A DNA stretch of 64,000 nt from Flavobacteriaceae bacterium (GTDB lineage: Bacteria; Bacteroidota; Bacteroidia; Flavobacteriales; Flavobacteriaceae), in NCBI GenBank assembly GCA_029238215.1, contig JAQWGN010000011.1, forward strand, positions 107,607 to 171,606. Reading direction: 5' to 3'. A model generated the notes under the pieces. It was not told where the DNA came from and did not search any database. It was given only the letters and a program-made list of their open reading frames with translations. The number at the start of each line of letters is the position of its first letter. Positions within the stretch are counted from its first letter, which is position 1. Positions 1-64,000 of the stretch are shown here, piece by piece. The translations under genes and the position numbers were made by a program.

Positions 1-1
1 C

Positions 2-1078
2 GGGCTTATTGATAAGTTATTTGTTACAGGTTGTTTGAGTGAACGCTATAAGCCAGAATTGGAAGCAGAAATTCCCAACGTAGATAATTATTTTGGTACT
101 ACCGATTTACCCTTGTTACTTAAAGCCCTAGGCGCTGATTACCGTCATGAGTTACTCGGAGAGCGCCTTACTACAACGCCAAAAAACTACGCCTACCTTA
201 AGATTTCTGAAGGTTGTGATCGCCCGTGTTCCTTTTGTGCCATTCCGTTGATGCGAGGAAAGCACCGTTCTAAATCTATAGAAGATTTAGTAGCAGAAGC
301 TACAGGATTGGCCAAAAATGGAGTAAAGGAGCTTATCATTATCGCACAAGATTCAACCTATTATGGACTGGATTTGTATAAAAAACGCCGTTTAGCTGAT
401 TTACTTCGTGCGTTGGCGGAAGTAGAAGGTATAGGCTGGATTCGGTTACACTATGCGTTTCCAACAGGTTTTCCAGAAGATGTCCTAGAAGTAATCGCTT
501 CTGAGCCAAAAGTATGTTCTTATATTGATATCCCACTACAACATATTTCAGACCCTATTTTAAAGTCGATGCGTCGTGGTACCACACAAGACAAAACAAC
601 GGCACTTTTAAATCATTTTAGAGAGGCTGTTCCCAATATGGCTATTCGAACTTCACTGATTTTGGGATACCCAGGAGAGACTGAAGCTGATTTTGAATTG
701 TTAAAGTCGTGGGTTAAAGACATGAAGTTTGAACGTTTAGGATGCTTCCAATACAGTCATGAAGAAAACACACACGCTCATGCGTTAGCAGATGATGTAC
801 CGTCTGAAGTGAAGCAAGCCCGGGTAAATGAATTAATGGAAATTCAATCGCAAATTTCTTGGGAGAAGAACCAAGGGTTGATTGGCAAAACACTCACTTG
901 TGTGATTGACAGAAAGGAAGGTAATTACTTTGTTGGACGTACTGAATTTGATTCTCCTGACGTGGATAATGAAGTTTGGGTTGATGCACGGGATCACTAT
1001 CTAAAGGTGGGCGATTTTGCCCAATTAACCATAACAGCTGCACAAGATTTTGACTTGCATGCAGTTCCTGCTGTGTAG
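2..1078 (+). CDS. rimO: Ribosomal protein S12 methylthiotransferase RimO (radical SAM), 5' end cut by window edge
   Basis: Radical SAM motif CDRPCSFCAIPLMRGKHRS; reading frame is open from base 2 (GLIDKLFVTGCLSERYKPELE...), so the ORF at 35 is an internal start and the gene begins outside the window. Confidence 0.93.
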   Translation, partial: GLIDKLFVTGCLSERYKPELEAEIPNVDNYFGTTDLPLLLKALGADYRHELLGERLTTTPKNYAYLKISEGCDRPCSFCAIPLMRGKHRSKSIEDLVAEATGLAKNGVKELIIIAQDSTYYGLDLYKKRRLADLLRALAEVEGIGWIRLHYAFPTGFPEDVLEVIASEPKVCSYIDIPLQHISDPILKSMRRGTTQDKTTALLNHFREAVPNMAIRTSLILGYPGETEADFELLKSWVKDMKFERLGCFQYSHEENTHAHALADDVPSEVKQARVNELMEIQSQISWEKNQGLIGKTLTCVIDRKEGNYFVGRTEFDSPDVDNEVWVDARDHYLKVGDFAQLTITAAQDFDLHAVPAV

Positions 1079-1105
1079 CTTTTTTACATTCCGTACTTTT
1101 GCAGT

Positions 1106-2710
1106 GTGAAGTTTATTCAATCGCTAGCGTATAATCCTGGGGTATATTCCCCGTTAATGCAGGACTTTTTATCTGATAAGAGTTCATTGGCACCCTTTCT
1201 CTCAGGGTGTTATAATGATTCCTTGGCGCAGCTATGTGCTAAAGATCGCGCAGCTGGCTATAGTTTAGAGCAACGCAAGGTTTTAGTGGATTCGTTGTGG
1301 AAACAATACAATCAAGTAGATGTTTCTAAGCAAACAGAACAACACATCAATCAGTTGTTACAAGCAAATACAGTTACTGTAACTACGGGGCATCAGCTCA
1401 ATTTATTTACAGGGCCCATGTTTTTTTGGTATAAAATTTTAGATGTAATTAATAAGGCTGCTGCTTTGCAACGGGCTGATAAATCACATCATTATGTCCC
1501 TGTTTTTTGGATGGCGTCTGAAGATCACGACTTTGAGGAAATCAACCATTTTTATTTAGGTGAGCAAAAACTTCGTTGGGACGCTCAATCGGGAGGGCCT
1601 GTTGGTCGTATGCCTACAGCACAACTTGAATCTTTGTTGGCACCTTTAAAAGCACACTGGGGCAACACTCCTCTTGGAGCTGAATTGTGTACGCTTTTTT
1701 CAGAATGTTATTTGCAGGAAAAAACTTTGGTCAAGGCCACTAGAACTTTGGTTAACCGTCTTTTTGGTAGCTACGGCTTAGTAATTATAGATGGCGATGA
1801 TAGGGCACTTAAGAGCTTGTTTGTTCCTGTTATTAAAAAGGAATTAACACAACAGACTACCTGGAATTCAGTAAACAATACCACAGAAAGATTAAAGAAA
1901 GCTTATGCTAAGTATATTCCTCAAGTTAACCCTAGGGAGTTAAATGTTTTTTATATGCTTGATAATAAGCGTATTAGAATTATACAAGATGCTAAAAAGT
2001 ATGCCACTTCTGATGGTGAGCAACATTGGGAGACCGAACAATTATTGAATGAGGTAGATCAGTATCCTGAACGTTTTTCACCCAACGCCTTAATGCGACC
2101 TTTATATCAAGAAGTAGTATTACCTAACATTACTTACATAGGAGGTGGAGGTGAGTTGGCTTACTGGATTCAGCTAAAAGAAACATTTAAGGAGTTTAAT
2201 ATACCTTTTCCGTTACTAAAGCATCGTTGTACAGCCTTATTGGTGACTAACAAGCAGTTTAAAAAGTTCAAAAATCTTAATTTACCATTGGAAGATTTAT
2301 TTTTACCTGCCAGTTCACTTATAAACAAACGTGTGCGGTACATTAGTGACATTGACATCGATTTCAGCAAACAACGGGAGGCTTTACAGAACCAGTTCGC
2401 AGATTTATTCACACTTGCGCAACAAACAGATGCCTCTTTTTTAGGAGCGGTTGAAGCACAACAAAAAAAGCAGTTAAAAGGGTTGGATACTCTAGAAAAG
2501 CGTTTATTAAAAGCGCAGCGTATTAAATTACAAGATCATATTGTGCGTATAACGGACTTACGTCATGAGCTTTTCCCTAATGGGAAACACCAAGAACGCA
2601 TTGCGCATTTCTCAAGTTTTGTGGGTGAGGAGGGTGTTGTTGTGTTTACCAAAAATTTAAAAGAAGCTTTGACGAATGCTCCTGAAGGGCTTTCTATACT
2701 TAGTTGTTAA
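1106..2710 (+). CDS. bshC: Bacillithiol biosynthesis cysteine-adding enzyme BshC
   Basis: N-terminus MKFIQSLAYNPGVYSPLMQDFLS; TGHQLNLFTGPMFFWYKI and FWMASEDHDFEEINHF are characteristic of BshC. GTG start. Confidence 0.9.
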   Translation: MKFIQSLAYNPGVYSPLMQDFLSDKSSLAPFLSGCYNDSLAQLCAKDRAAGYSLEQRKVLVDSLWKQYNQVDVSKQTEQHINQLLQANTVTVTTGHQLNLFTGPMFFWYKILDVINKAAALQRADKSHHYVPVFWMASEDHDFEEINHFYLGEQKLRWDAQSGGPVGRMPTAQLESLLAPLKAHWGNTPLGAELCTLFSECYLQEKTLVKATRTLVNRLFGSYGLVIIDGDDRALKSLFVPVIKKELTQQTTWNSVNNTTERLKKAYAKYIPQVNPRELNVFYMLDNKRIRIIQDAKKYATSDGEQHWETEQLLNEVDQYPERFSPNALMRPLYQEVVLPNITYIGGGGELAYWIQLKETFKEFNIPFPLLKHRCTALLVTNKQFKKFKNLNLPLEDLFLPASSLINKRVRYISDIDIDFSKQREALQNQFADLFTLAQQTDASFLGAVEAQQKKQLKGLDTLEKRLLKAQRIKLQDHIVRITDLRHELFPNGKHQERIAHFSSFVGEEGVVVFTKNLKEALTNAPEGLSILSC

Positions 2711-2784
2711 ATATTCTTGGTGTTGCTGTTAAAAACTAATGGCACATCGCTAACCCCCAATTAAGTTTAGTTGTATTTTTGCAT

Positions 2785-4311
2785 ATGCAAAACAAAGTTC
2801 TTATTCTCGATTTCGGCTCCCAATACACACAGTTGATTGCTCGCCGTGTTCGCGAACTCTCTATTTTCTGTGAAATCCACCCGTATCACAAAATCCCTAA
2901 AGATGTTTCTACGTATAAAGCAGTTATTCTTTCTGGTTCTCCTTTTTCGGTTCGTTCGGATGATGCACCCCATCCTGACTTAAGTGAAATAAGGAATAAA
3001 ATTCCTTTGCTTGGTGTGTGTTATGGAGCACAATACTTGGCACATTTTAACGGCGGCGAAGTAACGCCATCCAATACTAGAGAATATGGTCGTGCACGAC
3101 TAGCTTCAGTTACAGCACATCCATTTACAGCAAACATTCCCCAAGATTCACAAGTGTGGATGAGTCATAGTGATACCATAAAAAAACTTCCTGCTGGAGC
3201 ACAGCAATTAGCCTCAACAGCAGATGTTGCCAACGCCGCATATTGTATGGATGATGGTCTTACTTATGGTATTCAGTTTCACCCTGAAGTATATCATTCC
3301 ACAGATGGTAAGCAATTGCTACACAACTTTTTGATTGATATTGCTGGATTAATTCCCGATTGGACATCAGACGCTTTTGTAGAAACTACGATTACTCGTT
3401 TAAAAGATCAACTTGGTGACGACAAGGTTATTTTGGGACTCAGTGGAGGTGTAGATTCTTCAGTGGCAGCAATTTTATTGCACAAAGCAATTGGTAAAAA
3501 TTTGCATTGCATTTTTGTCAATAACGGTTTATTGCGAAAAAACGAATATGATGCTGTTTTAGATCAATACAAACACATGGGACTCAACGTTAAAGGAGTT
3601 GACGCCACCGAAGCATTTTTAAGTGAACTGGCAAATGTGAGCGATCCTGAAACCAAGCGTAAGATTATTGGCCGGGTTTTTGTAGAAGTCTTTGATACTG
3701 AAGCCAACTTAGTTGAAGGTGCAAAATGGCTTGCTCAAGGAACTATATATCCCGATGTGATTGAATCCATTTCAGTAAACGGTCCCTCTGCAACCATCAA
3801 GTCACACCACAATGTGGGTGGGCTTCCTGATTATATGAAATTAAGTGTAGTGGAACCATTGAATATGTTATTCAAAGATGAGGTACGCCGAGTAGGTGCA
3901 AGTCTTGAAATGCCAAAGGAGATCTTAGGTAGACATCCTTTCCCGGGTCCAGGATTAGCAATTCGTATCCTTGGAGATATTACAGCTGAAAAAGTGAATA
4001 TGCTGCAAGAAGTCGATTACTTGTTTATTAAGGGATTACGTGATCACGGCCTTTACGATCAGGTGTGGCAAGCAGGCGCCATATTGCTTCCGGTCCAGTC
4101 CGTTGGCGTAATGGGTGATGAGCGTACTTATGAAAAGTGTGTAGCACTTCGTGCTGTAACATCAACAGACGGAATGACGGCAGATTGGGTACATTTGCCT
4201 TATGAGTTTTTACAAGAAATTTCTAACCAAATCATTAATCGTGTTCCTGGAATCAACCGCGTCGTTTATGACATTAGTTCAAAACCTCCTGCAACCATTG
4301 AATGGGAGTAG
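2785..4311 (+). CDS. guaA: GMP synthase (glutamine-hydrolysing)
   Basis: GATase class I ([18 protein letters not shown]), PP-loop [12 protein letters not shown]-terminal [12 protein letters not shown] at 2785 preferred over the TTG at 2779. Confidence 0.97.
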
Positions 4312-6055
4312 GCTTATTGTTAAAATAGCATTTTTGCTTTTTTGTGTTGTTGGTTATTCTCAACAACCTGAGGTCTCTCATTTTGTCGTTCATAAAGTAA
4401 AAAAGAAAGAATCTCTAAGTGATATAGCAACACGATATGCCATCACTACAGCTATACTTATTGAATATAATCCAGATGCAAAAAATGGAATTAAAAAGCG
4501 AGACAAACTTCAAATCCCACGATTTAAGCAACCAATAATACTTTCTAAGGCACAGCCAGTCTATGCAAAACATACGGTTCAACCCAAAGAAACGTTGTGG
4601 CGAATCGCGAATAATTATTTAATTTCAATAGACTCCTTGCGCGCATTAAACCCTTCCCTAGGGGATACCCTTTCAATAGGTGCCATATTAAAAGTTCCTT
4701 TGGTTTTAAAGAAAACAGATACTGCTGCATATACGTATTACACAGTGCTTCCAAAAGAGGGGTTTTACACTTTGGAAAAAAAATTAGGTCTTACAAGAGC
4801 AGCGCTTGAGGCACTTAACCCTTCCTTGTTGCTTTCCGGTTTACAGGCAGGGATGATTTTAAAAATTTCTAAAATTGAAAAGGATATCATGCCACTCCCA
4901 AAGCTTGCTGAAAAGCCAAGTTTTTGGGATAGTACATTTGTAACCCCCGTTGTGCGGATTGCTTTGATGGCACCTTTTCGAATGGCTAGGATTGAGTTGG
5001 ATTCCATAAACCAAACACAAAAAACCTTATCCGAACGCAACCTTACCACGTTATCACTCGATTTTTATGCCGGTATGCTACACGCTGCAGACAGTTTAAA
5101 CAAAGCGGGATTAAGCGTAGAGCTAACTGTTTTTGACACTGAGAATCAGTTGTATGTTGTTGAAGGGCTCTTAAATCAAGAGGATTTCACACGTTTTGAT
5201 GCAGTAATTGGTCCCTTTACCCCAATTAACGTAAATCGTGTAGCAAGAGGTTTATCATTCTTTAATATTCCTGTGATTTCTCCTTTGGCTACGAGTAATG
5301 TTGCTGCTCAAAAAACATTATTTAACACCATTCCTAGCGAGAAAGTGTTAAATGAAAAAATTGAACTTTATATTGATTCGTTGAATGCTAAAACCGAAAA
5401 TCCATGTGTGTTGATTATAGCAGACGAAAAAAACCAACAACACGCTTTAAAGCTCAAAGAAAAATTTCCACTCGCAGAATTAATTCAACCCGATGAACGC
5501 TTTGGCTATGTAAAGCCCGATGTGGTGGATTCGTTGCTTACCGCATCACGACCAAACTGGGTGTTTTTGGAGTCCAAAGATTTAAATTTAGTAACGAGTA
5601 TGACCTCTATGCTAAACGCTCAGGAAAAAGAAGATCGCCAAGTGCAACTTATAACACACTACCGATCTGCTACCTACGATGATGCTAATGTTTCTCAAGC
5701 ACATTTGGGCAATCTGCAATTTACGTATCCAAGCTATTTTCATGAAAAACGTGATAGCGTACGTATTGGTTTTGATTCGGAATATAAAAAACGATTTGGT
5801 AAAATACCGAGTCGTACCGCAGTAAAGGGATTTGATGTAATGGTATACGTAGCTCTTCGTATTGCCGCAAAACGGTCACTTTTTGATGGCGTTTCTCTCG
5901 GTTTGGGGCAACAGTTGCAACACAGGTTTGAATATGAGAATATATCTGGTGGGGGATATGGCAATACAGCTGCCTACATCGTTCAGCATCAAGGCTTTGA
6001 AACTATTGAAATAACAGCTCCAAAAGTTCAATCAGATTCTCTTCGTGTTAGGTAG
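4298..6055 (+). CDS. LysM-domain protein with periplasmic binding protein-like (ABC substrate-binding type 1) domain
   Basis: LysM repeats ([37 protein letters not shown]) plus PBP1-like C-terminal region. A signal peptide ([18 protein letters not shown]) begins near a TTG at 4298; the ORF-track start at 4202 would lie inside guaA. Confidence 0.75.
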
Positions 6056-6096
6056 TTTATTCTTTGTATTTTTGCATCTTTAAACAAAGCTATTAG

Positions 6097-7713
<1,617 letters not shown>

Positions 7714-7718
7714 AAATC

Positions 7719-9524
7719 ATGGAAGAACGGCGCATAGACCCTTTACAAATAATTGGTATGATTCTCATTTTTGGGATTTTTACTTGGATGATGTACAACC
7801 AATCTGTTAGTGAAGTTACTCAGCAGAGCACAACTCCAAACCAAGAAACAACGACTGCAGAAAAAGCAGTAAACCCTGTGATTGAACGTTCTCAACAATC
7901 GGTTGATGTAGCCGAAGTTTTACCACAATCAAATGCCGTTGAGGAAATCATTTCTTTAAGTAATAATGTACTTACGCTAGATGTCTCAACCAAGGGTGGT
8001 TTAATCAAAGAAATGTCACTTAATGATATGGTGAATTATCAAGACGCACCACTATACTTAATTAATAAGGACAACAACGCGCTAAACATCTCCTTTACTA
8101 CGGTTGGAGGTCAGTTGCTTCAGACTAAGTTTTTAATGTTTACCCCTACAGTTACAGAAACTTCAAACAGGCAACAACTACGGCTTCGGGCTACGCTTGA
8201 TCAAGGAGGATTTGTCGAGCTAGTTTACAGCCTTCCAAAAGAGGGGTATCGTTTTGGTTTCGAAGTCGTTGCTGAAGGAATTGATCAATCATTAGACAGC
8301 AGTATTCCGGCTAATTTTTCTTGGAATATGGAGGGCTTTCGACACGCAAAAAGCGCTCAGTATGAAAACCGATACACCCAGCTTGCTTACCGTCACGAAG
8401 CAGATAAGTACAGCACTTTATCTGCAACAGGCGATGATGAGGAAGTTGAAAAAGATGTTGCTTGGGTTTCCTATCGACAACACTTTTTTAGTAGTATTCT
8501 AATTCCTGATGTTCCGTTTGAAGAAGCTATATTGACCTCGGAACCTCGCACTGACGAAGAAGTAGAGGATTCTGAATTTTTAAAAGCTTTTGGCACAGCA
8601 GCTTCATTGCCATTTGACCGTAATCGTTTCAAGGCTAGTTTTGACTGGTATATGGGACCAACCGATTATGCAGTATTGAAAACCTATGATGAAAATTTAT
8701 TCGAAAGCATTTCGTTTGGATGGGGTGTTATTGGATGGATTAACAAGTCGGTTTTTTACCCGCTTTTCAGTTTTCTTACCGGATTAGTTCCACATGGAAT
8801 TGCAATTATTTTGTTAACTGTTATTGTACGCCTTGTACTTTCTCCAGTATTGTATAAGTCATATGTATCGCAAGCCAAGATGCGTGTATTGCGTCCAGAA
8901 ATTACTGCAATTAATGATAAGTATAAAAATGAAGCTGGAAAGCGCCAACAAGCCACCATGAAATTGTATGGTAAGGCAGGTGTAAGCCCTATGGCAGGAT
9001 GTGTTCCAGCATTATTGCAAATGCCTGTCTTCTTTGCCTTGTTTTACTTCTTTCCTATTGCTTATGAGCTTCGTGGGAAATCATTTTTATGGGCTGGTGA
9101 TTTATCTTCATATGATGTTATCGCTGACTTGCCTATATCTATCCCTTTTTATGGCGATCATATCAGTTTGTTTCCGCTTTTGGCGTCAGTGGCTATATTT
9201 TTCTACACCCAACAAACAACAGGACAACAAGCGCAACCTTCGCAGCCTGGTATGCCGAATATGAAAATTATCATGTACCTCATGCCTGTGATGATGTTGT
9301 TTTTCTTTAACAACTATGCCTCAGGGTTTAGTTTATACTATTTTGTCTCTAACCTGTTGATGATTGCAATCATGTTGGTTATCAAGAACGTAATCATTGA
9401 TCAGGATAAAATCCACGCACAAATCGAGGAGAATAAAAAGAAACCCAAAAAGCAAAATCGCTTTCAGCGTAAAATGTCTGAAATGATGGATGAGGCAGAG
9501 CGGCAGAAAAAACTCAAACGCTAA
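7719..9524 (+). CDS. yidC: Membrane protein insertase YidC
   Basis: Large periplasmic domain followed by YidC/Oxa1 core (GCVPALLQMPVFFALFYFF). Confidence 0.97.
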   Translation: MEERRIDPLQIIGMILIFGIFTWMMYNQSVSEVTQQSTTPNQETTTAEKAVNPVIERSQQSVDVAEVLPQSNAVEEIISLSNNVLTLDVSTKGGLIKEMSLNDMVNYQDAPLYLINKDNNALNISFTTVGGQLLQTKFLMFTPTVTETSNRQQLRLRATLDQGGFVELVYSLPKEGYRFGFEVVAEGIDQSLDSSIPANFSWNMEGFRHAKSAQYENRYTQLAYRHEADKYSTLSATGDDEEVEKDVAWVSYRQHFFSSILIPDVPFEEAILTSEPRTDEEVEDSEFLKAFGTAASLPFDRNRFKASFDWYMGPTDYAVLKTYDENLFESISFGWGVIGWINKSVFYPLFSFLTGLVPHGIAIILLTVIVRLVLSPVLYKSYVSQAKMRVLRPEITAINDKYKNEAGKRQQATMKLYGKAGVSPMAGCVPALLQMPVFFALFYFFPIAYELRGKSFLWAGDLSSYDVIADLPISIPFYGDHISLFPLLASVAIFFYTQQTTGQQAQPSQPGMPNMKIIMYLMPVMMLFFFNNYASGFSLYYFVSNLLMIAIMLVIKNVIIDQDKIHAQIEENKKKPKKQNRFQRKMSEMMDEAERQKKLKR

Positions 9525-9551
9525 CTAGCGTATCCTACGTATCTTTGATCC

Positions 9552-10721
9552 ATGCAAGGAAAACGTGTCATTGTTGGGCTATCGGGTGGAGTAGACTCCA
9601 GTGTATCCGCTTATCTTTTACAGCAGCAAGGCTATGAGGTCATTGGCTTGTTTATGAAAAACTGGCATGACGACTCAGTAACCATTTCCGATGATTGTCC
9701 TTGGTTAGAAGATAGTAATGATGCCATGCTTGTAGCTGATAAACTCGGGATTCCTTTTCAAACAGTAGATTTAAGTGAGCAATACAAGACACGTATTGTG
9801 GATTATATGTTTGACGAATACCAACGTGGACGCACTCCAAATCCTGATGTGCTGTGTAACCGTGAAATAAAATTTGATGTTTTCTTGGACATTGCCCTTT
9901 CGTTAGGTGCCGATTATGTAGCCACGGGGCATTATTGCCAAAAAGATACAATTACTAGAACAGGTTCAACAACGTATCGACTCCTTGCAGGAGCTGATAC
10001 CAATAAAGATCAATCGTATTTTTTGTGCCAGTTAAGCCAGGAGCAACTTGCCAAAACCCTTTTTCCCATTGGGGGATTGCAAAAAAGTGAGGTGCGTAAA
10101 ATTGCTACTGAACAGGGATTAGTAACCGCAGAAAAACGTGACTCTCAGGGATTGTGTTTTATTGGAAAAGTTAGCCTTCCTGATTTCTTACAACAAAAAT
10201 TAGCCACTAAAAAAGGAGCAATTATCCAAATACCTGCCACTCATTCTGTTTATGCTGACTCTCGTGAAACTACACCCGAAGGACTGGCTAAAAAATTTAT
10301 GTATGACCCGAAAGATGGCATACAGGTAGGAACACACAATGGCGCTCACTTTTTCACGATTGGGCAACGCAAAGGTTTGGCTATTGGAGGCACCGTAGAG
10401 CCGCTATTTGTATTAGCAACTGATGTAGAGCAAAACATTATTTATGTAGGGGAGGGTAAAAGTCACCCAGGGTTGTACCGCCGTGCGCTATGGATAGACA
10501 ACGCAGATATGCATTGGGTACGCCCCGATTTGGCTACAGGACAACCGATTCAGGTACTAGCACGCATTCGTTACCGACAGCCATTGGCTTTAGCAACACT
10601 ATGTCCTATGGAAAAAGGAGCATTCTTAGTTTTTGAAGTACCGCAGTCTGCTATTGCTGCAGGACAATTTGCTGCTTGGTATCTTGAAAACGAATTAATC
10701 GGTTCTGGAATAATTGGTTAA
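9552..10721 (+). CDS. mnmA: tRNA-specific 2-thiouridylase MnmA
   Basis: [20 protein letters not shown]-loop, [23 protein letters not shown]. Confidence 0.96.
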
Positions 10722-11971
10722 ACCTCCACGGCATCAAATGACAATACCTTTTGGTTTTGAATTAGGTCTTCAAAGCGTTCAGCTTTTCGAATAACGTGGG
10801 CTTTTCCTTCATGCCAAAGCACTTCGGCTGGACGGTAGCGTGAGTTGTAATTACTCGCCATACTAAAGCAATAAGCACCAGCATTGTAAAAGCATAAAAC
10901 ATCTCCCTCATTTATTTCCGAAATTTTCAGGTTGTTGGCAAATGTGTCTGTTTCACAGATATAGCCTACAACAGAGTAAAAACGTTCCCTTCCTTCAGGG
11001 TTAGAGATGTTTTCAATACGATGATCTGCGCCGTATAGCATAGGGCGAATTAGGTGATTAAAGCCACTATTTACCTGTGCAAAAACCGTTGAAGTAGTTT
11101 GCTTCACTGAATTTACTGAGGTCAAAAAATACCCAGATTCACTTACAAGAAATTTACCCGGTTCAAAGGCAAGCACCACTTCTTTTCCATAATCTTTACA
11201 AAATGCATTAAAGCGATCGGTCAGTTTCTCACCCAATTCTTCAATATTGGTTTCATTGTCCCCTGGTTTATAGGGAACTTTAAAGCCACTACCAAAATCT
11301 AAAAAATCAAGGTTTGTAAAGTGATGCGCTGTATCAAATAATATCTCCGCAGCATGTAGAAAGACATCGATATCTAAAATGTCACTTCCAGTATGCATGT
11401 GTACCCCATTGATGTGCATGCTTGTGTTCTCAACAATTCGTAAGACAAGTGGTATTTGATGGATGCTGATACCAAATTTGGAATCAATATGCCCTACAGA
11501 AATATTTGCGTTTCCACCCGCCATAATATGCGGATTAATCCGAATACAAACGGGCACATTTGGGTGTGCAGTTCCAAATTGCTCTAGAATTGAAAGATTG
11601 TCAATGTTTATTTGTACGCCTAGATTTGCTACTTCCTCGATTTCGCTTAGCGAGACCCCGTTGGGAGTAAAGATAATTTCATGAGCGGGTACACCTGCTT
11701 CTAGGCCCAGCTGTACTTCCTGAATAGAGACCGTATCTAATCCAGCACCCAAATGATGCATCCATTTAAGGACGCTTAAATTGGATAGTGCCTTAACAGC
11801 ATAGTTTATTCGTAGTTGAGGGATACCCCTAAACGCTTTTGTAAGACGGTCGTACTGCGCTTGCATGACATGAGTGTCATATACGTAGATTGGACTTCCG
11901 TGTTCTTGGCTTATTTGTACTAAATCTTGATGATGCATCGCAAATAATTTGAGCAAATGTAGGTTTTTCAT
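10718..11971 (-). CDS. lysA: Diaminopimelate decarboxylase
   Basis: PLP-dependent fold III decarboxylase: [54 protein letters not shown]. Confidence 0.92.
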
Positions 11972-12104
11972 GGTACACTTTCAGGGTAGAAGTTGAAATT
12001 TATTAAAAATAAAACAGAATGTTATAAATATAACAAACAAGTTTTTTAGATTGGGTCTTTAAAGCACAATTGATTGCTTATTTTTGCAGCGTTAAATAAA
12101 ACTG

Positions 12105-13298
12105 ATGAACGTACACGAATATCAAGGAAAAGAAATTTTAGCACAATATGGGGTTGGTATCCAGCGCGGTGTTGTTGCCACAACAACGCACGAGGCAGTA
12201 GCTGCTGCTAAACAACTGACTGAAGAAACAGGTACAGGTTGGCATGTGATTAAAGCACAGGTTCATGCAGGTGGACGTGGTAAAGGTGGGGGTGTAAAGT
12301 TAGCCAAGTCGTTAGATGAGGTTGAGCGTATTTCAGGAGAAATTATTGGGATGCAGCTTGTTACTCCACAAACTACTGCTGAAGGTAAAAAAGTACATCA
12401 AGTGCTTGTTGCAGAAGACGTGTACTACCCTGGTGATTCAGAACCAAAAGAATTTTATATATCGGTATTGCTAAATCGCGCTTCAGGTAAAAATATGATT
12501 ATGTATTCTACTGAAGGTGGAATGGATATTGAAACTGTTGCTGAGGAAACACCAGAGCTTATTTTCACTGAAGAAATTGATCCAACTGTCGGATTGTTGG
12601 GGTTTCAGGCAAGAAACGTCGCTTTTAATTTAGGTCTGTCTGGAGCTGCTTTTAAAGGGATGGTAAAGTTTGTAGCGTCCTTGTATAAGGCGTATGTTGG
12701 GGCAGATGCTGCTTTATTTGAAATCAATCCGGTGCTAAAAACTTCAGACGATAAGATAATCGCTGTTGATGCAAAGGTCACTTTAGATGATAATGCCTTA
12801 TTTCGTCACCCAGATTTTGAAGCCATGCGTGATGTACGTGAGGAAAACCCCACTGATGTGGCAGCTCGTGAAGTTGGTCTTAACTATGTTGCACTTGAAG
12901 GGAATGTTGGGTGTATGGTTAATGGAGCTGGTTTAGCGATGGCTACCATGGATTTGATAAAACAAGCAGGAGGAGAGCCTGCCAACTTCTTGGATGTTGG
13001 TGGTACCGCTGATGCTGCTCGTGTAGAGGCAGCCTTCCGCATCATATTACAAGACCCGTCTGTTAAGGCTATTTTAGTGAATATTTTTGGTGGAATTGTG
13101 CGTTGTGATCGTGTGGCGCAAGGAATTGTTGATGCTTATAAAAATATGGGCGATGCTATTCAGATCCCTATTATCGTTCGTTTGCAAGGAACCAATGCAG
13201 ATATCGCTAAAGAGCTTATAGACTCTTCTGGTCTTGAAGTGCAAAGCGCTATTTTATTCCAGGAAGCTGCCGATAAGGTTCAAGCAGTATTGGCTTAA
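12105..13298 (+). CDS. sucC: Succinate-CoA ligase, ADP-forming, beta subunit
   Basis: MNVHEYQGKEILAQYG, KAQVHAGGRGKGGGVKLA, VNIFGGIVRCD. Confidence 0.97.
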   Translation: MNVHEYQGKEILAQYGVGIQRGVVATTTHEAVAAAKQLTEETGTGWHVIKAQVHAGGRGKGGGVKLAKSLDEVERISGEIIGMQLVTPQTTAEGKKVHQVLVAEDVYYPGDSEPKEFYISVLLNRASGKNMIMYSTEGGMDIETVAEETPELIFTEEIDPTVGLLGFQARNVAFNLGLSGAAFKGMVKFVASLYKAYVGADAALFEINPVLKTSDDKIIAVDAKVTLDDNALFRHPDFEAMRDVREENPTDVAAREVGLNYVALEGNVGCMVNGAGLAMATMDLIKQAGGEPANFLDVGGTADAARVEAAFRIILQDPSVKAILVNIFGGIVRCDRVAQGIVDAYKNMGDAIQIPIIVRLQGTNADIAKELIDSSGLEVQSAILFQEAADKVQAVLA

Positions 13299-13307
13299 TT
13301 GACACTA

Positions 13308-13344
13308 TGTCAGTCGCTATGGTCAAATAAGCGACATAATGACA
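13308..13344. other. Imperfect inverted repeat downstream of sucC / upstream of hsp20
   Basis: TGTCA-GTCGCT...AGCGAC-(ATAA)-TGACA; no obvious T-tract. Confidence 0.35.
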
Positions 13345-13407
13345 GTAATATTTATTCGGTATACGATTTGCCATGGCTTAGGTGTATAACATTTAAAACC
13401 TAACATC

Positions 13408-13836
13408 ATGAATTTAATACGTAGAACCTCAAACCCTTTATTTCCATCTTTATTGGATGAATTTTTCGGATCAGAATTTCCACTTTCCGCTACTTCTCAA
13501 CGTGCGAATGTACCATCTGTGAATATTGCAGAATCGGATACTGCTTTTGAGCTTGCTCTTGCAGCGCCTGGTAAAACTCGCAAGGATTTTAATGTGGAGC
13601 TCGATGACCATGTACTTACGGTCTCTAGTGAGTCTAAACATGAAGATACTACAAAAACAGAGCAATACACACGTCGAGAGTTTCGTTACGATAATTTTCA
13701 GCGTAGTTTCCGACTTCCAGACTCAATTGACAGCACTAAAATTGTTGCTAAATACGATAATGGTATTTTGAATATTACGTTGCCAAAATTGGAAGAAGCA
13801 ATTCCAGAACCTAAAAAGTTGATTGAAATTAAGTAA
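13408..13836 (+). CDS. Hsp20/alpha-crystallin family small heat shock protein
   Basis: ACD motifs: FELALAAPGKTRKDFNVELDDHVLTVSSE, FQRSFRLPDSID, YDNGILNITLPK. Confidence 0.93.
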   Translation: MNLIRRTSNPLFPSLLDEFFGSEFPLSATSQRANVPSVNIAESDTAFELALAAPGKTRKDFNVELDDHVLTVSSESKHEDTTKTEQYTRREFRYDNFQRSFRLPDSIDSTKIVAKYDNGILNITLPKLEEAIPEPKKLIEIK

Positions 13837-13849
13837 GATGTTAAGAGCG

Positions 13850-15838
13850 CTACGCCAAGGTCTTTAGTTGATTTTGGATGCGCTCAATTTCATCTCTAAA
13901 ATGAGCCGCTTGGATAAAATCCATATCCATAGCGGCTTTTTCCATGTTTTTACGGGTTTTCCTTATTCGTGCTTGAAGATCGTCTTTCGATAAATAATCA
14001 ATATTTTCAGTGGTGAACTTTAGGGTAGGATCTTTTACTGCATTGGTGCGTTCAAAGGTTTCATCTAAGGCTTTATTTAGTGCCTGTGGTGTAATGTTGT
14101 GAAGTTCATTATATGCTGTTTGTTTTGCACGACGGTAAATGGTTTCATCCATGGTCTTCTTCATACTTTTTGTAATAGTATCCGCATACATAATTGCCTT
14201 TCCATTTAGGTTTCTTGCTGCCCTTCCAACCGTTTGTGTAAGCGAACGTGCAGAGCGTAAAAAGCCTTCTTTATCTGCATCTAAAATGGCTACTAACGAC
14301 ACTTCTGGTAAGTCAAGTCCTTCTCGAAGTAAATTAACTCCGATCAACACGTCAAAGAGCCCTTTTCTTAAATCGTGCATGATTTCAACACGTTCTAATG
14401 TGTCAATATCACTGTGTATGTAGCGGCACCGAATGGCAATACGCGAAAGGTATTTGGTTAATTCTTCGGCCATACGTTTTGTAAGTGTTGTTACAAGAAC
14501 ACGTTCGTCTTTTTCAGTCCGAAGGTGGATTTCTTCTACCAAATCGTCAATTTGGTTTAGGCTGGGACGCACTTCAATAATGGGATCTAAAAGCCCTGTA
14601 GGACGTATAAGTTGTTCTACAAATACTCCTTCAGTTTTTTCTAGTTCATAATCGGAGGGTGTGGCACTGACATAAATTACTTGCTGTTGAAGTTGTTCAA
14701 ATTCCTCGTATTTCAAGGGTCTGTTGTCCATGGCAGCAGGTAATCTAAACCCGTACTCTACCAAGTTTTCTTTCCTGCTTCGATCACCACCATACATGGC
14801 GTGTACTTGTGATAAAGTAACGTGACTTTCGTCAACGACCATTAAAAAATCTTCAGGAAAGTAGTCAAGTAAACAGAATGGTCGTGTACCTGGTTCCCTG
14901 CCATCAATGTAACGGGAGTAATTTTCAATTCCTGAGCAGTACCCCAATTCTCGAATCATTTCCAAATCAAAATTGGTGCGTTCTTCAAGGCGTTTTGCTT
15001 CAAGGTGTTTTCCAATTTCTTTAAAGTAATCGATTTGAGCAGTAAGATCGTCTTGAATTTGATGAATTGCGTTTTGCAAAACTTCAGGAGAGGTTGCAAA
15101 CATATTAGCTGGATAAATAGTAAGTTGCTCAAAAGTTTCCTTTACTGTTCCAGTCATTGGATCAAAGACTTCTATTGCCTCAATTTCGTCTCCAAAAAAA
15201 TGAATTTTAAACGCATGGTCCGCATAGCTTGGAAATACGTCCACGATATCTCCGTTTACACGAAAATTTCCATGAATAAAATCAGCGGTTGTTCTTGCAT
15301 ACAAACTTTGTACCAGTTGGTGTAAAAATTTTGTCCGCGGTATAACTTGGTCTACTTCAATATGAATTACATTTTTTTTGAATTCAACAGGATTACCGAT
15401 ACCGTAAAGGCAGGAAACCGAGGCTACTACAATAACATCTCTACGTCCCGATAGAAGGGAAGAAGTAGTGCTTAGCCGCAACTTCTCAATTTCATCATTA
15501 ATAGATAAATCTTTCTCAATATAGGTTCCCGATGTAGGGATGTATGCCTCAGGCTGGTAATAATCGTAATATGACACAAAATACTCTACCGCATTATTGG
15601 GAAAAAACTGCTTGAACTCCGCATAGAGTTGTGCAGCGAGTGTTTTATTATGTGCTAGAACTAGGGTAGGCCGTCTGCTTTCTGCTATAACATTAGCAAC
15701 CGTAAAGGTTTTCCCCGAGCCAGTAACCCCTAAGAGTGTTTGAAATTTACCCTGTTCAGCAAGTCCTTGTGTCAATTGACGGATTGCCTCAGGTTGATCC
15801 CCTGTGGGTTTAAAATCGGAAACAAGTTGAAACTCCAT
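13850..15838 (-). CDS. uvrB: Excinuclease ABC subunit UvrB
   Basis: GVTGSGKTFTVANVI Walker A, YYDYYQPEAYIP beta-hairpin, UVR domain at C-terminus. Confidence 0.98.
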   Translation of the reverse strand: MEFQLVSDFKPTGDQPEAIRQLTQGLAEQGKFQTLLGVTGSGKTFTVANVIAESRRPTLVLAHNKTLAAQLYAEFKQFFPNNAVEYFVSYYDYYQPEAYIPTSGTYIEKDLSINDEIEKLRLSTTSSLLSGRRDVIVVASVSCLYGIGNPVEFKKNVIHIEVDQVIPRTKFLHQLVQSLYARTTADFIHGNFRVNGDIVDVFPSYADHAFKIHFFGDEIEAIEVFDPMTGTVKETFEQLTIYPANMFATSPEVLQNAIHQIQDDLTAQIDYFKEIGKHLEAKRLEERTNFDLEMIRELGYCSGIENYSRYIDGREPGTRPFCLLDYFPEDFLMVVDESHVTLSQVHAMYGGDRSRKENLVEYGFRLPAAMDNRPLKYEEFEQLQQQVIYVSATPSDYELEKTEGVFVEQLIRPTGLLDPIIEVRPSLNQIDDLVEEIHLRTEKDERVLVTTLTKRMAEELTKYLSRIAIRCRYIHSDIDTLERVEIMHDLRKGLFDVLIGVNLLREGLDLPEVSLVAILDADKEGFLRSARSLTQTVGRAARNLNGKAIMYADTITKSMKKTMDETIYRRAKQTAYNELHNITPQALNKALDETFERTNAVKDPTLKFTTENIDYLSKDDLQARIRKTRKNMEKAAMDMDFIQAAHFRDEIERIQNQLKTLA

Positions 15839-15861
15839 AGCATGCCAAAAATAGCAAAAAC

Positions 15862-16695
15862 TTAGAGGTCACGGCGTTTTAATAGTCGATAGGTTAAAGA
15901 ATAAAAAATAAAGCACCAGACAAGTACAATACAAACGTCAAGCCATTGGACTTGGTTGCTTCCCGTAATATTCTCACCAATTTGATTGGCAAGGGTTCGT
16001 ACTGCAGAAAGGCGTGAAAAAGGCTCTGGGATGAGGTTGCTCATGGCATTAAGTGGAAAGAAGCGAAATACAGTTTCAGCATCAATCCAGGCGGGTGATT
16101 TCCACTTCAGCATCCCATAACAAATTCCTTCAAGCGCCTGCCAAATCCCCAAAAAACCTAAGGCAAAAGCCGAACGCTTTATAGCAGTTCCTAGAAACAG
16201 ACAAAAGCCAAAAAAAGCAGTGAGTTTGATGAAATAAGCGAACAAAAACTCCAAGTCTTTGATAATTATAGAAAACTCATTATAGTCAGAGTAAATGATT
16301 CCTAATATAAGTGACACACTAAAAATAAACAAAGTAGAAATTCCAGAAAACACCAAAATCAATATCCATTTTGAATGCAAAAACTCACGTTTGCTTAGTC
16401 CATCTATAAGATTTTGTTTAATGGTTTTATTACTGTATTCGTTAGCCGTCATTGAAACGATAACCACAGCAAGGAATATCTTAAACCACGCCCCAATAAA
16501 TGTATTAAAGTGCCATATGTAAGGAAAGTTAAAAATCCCTTGTTCTGCAATATGAAACTTTACAGGGCCTATGTCAAACCTTATGGCAGCAACAAGGGCA
16601 ATTGAAGTGAGTAGTATGAGGTAGGCTCCAATAAGGATACGGCTAGATCGATTGGCACTTAATTTTTCAAATTCAATTAAAAATAATCGTTTCAT
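15862..16695 (-). CDS. ABC-2 type transporter permease
   Basis: Six-TM hydrophobic protein, 4-bp overlap with the upstream ABC ATPase gene. Confidence 0.8.
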   Translation of the reverse strand: MKRLFLIEFEKLSANRSSRILIGAYLILLTSIALVAAIRFDIGPVKFHIAEQGIFNFPYIWHFNTFIGAWFKIFLAVVIVSMTANEYSNKTIKQNLIDGLSKREFLHSKWILILVFSGISTLFIFSVSLILGIIYSDYNEFSIIIKDLEFLFAYFIKLTAFFGFCLFLGTAIKRSAFALGFLGIWQALEGICYGMLKWKSPAWIDAETVFRFFPLNAMSNLIPEPFSRLSAVRTLANQIGENITGSNQVQWLDVCIVLVWCFIFYSLTYRLLKRRDL

Positions 16696-17594
16696 GCCTT
16701 TTCATTTTGGGTTAAGGTTAAGAATTGTTCTTCTAAGCTTTTATGCTTTTGTGCTAAATGCGTTAACACAATTCCCTTCTCCGATAACGTCTTACTTAAA
16801 TCAGCCGTTTTAAGACTCTTATTTGGGTAGGCAAGTATAATTGTCCCGTTTTCTTCTACTCTTTCAATTGCTGAATCTTCTTTTAAGGATGCGATTAATA
16901 GTGCATGGTCTGTAGCACATAATTCAAAATACCCATAATCGGTAGTGAGCGCAGATACAGGACCAAAATACAGCTGTTTTCCTTCTTGAAGCACCAACAC
17001 ATCTGAGCAGACTTTTTCTACCTCGTCCAATAGATGCGAGGCCAATAAAATAGTGGTTCCTTGAGCAGCGATTTTAAAAATAATATCTCGCACTTGCGCA
17101 ATTCCTTGTGGGTCTAACCCATTAGTTGGCTCATCAAGAATTAAAATTTCTGGCTCGTTTAGTAATGCAGAAGCAATTGCTAAACGCTGCTTCATGCCTA
17201 AAGAGTAGGTTTTAAACTTATCGTTTTTACGTTCGTAAAGGCCAACTAACTTTAGGGTATCGTCTATTTTATCAAGTGAAACTTCTTTAATTCTACACAC
17301 CAGACGCAAGTTTTGTGCTGCAGTCATATAGGGATAGAAATTTGGTCTTTCAATAATAGCGCCTACATGTTTAAGCGCTTGATGTGTACTTTGGGTTCCG
17401 CCAAACCAAGAAAAGCTTCCTGAGGTAGGATTTACTACGTTTAGAATCATTCCTAAAGTTGTTGACTTTCCGCTTCCATTTGGTCCTAATAACCCATACA
17501 CTAAGCCTTTTTTAATAGAGAAACTAAGACGGTTAACGGCTGTAAGTTGGCCAAATTTTTTTGTTAGTTCATTTACGGTTAAGATGGTGCTCAT
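16692..17594 (-). CDS. ABC transporter ATP-binding protein
   Basis: Walker A GPNGSGKST, signature YSLGMKQRLAIA, Walker B ILILDEPTNGLDPQG. Confidence 0.95.
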   Translation of the reverse strand: MSTILTVNELTKKFGQLTAVNRLSFSIKKGLVYGLLGPNGSGKSTTLGMILNVVNPTSGSFSWFGGTQSTHQALKHVGAIIERPNFYPYMTAAQNLRLVCRIKEVSLDKIDDTLKLVGLYERKNDKFKTYSLGMKQRLAIASALLNEPEILILDEPTNGLDPQGIAQVRDIIFKIAAQGTTILLASHLLDEVEKVCSDVLVLQEGKQLYFGPVSALTTDYGYFELCATDHALLIASLKEDSAIERVEENGTIILAYPNKSLKTADLSKTLSEKGIVLTHLAQKHKSLEEQFLTLTQNEKA

Positions 17595-17650
17595 GTTTCT
17601 ATTAACGCTAGGGGTTCGTTTTTGTTACACAAAGTCCTAACTTTGGCTTT

Positions 17651-18715
17651 GTGAATGACAAGCTAATTTCGAAAAAAAAACCAACTTATCCCATCAATCC
17701 TTTTTTGTCGGATTATTTGGAAGCATATTCTCGCTTAATAGAAATCCCCATATTTTATGATGATTTACTTCGTTTTTCAGGTTCCGTAGCCGTGATGAAT
17801 AAACATGATCAGGATAGTTTATGGGTTCGTGTTTTTTATTCTGATAGTGATCGTAAAGAAATTGATGCTCAGCTCAAACAAGTCTATGCATCACTTCACT
17901 CCGATGGAAGTGCAATGACTATTCCGTACCTTAATGTTGACCATATTGATTACTGTACGTTTGGAAATTCAAAACCTTTTCGAGTTAAGATTAGGAATAT
18001 ACTCAATGATAACGCTGTATATTTTTATGTAAAAAAGGCGGATGCTTCTAGGGTTTATGGCTTAGAGTTGGAGCATATGCTATCTCCTAATAATCTTAAT
18101 TTCTTGGTACACCGTAACACATTAATTGAAGAGCATATTGCTGGTATTCCTGGCGATGAATTCATAAAAGAACTTCTACCAAAGTGCACCAAAATAGAAA
18201 GAAATCAAATCGCTAAAGCTTTTGTAAAGTTTAATGAACGCTGTATGATTCGTCTTTTAGGCGATATGCGATCCTATAATTATGTGATAATTCCAATTCA
18301 TGATTTCGATAAAGTTATTTACAATATTCGCGCGATAGACTTTGATCAGCAATGTTATGAGGGTCGTTTAAATGTGTATCGCCCTCAATTTTTCAAAGAA
18401 AACTTTCCTATGGTTTCTCTTGTAAAAGATCACCTTACTAGCGAATCCTTAAATCAATATAAAATTGAGGAGCGAGCAACGATTGCACGAAGAATTTTAG
18501 GAAACGAAACACGCCTTACACATTTGTTGAAATGTATGCTTAACGATCATATTTCTAGTCCTGAAAAAATAAAGAATTTAAGTGCGGAGGTTTATCAATT
18601 GACCAAGCAATCTTCATTTTTAAAAAGCCGTTCAATGGGCGAGTTAATGCGTGCATCATTTCACTTTGTGAAACGCAACTACGAAAGCCACGAAATGCTT
18701 CGAGTTAACCGTTAA
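17651..18715 (+). CDS. Conserved-looking hypothetical protein, possible atypical kinase-like fold
   Basis: 354-aa ORF with GTG start; motifs IEEHIAGIPGDEF, LLGDMRSYNYVI and RAIDFDQQ in kinase-like order. Confidence 0.7.
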   Translation: MNDKLISKKKPTYPINPFLSDYLEAYSRLIEIPIFYDDLLRFSGSVAVMNKHDQDSLWVRVFYSDSDRKEIDAQLKQVYASLHSDGSAMTIPYLNVDHIDYCTFGNSKPFRVKIRNILNDNAVYFYVKKADASRVYGLELEHMLSPNNLNFLVHRNTLIEEHIAGIPGDEFIKELLPKCTKIERNQIAKAFVKFNERCMIRLLGDMRSYNYVIIPIHDFDKVIYNIRAIDFDQQCYEGRLNVYRPQFFKENFPMVSLVKDHLTSESLNQYKIEERATIARRILGNETRLTHLLKCMLNDHISSPEKIKNLSAEVYQLTKQSSFLKSRSMGELMRASFHFVKRNYESHEMLRVNR

Positions 18716-19212
18716 TTCCAATCGTCATAGGGGTCTTCAAACGAGTCTATTCCGTTTTGGTCATAGCCATTATCTTCCCAATCATCATTTTCTTTTTCTG
18801 ATGTAAAAGTTTTTTCAGGAGCTTCTTCAGGTACTTCACCATGGGTGTATATTAACATAGGATATGCAGCTCCTGGTTTTGCCTCATCTGTTTCAATTAG
18901 CTCAATAAAAAAAGTCCAAAGATTAAGGAAATCATAGACATAAAGCATTTTTGTTAGTCCAGGGAATAGACTGTCTAAAAGTGTACTGTTCATGCGGCGA
19001 GTTTCTTCCTCTCCCATATCGAAGAGTGAAATAGAATCTCCTTGCTGCCATTCATCATCACTTTCATAGAAAACAGCCATCTCTGAGCCACTAAAACCAA
19101 AGGCTTGGGTGATGGCATTGTGGAAGTCTTCAAAAGTAGCATTTTCTTCAAGTGCAATATCTCGAAAAACATCCTCTTTTGTATCTAAAATTATTCTAAA
19201 GTGATAAATCAT
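18712..19212 (-). CDS. Plasmid pRiA4b ORF-3-like family protein
   Basis: MIYHFRIILDTKEDVFRDIALEENATFEDFHNAITQAFGFSGSEMAVFY. ATG at 19212 preferred over 19257. Confidence 0.7.
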   Translation of the reverse strand: MIYHFRIILDTKEDVFRDIALEENATFEDFHNAITQAFGFSGSEMAVFYESDDEWQQGDSISLFDMGEEETRRMNSTLLDSLFPGLTKMLYVYDFLNLWTFFIELIETDEAKPGAAYPMLIYTHGEVPEEAPEKTFTSEKENDDWEDNGYDQNGIDSFEDPYDDWN

Positions 19213-20227
19213 ATCGATGTAAATATATACGTAAAATCCAATAAAGTTGCACTCCAAAAAGAATGGTAGCGGTTAACAAATGAAGCGGTTGTGAGGCAAA
19301 AGGAAAATCAAAATAATACATGGCAATTCCAAGGATTATTTCCAACCCAACGAGCCCTAAAATTCTGTGAATGAAAACACGCTCTATTTTTTCATGAATA
19401 ACGCGTAGTAAAATAATAACATTCAACACAACAACTAATATCGATAAGCTCCTATGTATATAAAACCCAACTTCTGGAGTAGCTAGCCAAAATTGTGGCA
19501 GTTCGTATCCCCAACGATCGACTTGAGCATCGACAAACTGGCGAACCTGTATTCCCAAGCCAATTTGAATAAGCGTTAGCATAAATGAGGTAAAAAGCAG
19601 TATTCTAAAATTCATTGAAGGTAACTTGGCTAGACCAAATGATTTTGAAGCAACTCGAACAACCAATAAAAACCCAACTAGCAGTAAGGCCATTAGCATA
19701 TGCACTGAAATTTTTAAGGGGAGTAAGTTTGAATCAACTACAGTTTTCCCTAGCCAGGCTTGAAAAATTAGTCCTAAAAGTGAGAGTAGCGAAAAAATGA
19801 AAATAATCGGTTTTTTACGAATCCATTTTATGCTAAAACCAAACAGTATAAGAATGGCTAGGCCAGAAAGCGCTCCAAATAAACGATTAACAAATTCAAT
19901 CCACGTATGCGTTGCATTAAAAATGGCGTAGTCATGCTTGGTATAAGGCTCCCACAACGATGGATTTAATTTTTCTGAGGAAGTAAACCCTTGTTTTGCT
20001 ACCAATAGCCCTTCGCTCTCAATGATTACATTACCCTTTTTATATTTGGTTTCCGGCTTCCATGCAAGTTGTTCGGCATGTGTTGGCGGAATATAATAAC
20101 CAAAGCATTTAGGCCAATCTGGACACCCCATGCCACTTCCTGTCATGCGCACAGTTGCACCTGCTGCAATTACAAGATAAATTAAAATTAATGAAATACG
20201 CGTCCAGCGTTGTAAGTGTTTGTACAT
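19196..20227 (-). CDS. ctaA: COX15/CtaA family heme A synthase
   Basis: VIAAGATVRMTGSGMGCPDWPKCFG, ATHTWIEFVNRLFGALSG. Confidence 0.93.
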   Translation of the reverse strand: MYKHLQRWTRISLILIYLVIAAGATVRMTGSGMGCPDWPKCFGYYIPPTHAEQLAWKPETKYKKGNVIIESEGLLVAKQGFTSSEKLNPSLWEPYTKHDYAIFNATHTWIEFVNRLFGALSGLAILILFGFSIKWIRKKPIIFIFSLLSLLGLIFQAWLGKTVVDSNLLPLKISVHMLMALLLVGFLLVVRVASKSFGLAKLPSMNFRILLFTSFMLTLIQIGLGIQVRQFVDAQVDRWGYELPQFWLATPEVGFYIHRSLSILVVVLNVIILLRVIHEKIERVFIHRILGLVGLEIILGIAMYYFDFPFASQPLHLLTATILFGVQLYWILRIYLHRYDLSL

Positions 20228-20229
20228 TA

Positions 20230-21660
20230 TTATTTTTCAGTGAGTCCCATGGACTTTGCTTTTGTTATCATAAAATTATAGGCTGCCTCATATTCATTTG
20301 GGATTGAACCATCCAAAATGGCTTCTTTAATTGCCTCTTTGATTTGGCCTACCTTTCTACAAGGTTTTAGTGTAAAAATACGCATGATTTCTTCACCAGA
20401 AACAGGTGGTTGAAAGTTTCGTACATGATCACGCGCTTCTACCTCTTCAATTTTAGCTTTAACAACTTCAAAGTTGTTGTGGTATCGTGCAAAGCGTTTC
20501 GGATTCTTAGTTGTAATATCTGCTTTACAGAGTGTTAATAGATCATAAAGAAGGTCTCCGGCATCAAAAACAAGCCTCCGCACGGCAGCGTCAGTCACAT
20601 GGTCTTCTGCAATTACAATAGGCCTTGAACTCATAAAGACTAGTTTCTGAACATATTTCATTTTTTCATTTAAGGGCATACGTAAGCGCTTAAATAATTT
20701 ATATACCATCTTAGCACCTACAAACTCATGTGCATGAAATGTCCAACCTACTTTTGAATCAAATTTCTTAGTGGGTGCCTTGCCAATGTCGTGTAACAGT
20801 GCCGCCCAACGTAGCCACAGATTTTCAGTGTAAGCACAGATGTTATCTACTACTTCAAAAGTATGGTAAAAATTATCTTTATGGCTTTGCCCTTCAACCT
20901 CTTCAATTCCTTTTAATGCTGTTATTTCTGGTAAAATGCGATGAAGCAAATTAGCATCATCCAAAAGAATTAACCCAGTTGAAGGCTTTGAATGTGCCAT
21001 TATTTTGTGCAATTCTTCAACGATTCGTTCTTTAGATAAAATAGCTACACGGACACTATTTTTTATAATGGACTCAAAGGATTCTTTTTTGATGGTAAAC
21101 CCTAGCTGGGTGGCAAAACGTATGGCGCGTAACATGCGTAGGGGGTCGTCACTGTACGTAATATCTGGGTCTAATGGGGTACGCAATACACCATTACTTA
21201 AATCTTCAATTCCGTTGAACGGATCTAATAGATTTCCGAATGTATGTTTGTTTAGACTAAGCGCTAGTGCATTTATGGTAAAGTCACGGCGGTTTTGATC
21301 TTCCTCAAGGGTGCCGTTTTCTACAACCGGATTCCTACTATCCGATGAATAACTCTCTTTTCGGGCGCCGACAAATTCGAGTTGTACATCTCCAAATTTA
21401 ATCATGGCGGTGCCATAGGTTTTAAAGATTTGGATTTGATTTTTCCCCGGAAGGAGCTCAGCTACTTTTTTTGCAAGTTCAATACCACTTCCTACAGTAA
21501 CAACATCAATATCGGTTCCCCTTTGACGATTTAAAAAAGTATCACGAACAAATCCTCCAATCACATAAGAGTCTAGCATCAATTCATCTGTAGCCTTTTG
21601 AATAAAGCTAAAGACAGGTAATTGCAACGCTTCTTTAATATGATTCTTATTTATATTCAT
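20230..21660 (-). CDS. CCA tRNA nucleotidyltransferase / poly(A) polymerase family with HD domain
   Basis: VIGGFVRDTFLNRQRGTDIDVVTVG, RRDFTINALALSL, LLHDIGKAPTK HD motif. Confidence 0.93.
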   Translation of the reverse strand: MNINKNHIKEALQLPVFSFIQKATDELMLDSYVIGGFVRDTFLNRQRGTDIDVVTVGSGIELAKKVAELLPGKNQIQIFKTYGTAMIKFGDVQLEFVGARKESYSSDSRNPVVENGTLEEDQNRRDFTINALALSLNKHTFGNLLDPFNGIEDLSNGVLRTPLDPDITYSDDPLRMLRAIRFATQLGFTIKKESFESIIKNSVRVAILSKERIVEELHKIMAHSKPSTGLILLDDANLLHRILPEITALKGIEEVEGQSHKDNFYHTFEVVDNICAYTENLWLRWAALLHDIGKAPTKKFDSKVGWTFHAHEFVGAKMVYKLFKRLRMPLNEKMKYVQKLVFMSSRPIVIAEDHVTDAAVRRLVFDAGDLLYDLLTLCKADITTKNPKRFARYHNNFEVVKAKIEEVEARDHVRNFQPPVSGEEIMRIFTLKPCRKVGQIKEAIKEAILDGSIPNEYEAAYNFMITKAKSMGLTEK

Positions 21661-22223
21661 CGTATTTTTTTAACGGTACCGTCGGGCATAAGCAATAATA
21701 TTCGGGAAGGAATATGTGTTTTGTTTTCCGATTTCAAAGGTACTATTTCATCGACTTGCTCCAAAATTTTAACGTCTATTTCATGCTGTAATGTTGGGAT
21801 AGGTTCGCCGCTAATGTTGGCTGAGGTGCTAACAATTGGCTTTCCAAATGCTGTGATTAAATCAAGTGCAAAACAAGGTTTAGGAATCCGTATAGCAACA
21901 CTTCCATTTTCACTTAATACTCCTTTGGCTAGGTCTTTTCCTTTCGGATAGATTAGTGTAGTAGGTATGTTAGTGTCTAAGAGGCTTTCAATATTTTTTG
22001 GAAGTTTTGTTACATACTTAGACAGCATATCCAAATCGGAAACAAGTGCAATAAGCGGTTTGTTTTTAGGTCTATTTTTGAGTTTAAAAATAGCGTCTAC
22101 AGCTTCTTGATTGGTCGCATCACAGCCCAAGCCCCAAATGGTATCTGTCGGATACAAAAGCGTTTTTCCTTGCGCAAGTGAGTTGCAATACAAATGAATG
22201 TTTGATTGAATTGCCATTTTCAT
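21657..22223 (-). CDS. Sua5/YciO/YrdC family L-threonylcarbamoyladenylate synthase
   Basis: LLYPTDTIWGLGCDATNQEAVDAIFKLKNRPKNKPLIALV. Start placed at MKMAIQ (22223); the ORF track extends to 22283. Confidence 0.9.
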   Translation of the reverse strand: MKMAIQSNIHLYCNSLAQGKTLLYPTDTIWGLGCDATNQEAVDAIFKLKNRPKNKPLIALVSDLDMLSKYVTKLPKNIESLLDTNIPTTLIYPKGKDLAKGVLSENGSVAIRIPKPCFALDLITAFGKPIVSTSANISGEPIPTLQHEIDVKILEQVDEIVPLKSENKTHIPSRILLLMPDGTVKKIR

Positions 22224-22255
22224 TATTCGTTTAAAATCTACAAGAGTAAAACAAC

Positions 22256-23206
22256 TTACAGCTTGTATTTGTTTTCTAACCAATTCAAAACAAATTTTTT
22301 GCTTGGTTCTTTGTACAGATTAAGTTCTTGAATATTTAAAAAAAGTTTGTTCTTATTGCGAGAAAGAATATTTAGCTTGAAATATATCCAATACAAAGGT
22401 TTTTTAAAAGATGTAAGGCTCACAAGCTGATAATTTTGTGACATAACGCATGTCTTTTCTTTAATTTCAATATGATTAGCAATTCCTTGAATAAGAAATT
22501 GTTTAATATTTCTAAATTTATATGTAATGTTTTCTAACTCTAATTGTCTGTGTTTCAAAAAAAAGGATTTTATAGTTGATACCCTTATCGGTAATGGGGT
22601 ATGACCAAATTTATATAATTTTTTAAATCCAATAATTTTAGCGCTTTTTTCTTGTGCTATCCCGTGTTTAGGTTCTTGGCTTGTTTGCTTTGACAAATAC
22701 TTATTGTAAAACAAATCTTCTTTAAACCTTTTCCATTTACCTCTTATAACTGGCTTTTCATCAATAAAAAAATCAGTTTTTTCCACAGGATTTAACAAGA
22801 AAAAATCATCATTGAAGTAAATGAAAAGCTCGGATAGGTCGGGTATTTTATACAGTTTTGTTTCAATGCTTAATGAATTGAAAACGGGTAGCTGTGATAT
22901 ATCTTCTTTAAAAATATCTTTATGATCAATTATTTTCACTTTTGAGTAAATATCAGTTTTACAAGACTTGATAAACTTGGGTGTTTGGTTATCTGTTACA
23001 ATAAAAATCTTGCGAATAAACGGAGCGTACTTCAAAATTGAATGTACAACATACTTTATCTCCTCAACCTCAATAAATCGTTTTCTTAATTCTTGACGGG
23101 CATTGGTATCAGTTTTAGGTAAGTATTCCAGTGTCTTATTTTGATGTTTGACATCGCCGTTGTCGACCCAGGTTATTACCGCATCTATAGGATTTTTTTC
23201 CATCAT
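22256..23206 (-). CDS. Stealth family capsular polysaccharide phosphotransferase
   Basis: CR1 DAVITWVDNGD, CR2 SIETKLYKIPDLSELFIYFNDDFFLLNPV, CR3-like FGHTPLPIRV. Confidence 0.88.
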   Translation of the reverse strand: MMEKNPIDAVITWVDNGDVKHQNKTLEYLPKTDTNARQELRKRFIEVEEIKYVVHSILKYAPFIRKIFIVTDNQTPKFIKSCKTDIYSKVKIIDHKDIFKEDISQLPVFNSLSIETKLYKIPDLSELFIYFNDDFFLLNPVEKTDFFIDEKPVIRGKWKRFKEDLFYNKYLSKQTSQEPKHGIAQEKSAKIIGFKKLYKFGHTPLPIRVSTIKSFFLKHRQLELENITYKFRNIKQFLIQGIANHIEIKEKTCVMSQNYQLVSLTSFKKPLYWIYFKLNILSRNKNKLFLNIQELNLYKEPSKKFVLNWLENKYKL

Positions 23207-23222
23207 AAATTTGCCATTTATT

Positions 23223-25058
23223 TCAATGATTTAATTGCTTTGCTTTTAAAGCTCTAAGTCTTAATTCTTTAGCTTGCAAAGAACAAATAACCCAACCATT
23301 CTTACCGTCTAATACCCCACCTCGAATAATGTAATTGTGTAAGAATTTATATGCTGGTTTTACGTAAAGCGCTACCCAGCCAATTTTTTTATCTTTTTTA
23401 ATGAGTTCTTGGGCAGCATAGCCTGCATAACGGTTTATTTTTTTTATGTAGGCTTCTAAAGTTTGTGCTGTATGATGTTTTATTACAGTTTTTAAGACCC
23501 CCATTTGTTTGGATCCTAATATTTCAGCGTGTACTCGTTTATCTTCATAACGATGATAATCACGATTAAAAAAACGTACCACACGGTCGTTTTGCCAGCC
23601 ACAAAAACGAATATGTTGTTTGAGGAAATAATTTTTTCGTTTAAGCCAAAATGCAGTGTTTTTTGGCCTGCTCTGTAAAATTTCTCGCAACTCTTTTTCT
23701 ATAATTACATCTACTTCTTCGTCTGCGTCAAGTAAAAATATCCATTGATACTTCGCTTTTGGTATTGCCCAATTTTTTTGGCTTGCAGCATAATTATATT
23801 CTCGTTGTATGATTTTAGCGCCAAATTGCTTGCAAATTTCTACAGTATTGTCGGTGCTAAATGAATCAACCACCAAAATTTCATCCGCCCATTTTACAGT
23901 TTTTAAACAGCGTTCAATGTTTTTTTCTTCGTTATAGGTCGTTATAAGCGCCGTTATTTTTTTGTTGAATCCATATTGCAAGTATTTTAACAATTTTAAA
24001 TTAATACGTTCAATTGAAAACTTCTCTTTTGTAAATGCATATGCATTTTCACCCATTTCTTTAATCAAATTCCTATTGGAATAAAATTTTTGAATAACAT
24101 CAGAAAATGCAGTCACATCATTATCGGGTGTTAAAAAACCTGTTTTTCCATCTTGTATTAGTTCTGGTTTACTACTGTTATTAAATGCTATAGTTGGTAT
24201 TTTACAAGCAGCAGCCTCTACAATGACATAGCCAAATCCTTCATATAATGAAGGCAATAACAATACATCTGCGCTTTCATAGATATCTTTTGGGTTTTTA
24301 ATAAAATCAAAAAAGGATACAACGTCTTTTAAGTTTTCACGAGACACTTTTTCTTCAAGATAGTTTTTGAGACTTCCAGAGCCACCAATGATCAATTTAA
24401 ATTTAATTCCATCATTCTTTAGTTTACGTGCAACATCTATAAGGAAGATGTGATTTTTCTCAATTTCAAGTCGCCCCAAACTAACCAATACAATCTCTTC
24501 ATTTGTCTTTTTATAAACTGGTTTATATGGTGCTAATTCCATTTTTTTAAAGTCTATACCATGAGAAATAACCTTAACATAGTCTTCATCGAATAAGTTG
24601 GGATTATTTTCAAATACACAAGCTTTAGTTGCTTTTGAATTCACCAAAATCTCATCAATTATATGCCTGTATAAAAGTCGATTTGAATAAGAATTCCGTA
24701 TTGAATTAGCACTTCCTTTAAAATAAATCTTTCTTTTTACTTTGGCAATTAGGGCTGCTAATCCGCCAACTTTTACATCTCTTGATAAGTTTAAGACAAC
24801 ACTATCTACCTTGTTTTTTTTAAAGAAAACAACTAACCTTAAAATGATTAGGGGATTAAGAAAGCTAAGGTTGCCAATGTTTAACTTGGTATGTGCTATG
24901 TTTTCTAATTTAAGTCTTTTAGCAAGGACACTTTTTTTATGACAAATGACCATCACCTTGTGTCCATTTTCATGCATAAATTTTGCTGTTTCAAAATGCC
25001 ACTTTTCGCCCCCACCCCATGGAATTTCGGAATTAAAAAAGCAAATAGTTTCATTCAT
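23223..25058 (-). CDS. Two-domain glycosyltransferase: N-terminal GT4, C-terminal GT2 (WaaE/KdtX-like)
   Basis: GT4 region SLYEGFGYVIVEAAACKIPTIA; GT2 region ALITTYNEEKNIERCLKTVKWADEILVVDSFSTDNT...WIFLLDADEEVD. Confidence 0.88.
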   Translation of the reverse strand: MNETICFFNSEIPWGGGEKWHFETAKFMHENGHKVMVICHKKSVLAKRLKLENIAHTKLNIGNLSFLNPLIILRLVVFFKKNKVDSVVLNLSRDVKVGGLAALIAKVKRKIYFKGSANSIRNSYSNRLLYRHIIDEILVNSKATKACVFENNPNLFDEDYVKVISHGIDFKKMELAPYKPVYKKTNEEIVLVSLGRLEIEKNHIFLIDVARKLKNDGIKFKLIIGGSGSLKNYLEEKVSRENLKDVVSFFDFIKNPKDIYESADVLLLPSLYEGFGYVIVEAAACKIPTIAFNNSSKPELIQDGKTGFLTPDNDVTAFSDVIQKFYSNRNLIKEMGENAYAFTKEKFSIERINLKLLKYLQYGFNKKITALITTYNEEKNIERCLKTVKWADEILVVDSFSTDNTVEICKQFGAKIIQREYNYAASQKNWAIPKAKYQWIFLLDADEEVDVIIEKELREILQSRPKNTAFWLKRKNYFLKQHIRFCGWQNDRVVRFFNRDYHRYEDKRVHAEILGSKQMGVLKTVIKHHTAQTLEAYIKKINRYAGYAAQELIKKDKKIGWVALYVKPAYKFLHNYIIRGGVLDGKNGWVICSLQAKELRLRALKAKQLNH

Positions 25059-26161
25059 GATAAAACGGCTTTATAGAGGTTATTCCATTGTTCAGCAAGT
25101 AATTCGTCGTTAAACTTCTGAGCATATTCTAGTCCTTGTTCGATGCGTTTTTTTCGACCTTTTGGGGACTCATTAGATAAGTGGTCAACAGCATCTCGCA
25201 GTTCATCTTCATTTTTTGGATCAATGTATAAACTAGATGATCCTCCTGCTTCAGAAAAGCATCCTCCCCTTGTCGTAATAACTGGTACTCCACTATACAG
25301 TGCTTCTATAATGGGAATGCCAAATCCTTCAAAAAAAGATGGATAACAAAATACAGTTGCATTTTGGTAAATTCCAGCTAAGTCTTTCACATCAATATTA
25401 TCAATAAAATAAACTCGCTTAGCCATTCCATTTTCCATTACAAAAGATTTCACCTTTTCACCATACGCTTTTACGCGCCCTACAAATACAATGGTATGTT
25501 TCGTATTGAGTAATGATTTTACAATCAATAATGCATTTTTTCGTTCTTCCAATGTACCCACATACAAAACATACTTTTCTGGCAAGTTATATTTTTTTCT
25601 AAGGGCTTTTTTTTCTGAATCTGACAAAGTCTTTTTGAAAATGGGATGACATCCTTGATAAATAACTTCAACCTTATTATTTTCAATTCCAGTATAGTTT
25701 ATAATGTCTGCTTTTGTTTGTTCGCTAATAGCTACTACTTTATTTGCACTACGCACTGCATGGGTTACTTTACGTTTATGAATGTAAACATCTATCTTTT
25801 TGTATAGTTCTGGATAGCGTAAAAAGATAAGATCATGAACAGTTACCACAGCTGGTATTCGAAGTCCTTTTGGTAGTTCACCACTTAATCCATGAAAAAG
25901 TTGAATATGATCTTTTTTTAATTGATTACGAATGGGTCCTTGTCGCCAAATGGCATGAAAATATTTCCAAATTCCTTTGGGTTTTTTTTCAATGGTATTT
26001 TTTAGTGGATTCCATCTGTTTATTGATGCAGATTTGGGATTGTAAAGTATATAATCGTTTTGGGGAATATGGTTTGCAAGTATACGGATAAGGTCGCGGC
26101 TATAATTCCCTAATCCACTTGCGTTGTGAAAAACTCGCTTTGCATCATACCCTATACGCAT
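25055..26161 (-). CDS. Glycosyltransferase family 4
   Basis: RKNALLIVKSL, SFFEGFGIPIIEALYSGVPVIT; ATGA overlap with downstream gene. Confidence 0.92.
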   Translation of the reverse strand: MRIGYDAKRVFHNASGLGNYSRDLIRILANHIPQNDYILYNPKSASINRWNPLKNTIEKKPKGIWKYFHAIWRQGPIRNQLKKDHIQLFHGLSGELPKGLRIPAVVTVHDLIFLRYPELYKKIDVYIHKRKVTHAVRSANKVVAISEQTKADIINYTGIENNKVEVIYQGCHPIFKKTLSDSEKKALRKKYNLPEKYVLYVGTLEERKNALLIVKSLLNTKHTIVFVGRVKAYGEKVKSFVMENGMAKRVYFIDNIDVKDLAGIYQNATVFCYPSFFEGFGIPIIEALYSGVPVITTRGGCFSEAGGSSSLYIDPKNEDELRDAVDHLSNESPKGRKKRIEQGLEYAQKFNDELLAEQWNNLYKAVLS

Positions 26162-26217
26162 AAAGCAAAGCTACTGTATTTATTGGATATGGAAGTTAAA
26201 TTTATACCTTTGAATCT

Positions 26218-27168
26218 ATGAAAATTAGCGGGTTTACTTTTTTACGAAATACTTCCAAGCTTTATTACCCCATCCTTGAATCTATACAATCGGCACTTCC
26301 CATTGTGGATGAATTTGTTGTTGCGTTAGGTAAAGGGGACGACGATGATGATACTGAAGAAAAACTGCTTAGTTTGAATTCAGATAAACTTAAAATCATT
26401 CATACGCAATGGGATACTGAAAAATACCCTAGGGGTATGGAACATGCACATCAAACAGACATTGCTAAAGAGGCTTGTTCGGGGGATTGGTTGTTGTATT
26501 TGCAAGGCGACGAGCTTATACACGAAAAAGATTATGACGAGATTACTTCAAAGTGCAAGCACTACTTGACGGATTTAAAGGTGGATGGGTTTTTATTTAA
26601 CTACTATCACTTTTATGGAAACTATAAACACTATTTTAGAGATCATTGTTGGTATCCTTTAGAGATACGTATCGTCCGTAACGATTCAGATATTCATTCC
26701 TTTGTTACAGCGCAATCGTTTCGACGTATGCCCAATTTTGATGGGTTAAATTATCGTGAAAAAGAAGGCACTTCAAAACTTAATGTTATAAAGTTAGACG
26801 CAAATATTTTTCATTATGGTTGGGTTAGACCTCCTAAATTAATGCGGAAAAAATGTGTTTATTTTCACAACACCCATAGGGGGAAAATAGCCACTCAACA
26901 GGAATACAAAAAATATGCTGATGAATACGACTATGGCAGGATTGATTATTGTTTAAATTTTAATGGTTCTCATCCTAAAGTCATGAAAGAAAAAATAAAA
27001 ACGTTAGACTGGCAAGATAGCCTTCGTTTTGATGGTCCTACTGTGATTGGTCGTCCAAAAGCAAAACACGAGAATTTTAAATATCGACTTATCGTGTGGA
27101 TTGAACGAAATCTTTTGGGAGGTAAAGTTTTAGGTGGCTATAAAAACTATACTATTCTAAAACCCTAG
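26218..27168 (+). CDS. Glycosyltransferase family 2-like protein
   Basis: FTFLRNTSKLYYPILESIQSALPIVDEFVVALGKGDDDDDT...GDWLLYLQGDEL. Confidence 0.8.
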   Translation: MKISGFTFLRNTSKLYYPILESIQSALPIVDEFVVALGKGDDDDDTEEKLLSLNSDKLKIIHTQWDTEKYPRGMEHAHQTDIAKEACSGDWLLYLQGDELIHEKDYDEITSKCKHYLTDLKVDGFLFNYYHFYGNYKHYFRDHCWYPLEIRIVRNDSDIHSFVTAQSFRRMPNFDGLNYREKEGTSKLNVIKLDANIFHYGWVRPPKLMRKKCVYFHNTHRGKIATQQEYKKYADEYDYGRIDYCLNFNGSHPKVMKEKIKTLDWQDSLRFDGPTVIGRPKAKHENFKYRLIVWIERNLLGGKVLGGYKNYTILKP

Positions 27169-27270
27169 TCTCTTTTTTTCGATTCCTGAAGGAGTTAACA
27201 GAAAATTTTAGAGAAAATCACACCTATATTACAATATAGAATTTTTACTTTTCCCTTTGTCACATAGTTC

Positions 27271-28080
27271 TTATACCGCAACATTATGTTCTCTCAACGC
27301 CTCGTTAAGCGACGTTTTTTTGTTGGTACTTTCTTTACGTTGCCCAATTATTAATGCACAAGGAACTTGGTAATCTCCAGCAGCAAAAGTTTTGGTATAA
27401 CTTCCAGGAATTACTACTGAGCGAGCAGGAACAACTCCTTTACGTTCTATAGGTTCTGGACCAGTAACATCAATAATTTTTGTAGAACCAGTAAGTACGA
27501 CGTTTGCGCCAAGCACAGCTTCTTTTTCTACACGTACACCTTCAACAACGATACAACGTGAACCAATAAAGGCATTATCTTCAATAATTACAGGTGCCGC
27601 TTGTAGGGGTTCAAGAACACCACCAATACCAACACCACCACTTAAGTGTACATTTTTGCCAATTTGCGCACAGCTTCCTACAGTTGCCCAAGTGTCTACC
27701 ATAGTGCCTTCATCAACATAAGCACCAATATTGACATACGAGGGCATTAAGATTGTTCCAGCAGAGATATAGGCTCCCTTTCGTGCTACTGCATGTGGAA
27801 CAACACGGATCCCTTTCTCTTTGTAGCCGGTTTTAAGTGGAATTTTGTCGTGGAACTCTAGCGGTCCAACTTCAATAGTTTCCATTTTCTGAATCGGAAA
27901 ATAAAGTACCACTGCTTTTTTTACCCATTCATTGACCTCCCAGCCATTGGCAGTAGGCGATGCTACACGAAGGCTTCCCTCGTCCAGTTGCTCAATAATT
28001 GAACGAATAGCATTTTGAGTTGGTTCTTGTTGTAGAAGTTCCCGGTTATCCCAAGCGGCTTCAATAATTTCTCTGCTCAT
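27271..28080 (-). CDS. dapD: 2,3,4,5-tetrahydropyridine-2,6-dicarboxylate N-succinyltransferase
   Basis: Hexapeptide repeats: VNIGAYVDEGTMVDTWATVGSCAQIGKNVHLSGGVGIGGVLEP. Start set at MSREIIEAAWD (28080). Confidence 0.95.
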   Translation of the reverse strand: MSREIIEAAWDNRELLQQEPTQNAIRSIIEQLDEGSLRVASPTANGWEVNEWVKKAVVLYFPIQKMETIEVGPLEFHDKIPLKTGYKEKGIRVVPHAVARKGAYISAGTILMPSYVNIGAYVDEGTMVDTWATVGSCAQIGKNVHLSGGVGIGGVLEPLQAAPVIIEDNAFIGSRCIVVEGVRVEKEAVLGANVVLTGSTKIIDVTGPEPIERKGVVPARSVVIPGSYTKTFAAGDYQVPCALIIGQRKESTNKKTSLNEALREHNVAV

Positions 28081-28157
28081 ATTTTTTTTTTCAAAGATAC
28101 ATGCTAGACAGCAAAACCATTCAAGGAATTCCAAAAATTCATCGTTACCTTTGCACT

Positions 28158-28577
28158 ATGGGACGAATTATGGCAATTGATTATGGAACAAAACGATGTG
28201 GTGTTGCTGTAACAGATCCTTTACAAACCTGTGCTTTTGGATTGGATACGGTTTCACCAGAATCACTTCTTTCGTTTATGCACGAATACGTAAAAACAGA
28301 AAAGTTAGATACATTGGTTGTCGGGGAGCCAAAGCAACGCGACAATACGCCTTCAAGTGTAGAGCCACATATTCAAGTATTTCTAATTAAAGTTAAGAAC
28401 ACATTTCCCTTGCTTTCTGTTGTTCGCTTCGATGAACGTTATACTTCTAAGATGGCAATGCGATCACTTATAGAGAGTGGAGCTCCAAAAAAAGTACGTC
28501 AAAAAAAAGAGATTATTGACAAATTAAGCGCAACCCTTATCTTGCAAGGGTATTTAGATCAACAACAACGTATATGA
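28158..28577 (+). CDS. ruvX: Holliday junction resolvase RuvX / YqgF
   Basis: MGRIMAIDYGTKRCGVAVTDPL, VVGEPKQRDNTPS. Start corrected from 28101 to 28158. Confidence 0.93.
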   Translation: MGRIMAIDYGTKRCGVAVTDPLQTCAFGLDTVSPESLLSFMHEYVKTEKLDTLVVGEPKQRDNTPSSVEPHIQVFLIKVKNTFPLLSVVRFDERYTSKMAMRSLIESGAPKKVRQKKEIIDKLSATLILQGYLDQQQRI

Positions 28578-29164
28578 TTCTTCCTATAGTAGCTTACGGT
28601 GATCCCGTATTAAAAAAGAAAGCAGCCGAGATTAATTCGAAGCATCCCAACCTAAAAACCCTTATTGAAAATATGTGGGAAACGATGTATGCCGCCCACG
28701 GGGTTGGCTTGGCAGCTCCACAAATAGGGGAGTCTATTCGACTTTTTATAGTGGATGGTAGCCCTTTTGCTCAAGATAAAGACCTGGACAACATTGAGCG
28801 TGAAGAGCTTAAATCATTTAAAAAAGTATTTATTAATGCGGAAATACTTTCTTATACAGGACCGCAAGAATCGTTTAACGAAGGATGCCTGAGTATCCCC
28901 GATATTCGGGAAGACGTTAACCGACTTTCTACAATTGAAATTTCATACTATAATGAGCGTTTCCAACGCGTGGAAGAAGAAATAACTGGATTAGCATCTC
29001 GTATTGTACAGCATGAATACGATCATATTGAGGGAATTTTATTTACAGATAAACTTGGACCACTCAAAAAAAAGCTCCTTAAAACTCGCTTAGCCCAAAT
29101 TTCAAGAGGGAACATTGATCCAGATTACAAAATGCGGTTTCCTATTAAAAACAATATACGTTAA
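28574..29164 (+). CDS. def: Peptide deformylase
   Basis: GVGLAAPQIG, FNEGCLSIPDI, QHEYDHIEGILF. Confidence 0.97.
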   Translation: MILPIVAYGDPVLKKKAAEINSKHPNLKTLIENMWETMYAAHGVGLAAPQIGESIRLFIVDGSPFAQDKDLDNIEREELKSFKKVFINAEILSYTGPQESFNEGCLSIPDIREDVNRLSTIEISYYNERFQRVEEEITGLASRIVQHEYDHIEGILFTDKLGPLKKKLLKTRLAQISRGNIDPDYKMRFPIKNNIR

Positions 29165-29946
29165 TGAATAACACTCGAACCAATCAGCTGAAAGCAATTG
29201 ATCGTTTGTTGACCATTATGGACGAATTACGGGCTGGATGTCCTTGGGATAAAAAGCAAACGTTTGAATCCTTACGTCATTTAACTATTGAAGAAATATA
29301 CGAGTTAAGCGAAGCTCTTTTAGCGGGAAATGCTGAGGAGATTAAAAAGGAGTTAGGAGATGTGCTATTACACATAATATTCTACGCAAAAATTGGTAGT
29401 GAAAAAGCAGCTTTTGATATTGCTGATATTGCCAACGGTATTTCTGACAAACTCATAGAACGTCATCCCCATATTTATGGTGATGTTCAAGTTTCTGACG
29501 AAGATGATGTAAAAAGAAATTGGGAGCAACTAAAATTAAAAGAGGGCGCCAAAGGGGTACTTGCTGGTGTGCCAAAGAGTTTACCAAGCCTTGTAATGGC
29601 GAGTAGGATGCAAGATAAAGTAGCTGGCATTGGATTTGATTGGGACTCAATAGAAGGAGTTAAAGCTAAAGTCCAAGAAGAACTACAAGAGCTTAATCAC
29701 GAAATTTCTGAAGGAAATATAAAGCAAATTGAAGCCGAGCTAGGAGATGTCTTTTTTTCACTAGTAAATTACGCGCGATTTTTGGGTGTAAACCCAGATG
29801 ATGCCTTGGCAACAACTAATAAAAAGTTTAGAGCGCGCTTTGAGGTTATGGAAAAAAATGCAATTACAGAGAAACAACAACTCAGTAGTCTTTCAGCTCA
29901 CCAATGGGAAACCTTATGGCAGCAGGCAAAAAAAACTGTGGGCTAA
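29164..29946 (+). CDS. mazG: Nucleoside triphosphate pyrophosphohydrolase MazG
   Basis: LRAGCPWDKKQTFESLRHLTIEEIYEL; two MazG repeats. Confidence 0.95.
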   Translation: MNNTRTNQLKAIDRLLTIMDELRAGCPWDKKQTFESLRHLTIEEIYELSEALLAGNAEEIKKELGDVLLHIIFYAKIGSEKAAFDIADIANGISDKLIERHPHIYGDVQVSDEDDVKRNWEQLKLKEGAKGVLAGVPKSLPSLVMASRMQDKVAGIGFDWDSIEGVKAKVQEELQELNHEISEGNIKQIEAELGDVFFSLVNYARFLGVNPDDALATTNKKFRARFEVMEKNAITEKQQLSSLSAHQWETLWQQAKKTVG

Positions 29947-31997
29947 CCCTTTTGTAGTTTCTTTACTAAGCGTTTTTTTTCTAGCAATTGATCAATCCGT
30001 TCTTGATGTTGTGCAATGTCTTTTCGAACTTTAATCACGATTGGATTGCTTTCTTGGTTTTTTCCAAAAAATTGTAAGTTGGTCTCAAGCTGAATGACTT
30101 CTTGCTTGATTTCATCGACTCGTCTATTTAAGGATTGAATTTCCCTTCGCATGGTATCGTCGTCATCACGCATGCTATTCAATTTATTTTTATAACTCTT
30201 TTGCGTGATCTCATTTTTTGACAATCCAGATGCTTTATATGCTTGTTCAACAGCACGACTAAACTCCTGGACAATGCTTAATCTATTTTTCGGTATTCGC
30301 CCAATACTATTCCATTTTTCAACAAGAGCATCAATATCCAATTTATCATCGGAGTCTTTAGCGCCAATACTATTTTTAATGTTTTCTAGTATAGCAGTTT
30401 TCTGAATCAGATTTTCTTCCTCTTCATTGCTAGCCTTATTTCTAGAAGCATCCATTAATTCAAAATATTCGTTACAGGAAGCCCTAAAACGAGTCCACAA
30501 TTGATTATGATCTTTTCTACTTACAGGACCCAATGTTTTCCACTCTTTTTGTAGTTCAATAATCTTTGGTGTTGTTTCTCTGAAGTTTGTTTCTGTTTTT
30601 AAAACGTTAGCTCGTTCAATTAATTCCTTTCGTTTAGCTACATTTCCAGCATAAACTTTTTTAAGATTTTTATAAAACTGATTGCGCTTTTTGCTGAATA
30701 AACGTGCCTTTTGTTTAAAATCTATCCATAGATCATCACGTTTTTTTGCAGGCACTCTTCCTACGGCAAAAAAAGATTCCCTAAGCCCATCATAGGTTTT
30801 ACTAATATTATGAATGTTAGTTTTGTCGTTAAAGTCATCTTCCAGTAAGTCTTTGATTTGAGTTAGGATAGCTTGTTTTTTAATCAAGTTAGCCTCAAAA
30901 ACCTCTTCTTGATTTTTAATAAAATACCTTCGTTTATCATGAATTATTTTAGTGGCTTCGCTAAAGCGTTCCCAGACTTGCTCACTATGATCTTTGTCAA
31001 CAGGTCCAAGCTCATCTTTCCATTTTTTATGAAGTGTTTGTAGGCGACGAAAAGCTTTTGAAATGTCTTCCATGCTCGCTAATTCTTCTGCCTGCTCACA
31101 TATTTTGAGTTTCTGTTCTAAATTGAATTTAAAGTCAAGTTCTCTTAATTCTCGATTAAGGTGTAAAAAGTCATAAAAGTGTCCAACATGATGGTGGTAT
31201 GTTTTCCAGATGTTATTTGCTTCCATCCTTGGAACTTGACCTGATTCTTTCCAACGATTTTGTAAATCCTTAAACTGATTGTAAGCAATATTGATTTCTT
31301 GCTCTACGTTTATGAGTCCTTTTAGTTCTTCTATAAGTTGGAGGCGGTATGCAAGATTTTTTTGTTGTTTTTCTTCGAGACTTTTGTAATAAGTCCCCCT
31401 GTCCGATTTATAGCGGCGCAATAAAGATGCAAATTCCTTTTTTTCTGGTGGATTAAAGTAGAAGGCATCTGGATTTTCTCCCGATGCGATAAAGGCCTCT
31501 TTTTTTTCTTTGGCTAGTGAAGCAAGTTTTTGACCAAACACACTTGCTAACATGTCTACCGTAGGTTTTATATGTTGAACTGACTCATTCTGTATCGTTG
31601 TAGCAAAGAAAGCAACAAGCTCTTTGAGTTCCATGTTCTCAAACTGTTCTTTTTCTACAGTCGTGATTTTGCTGTCTACTTCTACAGCTCCTTCAACAGC
31701 TCCTTCAACAGCTTCTTCTGGGACTTCTTCTGTGACTTCTTTAATTTCTGTTGCTAAATCTCCATCTGCCTTGTTGTCTTCAGTAACAACTTCACCGATC
31801 TCATCTTCTTTAGTATTATCAACTTCACTAGCGGTGTCATTAACATCTTCTTTCTTATTAGCTGCAATGGAATCCACAGCCTGGTCATCATCAACAGTAT
31901 CATCGTTAGATTTTGTTGTGGGTTTAGAAGTTTGTTCACTTACGTTATCTTCGCTTGCCTTAGGCAAATCGTTGTCGGTGTTTTCCAACATAGTCAT
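29943..31997 (-). CDS. DUF349 domain-containing protein
   Basis: Repeated W-K-x-x-G/L-P-V units (FRRLQTLHKKWKDELGPVDKDHSEQVWERF, IIELQKEWKTLGPVSRKDHNQLWTRF); acidic low-complexity N-terminus. Confidence 0.85.
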   Translation of the reverse strand: MTMLENTDNDLPKASEDNVSEQTSKPTTKSNDDTVDDDQAVDSIAANKKEDVNDTASEVDNTKEDEIGEVVTEDNKADGDLATEIKEVTEEVPEEAVEGAVEGAVEVDSKITTVEKEQFENMELKELVAFFATTIQNESVQHIKPTVDMLASVFGQKLASLAKEKKEAFIASGENPDAFYFNPPEKKEFASLLRRYKSDRGTYYKSLEEKQQKNLAYRLQLIEELKGLINVEQEINIAYNQFKDLQNRWKESGQVPRMEANNIWKTYHHHVGHFYDFLHLNRELRELDFKFNLEQKLKICEQAEELASMEDISKAFRRLQTLHKKWKDELGPVDKDHSEQVWERFSEATKIIHDKRRYFIKNQEEVFEANLIKKQAILTQIKDLLEDDFNDKTNIHNISKTYDGLRESFFAVGRVPAKKRDDLWIDFKQKARLFSKKRNQFYKNLKKVYAGNVAKRKELIERANVLKTETNFRETTPKIIELQKEWKTLGPVSRKDHNQLWTRFRASCNEYFELMDASRNKASNEEEENLIQKTAILENIKNSIGAKDSDDKLDIDALVEKWNSIGRIPKNRLSIVQEFSRAVEQAYKASGLSKNEITQKSYKNKLNSMRDDDDTMRREIQSLNRRVDEIKQEVIQLETNLQFFGKNQESNPIVIKVRKDIAQHQERIDQLLEKKRLVKKLQKG
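31684..31719. repeat. 12-bp tandem repeat (acagctccttca, about 2.5 copies) in the DUF349 gene
   Basis: Direct reading of two adjacent identical 12-mers plus a partial copy; encodes the VEGA repeat in EEAVEGAVEGAVEVD. Confidence 0.7.
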
Positions 31998-32047
31998 AAA
32001 TTTAATCTTTTCGAATATACAACTTATCGTATACGAGTCAAAATATT

Positions 32048-32794
32048 CTAGCTATTCCAAAGACTCCAAGATGCCTCTGCTTGCCCTACTAACATTGTGG
32101 CACCATTAGCAATTGTCGCTCCTTGGCGCAGTCCCTCTTTAAGAAAGGAAGTTTCTGAAGGATTATAAATCAAATCAAACAGCACATGCTGTGACGTTAA
32201 CAAGTTGTAATTAAGTGGTGGTTTTAGATTGATATTTGGAAATGTTCCAAGGGGTGTGCAGTTTACAATCAATTTATGAGTTTTTAAGACAAGTGAAGAT
32301 ACATCATCATACCCAATAGAACTTGTTGTTTTATTTCGCGAAACATATTGCGTTTTTATTCCCATTTTCTGTAAAGCAAATACGACAGCTTTAGAAGCTC
32401 CTCCTGTTCCAAGTATTAGTGCTGATGTTATATCATTACGTAACACAGGGGAAATACTGTCCCTAAATCCAATATAATCCGTATTAAATCCTTTGGTTGT
32501 CCCATTTGGATTGAAGACAATAGTATTGACCGCTCCAATTGCTTCGGCAACATCATCTAACTCATCCATAAAAGGGATGACTTCCTCTTTGTAAGGAATA
32601 GTAACATTCATACCCTTTAAGCCCGGTTGTGCGAGTATGGCTTTAAAATTCTCTAAGTTTGGGAGATCAAAATTTTCATAAGTGAAAGTTGATCGTTCCT
32701 CCCGCTCAAATTTTTCCGTAAAATAGGTTTTAGAAAAGGAGTAATCAATATCACGTCCTAAAAGTCCAAACCTATGATTGTTTTTTTCGCTCAT
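32048..32794 (-). CDS. aroE: Shikimate dehydrogenase
   Basis: FGLLGRDIDYSFSKTYFTEKF, GMNVTIPYKEEVIPFMDELD, ILGTGGASKAV. Confidence 0.93.
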   Translation of the reverse strand: MSEKNNHRFGLLGRDIDYSFSKTYFTEKFEREERSTFTYENFDLPNLENFKAILAQPGLKGMNVTIPYKEEVIPFMDELDDVAEAIGAVNTIVFNPNGTTKGFNTDYIGFRDSISPVLRNDITSALILGTGGASKAVVFALQKMGIKTQYVSRNKTTSSIGYDDVSSLVLKTHKLIVNCTPLGTFPNINLKPPLNYNLLTSQHVLFDLIYNPSETSFLKEGLRQGATIANGATMLVGQAEASWSLWNS

Positions 32795-33707
32795 AAAAAT
32801 CTAAAATAAAAACAAGTATTAAACCAACTACTCCCCAAAATATAGTCCAAAATAGGGGATATCCTACCATTACTATATCTGAATTTGATGCTTGACGTGT
32901 AGGCCATAGAATAAATAACGATCCAAAAATAAACCCAATGATTGTAGCTTGCAATTCATCATTTGATCGTTCTTGTATTCGATGTATTAGATTTGATAAT
33001 GTGCTAAGACCAACAATAGAACCCAATAAAAATATCCCAAATAAAATAGCGAGCTGTTGATCTTGATAAGAAAAGTTTATTGAAGGGTAAAAGGGAAGTA
33101 TAATCCATCTACCAAAAGAATTTACAGCGTCCACTAGAAGTAAGCTGTAATTTCCTAATAGGATGAGTAAAAAGGACCCGGAAAGCCCAGGGAGTATCAT
33201 GCCTACGATACTGATTACTCCACAGAAAAACACATAGATGATGTGAATATTTTGATCAAAGGGAGGTAATGTACTAAGGCCAATACCAGCAGCTAAGCCA
33301 AGGCATGCAAATAAAATAGTTTGTTTCTTCCAAGCTTTAAAATCTCGAAATAATAGTATGCCAGAAGCCAATACCAATCCAAAAAACAGGGACCAAACAT
33401 ATTCAGGATATGCCCTAAGCGCAAGATCTAAGACTAGTGAAACTGTAAAATAGCTTAAAATCACACCCAACAAAAGGGTTAATAAAAACGCACCATTGAC
33501 ATATTGCCAAAAACGGTTAAACTGACCAGTTAAAATTAAAGATATAGCCTTAAAATTTAAACGCTTGAAGGAGAATAAAAGTTCGCTGTAAAAGCCGGTG
33601 ACTATTGCCACAATACCACCAGAAACACCAGGAATTTTATTTGCAATCCCCATTGACACTCCCTTGATTAGAAGCAGTCCGTAATCTGCTATTGATCGAT
33701 TAGGCAT
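32772..33707 (-). CDS. DUF368 family membrane protein (putative polyprenyl-phosphate transporter), copy 2
   Basis: KGVSMGIANKIPGVSGGIVAIVTGFY, MILPGLSGSFLLILLGNY. Confidence 0.88.
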   Translation of the reverse strand: MPNRSIADYGLLLIKGVSMGIANKIPGVSGGIVAIVTGFYSELLFSFKRLNFKAISLILTGQFNRFWQYVNGAFLLTLLLGVILSYFTVSLVLDLALRAYPEYVWSLFFGLVLASGILLFRDFKAWKKQTILFACLGLAAGIGLSTLPPFDQNIHIIYVFFCGVISIVGMILPGLSGSFLLILLGNYSLLLVDAVNSFGRWIILPFYPSINFSYQDQQLAILFGIFLLGSIVGLSTLSNLIHRIQERSNDELQATIIGFIFGSLFILWPTRQASNSDIVMVGYPLFWTIFWGVVGLILVFILDFYERKKQS

Positions 33708-34644
33708 GACTGATTTTTTTACTGAGTTTTTCTACTATCACTAAAATGATTAATGCAAGAAAAAAGGTACCAAGAGCGATTGTGAATTGTGATGAAACCT
33801 CGGATATATTTGGTAAAACTGCTATTGAGCTTATAGGTACTTGTTCACCACTTCTATTGATGTAAAATTCAGTGGTTACTTTCCAAGGCCAAACTTTATA
33901 TAACGAGCCTATTAAGAATCCAGTCATCGTGGCCAAAAGGTTGTTTTTTTGTATTGTAAATAGCCAACGTAGGGTTCTTGCAAAAACTTTTAGACCAATA
34001 AGCCCTCCTGAAGCCATTACTAAAAAGGCGATAATTCCTTCTAGCTTTAATGATTTTAATTGCTCAACAATTTCAAGAGCGGTTTCATAAACCCCCAATA
34101 AAATTAGAATGAACGCCCCTGAAATACCCGGGAGAATCATGGCTATGATTACAAGCATGCCACAGAAAAACAGATAAAGTAAGTTTTCGGATCCACCACT
34201 CGGCGCAATAAGTCCTATGCCAAGTGCAATCATGGATCCTATTAAAAGAAATGATATCGATGCTAAATTCCATGTAGTGACCGTTGCTTTAAGTAAAAAC
34301 GCACTTCCTAGGATTAACCCAAAAAAGAACGCCCATACCGGGATGGGGTACGTATGGATTAACCATGAAATCCCACCGCTTACAAGCAGAATACTTGTAC
34401 CAATTCCCAAAACCAAGGCAAGTAAAAAAGTTCCATCTAATGATCGCCATGCTTCTTTTCTTTTTTTACCAGAAAGTTGAAGTACTAACGACAAAGAGAC
34501 CTTATCAATAGCTTTAATTAGCCTTTCGTATATATGGGTTATTAAGGCAATAGTTCCACCAGAGACACCAGGAACTACATCAGCAGCCCCCATAGCCATT
34601 CCTTTTAAAAAAGTTACAAAATGTGATTGGAAAACTTTTTTCAT
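33700..34644 (-). CDS. DUF368 family membrane protein (putative polyprenyl-phosphate transporter), copy 1
   Basis: KGMAMGAADVVPGVSGGTIALITHIYERL, MILPGISGAFILILLGVYE. Confidence 0.9.
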   Translation of the reverse strand: MKKVFQSHFVTFLKGMAMGAADVVPGVSGGTIALITHIYERLIKAIDKVSLSLVLQLSGKKRKEAWRSLDGTFLLALVLGIGTSILLVSGGISWLIHTYPIPVWAFFFGLILGSAFLLKATVTTWNLASISFLLIGSMIALGIGLIAPSGGSENLLYLFFCGMLVIIAMILPGISGAFILILLGVYETALEIVEQLKSLKLEGIIAFLVMASGGLIGLKVFARTLRWLFTIQKNNLLATMTGFLIGSLYKVWPWKVTTEFYINRSGEQVPISSIAVLPNISEVSSQFTIALGTFFLALIILVIVEKLSKKISHA

Positions 34645-34675
34645 GGCGTAAAACTACGCAATCAAGGGGAATACA

Positions 34676-36064
34676 TTATGATAAGAATAAGGTATCTTTT
34701 ACTAAGGGTGTTGTTCTTGAGGAAGGAAAGGTTTCGTAGAAAACATCTAAATCTTTTGGGTTGATTTTATAAGCATTTTTTAAAAAGAAAGAAGCTTCGC
34801 TAGCCTTAGCTTGCATCATATAAAACCCCGCTAACATATATTGAAGGGTGCTGTTATCTGGGTGAAAATCTAAACCCTGACGTATGGCGTTGATGCCATT
34901 TTCATATTCTTGTAATTGCACCAATACACTAGCCCAGTCTAACCAAGTTTGAACTTCATAATTTCCAAGATTTATCATGCGTTCATACGCCATACTGGCT
35001 TCTTCGAGAAAACCTAAGGCTTTATTGGCTTGCGCAAAAAACTTCCAATAATGCACTTGAGTATTATCAATTTTAACGGCTTTCTTAATGTAGTGAAGAA
35101 CTTTGGCATATGCATTTTTACGCATAAAATATCCACACAAAGCAATCCATCCTTTTTCTAGAAGTGGATCTTCATGTATTGCTTTTTTGAGGAATTTAAC
35201 CCCTAATGCATCATTACCGATTTTAATATGACACTCCCCAATTCGCAATAATGCAAATGCTGTTGGATCGTCTATGCCAAGTGTTATTTCGTAATGGTTA
35301 ATCGCCTCATTATAGCGTCCAAGGTGTTCTAAGGCCTTGCCCAATTCCAGATAAGCTCCAATAAAAGTGTCATCACAGATAACGGCAAAATCAAATGCAG
35401 TAATTGCCTGCTCATACATTTCTTTTGCTAAATATTGACGCCCAAGTTGATGCCATGCAACTTCATTGTACGGATCACTATTTAAAAAAGCGTTCATGAA
35501 TATAATTGCGCCATCAGTATCGTTTAGCGATTCAAAACAATAGATGATGTTGTATAAGGCGCTGTTGTCAGTCTCTTCTTCTTCAAGACACTTAATAAAA
35601 TATTCTTTTGCCATGAAAAATTCATCCAGATATAAATATTCCATTGCTAAAAGGGAATGGAATTCATATTGATGGGTCTTGCTGTAGGATAATCCAATTT
35701 TAAGTGTTTCTACAGCCTTTTGGTGTTCATTCCTTTTGGATTGAATTACCGCTAAATGTTGGTAGGCAAATGCGTTGAAAGGTTCTAATGTTAGAATATT
35801 ATCAATTAAAACGTTGGCTTTCTCAAAGTTGTTTTTCAGGATGTAATATTCAACTAGAAGCAAGCTTAATTCAGACGATTCCGGATGCTGACTTAACCCT
35901 ACTTCAATCGCTTTTTTAGCCATATTTAAGTTTGCTTGGTCAATATAATATTGTCCAATTTCCTCAAATTCAGTGGCATCAAAAAATTGAATTTCATTGG
36001 TTTTAAGCATTGACTCAAATCGAGCGATTGGTAAATCAGAAAAATCATCAAATGAAAAACTCAT
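34676..36064 (-). CDS. Tetratricopeptide repeat protein
   Basis: Multiple TPR units (AYLELGKALEHLGRYNEAINHYEITLGID and others). Confidence 0.88.
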   Translation of the reverse strand: MSFSFDDFSDLPIARFESMLKTNEIQFFDATEFEEIGQYYIDQANLNMAKKAIEVGLSQHPESSELSLLLVEYYILKNNFEKANVLIDNILTLEPFNAFAYQHLAVIQSKRNEHQKAVETLKIGLSYSKTHQYEFHSLLAMEYLYLDEFFMAKEYFIKCLEEEETDNSALYNIIYCFESLNDTDGAIIFMNAFLNSDPYNEVAWHQLGRQYLAKEMYEQAITAFDFAVICDDTFIGAYLELGKALEHLGRYNEAINHYEITLGIDDPTAFALLRIGECHIKIGNDALGVKFLKKAIHEDPLLEKGWIALCGYFMRKNAYAKVLHYIKKAVKIDNTQVHYWKFFAQANKALGFLEEASMAYERMINLGNYEVQTWLDWASVLVQLQEYENGINAIRQGLDFHPDNSTLQYMLAGFYMMQAKASEASFFLKNAYKINPKDLDVFYETFPSSRTTPLVKDTLFLS

Positions 36065-36142
36065 AGATTTCTTTATGATATAAATCTATAAATAGAAATG
36101 AACAATACATCATGTGAAGTTCTTCAATTCTTAACAAAGTAA

Positions 36143-37336
36143 TCAACAGTTTAGCTTATCGAGTACATGCATGATTACTTGGCAACCCTGTTTGATTTGT
36201 TTTTCTGTGATTGTTAATGGTGGAGAGATGCGAACAGCCTTAGGTTCAAACAGAAGGAAAAACAACAAAACTCCTTCTTTAAGAGCTTCTTTCACGAGTT
36301 CTTGAGCAGTTTCCGGACTTTCTAGCATCAGGGCTAGCATCAGACCCTTTCCGCGTATTTCCTTTATTAGGGGGTGTTTTAAAAGACTTCGAAATAATGC
36401 TTCTTTTTTATGGGTATCTTTAATTAAAGTACTTTTTAAAACTGTTGAAAGTGTTGCACGACAAGCAGCTGCAATTACGGGATTCCCGCCAAAAGTAGTT
36501 ATATGCCCCAAAGTTGGTGCTTCTTTTAGACAAGCCATGTAATTTTGAGAAGCAATAAACGCACCTACTGGCAATCCGCCCCCAAGTCCTTTTCCAATAA
36601 CCAATATATCTGGAACAACATTGTGATCCATAAATGCAAATAAGGAACCTGTACGACCTATTCCAGGTTGGATTTCGTCTAAAATCAGTAGCGCACCTAC
36701 TTCTTCACAGCGTTTTTTAACCTTTTTTAAGTAATCCTTTTCAGGAACTACAAACCCAGCGCCACCTTGTATAGTTTCTAAAATAACAGCAGCAGTATTG
36801 GCTGTAATTTGGTCTAAATCTTTTGCGTTGTTGAATGTGATAAACTTTGTTCCTGGAATTAATGGACGATAAGCCCTTTTTCGTTCTTCAAAACCCATAA
36901 CACTCATGGCGCCCATGGTATTTCCGTGGTATGCGTTTTTTGCAGCTATAATTTCTGAGCGACCAGTCACTCTTTTGGCTAATTTAAGTGCCCCTTCAAT
37001 GGCTTCTGTGCCAGAGTTCGTTAGGTAAGTGGTTTCCAATGGAGAAGGAAGGTTTTCAGCTAACAACGCGCTAAGTAATACAGGTTCTCGTTGAATGAAT
37101 TCTCCGTACACCATTACATGGAGGTATTTTCGAAGTTGTTTTTTTATTGCTCGAGTTACTTTTGGATGACGATGTCCCAAACTACAGGCGGATACTCCAG
37201 CCACTAGATCTAAGTATTGCTTATTATTTTGATCGTACAAATAGCACCCTTTAGCACGTACAATTTCCAATCCCATTGGATACAAAGTAGTTTGTGCCTG
37301 GTGGTTTTTAAATAAGGACGCTAAAGATCGCATCAC
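36143..37336 (-). CDS. Class-III aminotransferase (aspartate aminotransferase family)
   Basis: YLDLVAGVSACSLGHRHPKV, TNSGTEAIEGALKLAK, LILDEIQPGIGRTG, GKGLGGGLPVGA. Confidence 0.92.
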   Translation of the reverse strand: MMRSLASLFKNHQAQTTLYPMGLEIVRAKGCYLYDQNNKQYLDLVAGVSACSLGHRHPKVTRAIKKQLRKYLHVMVYGEFIQREPVLLSALLAENLPSPLETTYLTNSGTEAIEGALKLAKRVTGRSEIIAAKNAYHGNTMGAMSVMGFEERKRAYRPLIPGTKFITFNNAKDLDQITANTAAVILETIQGGAGFVVPEKDYLKKVKKRCEEVGALLILDEIQPGIGRTGSLFAFMDHNVVPDILVIGKGLGGGLPVGAFIASQNYMACLKEAPTLGHITTFGGNPVIAAACRATLSTVLKSTLIKDTHKKEALFRSLLKHPLIKEIRGKGLMLALMLESPETAQELVKEALKEGVLLFFLLFEPKAVRISPPLTITEKQIKQGCQVIMHVLDKLNC

Positions 37337-39006
37337 TTTGCTAGTTTTATTTTTTTGGTTGGTGTAAAATTTGAAAAATCTGATTCAGGTGTTTTTCCTG
37401 TAATCATTTTAATAGCGAATTTATCTAAATCTACACCATGAAATAGGTCTTCTTTACTGCTAATACGCTCTTCTTCACGCCATTTGAATCCAAGTAGCTG
37501 TCGTACATTTTTAGGCAATTCGTTTGGGGGGTATACAATCCCGTCTGGTTTGGTAAAAAAAGTCACTTTATCAATGGCACTTTCTATAAAGTCTAAACGT
37601 AGTGCGCTACAAATGGCTTTATCAATGCCTACTAGGTCTAAGGTTTCATCATCATAGATAAAATATACCATTTCTGTATTTTGAATCACATCAACAGTTT
37701 CAAGACTTCTTCCGTTAAACTTGCCTTTAAGCTGCAATCCTTTTATTTGATTGAAGTTATCAGGGTTAAGGCTATCTTGTTCAATAACAAACGCATTGTT
37801 GTATATCAAAAGCGAATCCAGCACCTCTTTTTCATTATCAATAAGTAAATGGATTTCATCCCCTGTCATTTGGCTTGTATTTGACCACAAAATTGGATTT
37901 CGAGCACTAATCTCTTGAGGAGTTAAATATTGTAATTCTCTTTCATTGATAGGGCGTCTGATTAGTTTAGCACGCCCGGTTTTTTGATTGAAATGGATTG
38001 AATCCATTTTACCACTTAAATCTTCTTTAAAAATACGCGCATCGTGGAATCCTCGTATGATCCGTTTTTCTGGAGGTCCTGTTGCTATTAGCGTGTCTGC
38101 ATGAATAAACAATGAATCTTGAGCTACTAAATTTGTTGCAACCGCCCTGTGTGTCACCATAGCAGAGTCTTTTGCTTTAAAAACCTGTCCGTAATTACCG
38201 GTTAAAAAAGTATTGTTTATGGTGTCTGTCATTTTAACATTAAATGTAGCCGCTGCATACTGTTTTGTGTCATCAAAGTAAATGCTGTCTCCTACTATAT
38301 TACGTTGGTTGTAGTCTATAGAAGCATTTTTCTTGAAAAAACCTTTTTTGTTTTGGGTGTCATAGAATCCTTGTTGGCAGAGTACAACGTAGTCTTGTCC
38401 TTCAATTTTTGAAGGGCCGTAAAAAAAGGCATGTTTAATATCTGTATAAAAATCCATCCTATTTGTGGTTAGTATAAAGTCAGGATGGGTGACAATAACC
38501 TGTTTTTCAAACTGATATTTTTTGGTGGCTGAAAAGTATGTGCCATACTGACTTTCTATTGTAGTAAGACTGTCATAAACAACCCCTTTGGTAGGATAAT
38601 ACCCTTTGTTTTCTATGCGATCAAAATAAAGAGTGTCTGTTTCCAGTATCATTTCTTTGTTGTCTAGAAACACATCGACTTTGGCTACAGCCAATTTAGT
38701 GTTGCCGTTATAGCTCACACTCTTGCTTGTTAGGTTTAAGCTGTCTCCTTGTATAATTCGAATATTGCCAAAGGCATCGAATCTATTCTCTTTCTTATAA
38801 AAGAAAGCTTTATCAGACCATATGTCCATACCTTCATGGACTAAGTGCACTTGTTTGGTTGTACTGCGCTCTAAGATATTAGCTCCTGGAAAATTAACTT
38901 CATCTAGCTGAAATGATCCTGCCTGTCGTATTTCAATTTCCTGTTCTTGTGCCCATATTCCCAACGTAAAAAGCAACAATACCCAAGAATACGATGCAGT
39001 TTTCAT
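37333..39006 (-). CDS. OstA-like protein (LptA/LptD N-terminal domain-like)
   Basis: Signal peptide and beta-rich repeats (VHLVHEGMDIWSDKAFFYKKENRFDAFGNIRIIQGDSLNLTSKSVSYNG). Confidence 0.8.
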   Translation of the reverse strand: MKTASYSWVLLLFTLGIWAQEQEIEIRQAGSFQLDEVNFPGANILERSTTKQVHLVHEGMDIWSDKAFFYKKENRFDAFGNIRIIQGDSLNLTSKSVSYNGNTKLAVAKVDVFLDNKEMILETDTLYFDRIENKGYYPTKGVVYDSLTTIESQYGTYFSATKKYQFEKQVIVTHPDFILTTNRMDFYTDIKHAFFYGPSKIEGQDYVVLCQQGFYDTQNKKGFFKKNASIDYNQRNIVGDSIYFDDTKQYAAATFNVKMTDTINNTFLTGNYGQVFKAKDSAMVTHRAVATNLVAQDSLFIHADTLIATGPPEKRIIRGFHDARIFKEDLSGKMDSIHFNQKTGRAKLIRRPINERELQYLTPQEISARNPILWSNTSQMTGDEIHLLIDNEKEVLDSLLIYNNAFVIEQDSLNPDNFNQIKGLQLKGKFNGRSLETVDVIQNTEMVYFIYDDETLDLVGIDKAICSALRLDFIESAIDKVTFFTKPDGIVYPPNELPKNVRQLLGFKWREEERISSKEDLFHGVDLDKFAIKMITGKTPESDFSNFTPTKKIKLAK

Positions 39007-39012
39007 GGAAGT

Positions 39013-40296
39013 CTAGGTTAAGTCTCGAAAAATAGTTTGACTTCTATCAGGTCCTACTGAGACAATGCTAATAGGTGTTTGCACATAATCCTCAATAAAC
39101 GCAACATAATCATTGAATGTTGCAGGTAATTCACTTTCATCACGCATTTTGGTTAGGTCTTCTTCCCATCCCGATAACGAAGTGTATTGTGGTGTGAGTT
39201 CTTTTTCATTTAATGAATAGGGGAGGTGGTGGATTGTTTTTCCACGGTATTCGTAAGCAGTACAAACTTTGAGTTCCTCAAACCCAGAAAGCACATCGCC
39301 TTTCATCATCATCAATTGCGTTACGCCGTTAATTTCAACAGCATATTTAAGCGCTACCAAATCAAGCCATCCACAACGTCTTGCACGTCCTGTAGTTGCA
39401 CCAAATTCATGCCCTACACGACCCATGGTTTCCCCTGTTTCATCAAAAAGTTCTGTGGGGAATGGTCCGCTTCCAACTCTAGTGGTATACGCTTTGAAAA
39501 TGCCATAAACTTCTCCAATTTTATTCGGAGCAACACCAAGACCGGTACAAGCTCCAGCTGCAGTAGTATTTGATGAAGTTACAAAAGGATAGGTTCCAAA
39601 ATCAATATCTAAAAGTGAGCCTTGAGCTCCTTCAGCAAGGATGCGTTGGTTGTTTTTTTGAGCAGTACTTAAATACGCTTCACTATCAATAAAAGTAACA
39701 CTTGATTTCATGTAATTAATGGCATCATAAAATGCATTATCAAGATCAGTGATGTTAAAATCAAGCACCACATTCATGTTTTTAATCATGGTAAGGTGCT
39801 TATCACGAAGAGCCGAATATATTTCTTTCCATTGCGGAAGTTCGATATCTCCTACGCGAATACCATTACGCCCAGTTTTGTCCATATATGTTGGGCCAAT
39901 TCCTTTAAGTGTAGATCCAATCTTGGCACTTCCTTTTGCTTTTTCAGAAGCTGCATCTAACAAACGGTGTGTTGGTAAAATTAAATGTGCTTTTCTAGAA
40001 ACTAAAAGCGAGTCGCGAACATTAATATCAAAAGGAGATAAATTTTCGAGCTCCTCTCTAAATATAACGGGATCAATCACAACGCCATTCCCTACAATAT
40101 TCATAGCTTTAGGATGGAAAATTCCTGATGGTATGGTGTGTAAAACGTGTTTTATTCCTTCAAATTCAAGTGTGTGTCCTGCGTTAGGGCCTCCTTGGAA
40201 CCGTGCAATGATATCGTACTTCTTAGTAAGTACGTCAACAATTTTGCCTTTTCCTTCGTCGCCCCATTGTAAGCCTAATAGTAAATCAATGGCCAT
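39013..40296 (-). CDS. purA: Adenylosuccinate synthase
   Basis: MAIDLLLGLQWGDEGKGKIVDVL, GPNAGHTLEF. Confidence 0.98.
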   Translation of the reverse strand: MAIDLLLGLQWGDEGKGKIVDVLTKKYDIIARFQGGPNAGHTLEFEGIKHVLHTIPSGIFHPKAMNIVGNGVVIDPVIFREELENLSPFDINVRDSLLVSRKAHLILPTHRLLDAASEKAKGSAKIGSTLKGIGPTYMDKTGRNGIRVGDIELPQWKEIYSALRDKHLTMIKNMNVVLDFNITDLDNAFYDAINYMKSSVTFIDSEAYLSTAQKNNQRILAEGAQGSLLDIDFGTYPFVTSSNTTAAGACTGLGVAPNKIGEVYGIFKAYTTRVGSGPFPTELFDETGETMGRVGHEFGATTGRARRCGWLDLVALKYAVEINGVTQLMMMKGDVLSGFEELKVCTAYEYRGKTIHHLPYSLNEKELTPQYTSLSGWEEDLTKMRDESELPATFNDYVAFIEDYVQTPISIVSVGPDRSQTIFRDLT

Positions 40297-40302
40297 GTAT
40301 GG

Positions 40303-40740
40303 TTAGTTAGAGTTTTTTTTAGTGCCGTAAAAGTATAAAGAATGCGCATGGATATCAATATCAAAAACATCTTCAATTGTTTGTTTTATCGCTTGAATCC
40401 GAGGATCGCAAAATTCTTTTACTTCACTAGTGTCGGTTAAAATTACGTGATCGTGTTGCTTGTCAAAATATGATTTTTCATATTGTGCGTGTTGCAGCCC
40501 AAATTGATGCTTACGAACCAATCCGCAGGCCAAAAGAAGTTCTATCGTATTGTACAGCGTTGCACGACTTACACGATAATTTTTATTCTTCATTTTAATG
40601 TACAATGATTCGATGTCAAAGTGTTCTTCACTAAGATAGATTTCTTCAAGAATCGCAAACCTCTCAGGAGTTTTACGATGCCCATTTCCATCCAAAAATT
40701 GGACAAATACACTTTTAACTATTTCGAATTCATTATTCAT
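40303..40740 (-). CDS. Fur family transcriptional regulator
   Basis: Fur winged helix ([47 protein letters not shown]), HDHVIL. Start set at MNNEFEI. Confidence 0.9.
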
Positions 40741-40777
40741 TGAAACACATGCAAAAAACAAAGATAAGCAACCAAAC

Positions 40778-42979
40778 TCAATCCCGTACTACTTTGTCAA
40801 TTCCTGAAACTTTTTCTAGTTTTTTGATAAGTACATCTAAAGTTGAGGCACGTTTTACATGTAGTTTAATTTTTCCAGTAAAGGTGCCATTTTCAGAGTC
40901 AAAATTAATTTGAGAGATATCAACATTATGAGCATTTGAAATTAGATGTGTTACTTCATTGACTAATCCCAAACGATCTATCCCCGATAAACGAATATTT
41001 CCAGTAAAAAATCCTTTTGAGGAATCGACCCATTTTGCAGATACAATTCGATATCCATAGTTGGAGTGTAAACTGATGGCATTGGGACATTCGTTTTTGT
41101 GAATTTTAATTCCATCATTAATTGAAACAAATCCAAAAACATCATCTCCAGCTATCGGATTGCAACATGGACTTAGTGTATAATCTAAGTTTTCTTGATT
41201 TTTACCAAACACCAACATGTCATAAAATGATGAAATTTGGCTATTTTCTAATTCGGAATTTTTTGGTTTATCTGAGGGTCGCCTTCTAAAGAATTGATAA
41301 AAACGATTATTTTCCTCTGAGGCAAATTTCTTCAACATTTTATTGTCAATTGAACCAATCCCTATGCGGTAGTACAGATCAAGACTTGTTTTAAGCTTAA
41401 AATAGGAAACCATTGCATTAATAATGCGGTCATTAAATTTAAACTTCATTTGCCGCAGCTTTCTACGTAAAAGCTCTTTTCCTTCGTCTGCTGTTTTTCG
41501 TTCTTCTATGCGGAGTGCCGAACGAATGCTAGATCGTGCTTTCGAAGTAATAACAAAATCAAGCCAGTTTGCATTTGGTTTTGCAGTTTCTGAAGTGATA
41601 ATTTCTACTTGATCGCCGCTGTTAAGCGTGTGGTTTAAGGGTACTATTTTTCCATTGACACGCACTCCTCTTGTTTTTTCTCCAACCTCACTATGAATAG
41701 AAAATGCAAAATCGATTGGAGAAGCCCCTTTTGGCAAGGATTTTAAGTCGCCATTTGGGGTAAATACAAAAATTTCATTTGCATATAAGTTTAACTTGAA
41801 TTCCTTAACAAAATCAACGGCATCAGTATCTTGTGACTCCAAGACTTCACGCAATCTATTAAGCCAAAGTTCCATGCCACCTTCATCTTTTTTACCTTGT
41901 TTATATTTAAAATGTGCTGCATATCCTTTTTCTGCAATCTCATGCATGCGCTCTGAACGAATTTGCACTTCCACCCATTTGCCGCCTGGCCCAACAACCG
42001 TAATGTGTAGGGCTTCGTAACCTGTAGACTTAGGAGATGAAATCCAGTCACGTAAACGCATTGGATTTGGCTGGTAATGATCGGTGACAATTGAGTAAAT
42101 CTTCCAAGCCAAAAACTTTTCTTGTTTTGGCGTACAGTTATAAATTATTCGAACTGCAAATCGGTCAAAAACTTCATCAAATTTTTTGTTCTTGAATTGC
42201 ATTTTATTCCGAATAGAAAAGATACTTTTAAAACGTCCTTCAGTCTTAAACTTGATGCGTTCTTTAGTTAGGTGACTTTGAAGTTCTTTAGTAAAATTGT
42301 CGATATACTTTAATCCAACTTCTTTACTGTCTTTTATTTTTTGCTCGATATCCATATACACTTCAGGCTCTGTGTATTTTAGTGCCAAATCCTCGAGTTG
42401 AGTTTTGATGTTATACATCCCAATACGATGGGAGAGTGGTGCGTATATGTAAAGGGTTTCAGAAGCTATACGTACCTGTTTTTCTTCGGGCATAGCTTCT
42501 AGGGTACGCATGTTGTGTAATCGATCTGCAATTTTAATTAGAATGACACGAACATCATCGTTCATAGTCAGTAGCATTTTCTTAAAGTTTTCTGCTTGAA
42601 CCGAAACACGCTTGTCTTTACTTAACTTTGATATTTTGGTTAAGCCATCCACAATTTTGGCTACTGTTTCTCCAAACATCAATGTAATGTCATCTAAGGT
42701 CAAAGCAGTGTCTTCTACGACATCATGTAATAAGGCAGCAGCAATTGATGTAGCACCTAGCCCTATTTGATCTGCTACAATTTGTGCTACAGCAATTGGA
42801 TGAAGAATGTAAGGCTCTCCACTTTTCCTGCGTTGATTTTTATGAGCGTCAACGGCAGTTTCAAAGGCCTTTCGAATAAGTTTCTTATCCTCTGTTGACA
42901 ACAACAAATATGTATTCCTCAATAAGTTTTTATACTCTTGAGCAATGAGTGTGTTTTCACTAACCTCTTGCGTTGTCAT
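40778..42979 (-). CDS. Bifunctional (p)ppGpp synthetase/hydrolase, RelA/SpoT family
   Basis: HD domain ([23 protein letters not shown]), synthetase [11 protein letters not shown] and ACT domains. Confidence 0.96.
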
Positions 42980-42997
42980 CTGTTAAAGATACAAAAA

Positions 42998-43798
42998 TTA
43001 CGGATTTCTTTGACGTATTGCTTCATAGGTCAAAACCGCTGTGGCTACAGACACATTTAATGAATCAACATGTCCAAGCATTGGGATTTTTACGGCTTCA
43101 ACCCCTTCTTTAGTCCAGAAAGAACTTAAACCTATGGCTTCACTACCCATTACAAAAGCAGCTGCATTTTGGTAATCACACAAAGAGTACTCCTTGCTTT
43201 TTTGAAGCGAGGCAGTATAAATGTTTATATTTCTATCGTGCATAAAATCAAATGCTTCTTCATTGCTGCACACAAATATGGGAACAGAGAAAAAACCACC
43301 TACACTTGATCGGATCACATTTGGATTGTGAATATCGGTGTGTTGTTCTGTAATAAGTACGGCGTCTACAGCAGCTGCATCTGCAGTTCGTAGAACAGCT
43401 CCAAGATTCCCCGGCTTTTCTATGGATTCAAGTACAATGATAAGGGGCCTTTCATTTTTTGGGCGAAACTCCTCAAGGCGTTGCGTTTTTTGTGATACAA
43501 TTCCAATGAGTCCTTCCGTCTTTTCACGAATGACCATTTTTTGATAAACACTTTGTCTCACACGAACAAAATTGACTGTTCTATTGAATTGTTTTCGCCA
43601 ATTCATAAAATGCAACTCATCAAAGATTTCGGGGCACCAATATATAGTTTGAATGTTATAGTCATTGGCATGCGCTAAATCCAATTCTCGACGGCCTTCA
43701 ACAACAAATTGCTTGTGTTCCTTTCTTGATTTAGTTTTAGATTGAAGCTGAAGAAGCTCCTTAACAACACTATTTTTTGTACTTGTTATTTCTTTCAC
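42998..43798 (-). CDS. SpoU-type (TrmH family) RNA methyltransferase
   Basis: VLESIEKPGNLGAVLRTADAAAVDAV, VMGSEAIGLSSFW, IPMLGHVDSLNVSVATAV. Confidence 0.94.
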   Translation of the reverse strand: MKEITSTKNSVVKELLQLQSKTKSRKEHKQFVVEGRRELDLAHANDYNIQTIYWCPEIFDELHFMNWRKQFNRTVNFVRVRQSVYQKMVIREKTEGLIGIVSQKTQRLEEFRPKNERPLIIVLESIEKPGNLGAVLRTADAAAVDAVLITEQHTDIHNPNVIRSSVGGFFSVPIFVCSNEEAFDFMHDRNINIYTASLQKSKEYSLCDYQNAAAFVMGSEAIGLSSFWTKEGVEAVKIPMLGHVDSLNVSVATAVLTYEAIRQRNP

Positions 43799-43898
43799 TG
43801 TAGCATTTTATTTATTGAAATATATACCATTAACTAATGTTAGCGCAGTACAAAAAAATGTTATAGATTCGTTAATTATTTAAATTAAATAAATTTTG

Positions 43899-44681
43899 AT
43901 GACTGCTGTTGTTGTTGATGATGAAGCACGCAATATCGCACTTTTCTCGTATTACTTAGAAAAGTATTGCCCAAATGTGCAGCTTGAGGCTTGTTTTTCC
44001 AAAAAGGCTAAGGCTATTAGCTATTTGCGGTCTAAAAAACCCGATATTCTTTTTTTGGATATTGTTCTTGATAACGGTAGTGGTTTTGATGTTTTGGACG
44101 AAGTTGGATTTAATGATATGCAAGTAGTTTTATGTACCGCTCATGATGAATTTGCTCTTCGTGCTATTCGATACCAAGTAGTTGATTACTTGCTAAAACC
44201 CCTTGAAATACAAGAGCTTATTTCTACAGTTAATCTAATTGAAAAGAAACTCGAGATAAAAAACAATAAGCAGATTTTTAACGCATCCTTATTTTCTGAA
44301 TTTACTAAATCTAGAGTTTCATCTCAGCAACGTTTTCCAATACAGAATAAGGGAGCAATTGAATTTGTTCTTATTGAAGATATCTTAAGTGTCGAAAGCC
44401 ACAAGGGTACTGAAAAGGTTGAAATGACATTGCGACATCACAAAAAGGGAGAATATACATTAGTAAATAAAACACTTGCACAAATGGAGAAAAAACTCTC
44501 TGGTTCTACGTTTTATAGGTTGAGTAGAGCGTGTTATATTAATATCTTGGCAATCGAAACTATTCATAGGAATACCCAATACATGTGTACGTTGTTAAAT
44601 GGTCACCGGATTATTATTCCTCGTAACAGGTATAAGAGTCTTTTGAGCGTTATGGAAAAGGTGTACGAAACCACAATTTAA
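43899..44681 (+). CDS. LytTR-family DNA-binding response regulator
   Basis: Receiver domain (VVVDDEARNI, ILFLDIVLDNGSGFDVL, YLLKP) plus LytTR C-terminus. ATG at 43899. Confidence 0.93.
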   Translation: MTAVVVDDEARNIALFSYYLEKYCPNVQLEACFSKKAKAISYLRSKKPDILFLDIVLDNGSGFDVLDEVGFNDMQVVLCTAHDEFALRAIRYQVVDYLLKPLEIQELISTVNLIEKKLEIKNNKQIFNASLFSEFTKSRVSSQQRFPIQNKGAIEFVLIEDILSVESHKGTEKVEMTLRHHKKGEYTLVNKTLAQMEKKLSGSTFYRLSRACYINILAIETIHRNTQYMCTLLNGHRIIIPRNRYKSLLSVMEKVYETTI

Positions 44682-44717
44682 CTTTTTTATTGCCATGGCC
44701 TTTCTTACATTTGACCT

Positions 44718-46004
44718 ATGGAAACTATTAGTGGGTCAAATACTGAGAATTATATTGATTTAGAACACCAATACGGTGCGCACAACTACCATCCACTTCC
44801 TGTTGTTTTAGAACGTGGTAAAGGGGTTTATTTATGGGATGTTGACGGTAAAAAATATTTTGATTTTCTGTCGGCATACTCGGCTGTGAATCAGGGACAT
44901 TGCCATCCAAAAATCCTTAAAGCATTACAAGATCAAGCTTCTAAATTATGCCTTACTTCAAGAGCATTTCATAACAGTTCCTTTGGTCCTTTTGCGGCTT
45001 ATATAACCGAATATTTTGGTTATGATAAAATACTTCCTATGAATTCGGGAGCAGAGGCTGTTGAAACTGCAATTAAACTTGCTAGAAAATGGGGTGTACA
45101 AAAAAAGGGAGTGCCACAAGAACAAGCACAAATTGTTGTATGCCACAATAATTTTCATGGTAGGACGACTACTATTATCTCTTTTTCAGATGATCACGTT
45201 GCAAAAAAAGATTTCGGTCCTTATACCCCTGGCTTTATAGCCATACCCCATAATGATATTGACGCATTAAAAGCAGTTTTTACCTCAAATAAAAATATTG
45301 TAGGATTTCTTGTTGAACCTATTCAAGGCGAAGCCGGAATTTTCACGCCTGAAGAAGATTACTTGCGTAATGTTCAACAGCTTTGTAACCAAAATGATGT
45401 CCTTTTTATTGCAGATGAAATCCAAACGGGTATCGCACGTACAGGGTCATTGCTCGCTGTATGTGGAAACTGCGACTGTTCGTCATCATGTTTACGTCAA
45501 TCAGATACTTTCGCAGCGCCAGATATTTTAATACTTGGGAAAGCGATTAGTGGTGGTGTTTATCCAGTTTCTGCTGTATTGGCAAATAACGCTGTTATGG
45601 ATGTTATTCAGCCTGGAGAGCATGGCAGTACCTTTGGCGGAAACCCGATTGCAGCAGCTGTAGCTACTGCAGCACTTAAAGTTGTCAAAGAAGAAAAACT
45701 TGCAGCAAATGCACGTAAGTTAGGTCAGCTATTTCGTGATGCGATGAACGATTACATCAAGTCTAGTGACATTGTTACGCTTGTCCGTGGAAAAGGCTTA
45801 TTAAATGCTATCGTTATTAACGATAGCCCAGAAAGTGATACAGCATGGAATATTTGTCTTGCTCTAAAGGAAAATGGATTACTAGCCAAACCAACACATG
45901 GGAACATAATACGTTTTGCACCTCCATTAATTATGACAATAGATGAACTCACGGCCTGTGTTGCTATTATTACAAAAACGCTTCGCGATTTTGAGCCAAA
46001 ATAA
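44718..46004 (+). CDS. rocD: Ornithine--oxo-acid transaminase
   Basis: EHQYGAHNYHPLPVVLERGKGVYLWDVDGKKYFDFLSAYSAVNQGH, MNSGAEAVETAIKLARKW. Confidence 0.93.
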   Translation: METISGSNTENYIDLEHQYGAHNYHPLPVVLERGKGVYLWDVDGKKYFDFLSAYSAVNQGHCHPKILKALQDQASKLCLTSRAFHNSSFGPFAAYITEYFGYDKILPMNSGAEAVETAIKLARKWGVQKKGVPQEQAQIVVCHNNFHGRTTTIISFSDDHVAKKDFGPYTPGFIAIPHNDIDALKAVFTSNKNIVGFLVEPIQGEAGIFTPEEDYLRNVQQLCNQNDVLFIADEIQTGIARTGSLLAVCGNCDCSSSCLRQSDTFAAPDILILGKAISGGVYPVSAVLANNAVMDVIQPGEHGSTFGGNPIAAAVATAALKVVKEEKLAANARKLGQLFRDAMNDYIKSSDIVTLVRGKGLLNAIVINDSPESDTAWNICLALKENGLLAKPTHGNIIRFAPPLIMTIDELTACVAIITKTLRDFEPK

Positions 46005-46009
46005 CTACT

Positions 46010-47158
46010 ATGGGGCTTATCTATGTTGATAATGCAGCTACAACTGCTGTATTTCCTGAAGTAGTTGCGGCAATGCACCAAACAATTTCTGCACATTATG
46101 GAAATCCATCTTCAATTCACGCTGCTGGTCGTTCAGCAAAGGCTAAGGTTGAATCTGCCCGAAAAACTATAGCAAAAGAGCTGGGAGTACTTCCTCAAGA
46201 AATTATTTTCATGTCTGGTGGTACTGAAGGAGATAATACGGTTATACAATCTGCTGTAAATCATCTTGGTATCAAGCATGTTATCAGCTCTCCAATAGAG
46301 CACCACGCTGTGTTACATCCACTAAGGCACTTAGCAGAAAAGGGATTGATTGTGTTACACATGGTTAATGTTCTGCCCAGCGGCATGCCTGACTTGGATG
46401 ATTTGGTCCGATTACTTCAACTTAATGACGAAAAAAAGCTTGTAAGTCTGATGCACGTTAATAATGAAGTAGGTACAGTCATAGATCTAAAAAAAATTGG
46501 TGATTTATGTCATGAACACCACGCTCTTTTTCATTCAGATACAGTGCAATCTATTGGTCATTTCCCTATGAAATTGGGTGATTTACCCGTTGATTTTGCT
46601 GTTGCATCGGCCCATAAATTTCACGGACCAAAGGGTATTGGCTTTTTATACGCAAAAAAACAGACCGGGTTAAGTAGTATACTAAAGGGAGGTTCTCAAG
46701 AACGTGGTATGCGAGCAGGCACAGAAGCTGTTCACGATATTGTTGGTTTGGAAACCGCCTTCAAAATTGCGTATAAAAACATGAATCACGATGCAGTCTA
46801 TTTAAAGGATTTAAAGAAATACTGTATAAAAAAACTTGAAATGGAGTTGGCAGGAACTCTTTTTAACGGCGCTTGCTCTAATACTGAAGCAAGTACACAT
46901 ACTATTGTTAATGCCCGCTTACCAATTGACGAAAAAAAGGCAAACTTACTTGCCTTTCACTTGGACCTACAAGGGATATGTTGTTCAAAAGGAAGCGCTT
47001 GCCAGTCTGGAAGTGAGACAGGTTCTCATGTGTTACAACACCTTCTTACACCGGAAGAAAATAAACGTCCCTCTTTGCGTTTTTCCTTTTCAATTCAAAA
47101 CACAAAATCAGAAATTGATACTTTGGTAAAAACTTTAGTTGACTATGCCAATAGCTAG
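46010..47158 (+). CDS. Cysteine desulfurase (NifS/IscS-like class V aminotransferase)
   Basis: IYVDNAATTAVFPEVV, HSDTVQSIGHFP, SAHKFHGPKGIGFLY, GSACQSGS. Confidence 0.94.
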   Translation: MGLIYVDNAATTAVFPEVVAAMHQTISAHYGNPSSIHAAGRSAKAKVESARKTIAKELGVLPQEIIFMSGGTEGDNTVIQSAVNHLGIKHVISSPIEHHAVLHPLRHLAEKGLIVLHMVNVLPSGMPDLDDLVRLLQLNDEKKLVSLMHVNNEVGTVIDLKKIGDLCHEHHALFHSDTVQSIGHFPMKLGDLPVDFAVASAHKFHGPKGIGFLYAKKQTGLSSILKGGSQERGMRAGTEAVHDIVGLETAFKIAYKNMNHDAVYLKDLKKYCIKKLEMELAGTLFNGACSNTEASTHTIVNARLPIDEKKANLLAFHLDLQGICCSKGSACQSGSETGSHVLQHLLTPEENKRPSLRFSFSIQNTKSEIDTLVKTLVDYANS

Positions 47159-49599
47159 AATCGTGCGTTGATTTTTATGTTGAATACGCGCGGCGTCATA
47201 AAATTTGGAACACCAAATTGTCGTTGAGTGTATACGTCCCTAACCCATGTGTTTGTAATGGCATTTTGTACATCAAAAATGTTGAATATTTCAACACCCA
47301 CTTGTAGCTCTTTAAAAGCACGAAAAGTGTTTTTAAAACGCTTGTCGTCTTTTATAACATATAAAAATCCAATATCAGCACGTTTGTAACTTCGTAATCT
47401 ATTTTGGTATAAGTATGGATCAGCATAGCTAGGAGATCCACCTGGAAGTCCTGAGTTGTAGACAAGGTTTAGATTCATTTTTAAAAAAGGTAATCGAGGG
47501 ACATAGTCTTGAAACAGCATTGCAAACTTTAGACGCTGGTCGGTGGGACGTGGTATATCACCTCGGTTGTTTTGATTTTCTTCAGCTTTTAGTATCCCTA
47601 AGCTAATCCAAGATTCTGTACCCGGAACAAATTCTCCGTTCATACGTAAGTCAAGGCCATAAATGCTTGCCTTGGCGTTATTGTTTGCCATATACCTTAT
47701 GCGTACATTTTCAAGTGTGTAGGGATTTACATCCCATAAATATTTATAATATGCAGCAGCTCTCAAAACAAAGGGACGTTGCCATAACTTAAATTTACGG
47801 TCGTGGCTTGCCACTACATGAAACGATTGTTGAGGTTTTACTTCAGGATTAATGGTTCCGTTACTACCACGTAACTCCTTATAAAAGGGAGCTTGTGTGT
47901 ATTTCCCCAACGATAGTCTAGAAACCACATTTGGATTCTGTATGGGTTGTAAGCTTAGTTGTGCCCGCGGACTTAAAAAACTGCTTCCAGAATTTTTGTA
48001 ATTTGTTAAGGACCATGTATGCATGCGGATTCCTGCGGATATCCATGCTACATTATTTCCCATTAAAAAACGATTATTCCACTGGAGGTAGCTAGAAAAA
48101 CGGTTGAGTGTTGTTTGTTGAGTTGCTCGAATCGTATTATACAATTCCAAGGGACCTTCAAAAGGTTCGTAAGGTTGGTTGTTTTTTATCGAGTTTGCTG
48201 GAGGGCGAATTGAAAACCCAGCGGAATCTATTTTTTCCCATTCCACAACACGATCTCTAATATTTTCTGATTTTAGTTCAATTCCCCAACGCCATTGATG
48301 TTTTTTTACTTGATGCTGCCCTGATATTATTACCGAAGTTATAAGTGCGTCAAAGTCATTGCGTCCATGTGTGTGTTGGCTTCCTACACCCTCTGCAAAA
48401 GAAATTGTACCTAAATCTTCACTACCTAATTCTGTGTTGGGTGTCCCTAAAAGGTATTGTCCTAAAATATCAAAGTACTCTTGCTCTTTGGTATTGTATA
48501 TTGATGTTGTAAGGGTGTACTGAGTTTTTTTTGACGGTTGATAGCTTGTTTTTACAGCCCCTAAAAAAGTTTGGTATATATCTTTCTCCTCTCCTTCATA
48601 ATAAACCAACAATGCTCTTGGATCAGCAGCGGTACCAAAATTTGTTTGTCTTGTTTGCGGAGCATAACGGTAATCGTTTCTAGAAGCTGCGCCTAAAAAT
48701 TGAACCTTCCAGTCGTCCTTTTTTTGGTATGTAATAAAAGTTTGAATATCTGCAAAAGAAGGTTTGTATTGTGCGCTGGTTTCTTTTTGATTGACAAGTA
48801 ACTGATTGTCTCTATACCGAGCTCCTGTAATGGAAGACCAATTTTTAGCGATGGTGCTATGGCTTATGCTTCCTCCCAATAAACTTGCCGAAATACTCGT
48901 TTCAGACTCATTGGGTGTTTTGTAAGTTATGTCCAAGACAGAAGAAAGTTTGTCGCCATAGTATGCCTCAAATCCACCTGCTTTAAAGCTTACTTGCTGG
49001 ATAAGATCAGGGTTTAGAAAACTTAGTCCTTCTTGTTGTCCTGCGCGTATAAGAGTAGGGCGGTATACTTCAATTCCATTAACATAAACCAAGTTTTCGT
49101 CATAATTCCCTCCACGTACAGCATATTGCGTACTGAGTTCATTGTTAGAGTTTACACCTGGTAAACTCAACAAAAGATTTTCTACTCCTGCATTGGCACC
49201 TGCAATACTTCGAATAGTTTTGGGTGAAAGTACAGTAACTCCTCTTACTACAGTCGAGTGGTTCCCCTGCACAACAACTTCTCCAATCTGTGCGGTTCTT
49301 GTATCCATTACTGGATGAAATTCCGTTGTGGTGTTTGGTTTAAGATTTAGGGTAACAACGATTTTTTTATGGGCTATATGGGTAAAACTTAGCGTTAGTT
49401 TATTTTCTTGTTGGGTAGTAAGTTGATAAAAACCGTTTTGATTGGTTGTTGTTCCTTCTCCCACATTAGATGTAATGCTCACAAACGGAATAGGCTCTTT
49501 ACTGCTATTAGTAACCACTCCTTGTACCGTTGCATTTTGAGCTAGAAGGCCTGCAGTAGAAAATTGCCAGAAGATGAAGGCAATAATATATTTTTTCAT
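47155..49599 (-). CDS. TonB-dependent receptor with carboxypeptidase-like regulatory domain
   Basis: Signal peptide, CarboxypepD_reg-like domain (VQGVVTNSSKEPIPFVSITSNVGEGTTTNQNGFYQL), plug domain (VENLLLSLPGVNSNNELSTQYAVRGGNYDENLVYVNGIEV), C-terminal beta-barrel ending ...INARF. Confidence 0.95.
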   Translation of the reverse strand: MKKYIIAFIFWQFSTAGLLAQNATVQGVVTNSSKEPIPFVSITSNVGEGTTTNQNGFYQLTTQQENKLTLSFTHIAHKKIVVTLNLKPNTTTEFHPVMDTRTAQIGEVVVQGNHSTVVRGVTVLSPKTIRSIAGANAGVENLLLSLPGVNSNNELSTQYAVRGGNYDENLVYVNGIEVYRPTLIRAGQQEGLSFLNPDLIQQVSFKAGGFEAYYGDKLSSVLDITYKTPNESETSISASLLGGSISHSTIAKNWSSITGARYRDNQLLVNQKETSAQYKPSFADIQTFITYQKKDDWKVQFLGAASRNDYRYAPQTRQTNFGTAADPRALLVYYEGEEKDIYQTFLGAVKTSYQPSKKTQYTLTTSIYNTKEQEYFDILGQYLLGTPNTELGSEDLGTISFAEGVGSQHTHGRNDFDALITSVIISGQHQVKKHQWRWGIELKSENIRDRVVEWEKIDSAGFSIRPPANSIKNNQPYEPFEGPLELYNTIRATQQTTLNRFSSYLQWNNRFLMGNNVAWISAGIRMHTWSLTNYKNSGSSFLSPRAQLSLQPIQNPNVVSRLSLGKYTQAPFYKELRGSNGTINPEVKPQQSFHVVASHDRKFKLWQRPFVLRAAAYYKYLWDVNPYTLENVRIRYMANNNAKASIYGLDLRMNGEFVPGTESWISLGILKAEENQNNRGDIPRPTDQRLKFAMLFQDYVPRLPFLKMNLNLVYNSGLPGGSPSYADPYLYQNRLRSYKRADIGFLYVIKDDKRFKNTFRAFKELQVGVEIFNIFDVQNAITNTWVRDVYTQRQFGVPNFMTPRVFNIKINARF

Positions 49600-51251
49600 T
49601 CTTTTCTGTAAAAAGTTGTTTCAAATGTAGTGTTGTTACCTACTTTATCCCAAACAATTAGCTTTAATTTATGTTTGACTTGAGAAAGTTTTATAGGATC
49701 TTTAAATCTAAAAACAAGCTCTTTCTTTTTTTGTTCGTATTCAAACAGTATCCATTTTCCATTTAAATATCCTTCAAAACGATCAATTCCAGTTTCATTA
49801 TCATCAATATTGAAACGAATATCCTTTTCTAAAGATATCCAACGCTTATCAATATTTTTTTTATCGACAATGGTAGGTGGGATTGTGTCTTGCATTACAG
49901 TAATAGAACCAGTACTTTTTAACCTTGCAACAAAGGCTTCTTTTTTATACTCCTTGCTTAAAAAACGCCAACTCTTATCGCGCTTTAAGGCTAAATACAT
50001 TCCTTTTTTCGCATATTCTTTTTTGAATAAAAGTTTATAGGATTTATTGAAGTATGCATGTGGGTTTTGTATCGATATGGTATCTTTATTTGTCTGAATA
50101 TCAAGTGGAGTAGGTAAGCTAAATGTATTGGAGCTTATATACAGACTTGCGTTCGAAAACTCAAAAAGATAATCTCTTTCAGGCGCTATTATTTTACCGG
50201 GTTGTTGCGGGTTTTTTGGCACCCAAACATCTTCATTTACTCCTTTAATGGGAACAAGTAGATAGGTGTTGTTTCCAGCAATATCGCTTAGTTTTATTTG
50301 ATACGCATAGCTTTTAGATTCTTCAATAATAGCAAGTCCTTTTTGATCAAAAAACACAAAGGGTATATTCGTTGAATACATGTCAAAAAGGCGTAAAACA
50401 TTCTTTTTATTATCTACAAAAAACGGATAGTCTACCAGTTTGTGCATTTGTGCGGTATCGTCAAATGAGAGCGTGTCAAAACGTGTGTGAAACAAACGTT
50501 TTCCGTTAAGTTGCGCTGTAATTTCAAAAACCCCATTTTTATAAAACGAATCATCTTGTCTATCAAAATATTCGATTCCAAATCCGATACTCCCCACGGC
50601 ATTTACAGTGTCAGCTACATACAAGCTGTCATTTTTTTTGGTAATTGAAAGTTGAATATTTTCTTCAGACTTATTTGCAACACCATCAATTGGATAAATG
50701 ATTACTTGTTTTAATTCAGGTCTGCTGGTGTCTTTTACATGAAGTGCACTTTGTAATGGGTTAAATGGAATTTGATTTGCGCTTTTTCGTAATTCAAAAT
50801 GTAGGTGTGGGCCAAATGATGAGCCTGTATTCCCTGAATACCCAATAACATCTCCTTTTTTAATCAAAATATCCGTTGGCTCAGGGAAAAACTCAATGGT
50901 ATATTGTTCTTTTTTGTATTGTTCTTTACGAACATGAGGAATGATTTGATCTCCATAACGTTTTAAATGGGCATATACACTAGTAACTCCGTTTGGATGA
51001 TTTATGTAAAGTGCTTTTCCATATCCTCCTTGTTGAATTTTGATTCGCGATACATAACCATCAGCAACCGCACGTAGTATTAGCCCTTCTTTGCTTTGTG
51101 TTCTTATATCAATTCCTGCATGGAAATGGGAGCCTCGTAGCTCTGCAAAAGTTCCAGAAAGTTGAATGGGGATATCTATGGGATTTCTATAGCGCTGACC
51201 AAAGGCCGAACAATACAAAAAAAGTAGGAGCAGTAGGTTCTTGTAGTTCAT
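49596..51251 (-). CDS. M23 family metallopeptidase
   Basis: HFHAGIDIRTQSKEGL, VYAHLKRYG, SGNTGSSFGPHLHFELR. Confidence 0.95.
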   Translation of the reverse strand: MNYKNLLLLLFLYCSAFGQRYRNPIDIPIQLSGTFAELRGSHFHAGIDIRTQSKEGLILRAVADGYVSRIKIQQGGYGKALYINHPNGVTSVYAHLKRYGDQIIPHVRKEQYKKEQYTIEFFPEPTDILIKKGDVIGYSGNTGSSFGPHLHFELRKSANQIPFNPLQSALHVKDTSRPELKQVIIYPIDGVANKSEENIQLSITKKNDSLYVADTVNAVGSIGFGIEYFDRQDDSFYKNGVFEITAQLNGKRLFHTRFDTLSFDDTAQMHKLVDYPFFVDNKKNVLRLFDMYSTNIPFVFFDQKGLAIIEESKSYAYQIKLSDIAGNNTYLLVPIKGVNEDVWVPKNPQQPGKIIAPERDYLFEFSNASLYISSNTFSLPTPLDIQTNKDTISIQNPHAYFNKSYKLLFKKEYAKKGMYLALKRDKSWRFLSKEYKKEAFVARLKSTGSITVMQDTIPPTIVDKKNIDKRWISLEKDIRFNIDDNETGIDRFEGYLNGKWILFEYEQKKKELVFRFKDPIKLSQVKHKLKLIVWDKVGNNTTFETTFYRKE

Positions 51252-51343
51252 AGGCCAAATTTACATTAATCTTGTACATGTCTTGTGATTTAACACTTGC
51301 GAAATCTAGTCAGCTTAGGTACATTTGATAGGAATTTATTGTA

Positions 51344-51646
51344 ATGCAAACGACTTCACAACAACTTTTAGTACAATTAGAACAACAATTACGTGTTTTT
51401 TCAGAACAGATGGAGGCATTAAGACAAGCCAACAATCAGCTTAAAGTAGCCCTCGCAGAAACGAAAGCCAAACTCGATAAAAAACAAGGAACTACTCAAG
51501 TTTGGCAAGAAAAATACGAAGCATTAAAGGCAGCACAAGGAATTAATAGTAATGATTCTGCTTCTAGAAAAAGGGCATTGCACCATATAGACACGCTAAT
51601 CAGCGAGGTGGATGCTTGTATTGCACAACTTGAAATCGAAAACTAA
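51344..51646 (+). CDS. Short coiled-coil protein upstream of zapA
   Basis: QQLLVQLEQQLRVFSEQMEALRQANNQLKVALAETKAKL; one-base overlap with zapA start (TAATG). Confidence 0.82.
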   Translation: MQTTSQQLLVQLEQQLRVFSEQMEALRQANNQLKVALAETKAKLDKKQGTTQVWQEKYEALKAAQGINSNDSASRKRALHHIDTLISEVDACIAQLEIEN

Positions 51647-51930
51647 TGCAAAAAATTAAACTGTCAATTGCCGATAGAGTTTATCCTCTAAGTGTTCCGG
51701 AAGGAGAAGAGGCCATTCTTCGTGAAGCCGCTAAAAGTATCAATACCATGGTCGAGCATTTTGAAAAAAACTATGCGGTTAAAGATAAACAAGACGTATT
51801 GGCTATGTGCGCACTTCAAGTTGCTGTTCAAGCAAGTAAAGAGGCTGATGTTTCATCTAAGGATGCTGCTGTAATTGAGAAAAAATTAGTACTTTTAACT
51901 GAGTATTTGGAGCGTCAGATGACGCTTTAA
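51646..51930 (+). CDS. zapA: Cell division protein ZapA
   Basis: KIKLSIADRVYPLSVPEGEEAILREAAKSINTMVEHFEK. Confidence 0.92.
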   Translation: MQKIKLSIADRVYPLSVPEGEEAILREAAKSINTMVEHFEKNYAVKDKQDVLAMCALQVAVQASKEADVSSKDAAVIEKKLVLLTEYLERQMTL

Positions 51931-51937
51931 TACACTT

Positions 51938-52104
51938 AAAACCTATATCAGGTATATTTTTTGATAAACTCAACGCTAATATAATTCGGAGAGGTAAGTT
52001 TTGGGTGCAAAAGCAAGCCGTTTTTAACGGATCCTTGAACACTCAGGTAGCCTCAATCATGTTTTTTTCGAGTTTATGCAAAACTTACTTGGTGTAGGTT
52101 TTTT
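51938..52104 (+). ncRNA. ssrS: 6S RNA-like non-coding RNA
   Basis: Immediately 3' of zapA, the position expected for ssrS. Closing helix AAAACCUAUAUCA (51938-51950) pairs with UGGUGUAGGUUUU (52090-52102); second helix GGUAAGUUUUG pairs with CAAAACUUACUU (51993-52003 / 52079-52090); internal hairpin CCGTT-TTT-AACGG (52018-52030); U-rich 3' end. Confidence 0.72.
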
Positions 52105-52993
52105 AATAGTTTGTGGGTAATTTATTCTGTTCGAACAGTTTATGAATCCATAAAATAATCACTCCAAATCCTACAGCCGCTATTATTAACAACACGTTTT
52201 CAAGCCCCTTCACACTAAAGGAAAGTTTTACAAGAATTGTTGAAATTACGAAACCAGAATTGCGAATAACTTTGTTGAATTTATCGGTATGTGCAAAAGA
52301 AAACAAGACCAACAGCACATCAACTAAGATTAAAACGGTAAAAAAATCATCGAAAAACACTGAGTTTACATCCATACTTAAAGCAAAATCAGTTCCTTTA
52401 TTTACTAGACTCATTCCCCAATTAATCATGTTGAATGCTGCAATTATAATGAATGTGGGAACTAACAATACAGCCAATGCTTTTTTAAACTTAACAAAGC
52501 GAATCAGCTCTGGACGTGTTTCGGTCAGCTTAAGCAGTTTGCGGACTCTGAATTTATTCATTCGATAAAAGAAATGAATCAATAAAAACAATATTATCGT
52601 GGCGACTATATCGTATATGAATTGCAGGTTCTCTGCACTTTCAAACCAATTTCCCTCAAGCGATATGTTTGATAAATCCTTGTATAGCCTTCTTATAACA
52701 ATAAGCATTATAATTTCATATTGTTTGCCAATGTAGATTGTCATGGACTTTGGCAGGTAGTAAATAAGCAAGTACACCTCGTAGATAAGAATGAATGAGA
52801 AGGGGGTATAAATGGCTGAAATTGGATTGGTAAAAAGATCTCCAGAAAAAGTAGTTCCTAAAAGGTTTAGATCATTTAATCCAATGATAGCTAGATGAAT
52901 TATAAAGCTAACAATTGCAATGTTAATGATGATTTTCTCACTTTGCTTTTTGGTTCTTTCATCCAAAAGCTTAGAGTATATGGTCTCGAACAT
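52103..52993 (-). CDS. Hypothetical multi-pass membrane protein
   Basis: Full-length 296-aa ORF with about six hydrophobic segments; no family recognised. Confidence 0.7.
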   Translation of the reverse strand: MFETIYSKLLDERTKKQSEKIIINIAIVSFIIHLAIIGLNDLNLLGTTFSGDLFTNPISAIYTPFSFILIYEVYLLIYYLPKSMTIYIGKQYEIIMLIVIRRLYKDLSNISLEGNWFESAENLQFIYDIVATIILFLLIHFFYRMNKFRVRKLLKLTETRPELIRFVKFKKALAVLLVPTFIIIAAFNMINWGMSLVNKGTDFALSMDVNSVFFDDFFTVLILVDVLLVLFSFAHTDKFNKVIRNSGFVISTILVKLSFSVKGLENVLLIIAAVGFGVIILWIHKLFEQNKLPTNY

Positions 52994-53092
52994 TTAGTTA
53001 AATTTTTATCAATATAATTATTTTAAAGTAAAGTTGATCAATTCACTCAAATGTGCACAAGGTTTATATATTTGTTCTATAATTTAATCTAG

Positions 53093-53575
53093 ATGCAAAC
53101 ATTTGAAGAAATTAAGGAGCATATCACCAAACTTGGTTTTACTGTAGTGGCTCATGATTTTAATCGTCCATGGGGCGGTTTTCTAGTCATTGACGAAACA
53201 CAAGCACAAGAGTTTGCCAACCAGTTTTTTTCTGGCCTCGATGTTGCGTCACTTCGCATAGGAGGGAAGTTAAGTCCCAAAATATTGATTGTATCTCCTG
53301 AAGTTCGTTTGTCTTGGCAGTACCACCATAGACGTGCTGAAATTTGGAGAGTTTACAAAGGTAAAGCAGGCATTATTCGTTCGATGACAGACAAACAAAA
53401 TGAGATAGAACAGTTAAATGAAGGCGATCAAGTACGCTTACAACAAGGTGAGCGACATAGATTAGTTGGGCTAGGCGAACGTGCTTTAGTAGCAGAAATA
53501 TGGCAGCATACTGATGCGGATAACCCATCCGATGAGGAGGATATTGTACGTGTATCGGATGATTTTGGACGTTAA
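53093..53575 (+). CDS. Cupin, mannose-6-phosphate isomerase type II-like
   Basis: FNRPWGGFLVID, SWQYHHRRAEIWRVYKGKAGI, GERHRLVGLGERALVAEIWQH. Confidence 0.8.
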   Translation: MQTFEEIKEHITKLGFTVVAHDFNRPWGGFLVIDETQAQEFANQFFSGLDVASLRIGGKLSPKILIVSPEVRLSWQYHHRRAEIWRVYKGKAGIIRSMTDKQNEIEQLNEGDQVRLQQGERHRLVGLGERALVAEIWQHTDADNPSDEEDIVRVSDDFGR

Positions 53576-53576
53576 T

Positions 53577-54074
53577 ATGGATACTTTTATCAAACCCTTT
53601 GTTTCTTTAAATAGAATTGAGTTTGTATTGAAAAAATATTCTTCCGAAGAACTTTTAAAATCGAATGACGGAGCTTGGAGTATTCTTCAGCACTTGTATC
53701 ACTGCTGGATGGTAGAACGTGGTGTTTTGGGTTATGTTGAGTTAAAAACAAAAGATATATCGTCATTGGAGACTGTCAGTATTTCCACACGCCTTAAGTT
53801 TTTCTTTTTTTTCGCGGTACTTCGTTTAAAACTACTTAAAGTTAAGGCGCCTACTGTGGTTCAAACATTTCCTGAAGATATAAGTGTAATGGACCTTTTA
53901 TATAAATGGGGAAAAACTCGTGAAGAAGCAGCTGTGTTTTTTGACGCACTTCCTAAAAAAGTTTCATCAAAGGGAATATTTAAGCATGTTTTTATTGGAC
54001 GCTTAAACCTAAAGTTAACACAAAAATTTATTCAATGGCATTTACAACATCATCTTAGATTGTGTAAACTATAG
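53577..54074 (+). CDS. DinB-like family protein
   Basis: WSILQHLYHCWMVERGVLGYVE, C-terminal WHLQHHLRLC; ATG at 53577 just after the cupin stop. Confidence 0.65.
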   Translation: MDTFIKPFVSLNRIEFVLKKYSSEELLKSNDGAWSILQHLYHCWMVERGVLGYVELKTKDISSLETVSISTRLKFFFFFAVLRLKLLKVKAPTVVQTFPEDISVMDLLYKWGKTREEAAVFFDALPKKVSSKGIFKHVFIGRLNLKLTQKFIQWHLQHHLRLCKL

Positions 54075-54917
54075 TCCTATTAGATAACCTAATGAAACAG
54101 AAAAATATCCTGTTTGATCTAGTGATTCTTCGTTTGGTAAGGCGTTGGGAAACGAAAAGGTATAATCAACTTCAATATCCCAATCCCCGAAACTAAACTC
54201 TACGGGAATACTGAATTCCGTGTTTAACTGTTGAAAGACATCAGTGCTAATTGTTGTAAAATTGAACACTCCTGTGCGTATCAATTCTGTAACGGTTTGA
54301 CTACCCCAAAACAAACCCAATCTCGGTTGTGTTGAAATCGTTAGTTTTTCAGATTTCAGTAAATCAATATTGTAATAGGAATTGTTAGACATATAAAAGG
54401 TTGCTATACCTCCAAATAAATAGCCACTAGATATAGAATTTCTAAACCCACCAAGACATAAACCAATACTTCCTGAAATCCTGTGTTTGTTTAAGTTAGC
54501 AGTATCATCCGAATAAAATGAATAAGAATAGATTCCTGTTGCGGAAAGTGTTTTCTTTTTTGTTAAGTAAGTGGTGTATCCACCACTTAACGATACAAAA
54601 TCCCAATGCGGGGTAACTCCGCTGTAATACCCGGTACCTGCATTAAGAAAGAAGTTACTTGAGTTTATATAACTTATACTGGGAAAAGTACTGTATTGGT
54701 CTACACCAAAATCACGTCCAGAAAAAAGCGTTTTATTGTTATAAATAAGCGTTGTGTAAAGGTAGTCTTGTTTTTTTAGATCGTTAATAAACGCTATTAC
54801 TTCTAGGCTGTCAACAGCAAATAACTCATCCAAAAAAGCTTCAGCCTCATTTTGCGTCTCATTTTGCGCAATTATTAAGGCAGGAAAAAAAAGAATAAAT
54901 AGTATGCGTTTAAACAT
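54069..54917 (-). CDS. Hypothetical secreted / outer-membrane beta-barrel-like protein
   Basis: Signal peptide MFKRILFILFFPALIIAQ; alternating aromatic/glycine beta-strands, ends ...GYFSVSLGYLIGL. Confidence 0.65.
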   Translation of the reverse strand: MFKRILFILFFPALIIAQNETQNEAEAFLDELFAVDSLEVIAFINDLKKQDYLYTTLIYNNKTLFSGRDFGVDQYSTFPSISYINSSNFFLNAGTGYYSGVTPHWDFVSLSGGYTTYLTKKKTLSATGIYSYSFYSDDTANLNKHRISGSIGLCLGGFRNSISSGYLFGGIATFYMSNNSYYNIDLLKSEKLTISTQPRLGLFWGSQTVTELIRTGVFNFTTISTDVFQQLNTEFSIPVEFSFGDWDIEVDYTFSFPNALPNEESLDQTGYFSVSLGYLIGL

Positions 54918-54929
54918 ATGTTAAAAGTA

Positions 54930-54957
54930 AAAAAAAGGGTCGAAAACGACCCTTTAA
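54930..54957 (-). terminator. Rho-independent terminator of the 54960-55433 gene
   Basis: AAAGGGTCG-aaaa-CGACCCTTT (54934-54955); minus-strand read is followed by a T-tract. Confidence 0.85.
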
Positions 54958-54959
54958 TA

Positions 54960-55433
54960 TTACCCTCTTTTTTTGTTTCTACGTTCTTTCAGATTTTCTT
55001 TGCGTTCTTTTAATTGATCCCTTCGTTCCTTCATGTTTTTAACGCGTTTTTTCATTTTACTACGGCGCTCCTTTAACGCTTGTTTTTGTTCTTCCGTTAT
55101 CGTACTTCGGAACTCATCTTTAAGCGCTTTAACTTCCTCTCGATTTGATGCAAGTAAGTCTTTTTGGGCATCGGTAAAGGTTGCTCTTAGCGCTTCCTTA
55201 CGTTCTTTTTTGGTAAGATCCATGTTCTCCATGATGGCACGTTGCTCGTCAGAAAGACTGTTTTTAAACTCCTCACGGTTTTGTTTGATAGCATCTTTTT
55301 GTGCTTTTAACAGTTCTTGTTGTTCTGGAGTGAATATTTCTTTTTTGCCTTTTTGTTCATCTTGAGCAAATGCAAACTGTCCTGTCAAAAGAATGACAGC
55401 TAAAGTTGTGATTGTGGTTTTAATGATATTCAT
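54960..55433 (-). CDS. Secreted Spy/CpxP-like helical protein with internal repeats
   Basis: Signal peptide ending AFAQ; repeated (E/A)QQ(E/D)LL...FKNSLSDEQRAIM and AQKDLLA...FRSTITEEQKQAL; very Lys/Arg/Glu-rich. Confidence 0.75.
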   Translation of the reverse strand: MNIIKTTITTLAVILLTGQFAFAQDEQKGKKEIFTPEQQELLKAQKDAIKQNREEFKNSLSDEQRAIMENMDLTKKERKEALRATFTDAQKDLLASNREEVKALKDEFRSTITEEQKQALKERRSKMKKRVKNMKERRDQLKERKENLKERRNKKRG

Positions 55434-55489
55434 AATTTGAGTTTTAATGTGTTTGATACTTAGACCGTGGCTTTTAAAAAAAGTTGGTT

Positions 55490-55804
55490 TTAAACGTCGT
55501 TTAAAATAAAATTTTCGTCAAACCAAGAGTCAAATTCTTCTTCATTGACTTCTAAAGACTCTATAGTAAGTTGTTCAAATGTTTTAATTTCTTGCCATGT
55601 GTTTTGTTTCACAAAAAATAGTCCAACAAGAAAAACACCGATAATGCTATAGCTAAGTAGGGCATAGCTGCTTTTTTTGTTTATCGTGTTTTTTGAAGAC
55701 TTGTTAGCACCTAAAAATGCCAGCATTTCTTTTTTTGATGCTTCAAAATATCCCTCTGGAATTGTATATCCAAGTTTGTTATGATGTTGATCAGTCTGTT
55801 TCAT
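55490..55804 (-). CDS. Single-TM putative anti-sigma factor
   Basis: 104 aa, one central TM (YALLSYSIIGVFLVGLFFV), ATGA-type overlap downstream of the sigma factor gene. Confidence 0.6.
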   Translation of the reverse strand: MKQTDQHHNKLGYTIPEGYFEASKKEMLAFLGANKSSKNTINKKSSYALLSYSIIGVFLVGLFFVKQNTWQEIKTFEQLTIESLEVNEEEFDSWFDENFILNDV

Positions 55805-56343
55805 GTTATGGCGATTAACTGTGATTTAATTTTTTCCTTAGCGTTATAAAACGCTGTTTTTATTGAGTTTGCATTCCAAGTGGTTATTTCAGCGATTTCT
55901 TCAAATGTTAGCTCATCAAAATACTTCATATTAAAAATGCGTTGTTGTTTTTCTGACAGCTTTTGTAAAGATTCATGAAACGCATGACTCGCAGAATCCA
56001 AATCAAAATAGGGGTCTGCGGTTAGCAAAGTAAAATAGTCTTTACCTTCTTCAATAGAATCTTGATGCATTAATCGTTGATTTTTCTGTAAAAGCCGGAT
56101 AGCTTCGTTATAAGCAATGCGGTAACACCAAGTTTTTACACTGCTTTTAAATCCAAAGTTTTTTAAGCCTTTATAAATCCGCACATATGTATTCTGTAAC
56201 GCATCGTTAGCATCATCGTGATGTTTTACTAACTTACGGATATGCCAATACAACAGTTCGTGATAGCTTTCTGAGATTGCCGCAACGGCCAAGTCAAACT
56301 GCTGGTGTTTAATCTGTGTAATGATCTGTGTTTCTTTTTTCAA
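55801..56343 (-). CDS. ECF-type RNA polymerase sigma-70 factor
   Basis: HHDDANDALQNTYVRIYKGLKNFGFKSSVKTWCYRIAYNEAIRLL (region 2), LTFEEIAEITTWNANSIKTAFYNAKEKIK (region 4). Confidence 0.93.
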   Translation of the reverse strand: MKKETQIITQIKHQQFDLAVAAISESYHELLYWHIRKLVKHHDDANDALQNTYVRIYKGLKNFGFKSSVKTWCYRIAYNEAIRLLQKNQRLMHQDSIEEGKDYFTLLTADPYFDLDSASHAFHESLQKLSEKQQRIFNMKYFDELTFEEIAEITTWNANSIKTAFYNAKEKIKSQLIAIT

Positions 56344-56415
56344 AAAAGAATATTTATTATTAGACCCTAAATTGCCTTAAAAGTTTTATTAGTTAAAAAT
56401 AGAAATACTTAAATA

Positions 56416-56455
56416 AATAAAAAAAACGATTACACTATAATAGTATAATCGTTTT
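56416..56455 (-). terminator. Rho-independent terminator of the 56546-56863 gene
   Basis: Near-perfect inverted repeat AAACGATTAcACTAT / ATAGTATAATCGTTT (56424-56454); minus strand followed by TTTTTTTTATTT. Confidence 0.75.
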
Positions 56456-56545
56456 ATTGTTTTAGTAGATAACTCATTTGAAATATCGAACATTACTTTG
56501 ACTCCAAGAGATTTTGTTAGTACCATTAATGCAATTCAATTGTTT

Positions 56546-56863
56546 TCAAAAAACATATTCTAAAGACAATACATCACTAACTAAACCAAGTTGATCATTA
56601 TCCTGCTGCACCGGCTGCAGAGAATTGTTCAATACAAATTCATCAATCATAACCCCCTCAAACTCTGCATAGGATATTATAAAATCTCGTAATTCCTTGC
56701 AAACCTTCTCATTGAAAAATATTCTTGTAGAGGTTTGTTTGAGTATTCGATAAACTTTTTTCCCTCCCCATAAACATTCAATGAAGATTTCATCTTTTGG
56801 AACTTCATAAAAATTTCCAGCACCTTTCGGAATTAAAATAAAGTGTTTGTTTTGTTTAATCAT
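56546..56863 (-). CDS. Hypothetical protein
   Basis: 105-aa ORF with its own terminator; no family recognised. Confidence 0.5.
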   Translation of the reverse strand: MIKQNKHFILIPKGAGNFYEVPKDEIFIECLWGGKKVYRILKQTSTRIFFNEKVCKELRDFIISYAEFEGVMIDEFVLNNSLQPVQQDNDQLGLVSDVLSLEYVF

Positions 56864-57095
56864 AATTTATTTTTTAAAAACATAAACAAATTATTTTTAA
56901 AAGTCAAGGAGGTGTTTTTATGTTGTTTTAGTTAAAGTTATTTTTTTTAAGTTACTACCTGTTAATGTAATGAGGTTTTGTGTAGTCTATATCAGAACTA
57001 CAGGTACAAAGTCGAAAAGGTCCGTTTAGATCGCACATGAATTTTATATTGTCATAAACATAACAAAAAATTGTGTATTAATCACAAATATATTA

Positions 57096-57115
57096 GATTT
57101 GATTTTAATCAAATC
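57096..57115. promoter_or_regulatory. Perfect inverted repeat, candidate operator of the XRE regulator / hsd operon
   Basis: GATTTGATT-TT-AATCAAATC, 7 nt upstream of the XRE start codon. Confidence 0.65.
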
Positions 57116-57122
57116 CTAAATA

Positions 57123-57305
57123 ATGAACCGAATTAAAGAGGTCTTAGAAGAAAAAGGAATAAAACAAATCTGGCTAGCAGAGAAACTTGGTAAAAGTTTC
57201 AATACTGTAAACGGTTATGTACAAAACCGTCAGCAACCAAGACTTGAAGTGTTAGATCAAATTGCAAAAATATTAGATGTTAATTTAAAAGACTTAATAG
57301 CATAA
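57123..57305 (+). CDS. Small XRE-family HTH transcriptional regulator
   Basis: MNRIKEVLEEKGIKQIWLAEKLGKSFNTVNGYVQNRQQPRLEVLDQIAKILDVNLKDLIA: complete HTH_3 domain. Confidence 0.9.
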   Translation: MNRIKEVLEEKGIKQIWLAEKLGKSFNTVNGYVQNRQQPRLEVLDQIAKILDVNLKDLIA

Positions 57306-57307
57306 AA

Positions 57308-58816
57308 ATGTCAGAAACTAAAAAATCCACCTTTGAGCAACAATTGTTCAAGGCAGCAGACAAGCTGCGAAAAAATATAGATGCAGCAGAATACAAGTAT
57401 GTAGTGCTGGGCTTAGTATTTATCAAATACATATCAGAAACCTTCAATGAACTCTATGAAAAGTTAGAAGCTGATGAGTACTCAGATCCTGAAGAAAGAG
57501 ACGAGTACTTAGCTGAGAATGTATTCTATGTTCCAGAGATTGCTCGTTGGTCACATATCCACAACAATGCTAAGCTTCCCTCTATTGGAGAGACGATTGA
57601 TGAAGCTATGGAAGCTATAGAAAAAGAAAACAAAGAACTTAAAAACGTACTACCTAAGGTATATGGTAAAGCCAATTTAGATAAAGCTTCTTTAGGACAG
57701 TTAATTGACCTTATTTCTAATACCGAGTTACAGGCAGAGAATGAAAAGTCTAAAGATCTGTTTGGTAGAGTGTATGAGTATTTCTTAGGAGAGTTTGCCA
57801 ATGCAGAAGGTAAAAAGGGAGGACAGTTCTATACACCTAAGGCTATTGTAAAGTTAATGGTAGAAATGATAGAACCTTATAAAGGAAGGGTGTATGACCC
57901 TGCTTGTGGTTCTGGTGGAATGTTTGTAATGAGTGAGAAGTTTGTGACAGAACACCAAGGAAATATTAGTGATATTACTGTGTACGGACAAGAAAGCAAC
58001 CAAACTACTTGGAAGCTATCCAAGATGAACTTAGCCATTCGTAATATCAACTCACAGTTTGTGTCTTGGAATACGGAAGGATCTTTTCTAAAAGATGCTC
58101 ACCCAGATTTAAAAGCAGATTTCATATTAGCCAACCCACCATTTAACCAAAAGGATTGGGGAATAGATATATTACAAGATGATGCACGTTGGAAATTAGG
58201 GGTACCTCCTAATGGTAATGCCAACTATGGATGGATGATGCACATGTTGTATCACTTAGCTCCTAAGGGAGTAATGTCAACGGTATTAGCCAATGGTTCT
58301 TTAAGTTCTAATACTTCAGGTGAAGGAGATTTAAGAAAGCGTTTGGTTGAGGAAGACCTGGTAGAATGTATTGTAGCATTACCAAAACAACTATTCTATA
58401 ACACAGGTATTCCAGCGTGTATTTGGTATTTAAGAAGAGAGAAAGCCAACCAAAGTAAAGAAGTATTATTTATTGATGCCTCAGAGATGGGGTATATGAA
58501 AGATAGAGTACATAGAGATCTTGCAGATGAAGATATAGACACCATTACCCAGACCTATCACAATTGGCGAAAAGGTGTTGATTATGAAGACATAAAAGGC
58601 TACTGTAAGAGTGCTACTATTGAAGAGATTCAAAAGCATAAGCATGTTTTAACACCTGGGCGTTATGTAGGCATTCCTGATGAAGAGGATGACGGTATTC
58701 CATTTGAAGAAAAGATGGCTGATTTATCAGTTACTCTAAAAGAGCAAATGGAAAAAGAAGCTGAGCTAAACCAAGAGATCAAAGAGCAACTTTCTAATAT
58801 TGGGGTAAACCTATAA
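57308..58816 (+). CDS. hsdM: Type I restriction-modification system, methyltransferase subunit
   Basis: HsdM N-terminal domain, SAM motif VYDPACGSGGMFV, catalytic ILANPPFNQKDWG. Confidence 0.97.
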   Translation: MSETKKSTFEQQLFKAADKLRKNIDAAEYKYVVLGLVFIKYISETFNELYEKLEADEYSDPEERDEYLAENVFYVPEIARWSHIHNNAKLPSIGETIDEAMEAIEKENKELKNVLPKVYGKANLDKASLGQLIDLISNTELQAENEKSKDLFGRVYEYFLGEFANAEGKKGGQFYTPKAIVKLMVEMIEPYKGRVYDPACGSGGMFVMSEKFVTEHQGNISDITVYGQESNQTTWKLSKMNLAIRNINSQFVSWNTEGSFLKDAHPDLKADFILANPPFNQKDWGIDILQDDARWKLGVPPNGNANYGWMMHMLYHLAPKGVMSTVLANGSLSSNTSGEGDLRKRLVEEDLVECIVALPKQLFYNTGIPACIWYLRREKANQSKEVLFIDASEMGYMKDRVHRDLADEDIDTITQTYHNWRKGVDYEDIKGYCKSATIEEIQKHKHVLTPGRYVGIPDEEDDGIPFEEKMADLSVTLKEQMEKEAELNQEIKEQLSNIGVNL

Positions 58817-58818
58817 GT

Positions 58819-60069
58819 ATGAGTTTTGAAAATAACATACCAGAAGGTTGGATTGATACAACATTAGGTGAAGTTTGTGATAAAATGTATTCAGGTGGAA
58901 CACCTTCCACTAAAAGAGAAGATTACTATGGCGGTGATATTCCTTGGATAAGAACGCAAGAGGTTAAATTTAATTATATCCTTGATGCTGAAATTAAGAT
59001 TACAGATTTGGGTCTTAAAAACTCATCAGCAAGATATATTCCTAAAAACACAATTATTATTGCAATGTATGGAAACTCAGCAGGCAGGGTTGCTTATTCA
59101 AAAATTGAGGCTACAACAAATCAAGCTTGTTGTAATTTTGTTTCAGACAAAGATGAATGTGTTCCAAGTTTTGTTTATTTCAACTTATTAGGTAGATATA
59201 AGGAGATTGAGGGAAAAGCTAATGGTGCCGCACAACAAAATCTGAGTGTAGGGGTTTTAAAAGAATTATCTATTAACCTCCCACCCCTCCCAGAACAAAA
59301 AGCCATAGCCAAAGTCTTAACCGCTTTTGATGATAAAATAGAGCTACTACAAGCCCAAAACAAGACCTTAGAAAACATGGCTCAGACCATTTTTAAAGAA
59401 TGGTTTGGGAAATACCAAATTGGAGATGAATTGCCCGAGGGTTGGAGAGTTAGAGAGTTGAGAGATTTAGCTGAGAAAATTTCTAAAGGAACCACACCAA
59501 GAAAAAATGATGTACAAGGAAAAGAAAACACAATCTTCTTTCTGAAGGTAAAAGACATATCAGATGATGGATTAATTTCAAATAAAAATTTAGCTTTAAT
59601 ACCCAAGGAAGTTCACCGTAATCAACTTAAACGTTCCATTCTTGAGTCAAATGATATATTATTTTCTATAGCTGGAACAATTGGAAGAGTTGCAATTTTG
59701 CATGAAGAGCTAAATGATTGTAACTGCAATCAAGCAATTGCATTTATAAGACTGAAAAATAAAAATGAATTTTTAGAATATGTTCATCTTTGGATTAAAA
59801 GCAAAGAAATCCAAACAGAAATTAATTCAAGTATTGTACAAGGAGTTCAAGCAAATGTAAGCTTAACAGTTTTAGGGGATCTTAAAATAATTCTTCCTTC
59901 AGATTCAACAATGTTAAGATGGAAAGGTATAATCAAACCTATATATAATAAGATATATAATAACAATAATCAAATCAAATCACTCACCAAAACAAGAGAC
60001 AACCTGTTACCAAAACTTATGAGTGGTCAGGTTAGGGTTAATAACATAAAACAAACTGCAGATGCTTAA
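58819..60069 (+). CDS. hsdS: Type I restriction-modification system, specificity subunit
   Basis: Two target-recognition domains (IPEGWIDTTLGEVCDKMYSGGTPSTK; LPEGWRVRELRDLAEKISKGTTPRK) separated by LPPLPEQKAIAKVLTAFDDKIELL. Confidence 0.95.
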   Translation: MSFENNIPEGWIDTTLGEVCDKMYSGGTPSTKREDYYGGDIPWIRTQEVKFNYILDAEIKITDLGLKNSSARYIPKNTIIIAMYGNSAGRVAYSKIEATTNQACCNFVSDKDECVPSFVYFNLLGRYKEIEGKANGAAQQNLSVGVLKELSINLPPLPEQKAIAKVLTAFDDKIELLQAQNKTLENMAQTIFKEWFGKYQIGDELPEGWRVRELRDLAEKISKGTTPRKNDVQGKENTIFFLKVKDISDDGLISNKNLALIPKEVHRNQLKRSILESNDILFSIAGTIGRVAILHEELNDCNCNQAIAFIRLKNKNEFLEYVHLWIKSKEIQTEINSSIVQGVQANVSLTVLGDLKIILPSDSTMLRWKGIIKPIYNKIYNNNNQIKSLTKTRDNLLPKLMSGQVRVNNIKQTADA

Positions 60070-63000
60070 TGAGGATTTAATAGAAATGGCATTTATTGAT
60101 CAGCTAACTGGTCAAGGTTTTGAGTTTCACCACGGCCCAGATATTGCTCCTGATTCAGACAACCCACAGCGTAAAAACTTTGATAGTGTTGTTTTAGAAA
60201 ATGAACTACTCAAAGCAATTGAAAGACTCAATCCTGACGTACCTTCTTCTGCAATTAATGAAGCCCATCAAAAGGTGCTGAATTTAGGCACAGAAGATAT
60301 TATGGAAAATAACGAGCGTTTCCATACCTATCTTACAAGTGGCGTTCCTGTTGAGTTCACAAAAGATGGCGCATCCAAAGGAGTTAATGTTGATTTATTA
60401 GACATTGAAAATCCAGAAAACAACACCTATTGGGCAGTCAACCAATTAGTCATAAAAGAGAATAATGTAAACAGAAGATTGGATGTTGTCATCTATATCA
60501 ATGGTCTACCACTTGTGGTAGTTGAACTTAAAAATGCTACAAGTGAAAAGGCAACCATCCGCAATGCTTATACCCAAATACAAAACTATAAAAAGGATGT
60601 GCCAAGCATCTTTTTCTACAATACCCTCTGCGTTATTTCAGATGGTATAGATGCTAAAGTATCCAGTGTATCTGCACCCTTTACAAGATTTTTAAGTTGG
60701 AAAGCACCAGAGGAGGCAGGATTACAGACAGACCTTCAGGTCATGACTAAGCATATGTTTAATAAGAGGGTTTTGTTAAACCTAATCAGATACTGTACAG
60801 TCTTTGAAGCAGAAGAAAAGAAAGATGAAAAGACAGGATTAGTCTCTATTTCAAAGATTAAAAAAGTAGCTGCCTACCATCAGTACTATGCAGTGCAAAA
60901 GGCAGTGCAACAAACTCTAAGAGCCACCAATTCTGATGATGGAGACCGTAAGGTTGGTGTGGTATGGCACACACAAGGAAGTGGTAAGTCACTATCTATG
61001 GTGTTCTATAGTGGACAGATAATTACCCATCCACAAATGAAAAACCCAACCATAGTGATCCTTACCGATAGAAATGATTTGGACGATCAGCTCTTTGGAA
61101 CCTTCGGAAATTGTGTTGGATTACTGAGACAAACTCCAGTTCAAGCTAAGAATAGAGACCATATCAAAGAACTATTAAAAGTATCTGGTGGAGGTGTGAT
61201 TTTTAGCACTATTCAAAAATTTAGTCCTGAAGAAGGTAATGTATATGACACTCTATCTGAGAGAACTAATATTGTGGTGGTTGCTGATGAAGCTCACAGA
61301 AGTCAATATGGTTTTAAAGGTCGTCTGGTTGAGGTAGAAGATGGATCTGAGATTCGTTATGGAAATGCTAAGTATATGAGAGATGCACTTCCTAATGCTT
61401 CATATATTGGGTTTACAGGAACACCTATTGAAAAAGAAGATAAGTCCACACCTGCAGTATTTGGAGACTATATAGACATCTATGATATTAAACAGGCTGT
61501 GGATGATGGAGCAACTGTTCCTATCAGTTATGAGGCTCGTTTGGTAAAGATTAAATTGGATAAAGAAGTTAGCTCTGAAATAGATGCTTTGGTAGAAGAG
61601 GTATCAGACACCACAGAAGATCAAATAGAGAAATCTAAAAAGAAAAATGCAACTATTAATGCCATTGTAGGTCATTCAGATCGCTTGAAAGATGTAGCAA
61701 CAGATTTAGTCACTCACTTTGAAGCTCGACAAGAAGCATTTGAGGGGAAAGCCATGATTGTGGGAATGACAAGACAAATTTGTGTTGATTTATATGCTCA
61801 AATTATTAAGATAAGACCTGATTGGCATAACGATGATTTAGACAAGGGCATGATAAAACTCATCATGACCAGCTCATCAGATGATCCTGAAAGTTTTCAA
61901 CCTCACCGAACTACTAAACAACAAAGAAAGGAATTGGCCATTCGAATGAAAGAGCCAAGTGACACCCTAAAATTGGTAATTGTTCGTGATATGTGGCTTA
62001 CTGGTTTTGATGCTCCAAGTATGCATACAATGTACATAGATAAGAAGATGCAAGGAGCAAATCTGATGCAGGCTATTGCAAGAGTTAACAGGGTATATAA
62101 AGACAAACCAGGAGGGTTAATAGTAGATTATATTGGTATTGGTCAAGAACTTAGAAATGCAATGGGTACCTACCTCCAAAGTGGTGGAGAAGGAAAAGCA
62201 TTTGTTGATATTAGAGAGGCAATTGCATTAATGCAAGAGAAGTTTGAGATTGTAGAGCAAATGTTCCATGGGTTTGATTACAAAGCATATTTCAAAGCAG
62301 AAACTAATATTAAACTTCAAGTACTGCTGGGTGCGCAAAACTTTATTCTATCAAGCAAAGAATTAAAAGATAGATTTTTAAAAGAGATTATGGCTCTTTC
62401 TAAAATATTCGCCATGTCAATTCCGAGCTTTGAAGCAGATGTCATTAAAGATGATGTTGCCTTCTTTCAAGCGGTGAAGGCAAGGATAAATAAGTTCAAC
62501 CCCTCAGGAGTTAAATCAAATTATGAAGTAGACACTGCCATTAAACAAATCGTAGATGAAGCATTAAGTAGTGATGGAGTTATTGATGTGTTTGAAGCAG
62601 CTGGAATTAAAACACCAGACATCAGTATTCTTTCTGACGAGTTTTTAATGGAGGTTCAAAACATGCAACAAAAAAATGTTGCTTTTGAACTTTTAAAGAA
62701 ACTATTAAGTGATGACGTAAGAGTGCGTAAGACTAAAAACATATCACAGGCTAAGAAATTCTCTGAGATGATTGAAACGGTAGTCAACAGATACCATAAC
62801 AACCAAATTGACTCTGCACAAGTCTTAGAAGAGTTATCTGCCATTGCAAAAGAGATGAGGCTTGAAGATAACAGAGCACATGAGTTAGGTTTGACAGATG
62901 ACGAGTATGCTTTTTATAGCGTTTTAAATCAAAATGACTCAACTAAGATGTTAGATGATCAAAAAATGAAAGAGCTTATACATCATATAGTTGACGTTAT

Positions 63001-63172
63001 TCGAAAAAATGCCACGGTTGATTGGAGTAAGAGAAGTGATGTTAGAGCTAAGTTAAGATTAACTGTTCGTAAGCTATTAATTAAATATGGTTATCCACCA
63101 GACATAGCTCGTATGGAAGCAGATAGGGTTATTGAACAGAGCGAGTTGTTAGCAAATGAATTAAGTGATTAA
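60062..63172 (+). CDS. hsdR: Type I restriction-modification system, endonuclease/translocase subunit
   Basis: PD-ExK-like RRLDVVIYINGLPLVVVELKN, Walker A WHTQGSGKSLSM, DEAH VVADEAHRSQYG. Confidence 0.97.
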   Translation: MLNEDLIEMAFIDQLTGQGFEFHHGPDIAPDSDNPQRKNFDSVVLENELLKAIERLNPDVPSSAINEAHQKVLNLGTEDIMENNERFHTYLTSGVPVEFTKDGASKGVNVDLLDIENPENNTYWAVNQLVIKENNVNRRLDVVIYINGLPLVVVELKNATSEKATIRNAYTQIQNYKKDVPSIFFYNTLCVISDGIDAKVSSVSAPFTRFLSWKAPEEAGLQTDLQVMTKHMFNKRVLLNLIRYCTVFEAEEKKDEKTGLVSISKIKKVAAYHQYYAVQKAVQQTLRATNSDDGDRKVGVVWHTQGSGKSLSMVFYSGQIITHPQMKNPTIVILTDRNDLDDQLFGTFGNCVGLLRQTPVQAKNRDHIKELLKVSGGGVIFSTIQKFSPEEGNVYDTLSERTNIVVVADEAHRSQYGFKGRLVEVEDGSEIRYGNAKYMRDALPNASYIGFTGTPIEKEDKSTPAVFGDYIDIYDIKQAVDDGATVPISYEARLVKIKLDKEVSSEIDALVEEVSDTTEDQIEKSKKKNATINAIVGHSDRLKDVATDLVTHFEARQEAFEGKAMIVGMTRQICVDLYAQIIKIRPDWHNDDLDKGMIKLIMTSSSDDPESFQPHRTTKQQRKELAIRMKEPSDTLKLVIVRDMWLTGFDAPSMHTMYIDKKMQGANLMQAIARVNRVYKDKPGGLIVDYIGIGQELRNAMGTYLQSGGEGKAFVDIREAIALMQEKFEIVEQMFHGFDYKAYFKAETNIKLQVLLGAQNFILSSKELKDRFLKEIMALSKIFAMSIPSFEADVIKDDVAFFQAVKARINKFNPSGVKSNYEVDTAIKQIVDEALSSDGVIDVFEAAGIKTPDISILSDEFLMEVQNMQQKNVAFELLKKLLSDDVRVRKTKNISQAKKFSEMIETVVNRYHNNQIDSAQVLEELSAIAKEMRLEDNRAHELGLTDDEYAFYSVLNQNDSTKMLDDQKMKELIHHIVDVIRKNATVDWSKRSDVRAKLRLTVRKLLIKYGYPPDIARMEADRVIEQSELLANELSD

Positions 63173-63267
63173 ATTATTCATATTCTATAAAAAATTGAAA
63201 AAATAAATTTTTTAAAAATTCGAGTTTTTACCAAAAAATTCCAGAAAAATCCGGAGCGAGGCATTGA

Positions 63268-63336
63268 CCCCCTCTGGGAAAGTCAAAACACCCTTATGTA
63301 AGAGGGGGCTTCGGGTCGTCCAGCAGGGGGCCCCCC
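63268..63336. other. Structured G/C-tract block downstream of hsdR
   Basis: CCCCCTCT (63268-63275) complementary to AGAGGGGG (63301-63308); GACCC (63266-63270) complementary to GGGTC (63313-63317); GGGGGCCCCCC at 63326-63336. Confidence 0.6.
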
Positions 63337-63350
63337 TTCATACTATATAA

Positions 63351-63416
63351 TGTGCGAATAATAATAATTCTGATCACCATCGTGACGGTGATCCTTAGCT
63401 AATTATTATCCGCACA
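63351..63416. repeat. 66-nt quasi-palindrome upstream of serine recombinase
   Basis: Outer arms TGTGCGaATAATAATaATT (63351-63369) and AATTATTATcCGCACA (63401-63416); inner arms GATCACC (63372-63378) and GGTGATC (63387-63393). Confidence 0.75.
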
Positions 63417-63532
63417 CAAAAAGTGTCTCAAAACAATTATTGTATCAAAAATTTAGCGTTTATTATTCCGGTACCCCATTAATCCGCTGTATAATAGCCT
63501 CACAGAAACCCAAAGGATTAAAATGATACGAT

Positions 63533-64000
63533 ATGATTAAGACTGTAATTTACTCAAGAGTTAGTTCAGAGTCAGAGAGACAGGACACAGAGAGACAAAC
63601 AAAGGAACTACAACAATATGCTAAGAGAATGAACTATGAGGTAGTTGAAGTTTTTGAAGAAAAGGTAAGTGGATTCAAAAAGAACGATCAAAGACCAGTT
63701 TTTTCCAAGATGTTGGAACTGGCGAAAGTGGGATCAATTGATAAAATATTAGTTTGGGAGTTAAGTCGAATAGGAAGGTCGGTACTTCAGTCCCTTCAAA
63801 ACATACAACTCCTTCATGATTTAAAAGTCGGACTTTATATAAAGAATTTTAATCTTGATACGCTCAACGAGGATAAGACACCAAATAGTTTATCAATGTT
63901 TATGGTCCAAATATTGTTCAGCGTTGCAAATATGGAAAGTAAGATGACGCTATCTCGATTACAGTCAGGTTACCGCAATCATATCAAGAAAAATGGAAAG
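63533..64000 (+). CDS. Serine recombinase (resolvase/invertase family), 3' end cut by window edge
   Basis: Own translation from ATG 63533: MIKTVIYSRVSSESERQDTERQTKELQQYAKRMNYEVVEVFEEKVSGFKKNDQRPVFSKMLELAKVGSIDKILVWELSRIGRSVLQSLQNIQLLHDLKVGLYIKNFNLDT...; absent from the ORF track because there is no stop in the window. Confidence 0.92.
   Translation, partial: MIKTVIYSRVSSESERQDTERQTKELQQYAKRMNYEVVEVFEEKVSGFKKNDQRPVFSKMLELAKVGSIDKILVWELSRIGRSVLQSLQNIQLLHDLKVGLYIKNFNLDTLNEDKTPNSLSMFMVQILFSVANMESKMTLSRLQSGYRNHIKKNGK

Follow-up and report, generated by a model that had tools for sequence, protein, structure and literature searches.

A quasi-palindrome formed by facing boxes lies between cargo genes and a putative res site in tRNA-integrating islands of Flavobacteriaceae and Cytophagaceae

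The window, i.e., the 64,000-nucleotide stretch of flavobacterial DNA analyzed here, carries at its right end a small serine recombinase gene of the resolvase type. The gene is represented by its 5′ 156 codons (63533 to 64000, + strand; PF00239, E = 3e-32), because the window stops at the end of contig C2; full-length relatives of the protein have ~210 residues. A type I restriction-modification (R-M) cluster precedes it on the same strand, headed by a small Cro/C1-type HTH gene (57123 to 57305) and continuing with hsdM and hsdS, which encode the modification and specificity subunits (57308 to 60069), and hsdR, encoding the restriction subunit (60062 to 63172). To the left of the cluster, a terminator-like sequence with TTGTTTTAGTAG (56425 to 56468, no strand assigned) is the likely left end of an island; in related hosts it follows tRNA-Met. 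On its right side, hsdR adjoins a variable block whose layout is conserved in an alignment of upstream regions (63264 to 63345, + strand). It is followed by a 66-nt quasi-palindrome (63351 to 63416, no strand assigned) and by a 112-bp stretch conserved in all relatives aligned, which comprises a putative res site and a putative promoter of the resolvase gene (63421 to 63532, + strand).

The palindrome, TGTGCGAATAATAATAATTCTGATCACCATCGTGACGGTGATCCTTAGCTAATTATTATCCGCACA, consists of an inverted pair of the box TTATCCGCACA around an inner stem, GATCACC/GGTGATC. The outer stem is made of TGTGCG/CGCACA plus ATAATAAT/ATTATTAT, and the left box copy, TGTGCGAATAA, is degenerate relative to TTATCCGCACA. 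A sequence-only reading had noted a nested inverted repeat at this place, and both its letters and its fold statistics bear this out: in single-stranded DNA the 66-mer has a fold energy of −13.1 kcal/mol, while shuffled sequences average −4.24 (z = −4.79) and none of 200 reaches its stability. The z score is −4.65 when the flanks are included, and the palindrome ranks about fifth in stability among 66-mer loci of the window. It is real, not a chance arrangement. Its distance from the recombinase, previously given as about 117 bp, is 116 bp between the palindrome end and the ATG codon at 63533. The left arm with its preceding base (63350 to 63361) reads ATG-TGC-GNN-TAA in the window, L004, and L005, and the same codon string has a GTG start in L006; this is a possible mini-ORF or a coincidence.

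The same sequence-only reading had proposed a search for a second copy flanking an invertible or excisable segment. The 88-bp region around the palindrome is single-copy in its own genome (G000; 1.67 Mb, 88% complete), and G000, G480, and G481 each have a single location with the paired-box pattern. A role as the site of an invertible or excisable segment is not supported, given the absence of a second copy from this 88%-complete genome. We also dropped a role as a terminator, since a scan of both strands found no intrinsic terminator (GC-rich stem plus T run) matching the palindrome. The only match to the paired-box pattern on a viral contig (L048) was set aside as a chance stem-loop between genes of a GC-rich, phage-like contig.

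“Ca. Arcticimaribacter forsetii” encodes a close relative of the recombinase (L005, 95% identity). Further assemblies of Flavobacteriaceae or Bacteroidia encode the relatives of L004 and L006 (99%), L052 (96% identical to the L004 protein), L007 (83%), and L008 (78%). In metagenome-assembled genomes of Cytophagaceae, the recombinases of L009 and L010 show about 60% identity, and that of L041 is 92% identical to the L009 protein. Sequence relatives in the PDB include 2r0q, labelled Tn552 DNA-invertase bin3. A resolvase scan of viral contigs returned remote relatives and nothing close. Regions homologous to that of the window lie upstream of the resolvase genes of L004 to L010, L041, and L052, and in L024 the homologous region adjoins a decayed resolvase start. 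The set of array loci is small, about a dozen, with several on short contigs, and many of the carrier genomes are incomplete.

The surroundings of these loci are those of mobile islands integrated at tRNA genes. In A. forsetii (G480), a match to the terminator-like sequence of the window is found at the left end of the island and tRNA-Met at the right end; there an intact tRNA-Met gene, with a large serine integrase beside it, bounds the block that spans the R-M genes and the resolvase. In G481 (L006/L031), the terminator-like sequence shared with the window follows tRNA-Met, and a tRNA-Met fragment of ~41 bp is repeated at a distance of about 11.8 kb from the intact copy. A large serine integrase is located near tRNA-Asn in G483 (L008), and a Phage_integrase gene adjoins tRNA-Glu in G484 (L009). 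The island integrases found beside tRNA genes are of the large serine or Phage_integrase/SAM_5 types.

The cargo to the left of the array differs between islands. It is a type I R-M system in the window and in L005, and a C5-methylase gene in L010. L027 combines C5-methylases with a putative NTPase that matches PDC-M26A and has an Mrr-type gene on the resolvase side, and L006 has a TonB-receptor-like protein, named by sequence alone. In G613 (L055, positions 2243 to 7542), the cargo comprises homologues of SspB, SspC, and SspD of phosphorothioate defence, and the adjacent resolvase shares 92% identity with the L009 protein. On the right of the resolvase are a DNA methylase gene, fused to ParB_N in L008, an integrase gene, and a gene for a BT4734-like_N protein or for a ~525-aa protein without an assigned family. 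With differing cargo on the left and core genes on the right, the palindrome lies where cargo meets core in a mobile, tRNA-integrating island of Flavobacteriaceae and Cytophagaceae that carries mostly defence cargo. No replication gene was recognized in the A. forsetii island, and no relaxase among the island genes examined.

Several other features of these islands were noted. In G479 (contig C34; L024/L027, positions 7100 to 7550), a decayed array and resolvase leader precede a type IV restriction gene of the Mrr type, which stands in the place of the resolvase, and a different resolvase of 206 residues is encoded elsewhere in the island. An intergenic TTTTACGACAA motif recurs downstream of the resolvase or of a peptidase-like gene in L005, L006, L008, and L009. 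The ~525-aa core protein (L008, 4698 to 6275; L009, 8445 to 10028) matches no convincing Pfam family, and its VDISTSHP and ITIHDS motifs look polymerase-like; tblastn searches found no relatives of it in the phage collection or on viral contigs. The end of a DUF2779 gene, or a C-terminal remnant of it, adjoins the array in L004, L006, and L008.

Comparison of the loci indicated that the palindrome belongs to a larger arrangement. From left to right, the variable block consists of a promoter-like TTGACC...TATATAAG sequence (TTGACC at 63264; TATGTAAG at 63295), a G-rich CAGG/GGGGGCCCCCC motif that extends to about 63336, and box copies. There are one to four box copies per relative, direct or inverted, at distances of 45 to 112 bp. 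The box sequence, a short and element-dependent motif whose consensus we chose by eye, agrees within an element and differs between elements. It is TTATCCGCACA in the window and in L004 to L006, TAATCGGCA in L008 (three copies at an exact spacing of 62 bp), TTTCGCAT in L010 (two copies), and TTGRTTGGC in L024 (three copies); TTAATTGGCA is a further element-specific box. Two facing boxes form the palindrome in the window, L004, L005, and L006, and L041 has TGCCA facing TGGCA. The number of units also varies: L006 has one extra unit, its similarity to the window beginning at the first palindrome base, and L010 has an extra unit of ~82 bp relative to L009. Two simpler identities of the box were considered and rejected. 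Insertion of a MITE does not account for the right box holding its position beside res in loci that lack the left copy. The resemblance of TTATCCGCACA to the DnaA box TTATCCACA, of which L006 has a perfect copy, does not extend to the boxes of L007, L008, L010, and L024.

The two halves of the palindrome are unequally conserved. The right half (63384 to 63416, + strand), which ends in GATCCTTAGCTAATTATTATCCGCACA, is identical to that of L005 at 32 of 33 positions, and its GATCCTTAGCTAA is also found in the Cytophagaceae locus L041. The left half (63351 to 63383, no strand assigned) is identical to L005 at 24 of 32. Of the four-fold sites of hsdR, 104 of 363 (29%) differ between the window and L005; by this measure, the right half is judged to be constrained and the left half to be near the neutral, synonymous rate, apart from TGTGCG. 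Across 63284 to 63380, 34 of 96 positions differ, which is close to the hsdR four-fold divergence; this pair thus shows a lack of constraint only, and we rejected hypervariability beyond neutral for it. The equivalent regions of L004 and L006 are essentially unalignable.

We then considered whether base pairing itself is conserved. In an alignment of four close sequences, none of the 21 stem pairs has changes on both sides, and 6 of them lose their pairing in one sequence or more. L005 (z = −3.9) and L006 (z = −4.4) form a strong hairpin, L004 (z = −1.1) and L041 (z = −1.2) a weak one. In the array units of L007, L008, L010, and L024 the hairpin is absent or weak, not clearly above shuffles. 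A hairpin function of the palindrome is therefore unsupported by these alignments, as compensatory changes are absent and most other arrays are hairpin-free. Three of the four close relatives (window, L005, and L006) nevertheless have a strong palindrome, so selection may act on the structure.

The conserved stretch next to the palindrome has other properties. The segment from 63417 to 63532 is identical to L005 at 108 of 115 positions. It contains two direct boxes 17 bp apart, A and B (TGTCTC at 63424 and TGTATC at 63441), CCGGTACC at 63468, a −10-like GTATAAT at 63489, and an inverted box, TGATAC, at 63524. The common motif is a direct pair of GTNNC with an inverted GNNAC at the start codon, and the two co-vary: GTACC occurs with GGTAC (L009 and L010), GTTCC with GGAAC (L042 and L045), and GTATC with GATAC (L041 and L054). 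Agreement between box and inverted box was above permutation for 14 loci (7/20,000) and for eight representatives used to limit relatedness (127/20,000), in a small set of loci where the boxes were read by eye; L007 was left out of the permutation test because it has the direct boxes but an unclear inverted one. The GTNNC boxes are kept in resolvase modules devoid of an array (L042 to L045 and L054).

The res site of the resolvase is most likely this conserved 63421 to 63532 stretch, outside the palindrome. Its size and its position fit known res sites, which measure ~107 to 120 bp for Tn3 and SGI1-type elements (PMC12217951) and 86 bp for Sin, including a head-to-tail site II (PMC2428073), and it carries motifs that track the resolvase. 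The likeness to Sin/beta-type systems lies in the small serine resolvase and in head-to-tail recombinase motifs (site II) accompanied by a further site (PMC2428073); in the putative site described here, in contrast, a distance of 17 bp separates box A from box B, and site I was not located. SGI1-family islands are likewise chromosomal and encode an integrase and a small resolvase of the Tn3 type; their res, of ~107 bp, immediately precedes the resolvase gene, and variable cargo is placed upstream of that gene (PMC12217951). Their hosts and core genes are different, as are the integration sites, which are tRNA genes in the present islands, and the cargo, which is mainly restriction and defence in the present islands. 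Moreover, cargo interrupts res in SGI1, whereas res looks intact here, and we did not find a box array between cargo and res described for SGI1.

We favor, at a probability of roughly 0.5, the view that the palindrome is one unit of the element-specific box array and that this array is a putative protein-binding site of the origin or operator type at the cargo edge. The resolvase would act on the neighboring res (63421 to 63532), probably to resolve island multimers, and the array would form a separate cis-acting module at the junction of the cargo and the conserved resolvase module. The palindrome would owe its shape to two boxes that face each other, not to selection for a hairpin. The layout of the array, its pattern of conservation, the co-variation of the res boxes, and the island setting are observed; from these we infer that the boxes bind a protein, most likely encoded by the element or by a helper, and that this protein would start or regulate island replication, excision, or transfer. 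The lack of a recognized replication gene in the A. forsetii island weakens an origin role with an initiator of its own.

The array region might instead specify an RNA. Transcription from TTGACC...TATATAAG would proceed in the direction of the resolvase, across the G-rich block and the hairpin, yielding a leader or small RNA whose structure controls the resolvase or island transfer, like the SGI1 sgm-sRNA near oriT. The position of the promoter-like sequence is conserved across loci, the 193-nt RNA folds better than its shuffles (z = −3.3), and there is a precedent in the sRNA that SGI1 mobilization requires (PMC9299015). However, Rfam gave zero matches (E ≤ 5 for the window region, E ≤ 1 for the relatives), and both the lack of compensatory changes and the poor folding of the L007, L008, L010, and L024 units argue against a structured RNA, which we regard as unlikely.

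An improbable alternative is an oriT mimic, in which the inverted repeats would be copies of the relaxosome sites of a conjugative helper element. The relaxase-less island would be mobilized in trans, and the divergence of the boxes would reflect different helpers. Subtype-varying inverted repeats in a conserved layout do characterize the oriT mimics of staphylococcal pWBG749-family plasmids, which occur on relaxase-less elements (PMC8136818), and the islands examined share the lack of a recognized relaxase. Here, though, no core or nick sequence was identified, no helper was found, and the boxes can be direct instead of inverted. Searches of 72,556 plasmid records and 50,697 phage records gave no DNA homologue of the region, and PF03432, the one relaxase family searched, is absent from ten carrier genomes, several of them incomplete, which weakens an oriT role.

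It has also been proposed that the palindrome is itself a recombination site. Two parts of this idea stand, namely the connection with the recombinase of a mobile element and a cis-acting nature of the region; the palindrome is probably not the crossover site of the recombinase, as the boxes that track this enzyme sit in 63421 to 63532 and persist without the palindrome in L042 to L045 and L054. We considered more broadly that it might be part of the resolvase site, as a crossover or accessory subsite, given that the first res box is only 7 bp away and that the right half of the palindrome is conserved to the same degree as res. This is improbable on several grounds: the palindrome boxes lack the GTNNC motif, their spacing to the res boxes ranges from 9 to 40 bp among relatives, the array is missing beside some resolvase modules, and the span of ~86 to 120 bp beside the gene that known res sites occupy (PMC12217951, PMC2428073) is already filled. 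Finally, a gene-free, cassette-like array of attC-like single-strand units (~60 to 80 bp, bounded by boxes, gained or lost by site-specific recombination) would fit the short imperfect inverted repeat around a variable center and the unit-wise changes at box boundaries, with a duplicated box, in L006 versus the window and L010 versus L009, but it is very improbable, because the islands examined have no recognized integron integrase, duplex DNA is the substrate of serine resolvases, the units have no GTTRRRY/RYYYAAC box pair, gene cassettes, or conserved hairpin, most of them forming none at all, and unequal exchange or slippage suffices for the two L008 units, which resemble diverged tandem duplicates.

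Returning to the box array as a protein-binding module, one extension of this view is speculative and rather unlikely: the islands may represent an undescribed family of defence islands of aquatic Bacteroidota in which the fast-changing array is the identity tag that an initiator or helper recognizes. If so, the tag would set origin or transfer specificity, and islands would diversify through swaps of box type and of unit number. What looked like a lone palindrome becomes a recurring landmark of a family of mobile islands in aquatic bacteria, whose cargo includes restriction and other defence genes. The likely resolvase site is now separated from a second cis-acting module, whose sequence varies from island to island. 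This second module may provide a testable clue to how islands without recognized relaxase or capsid genes spread.
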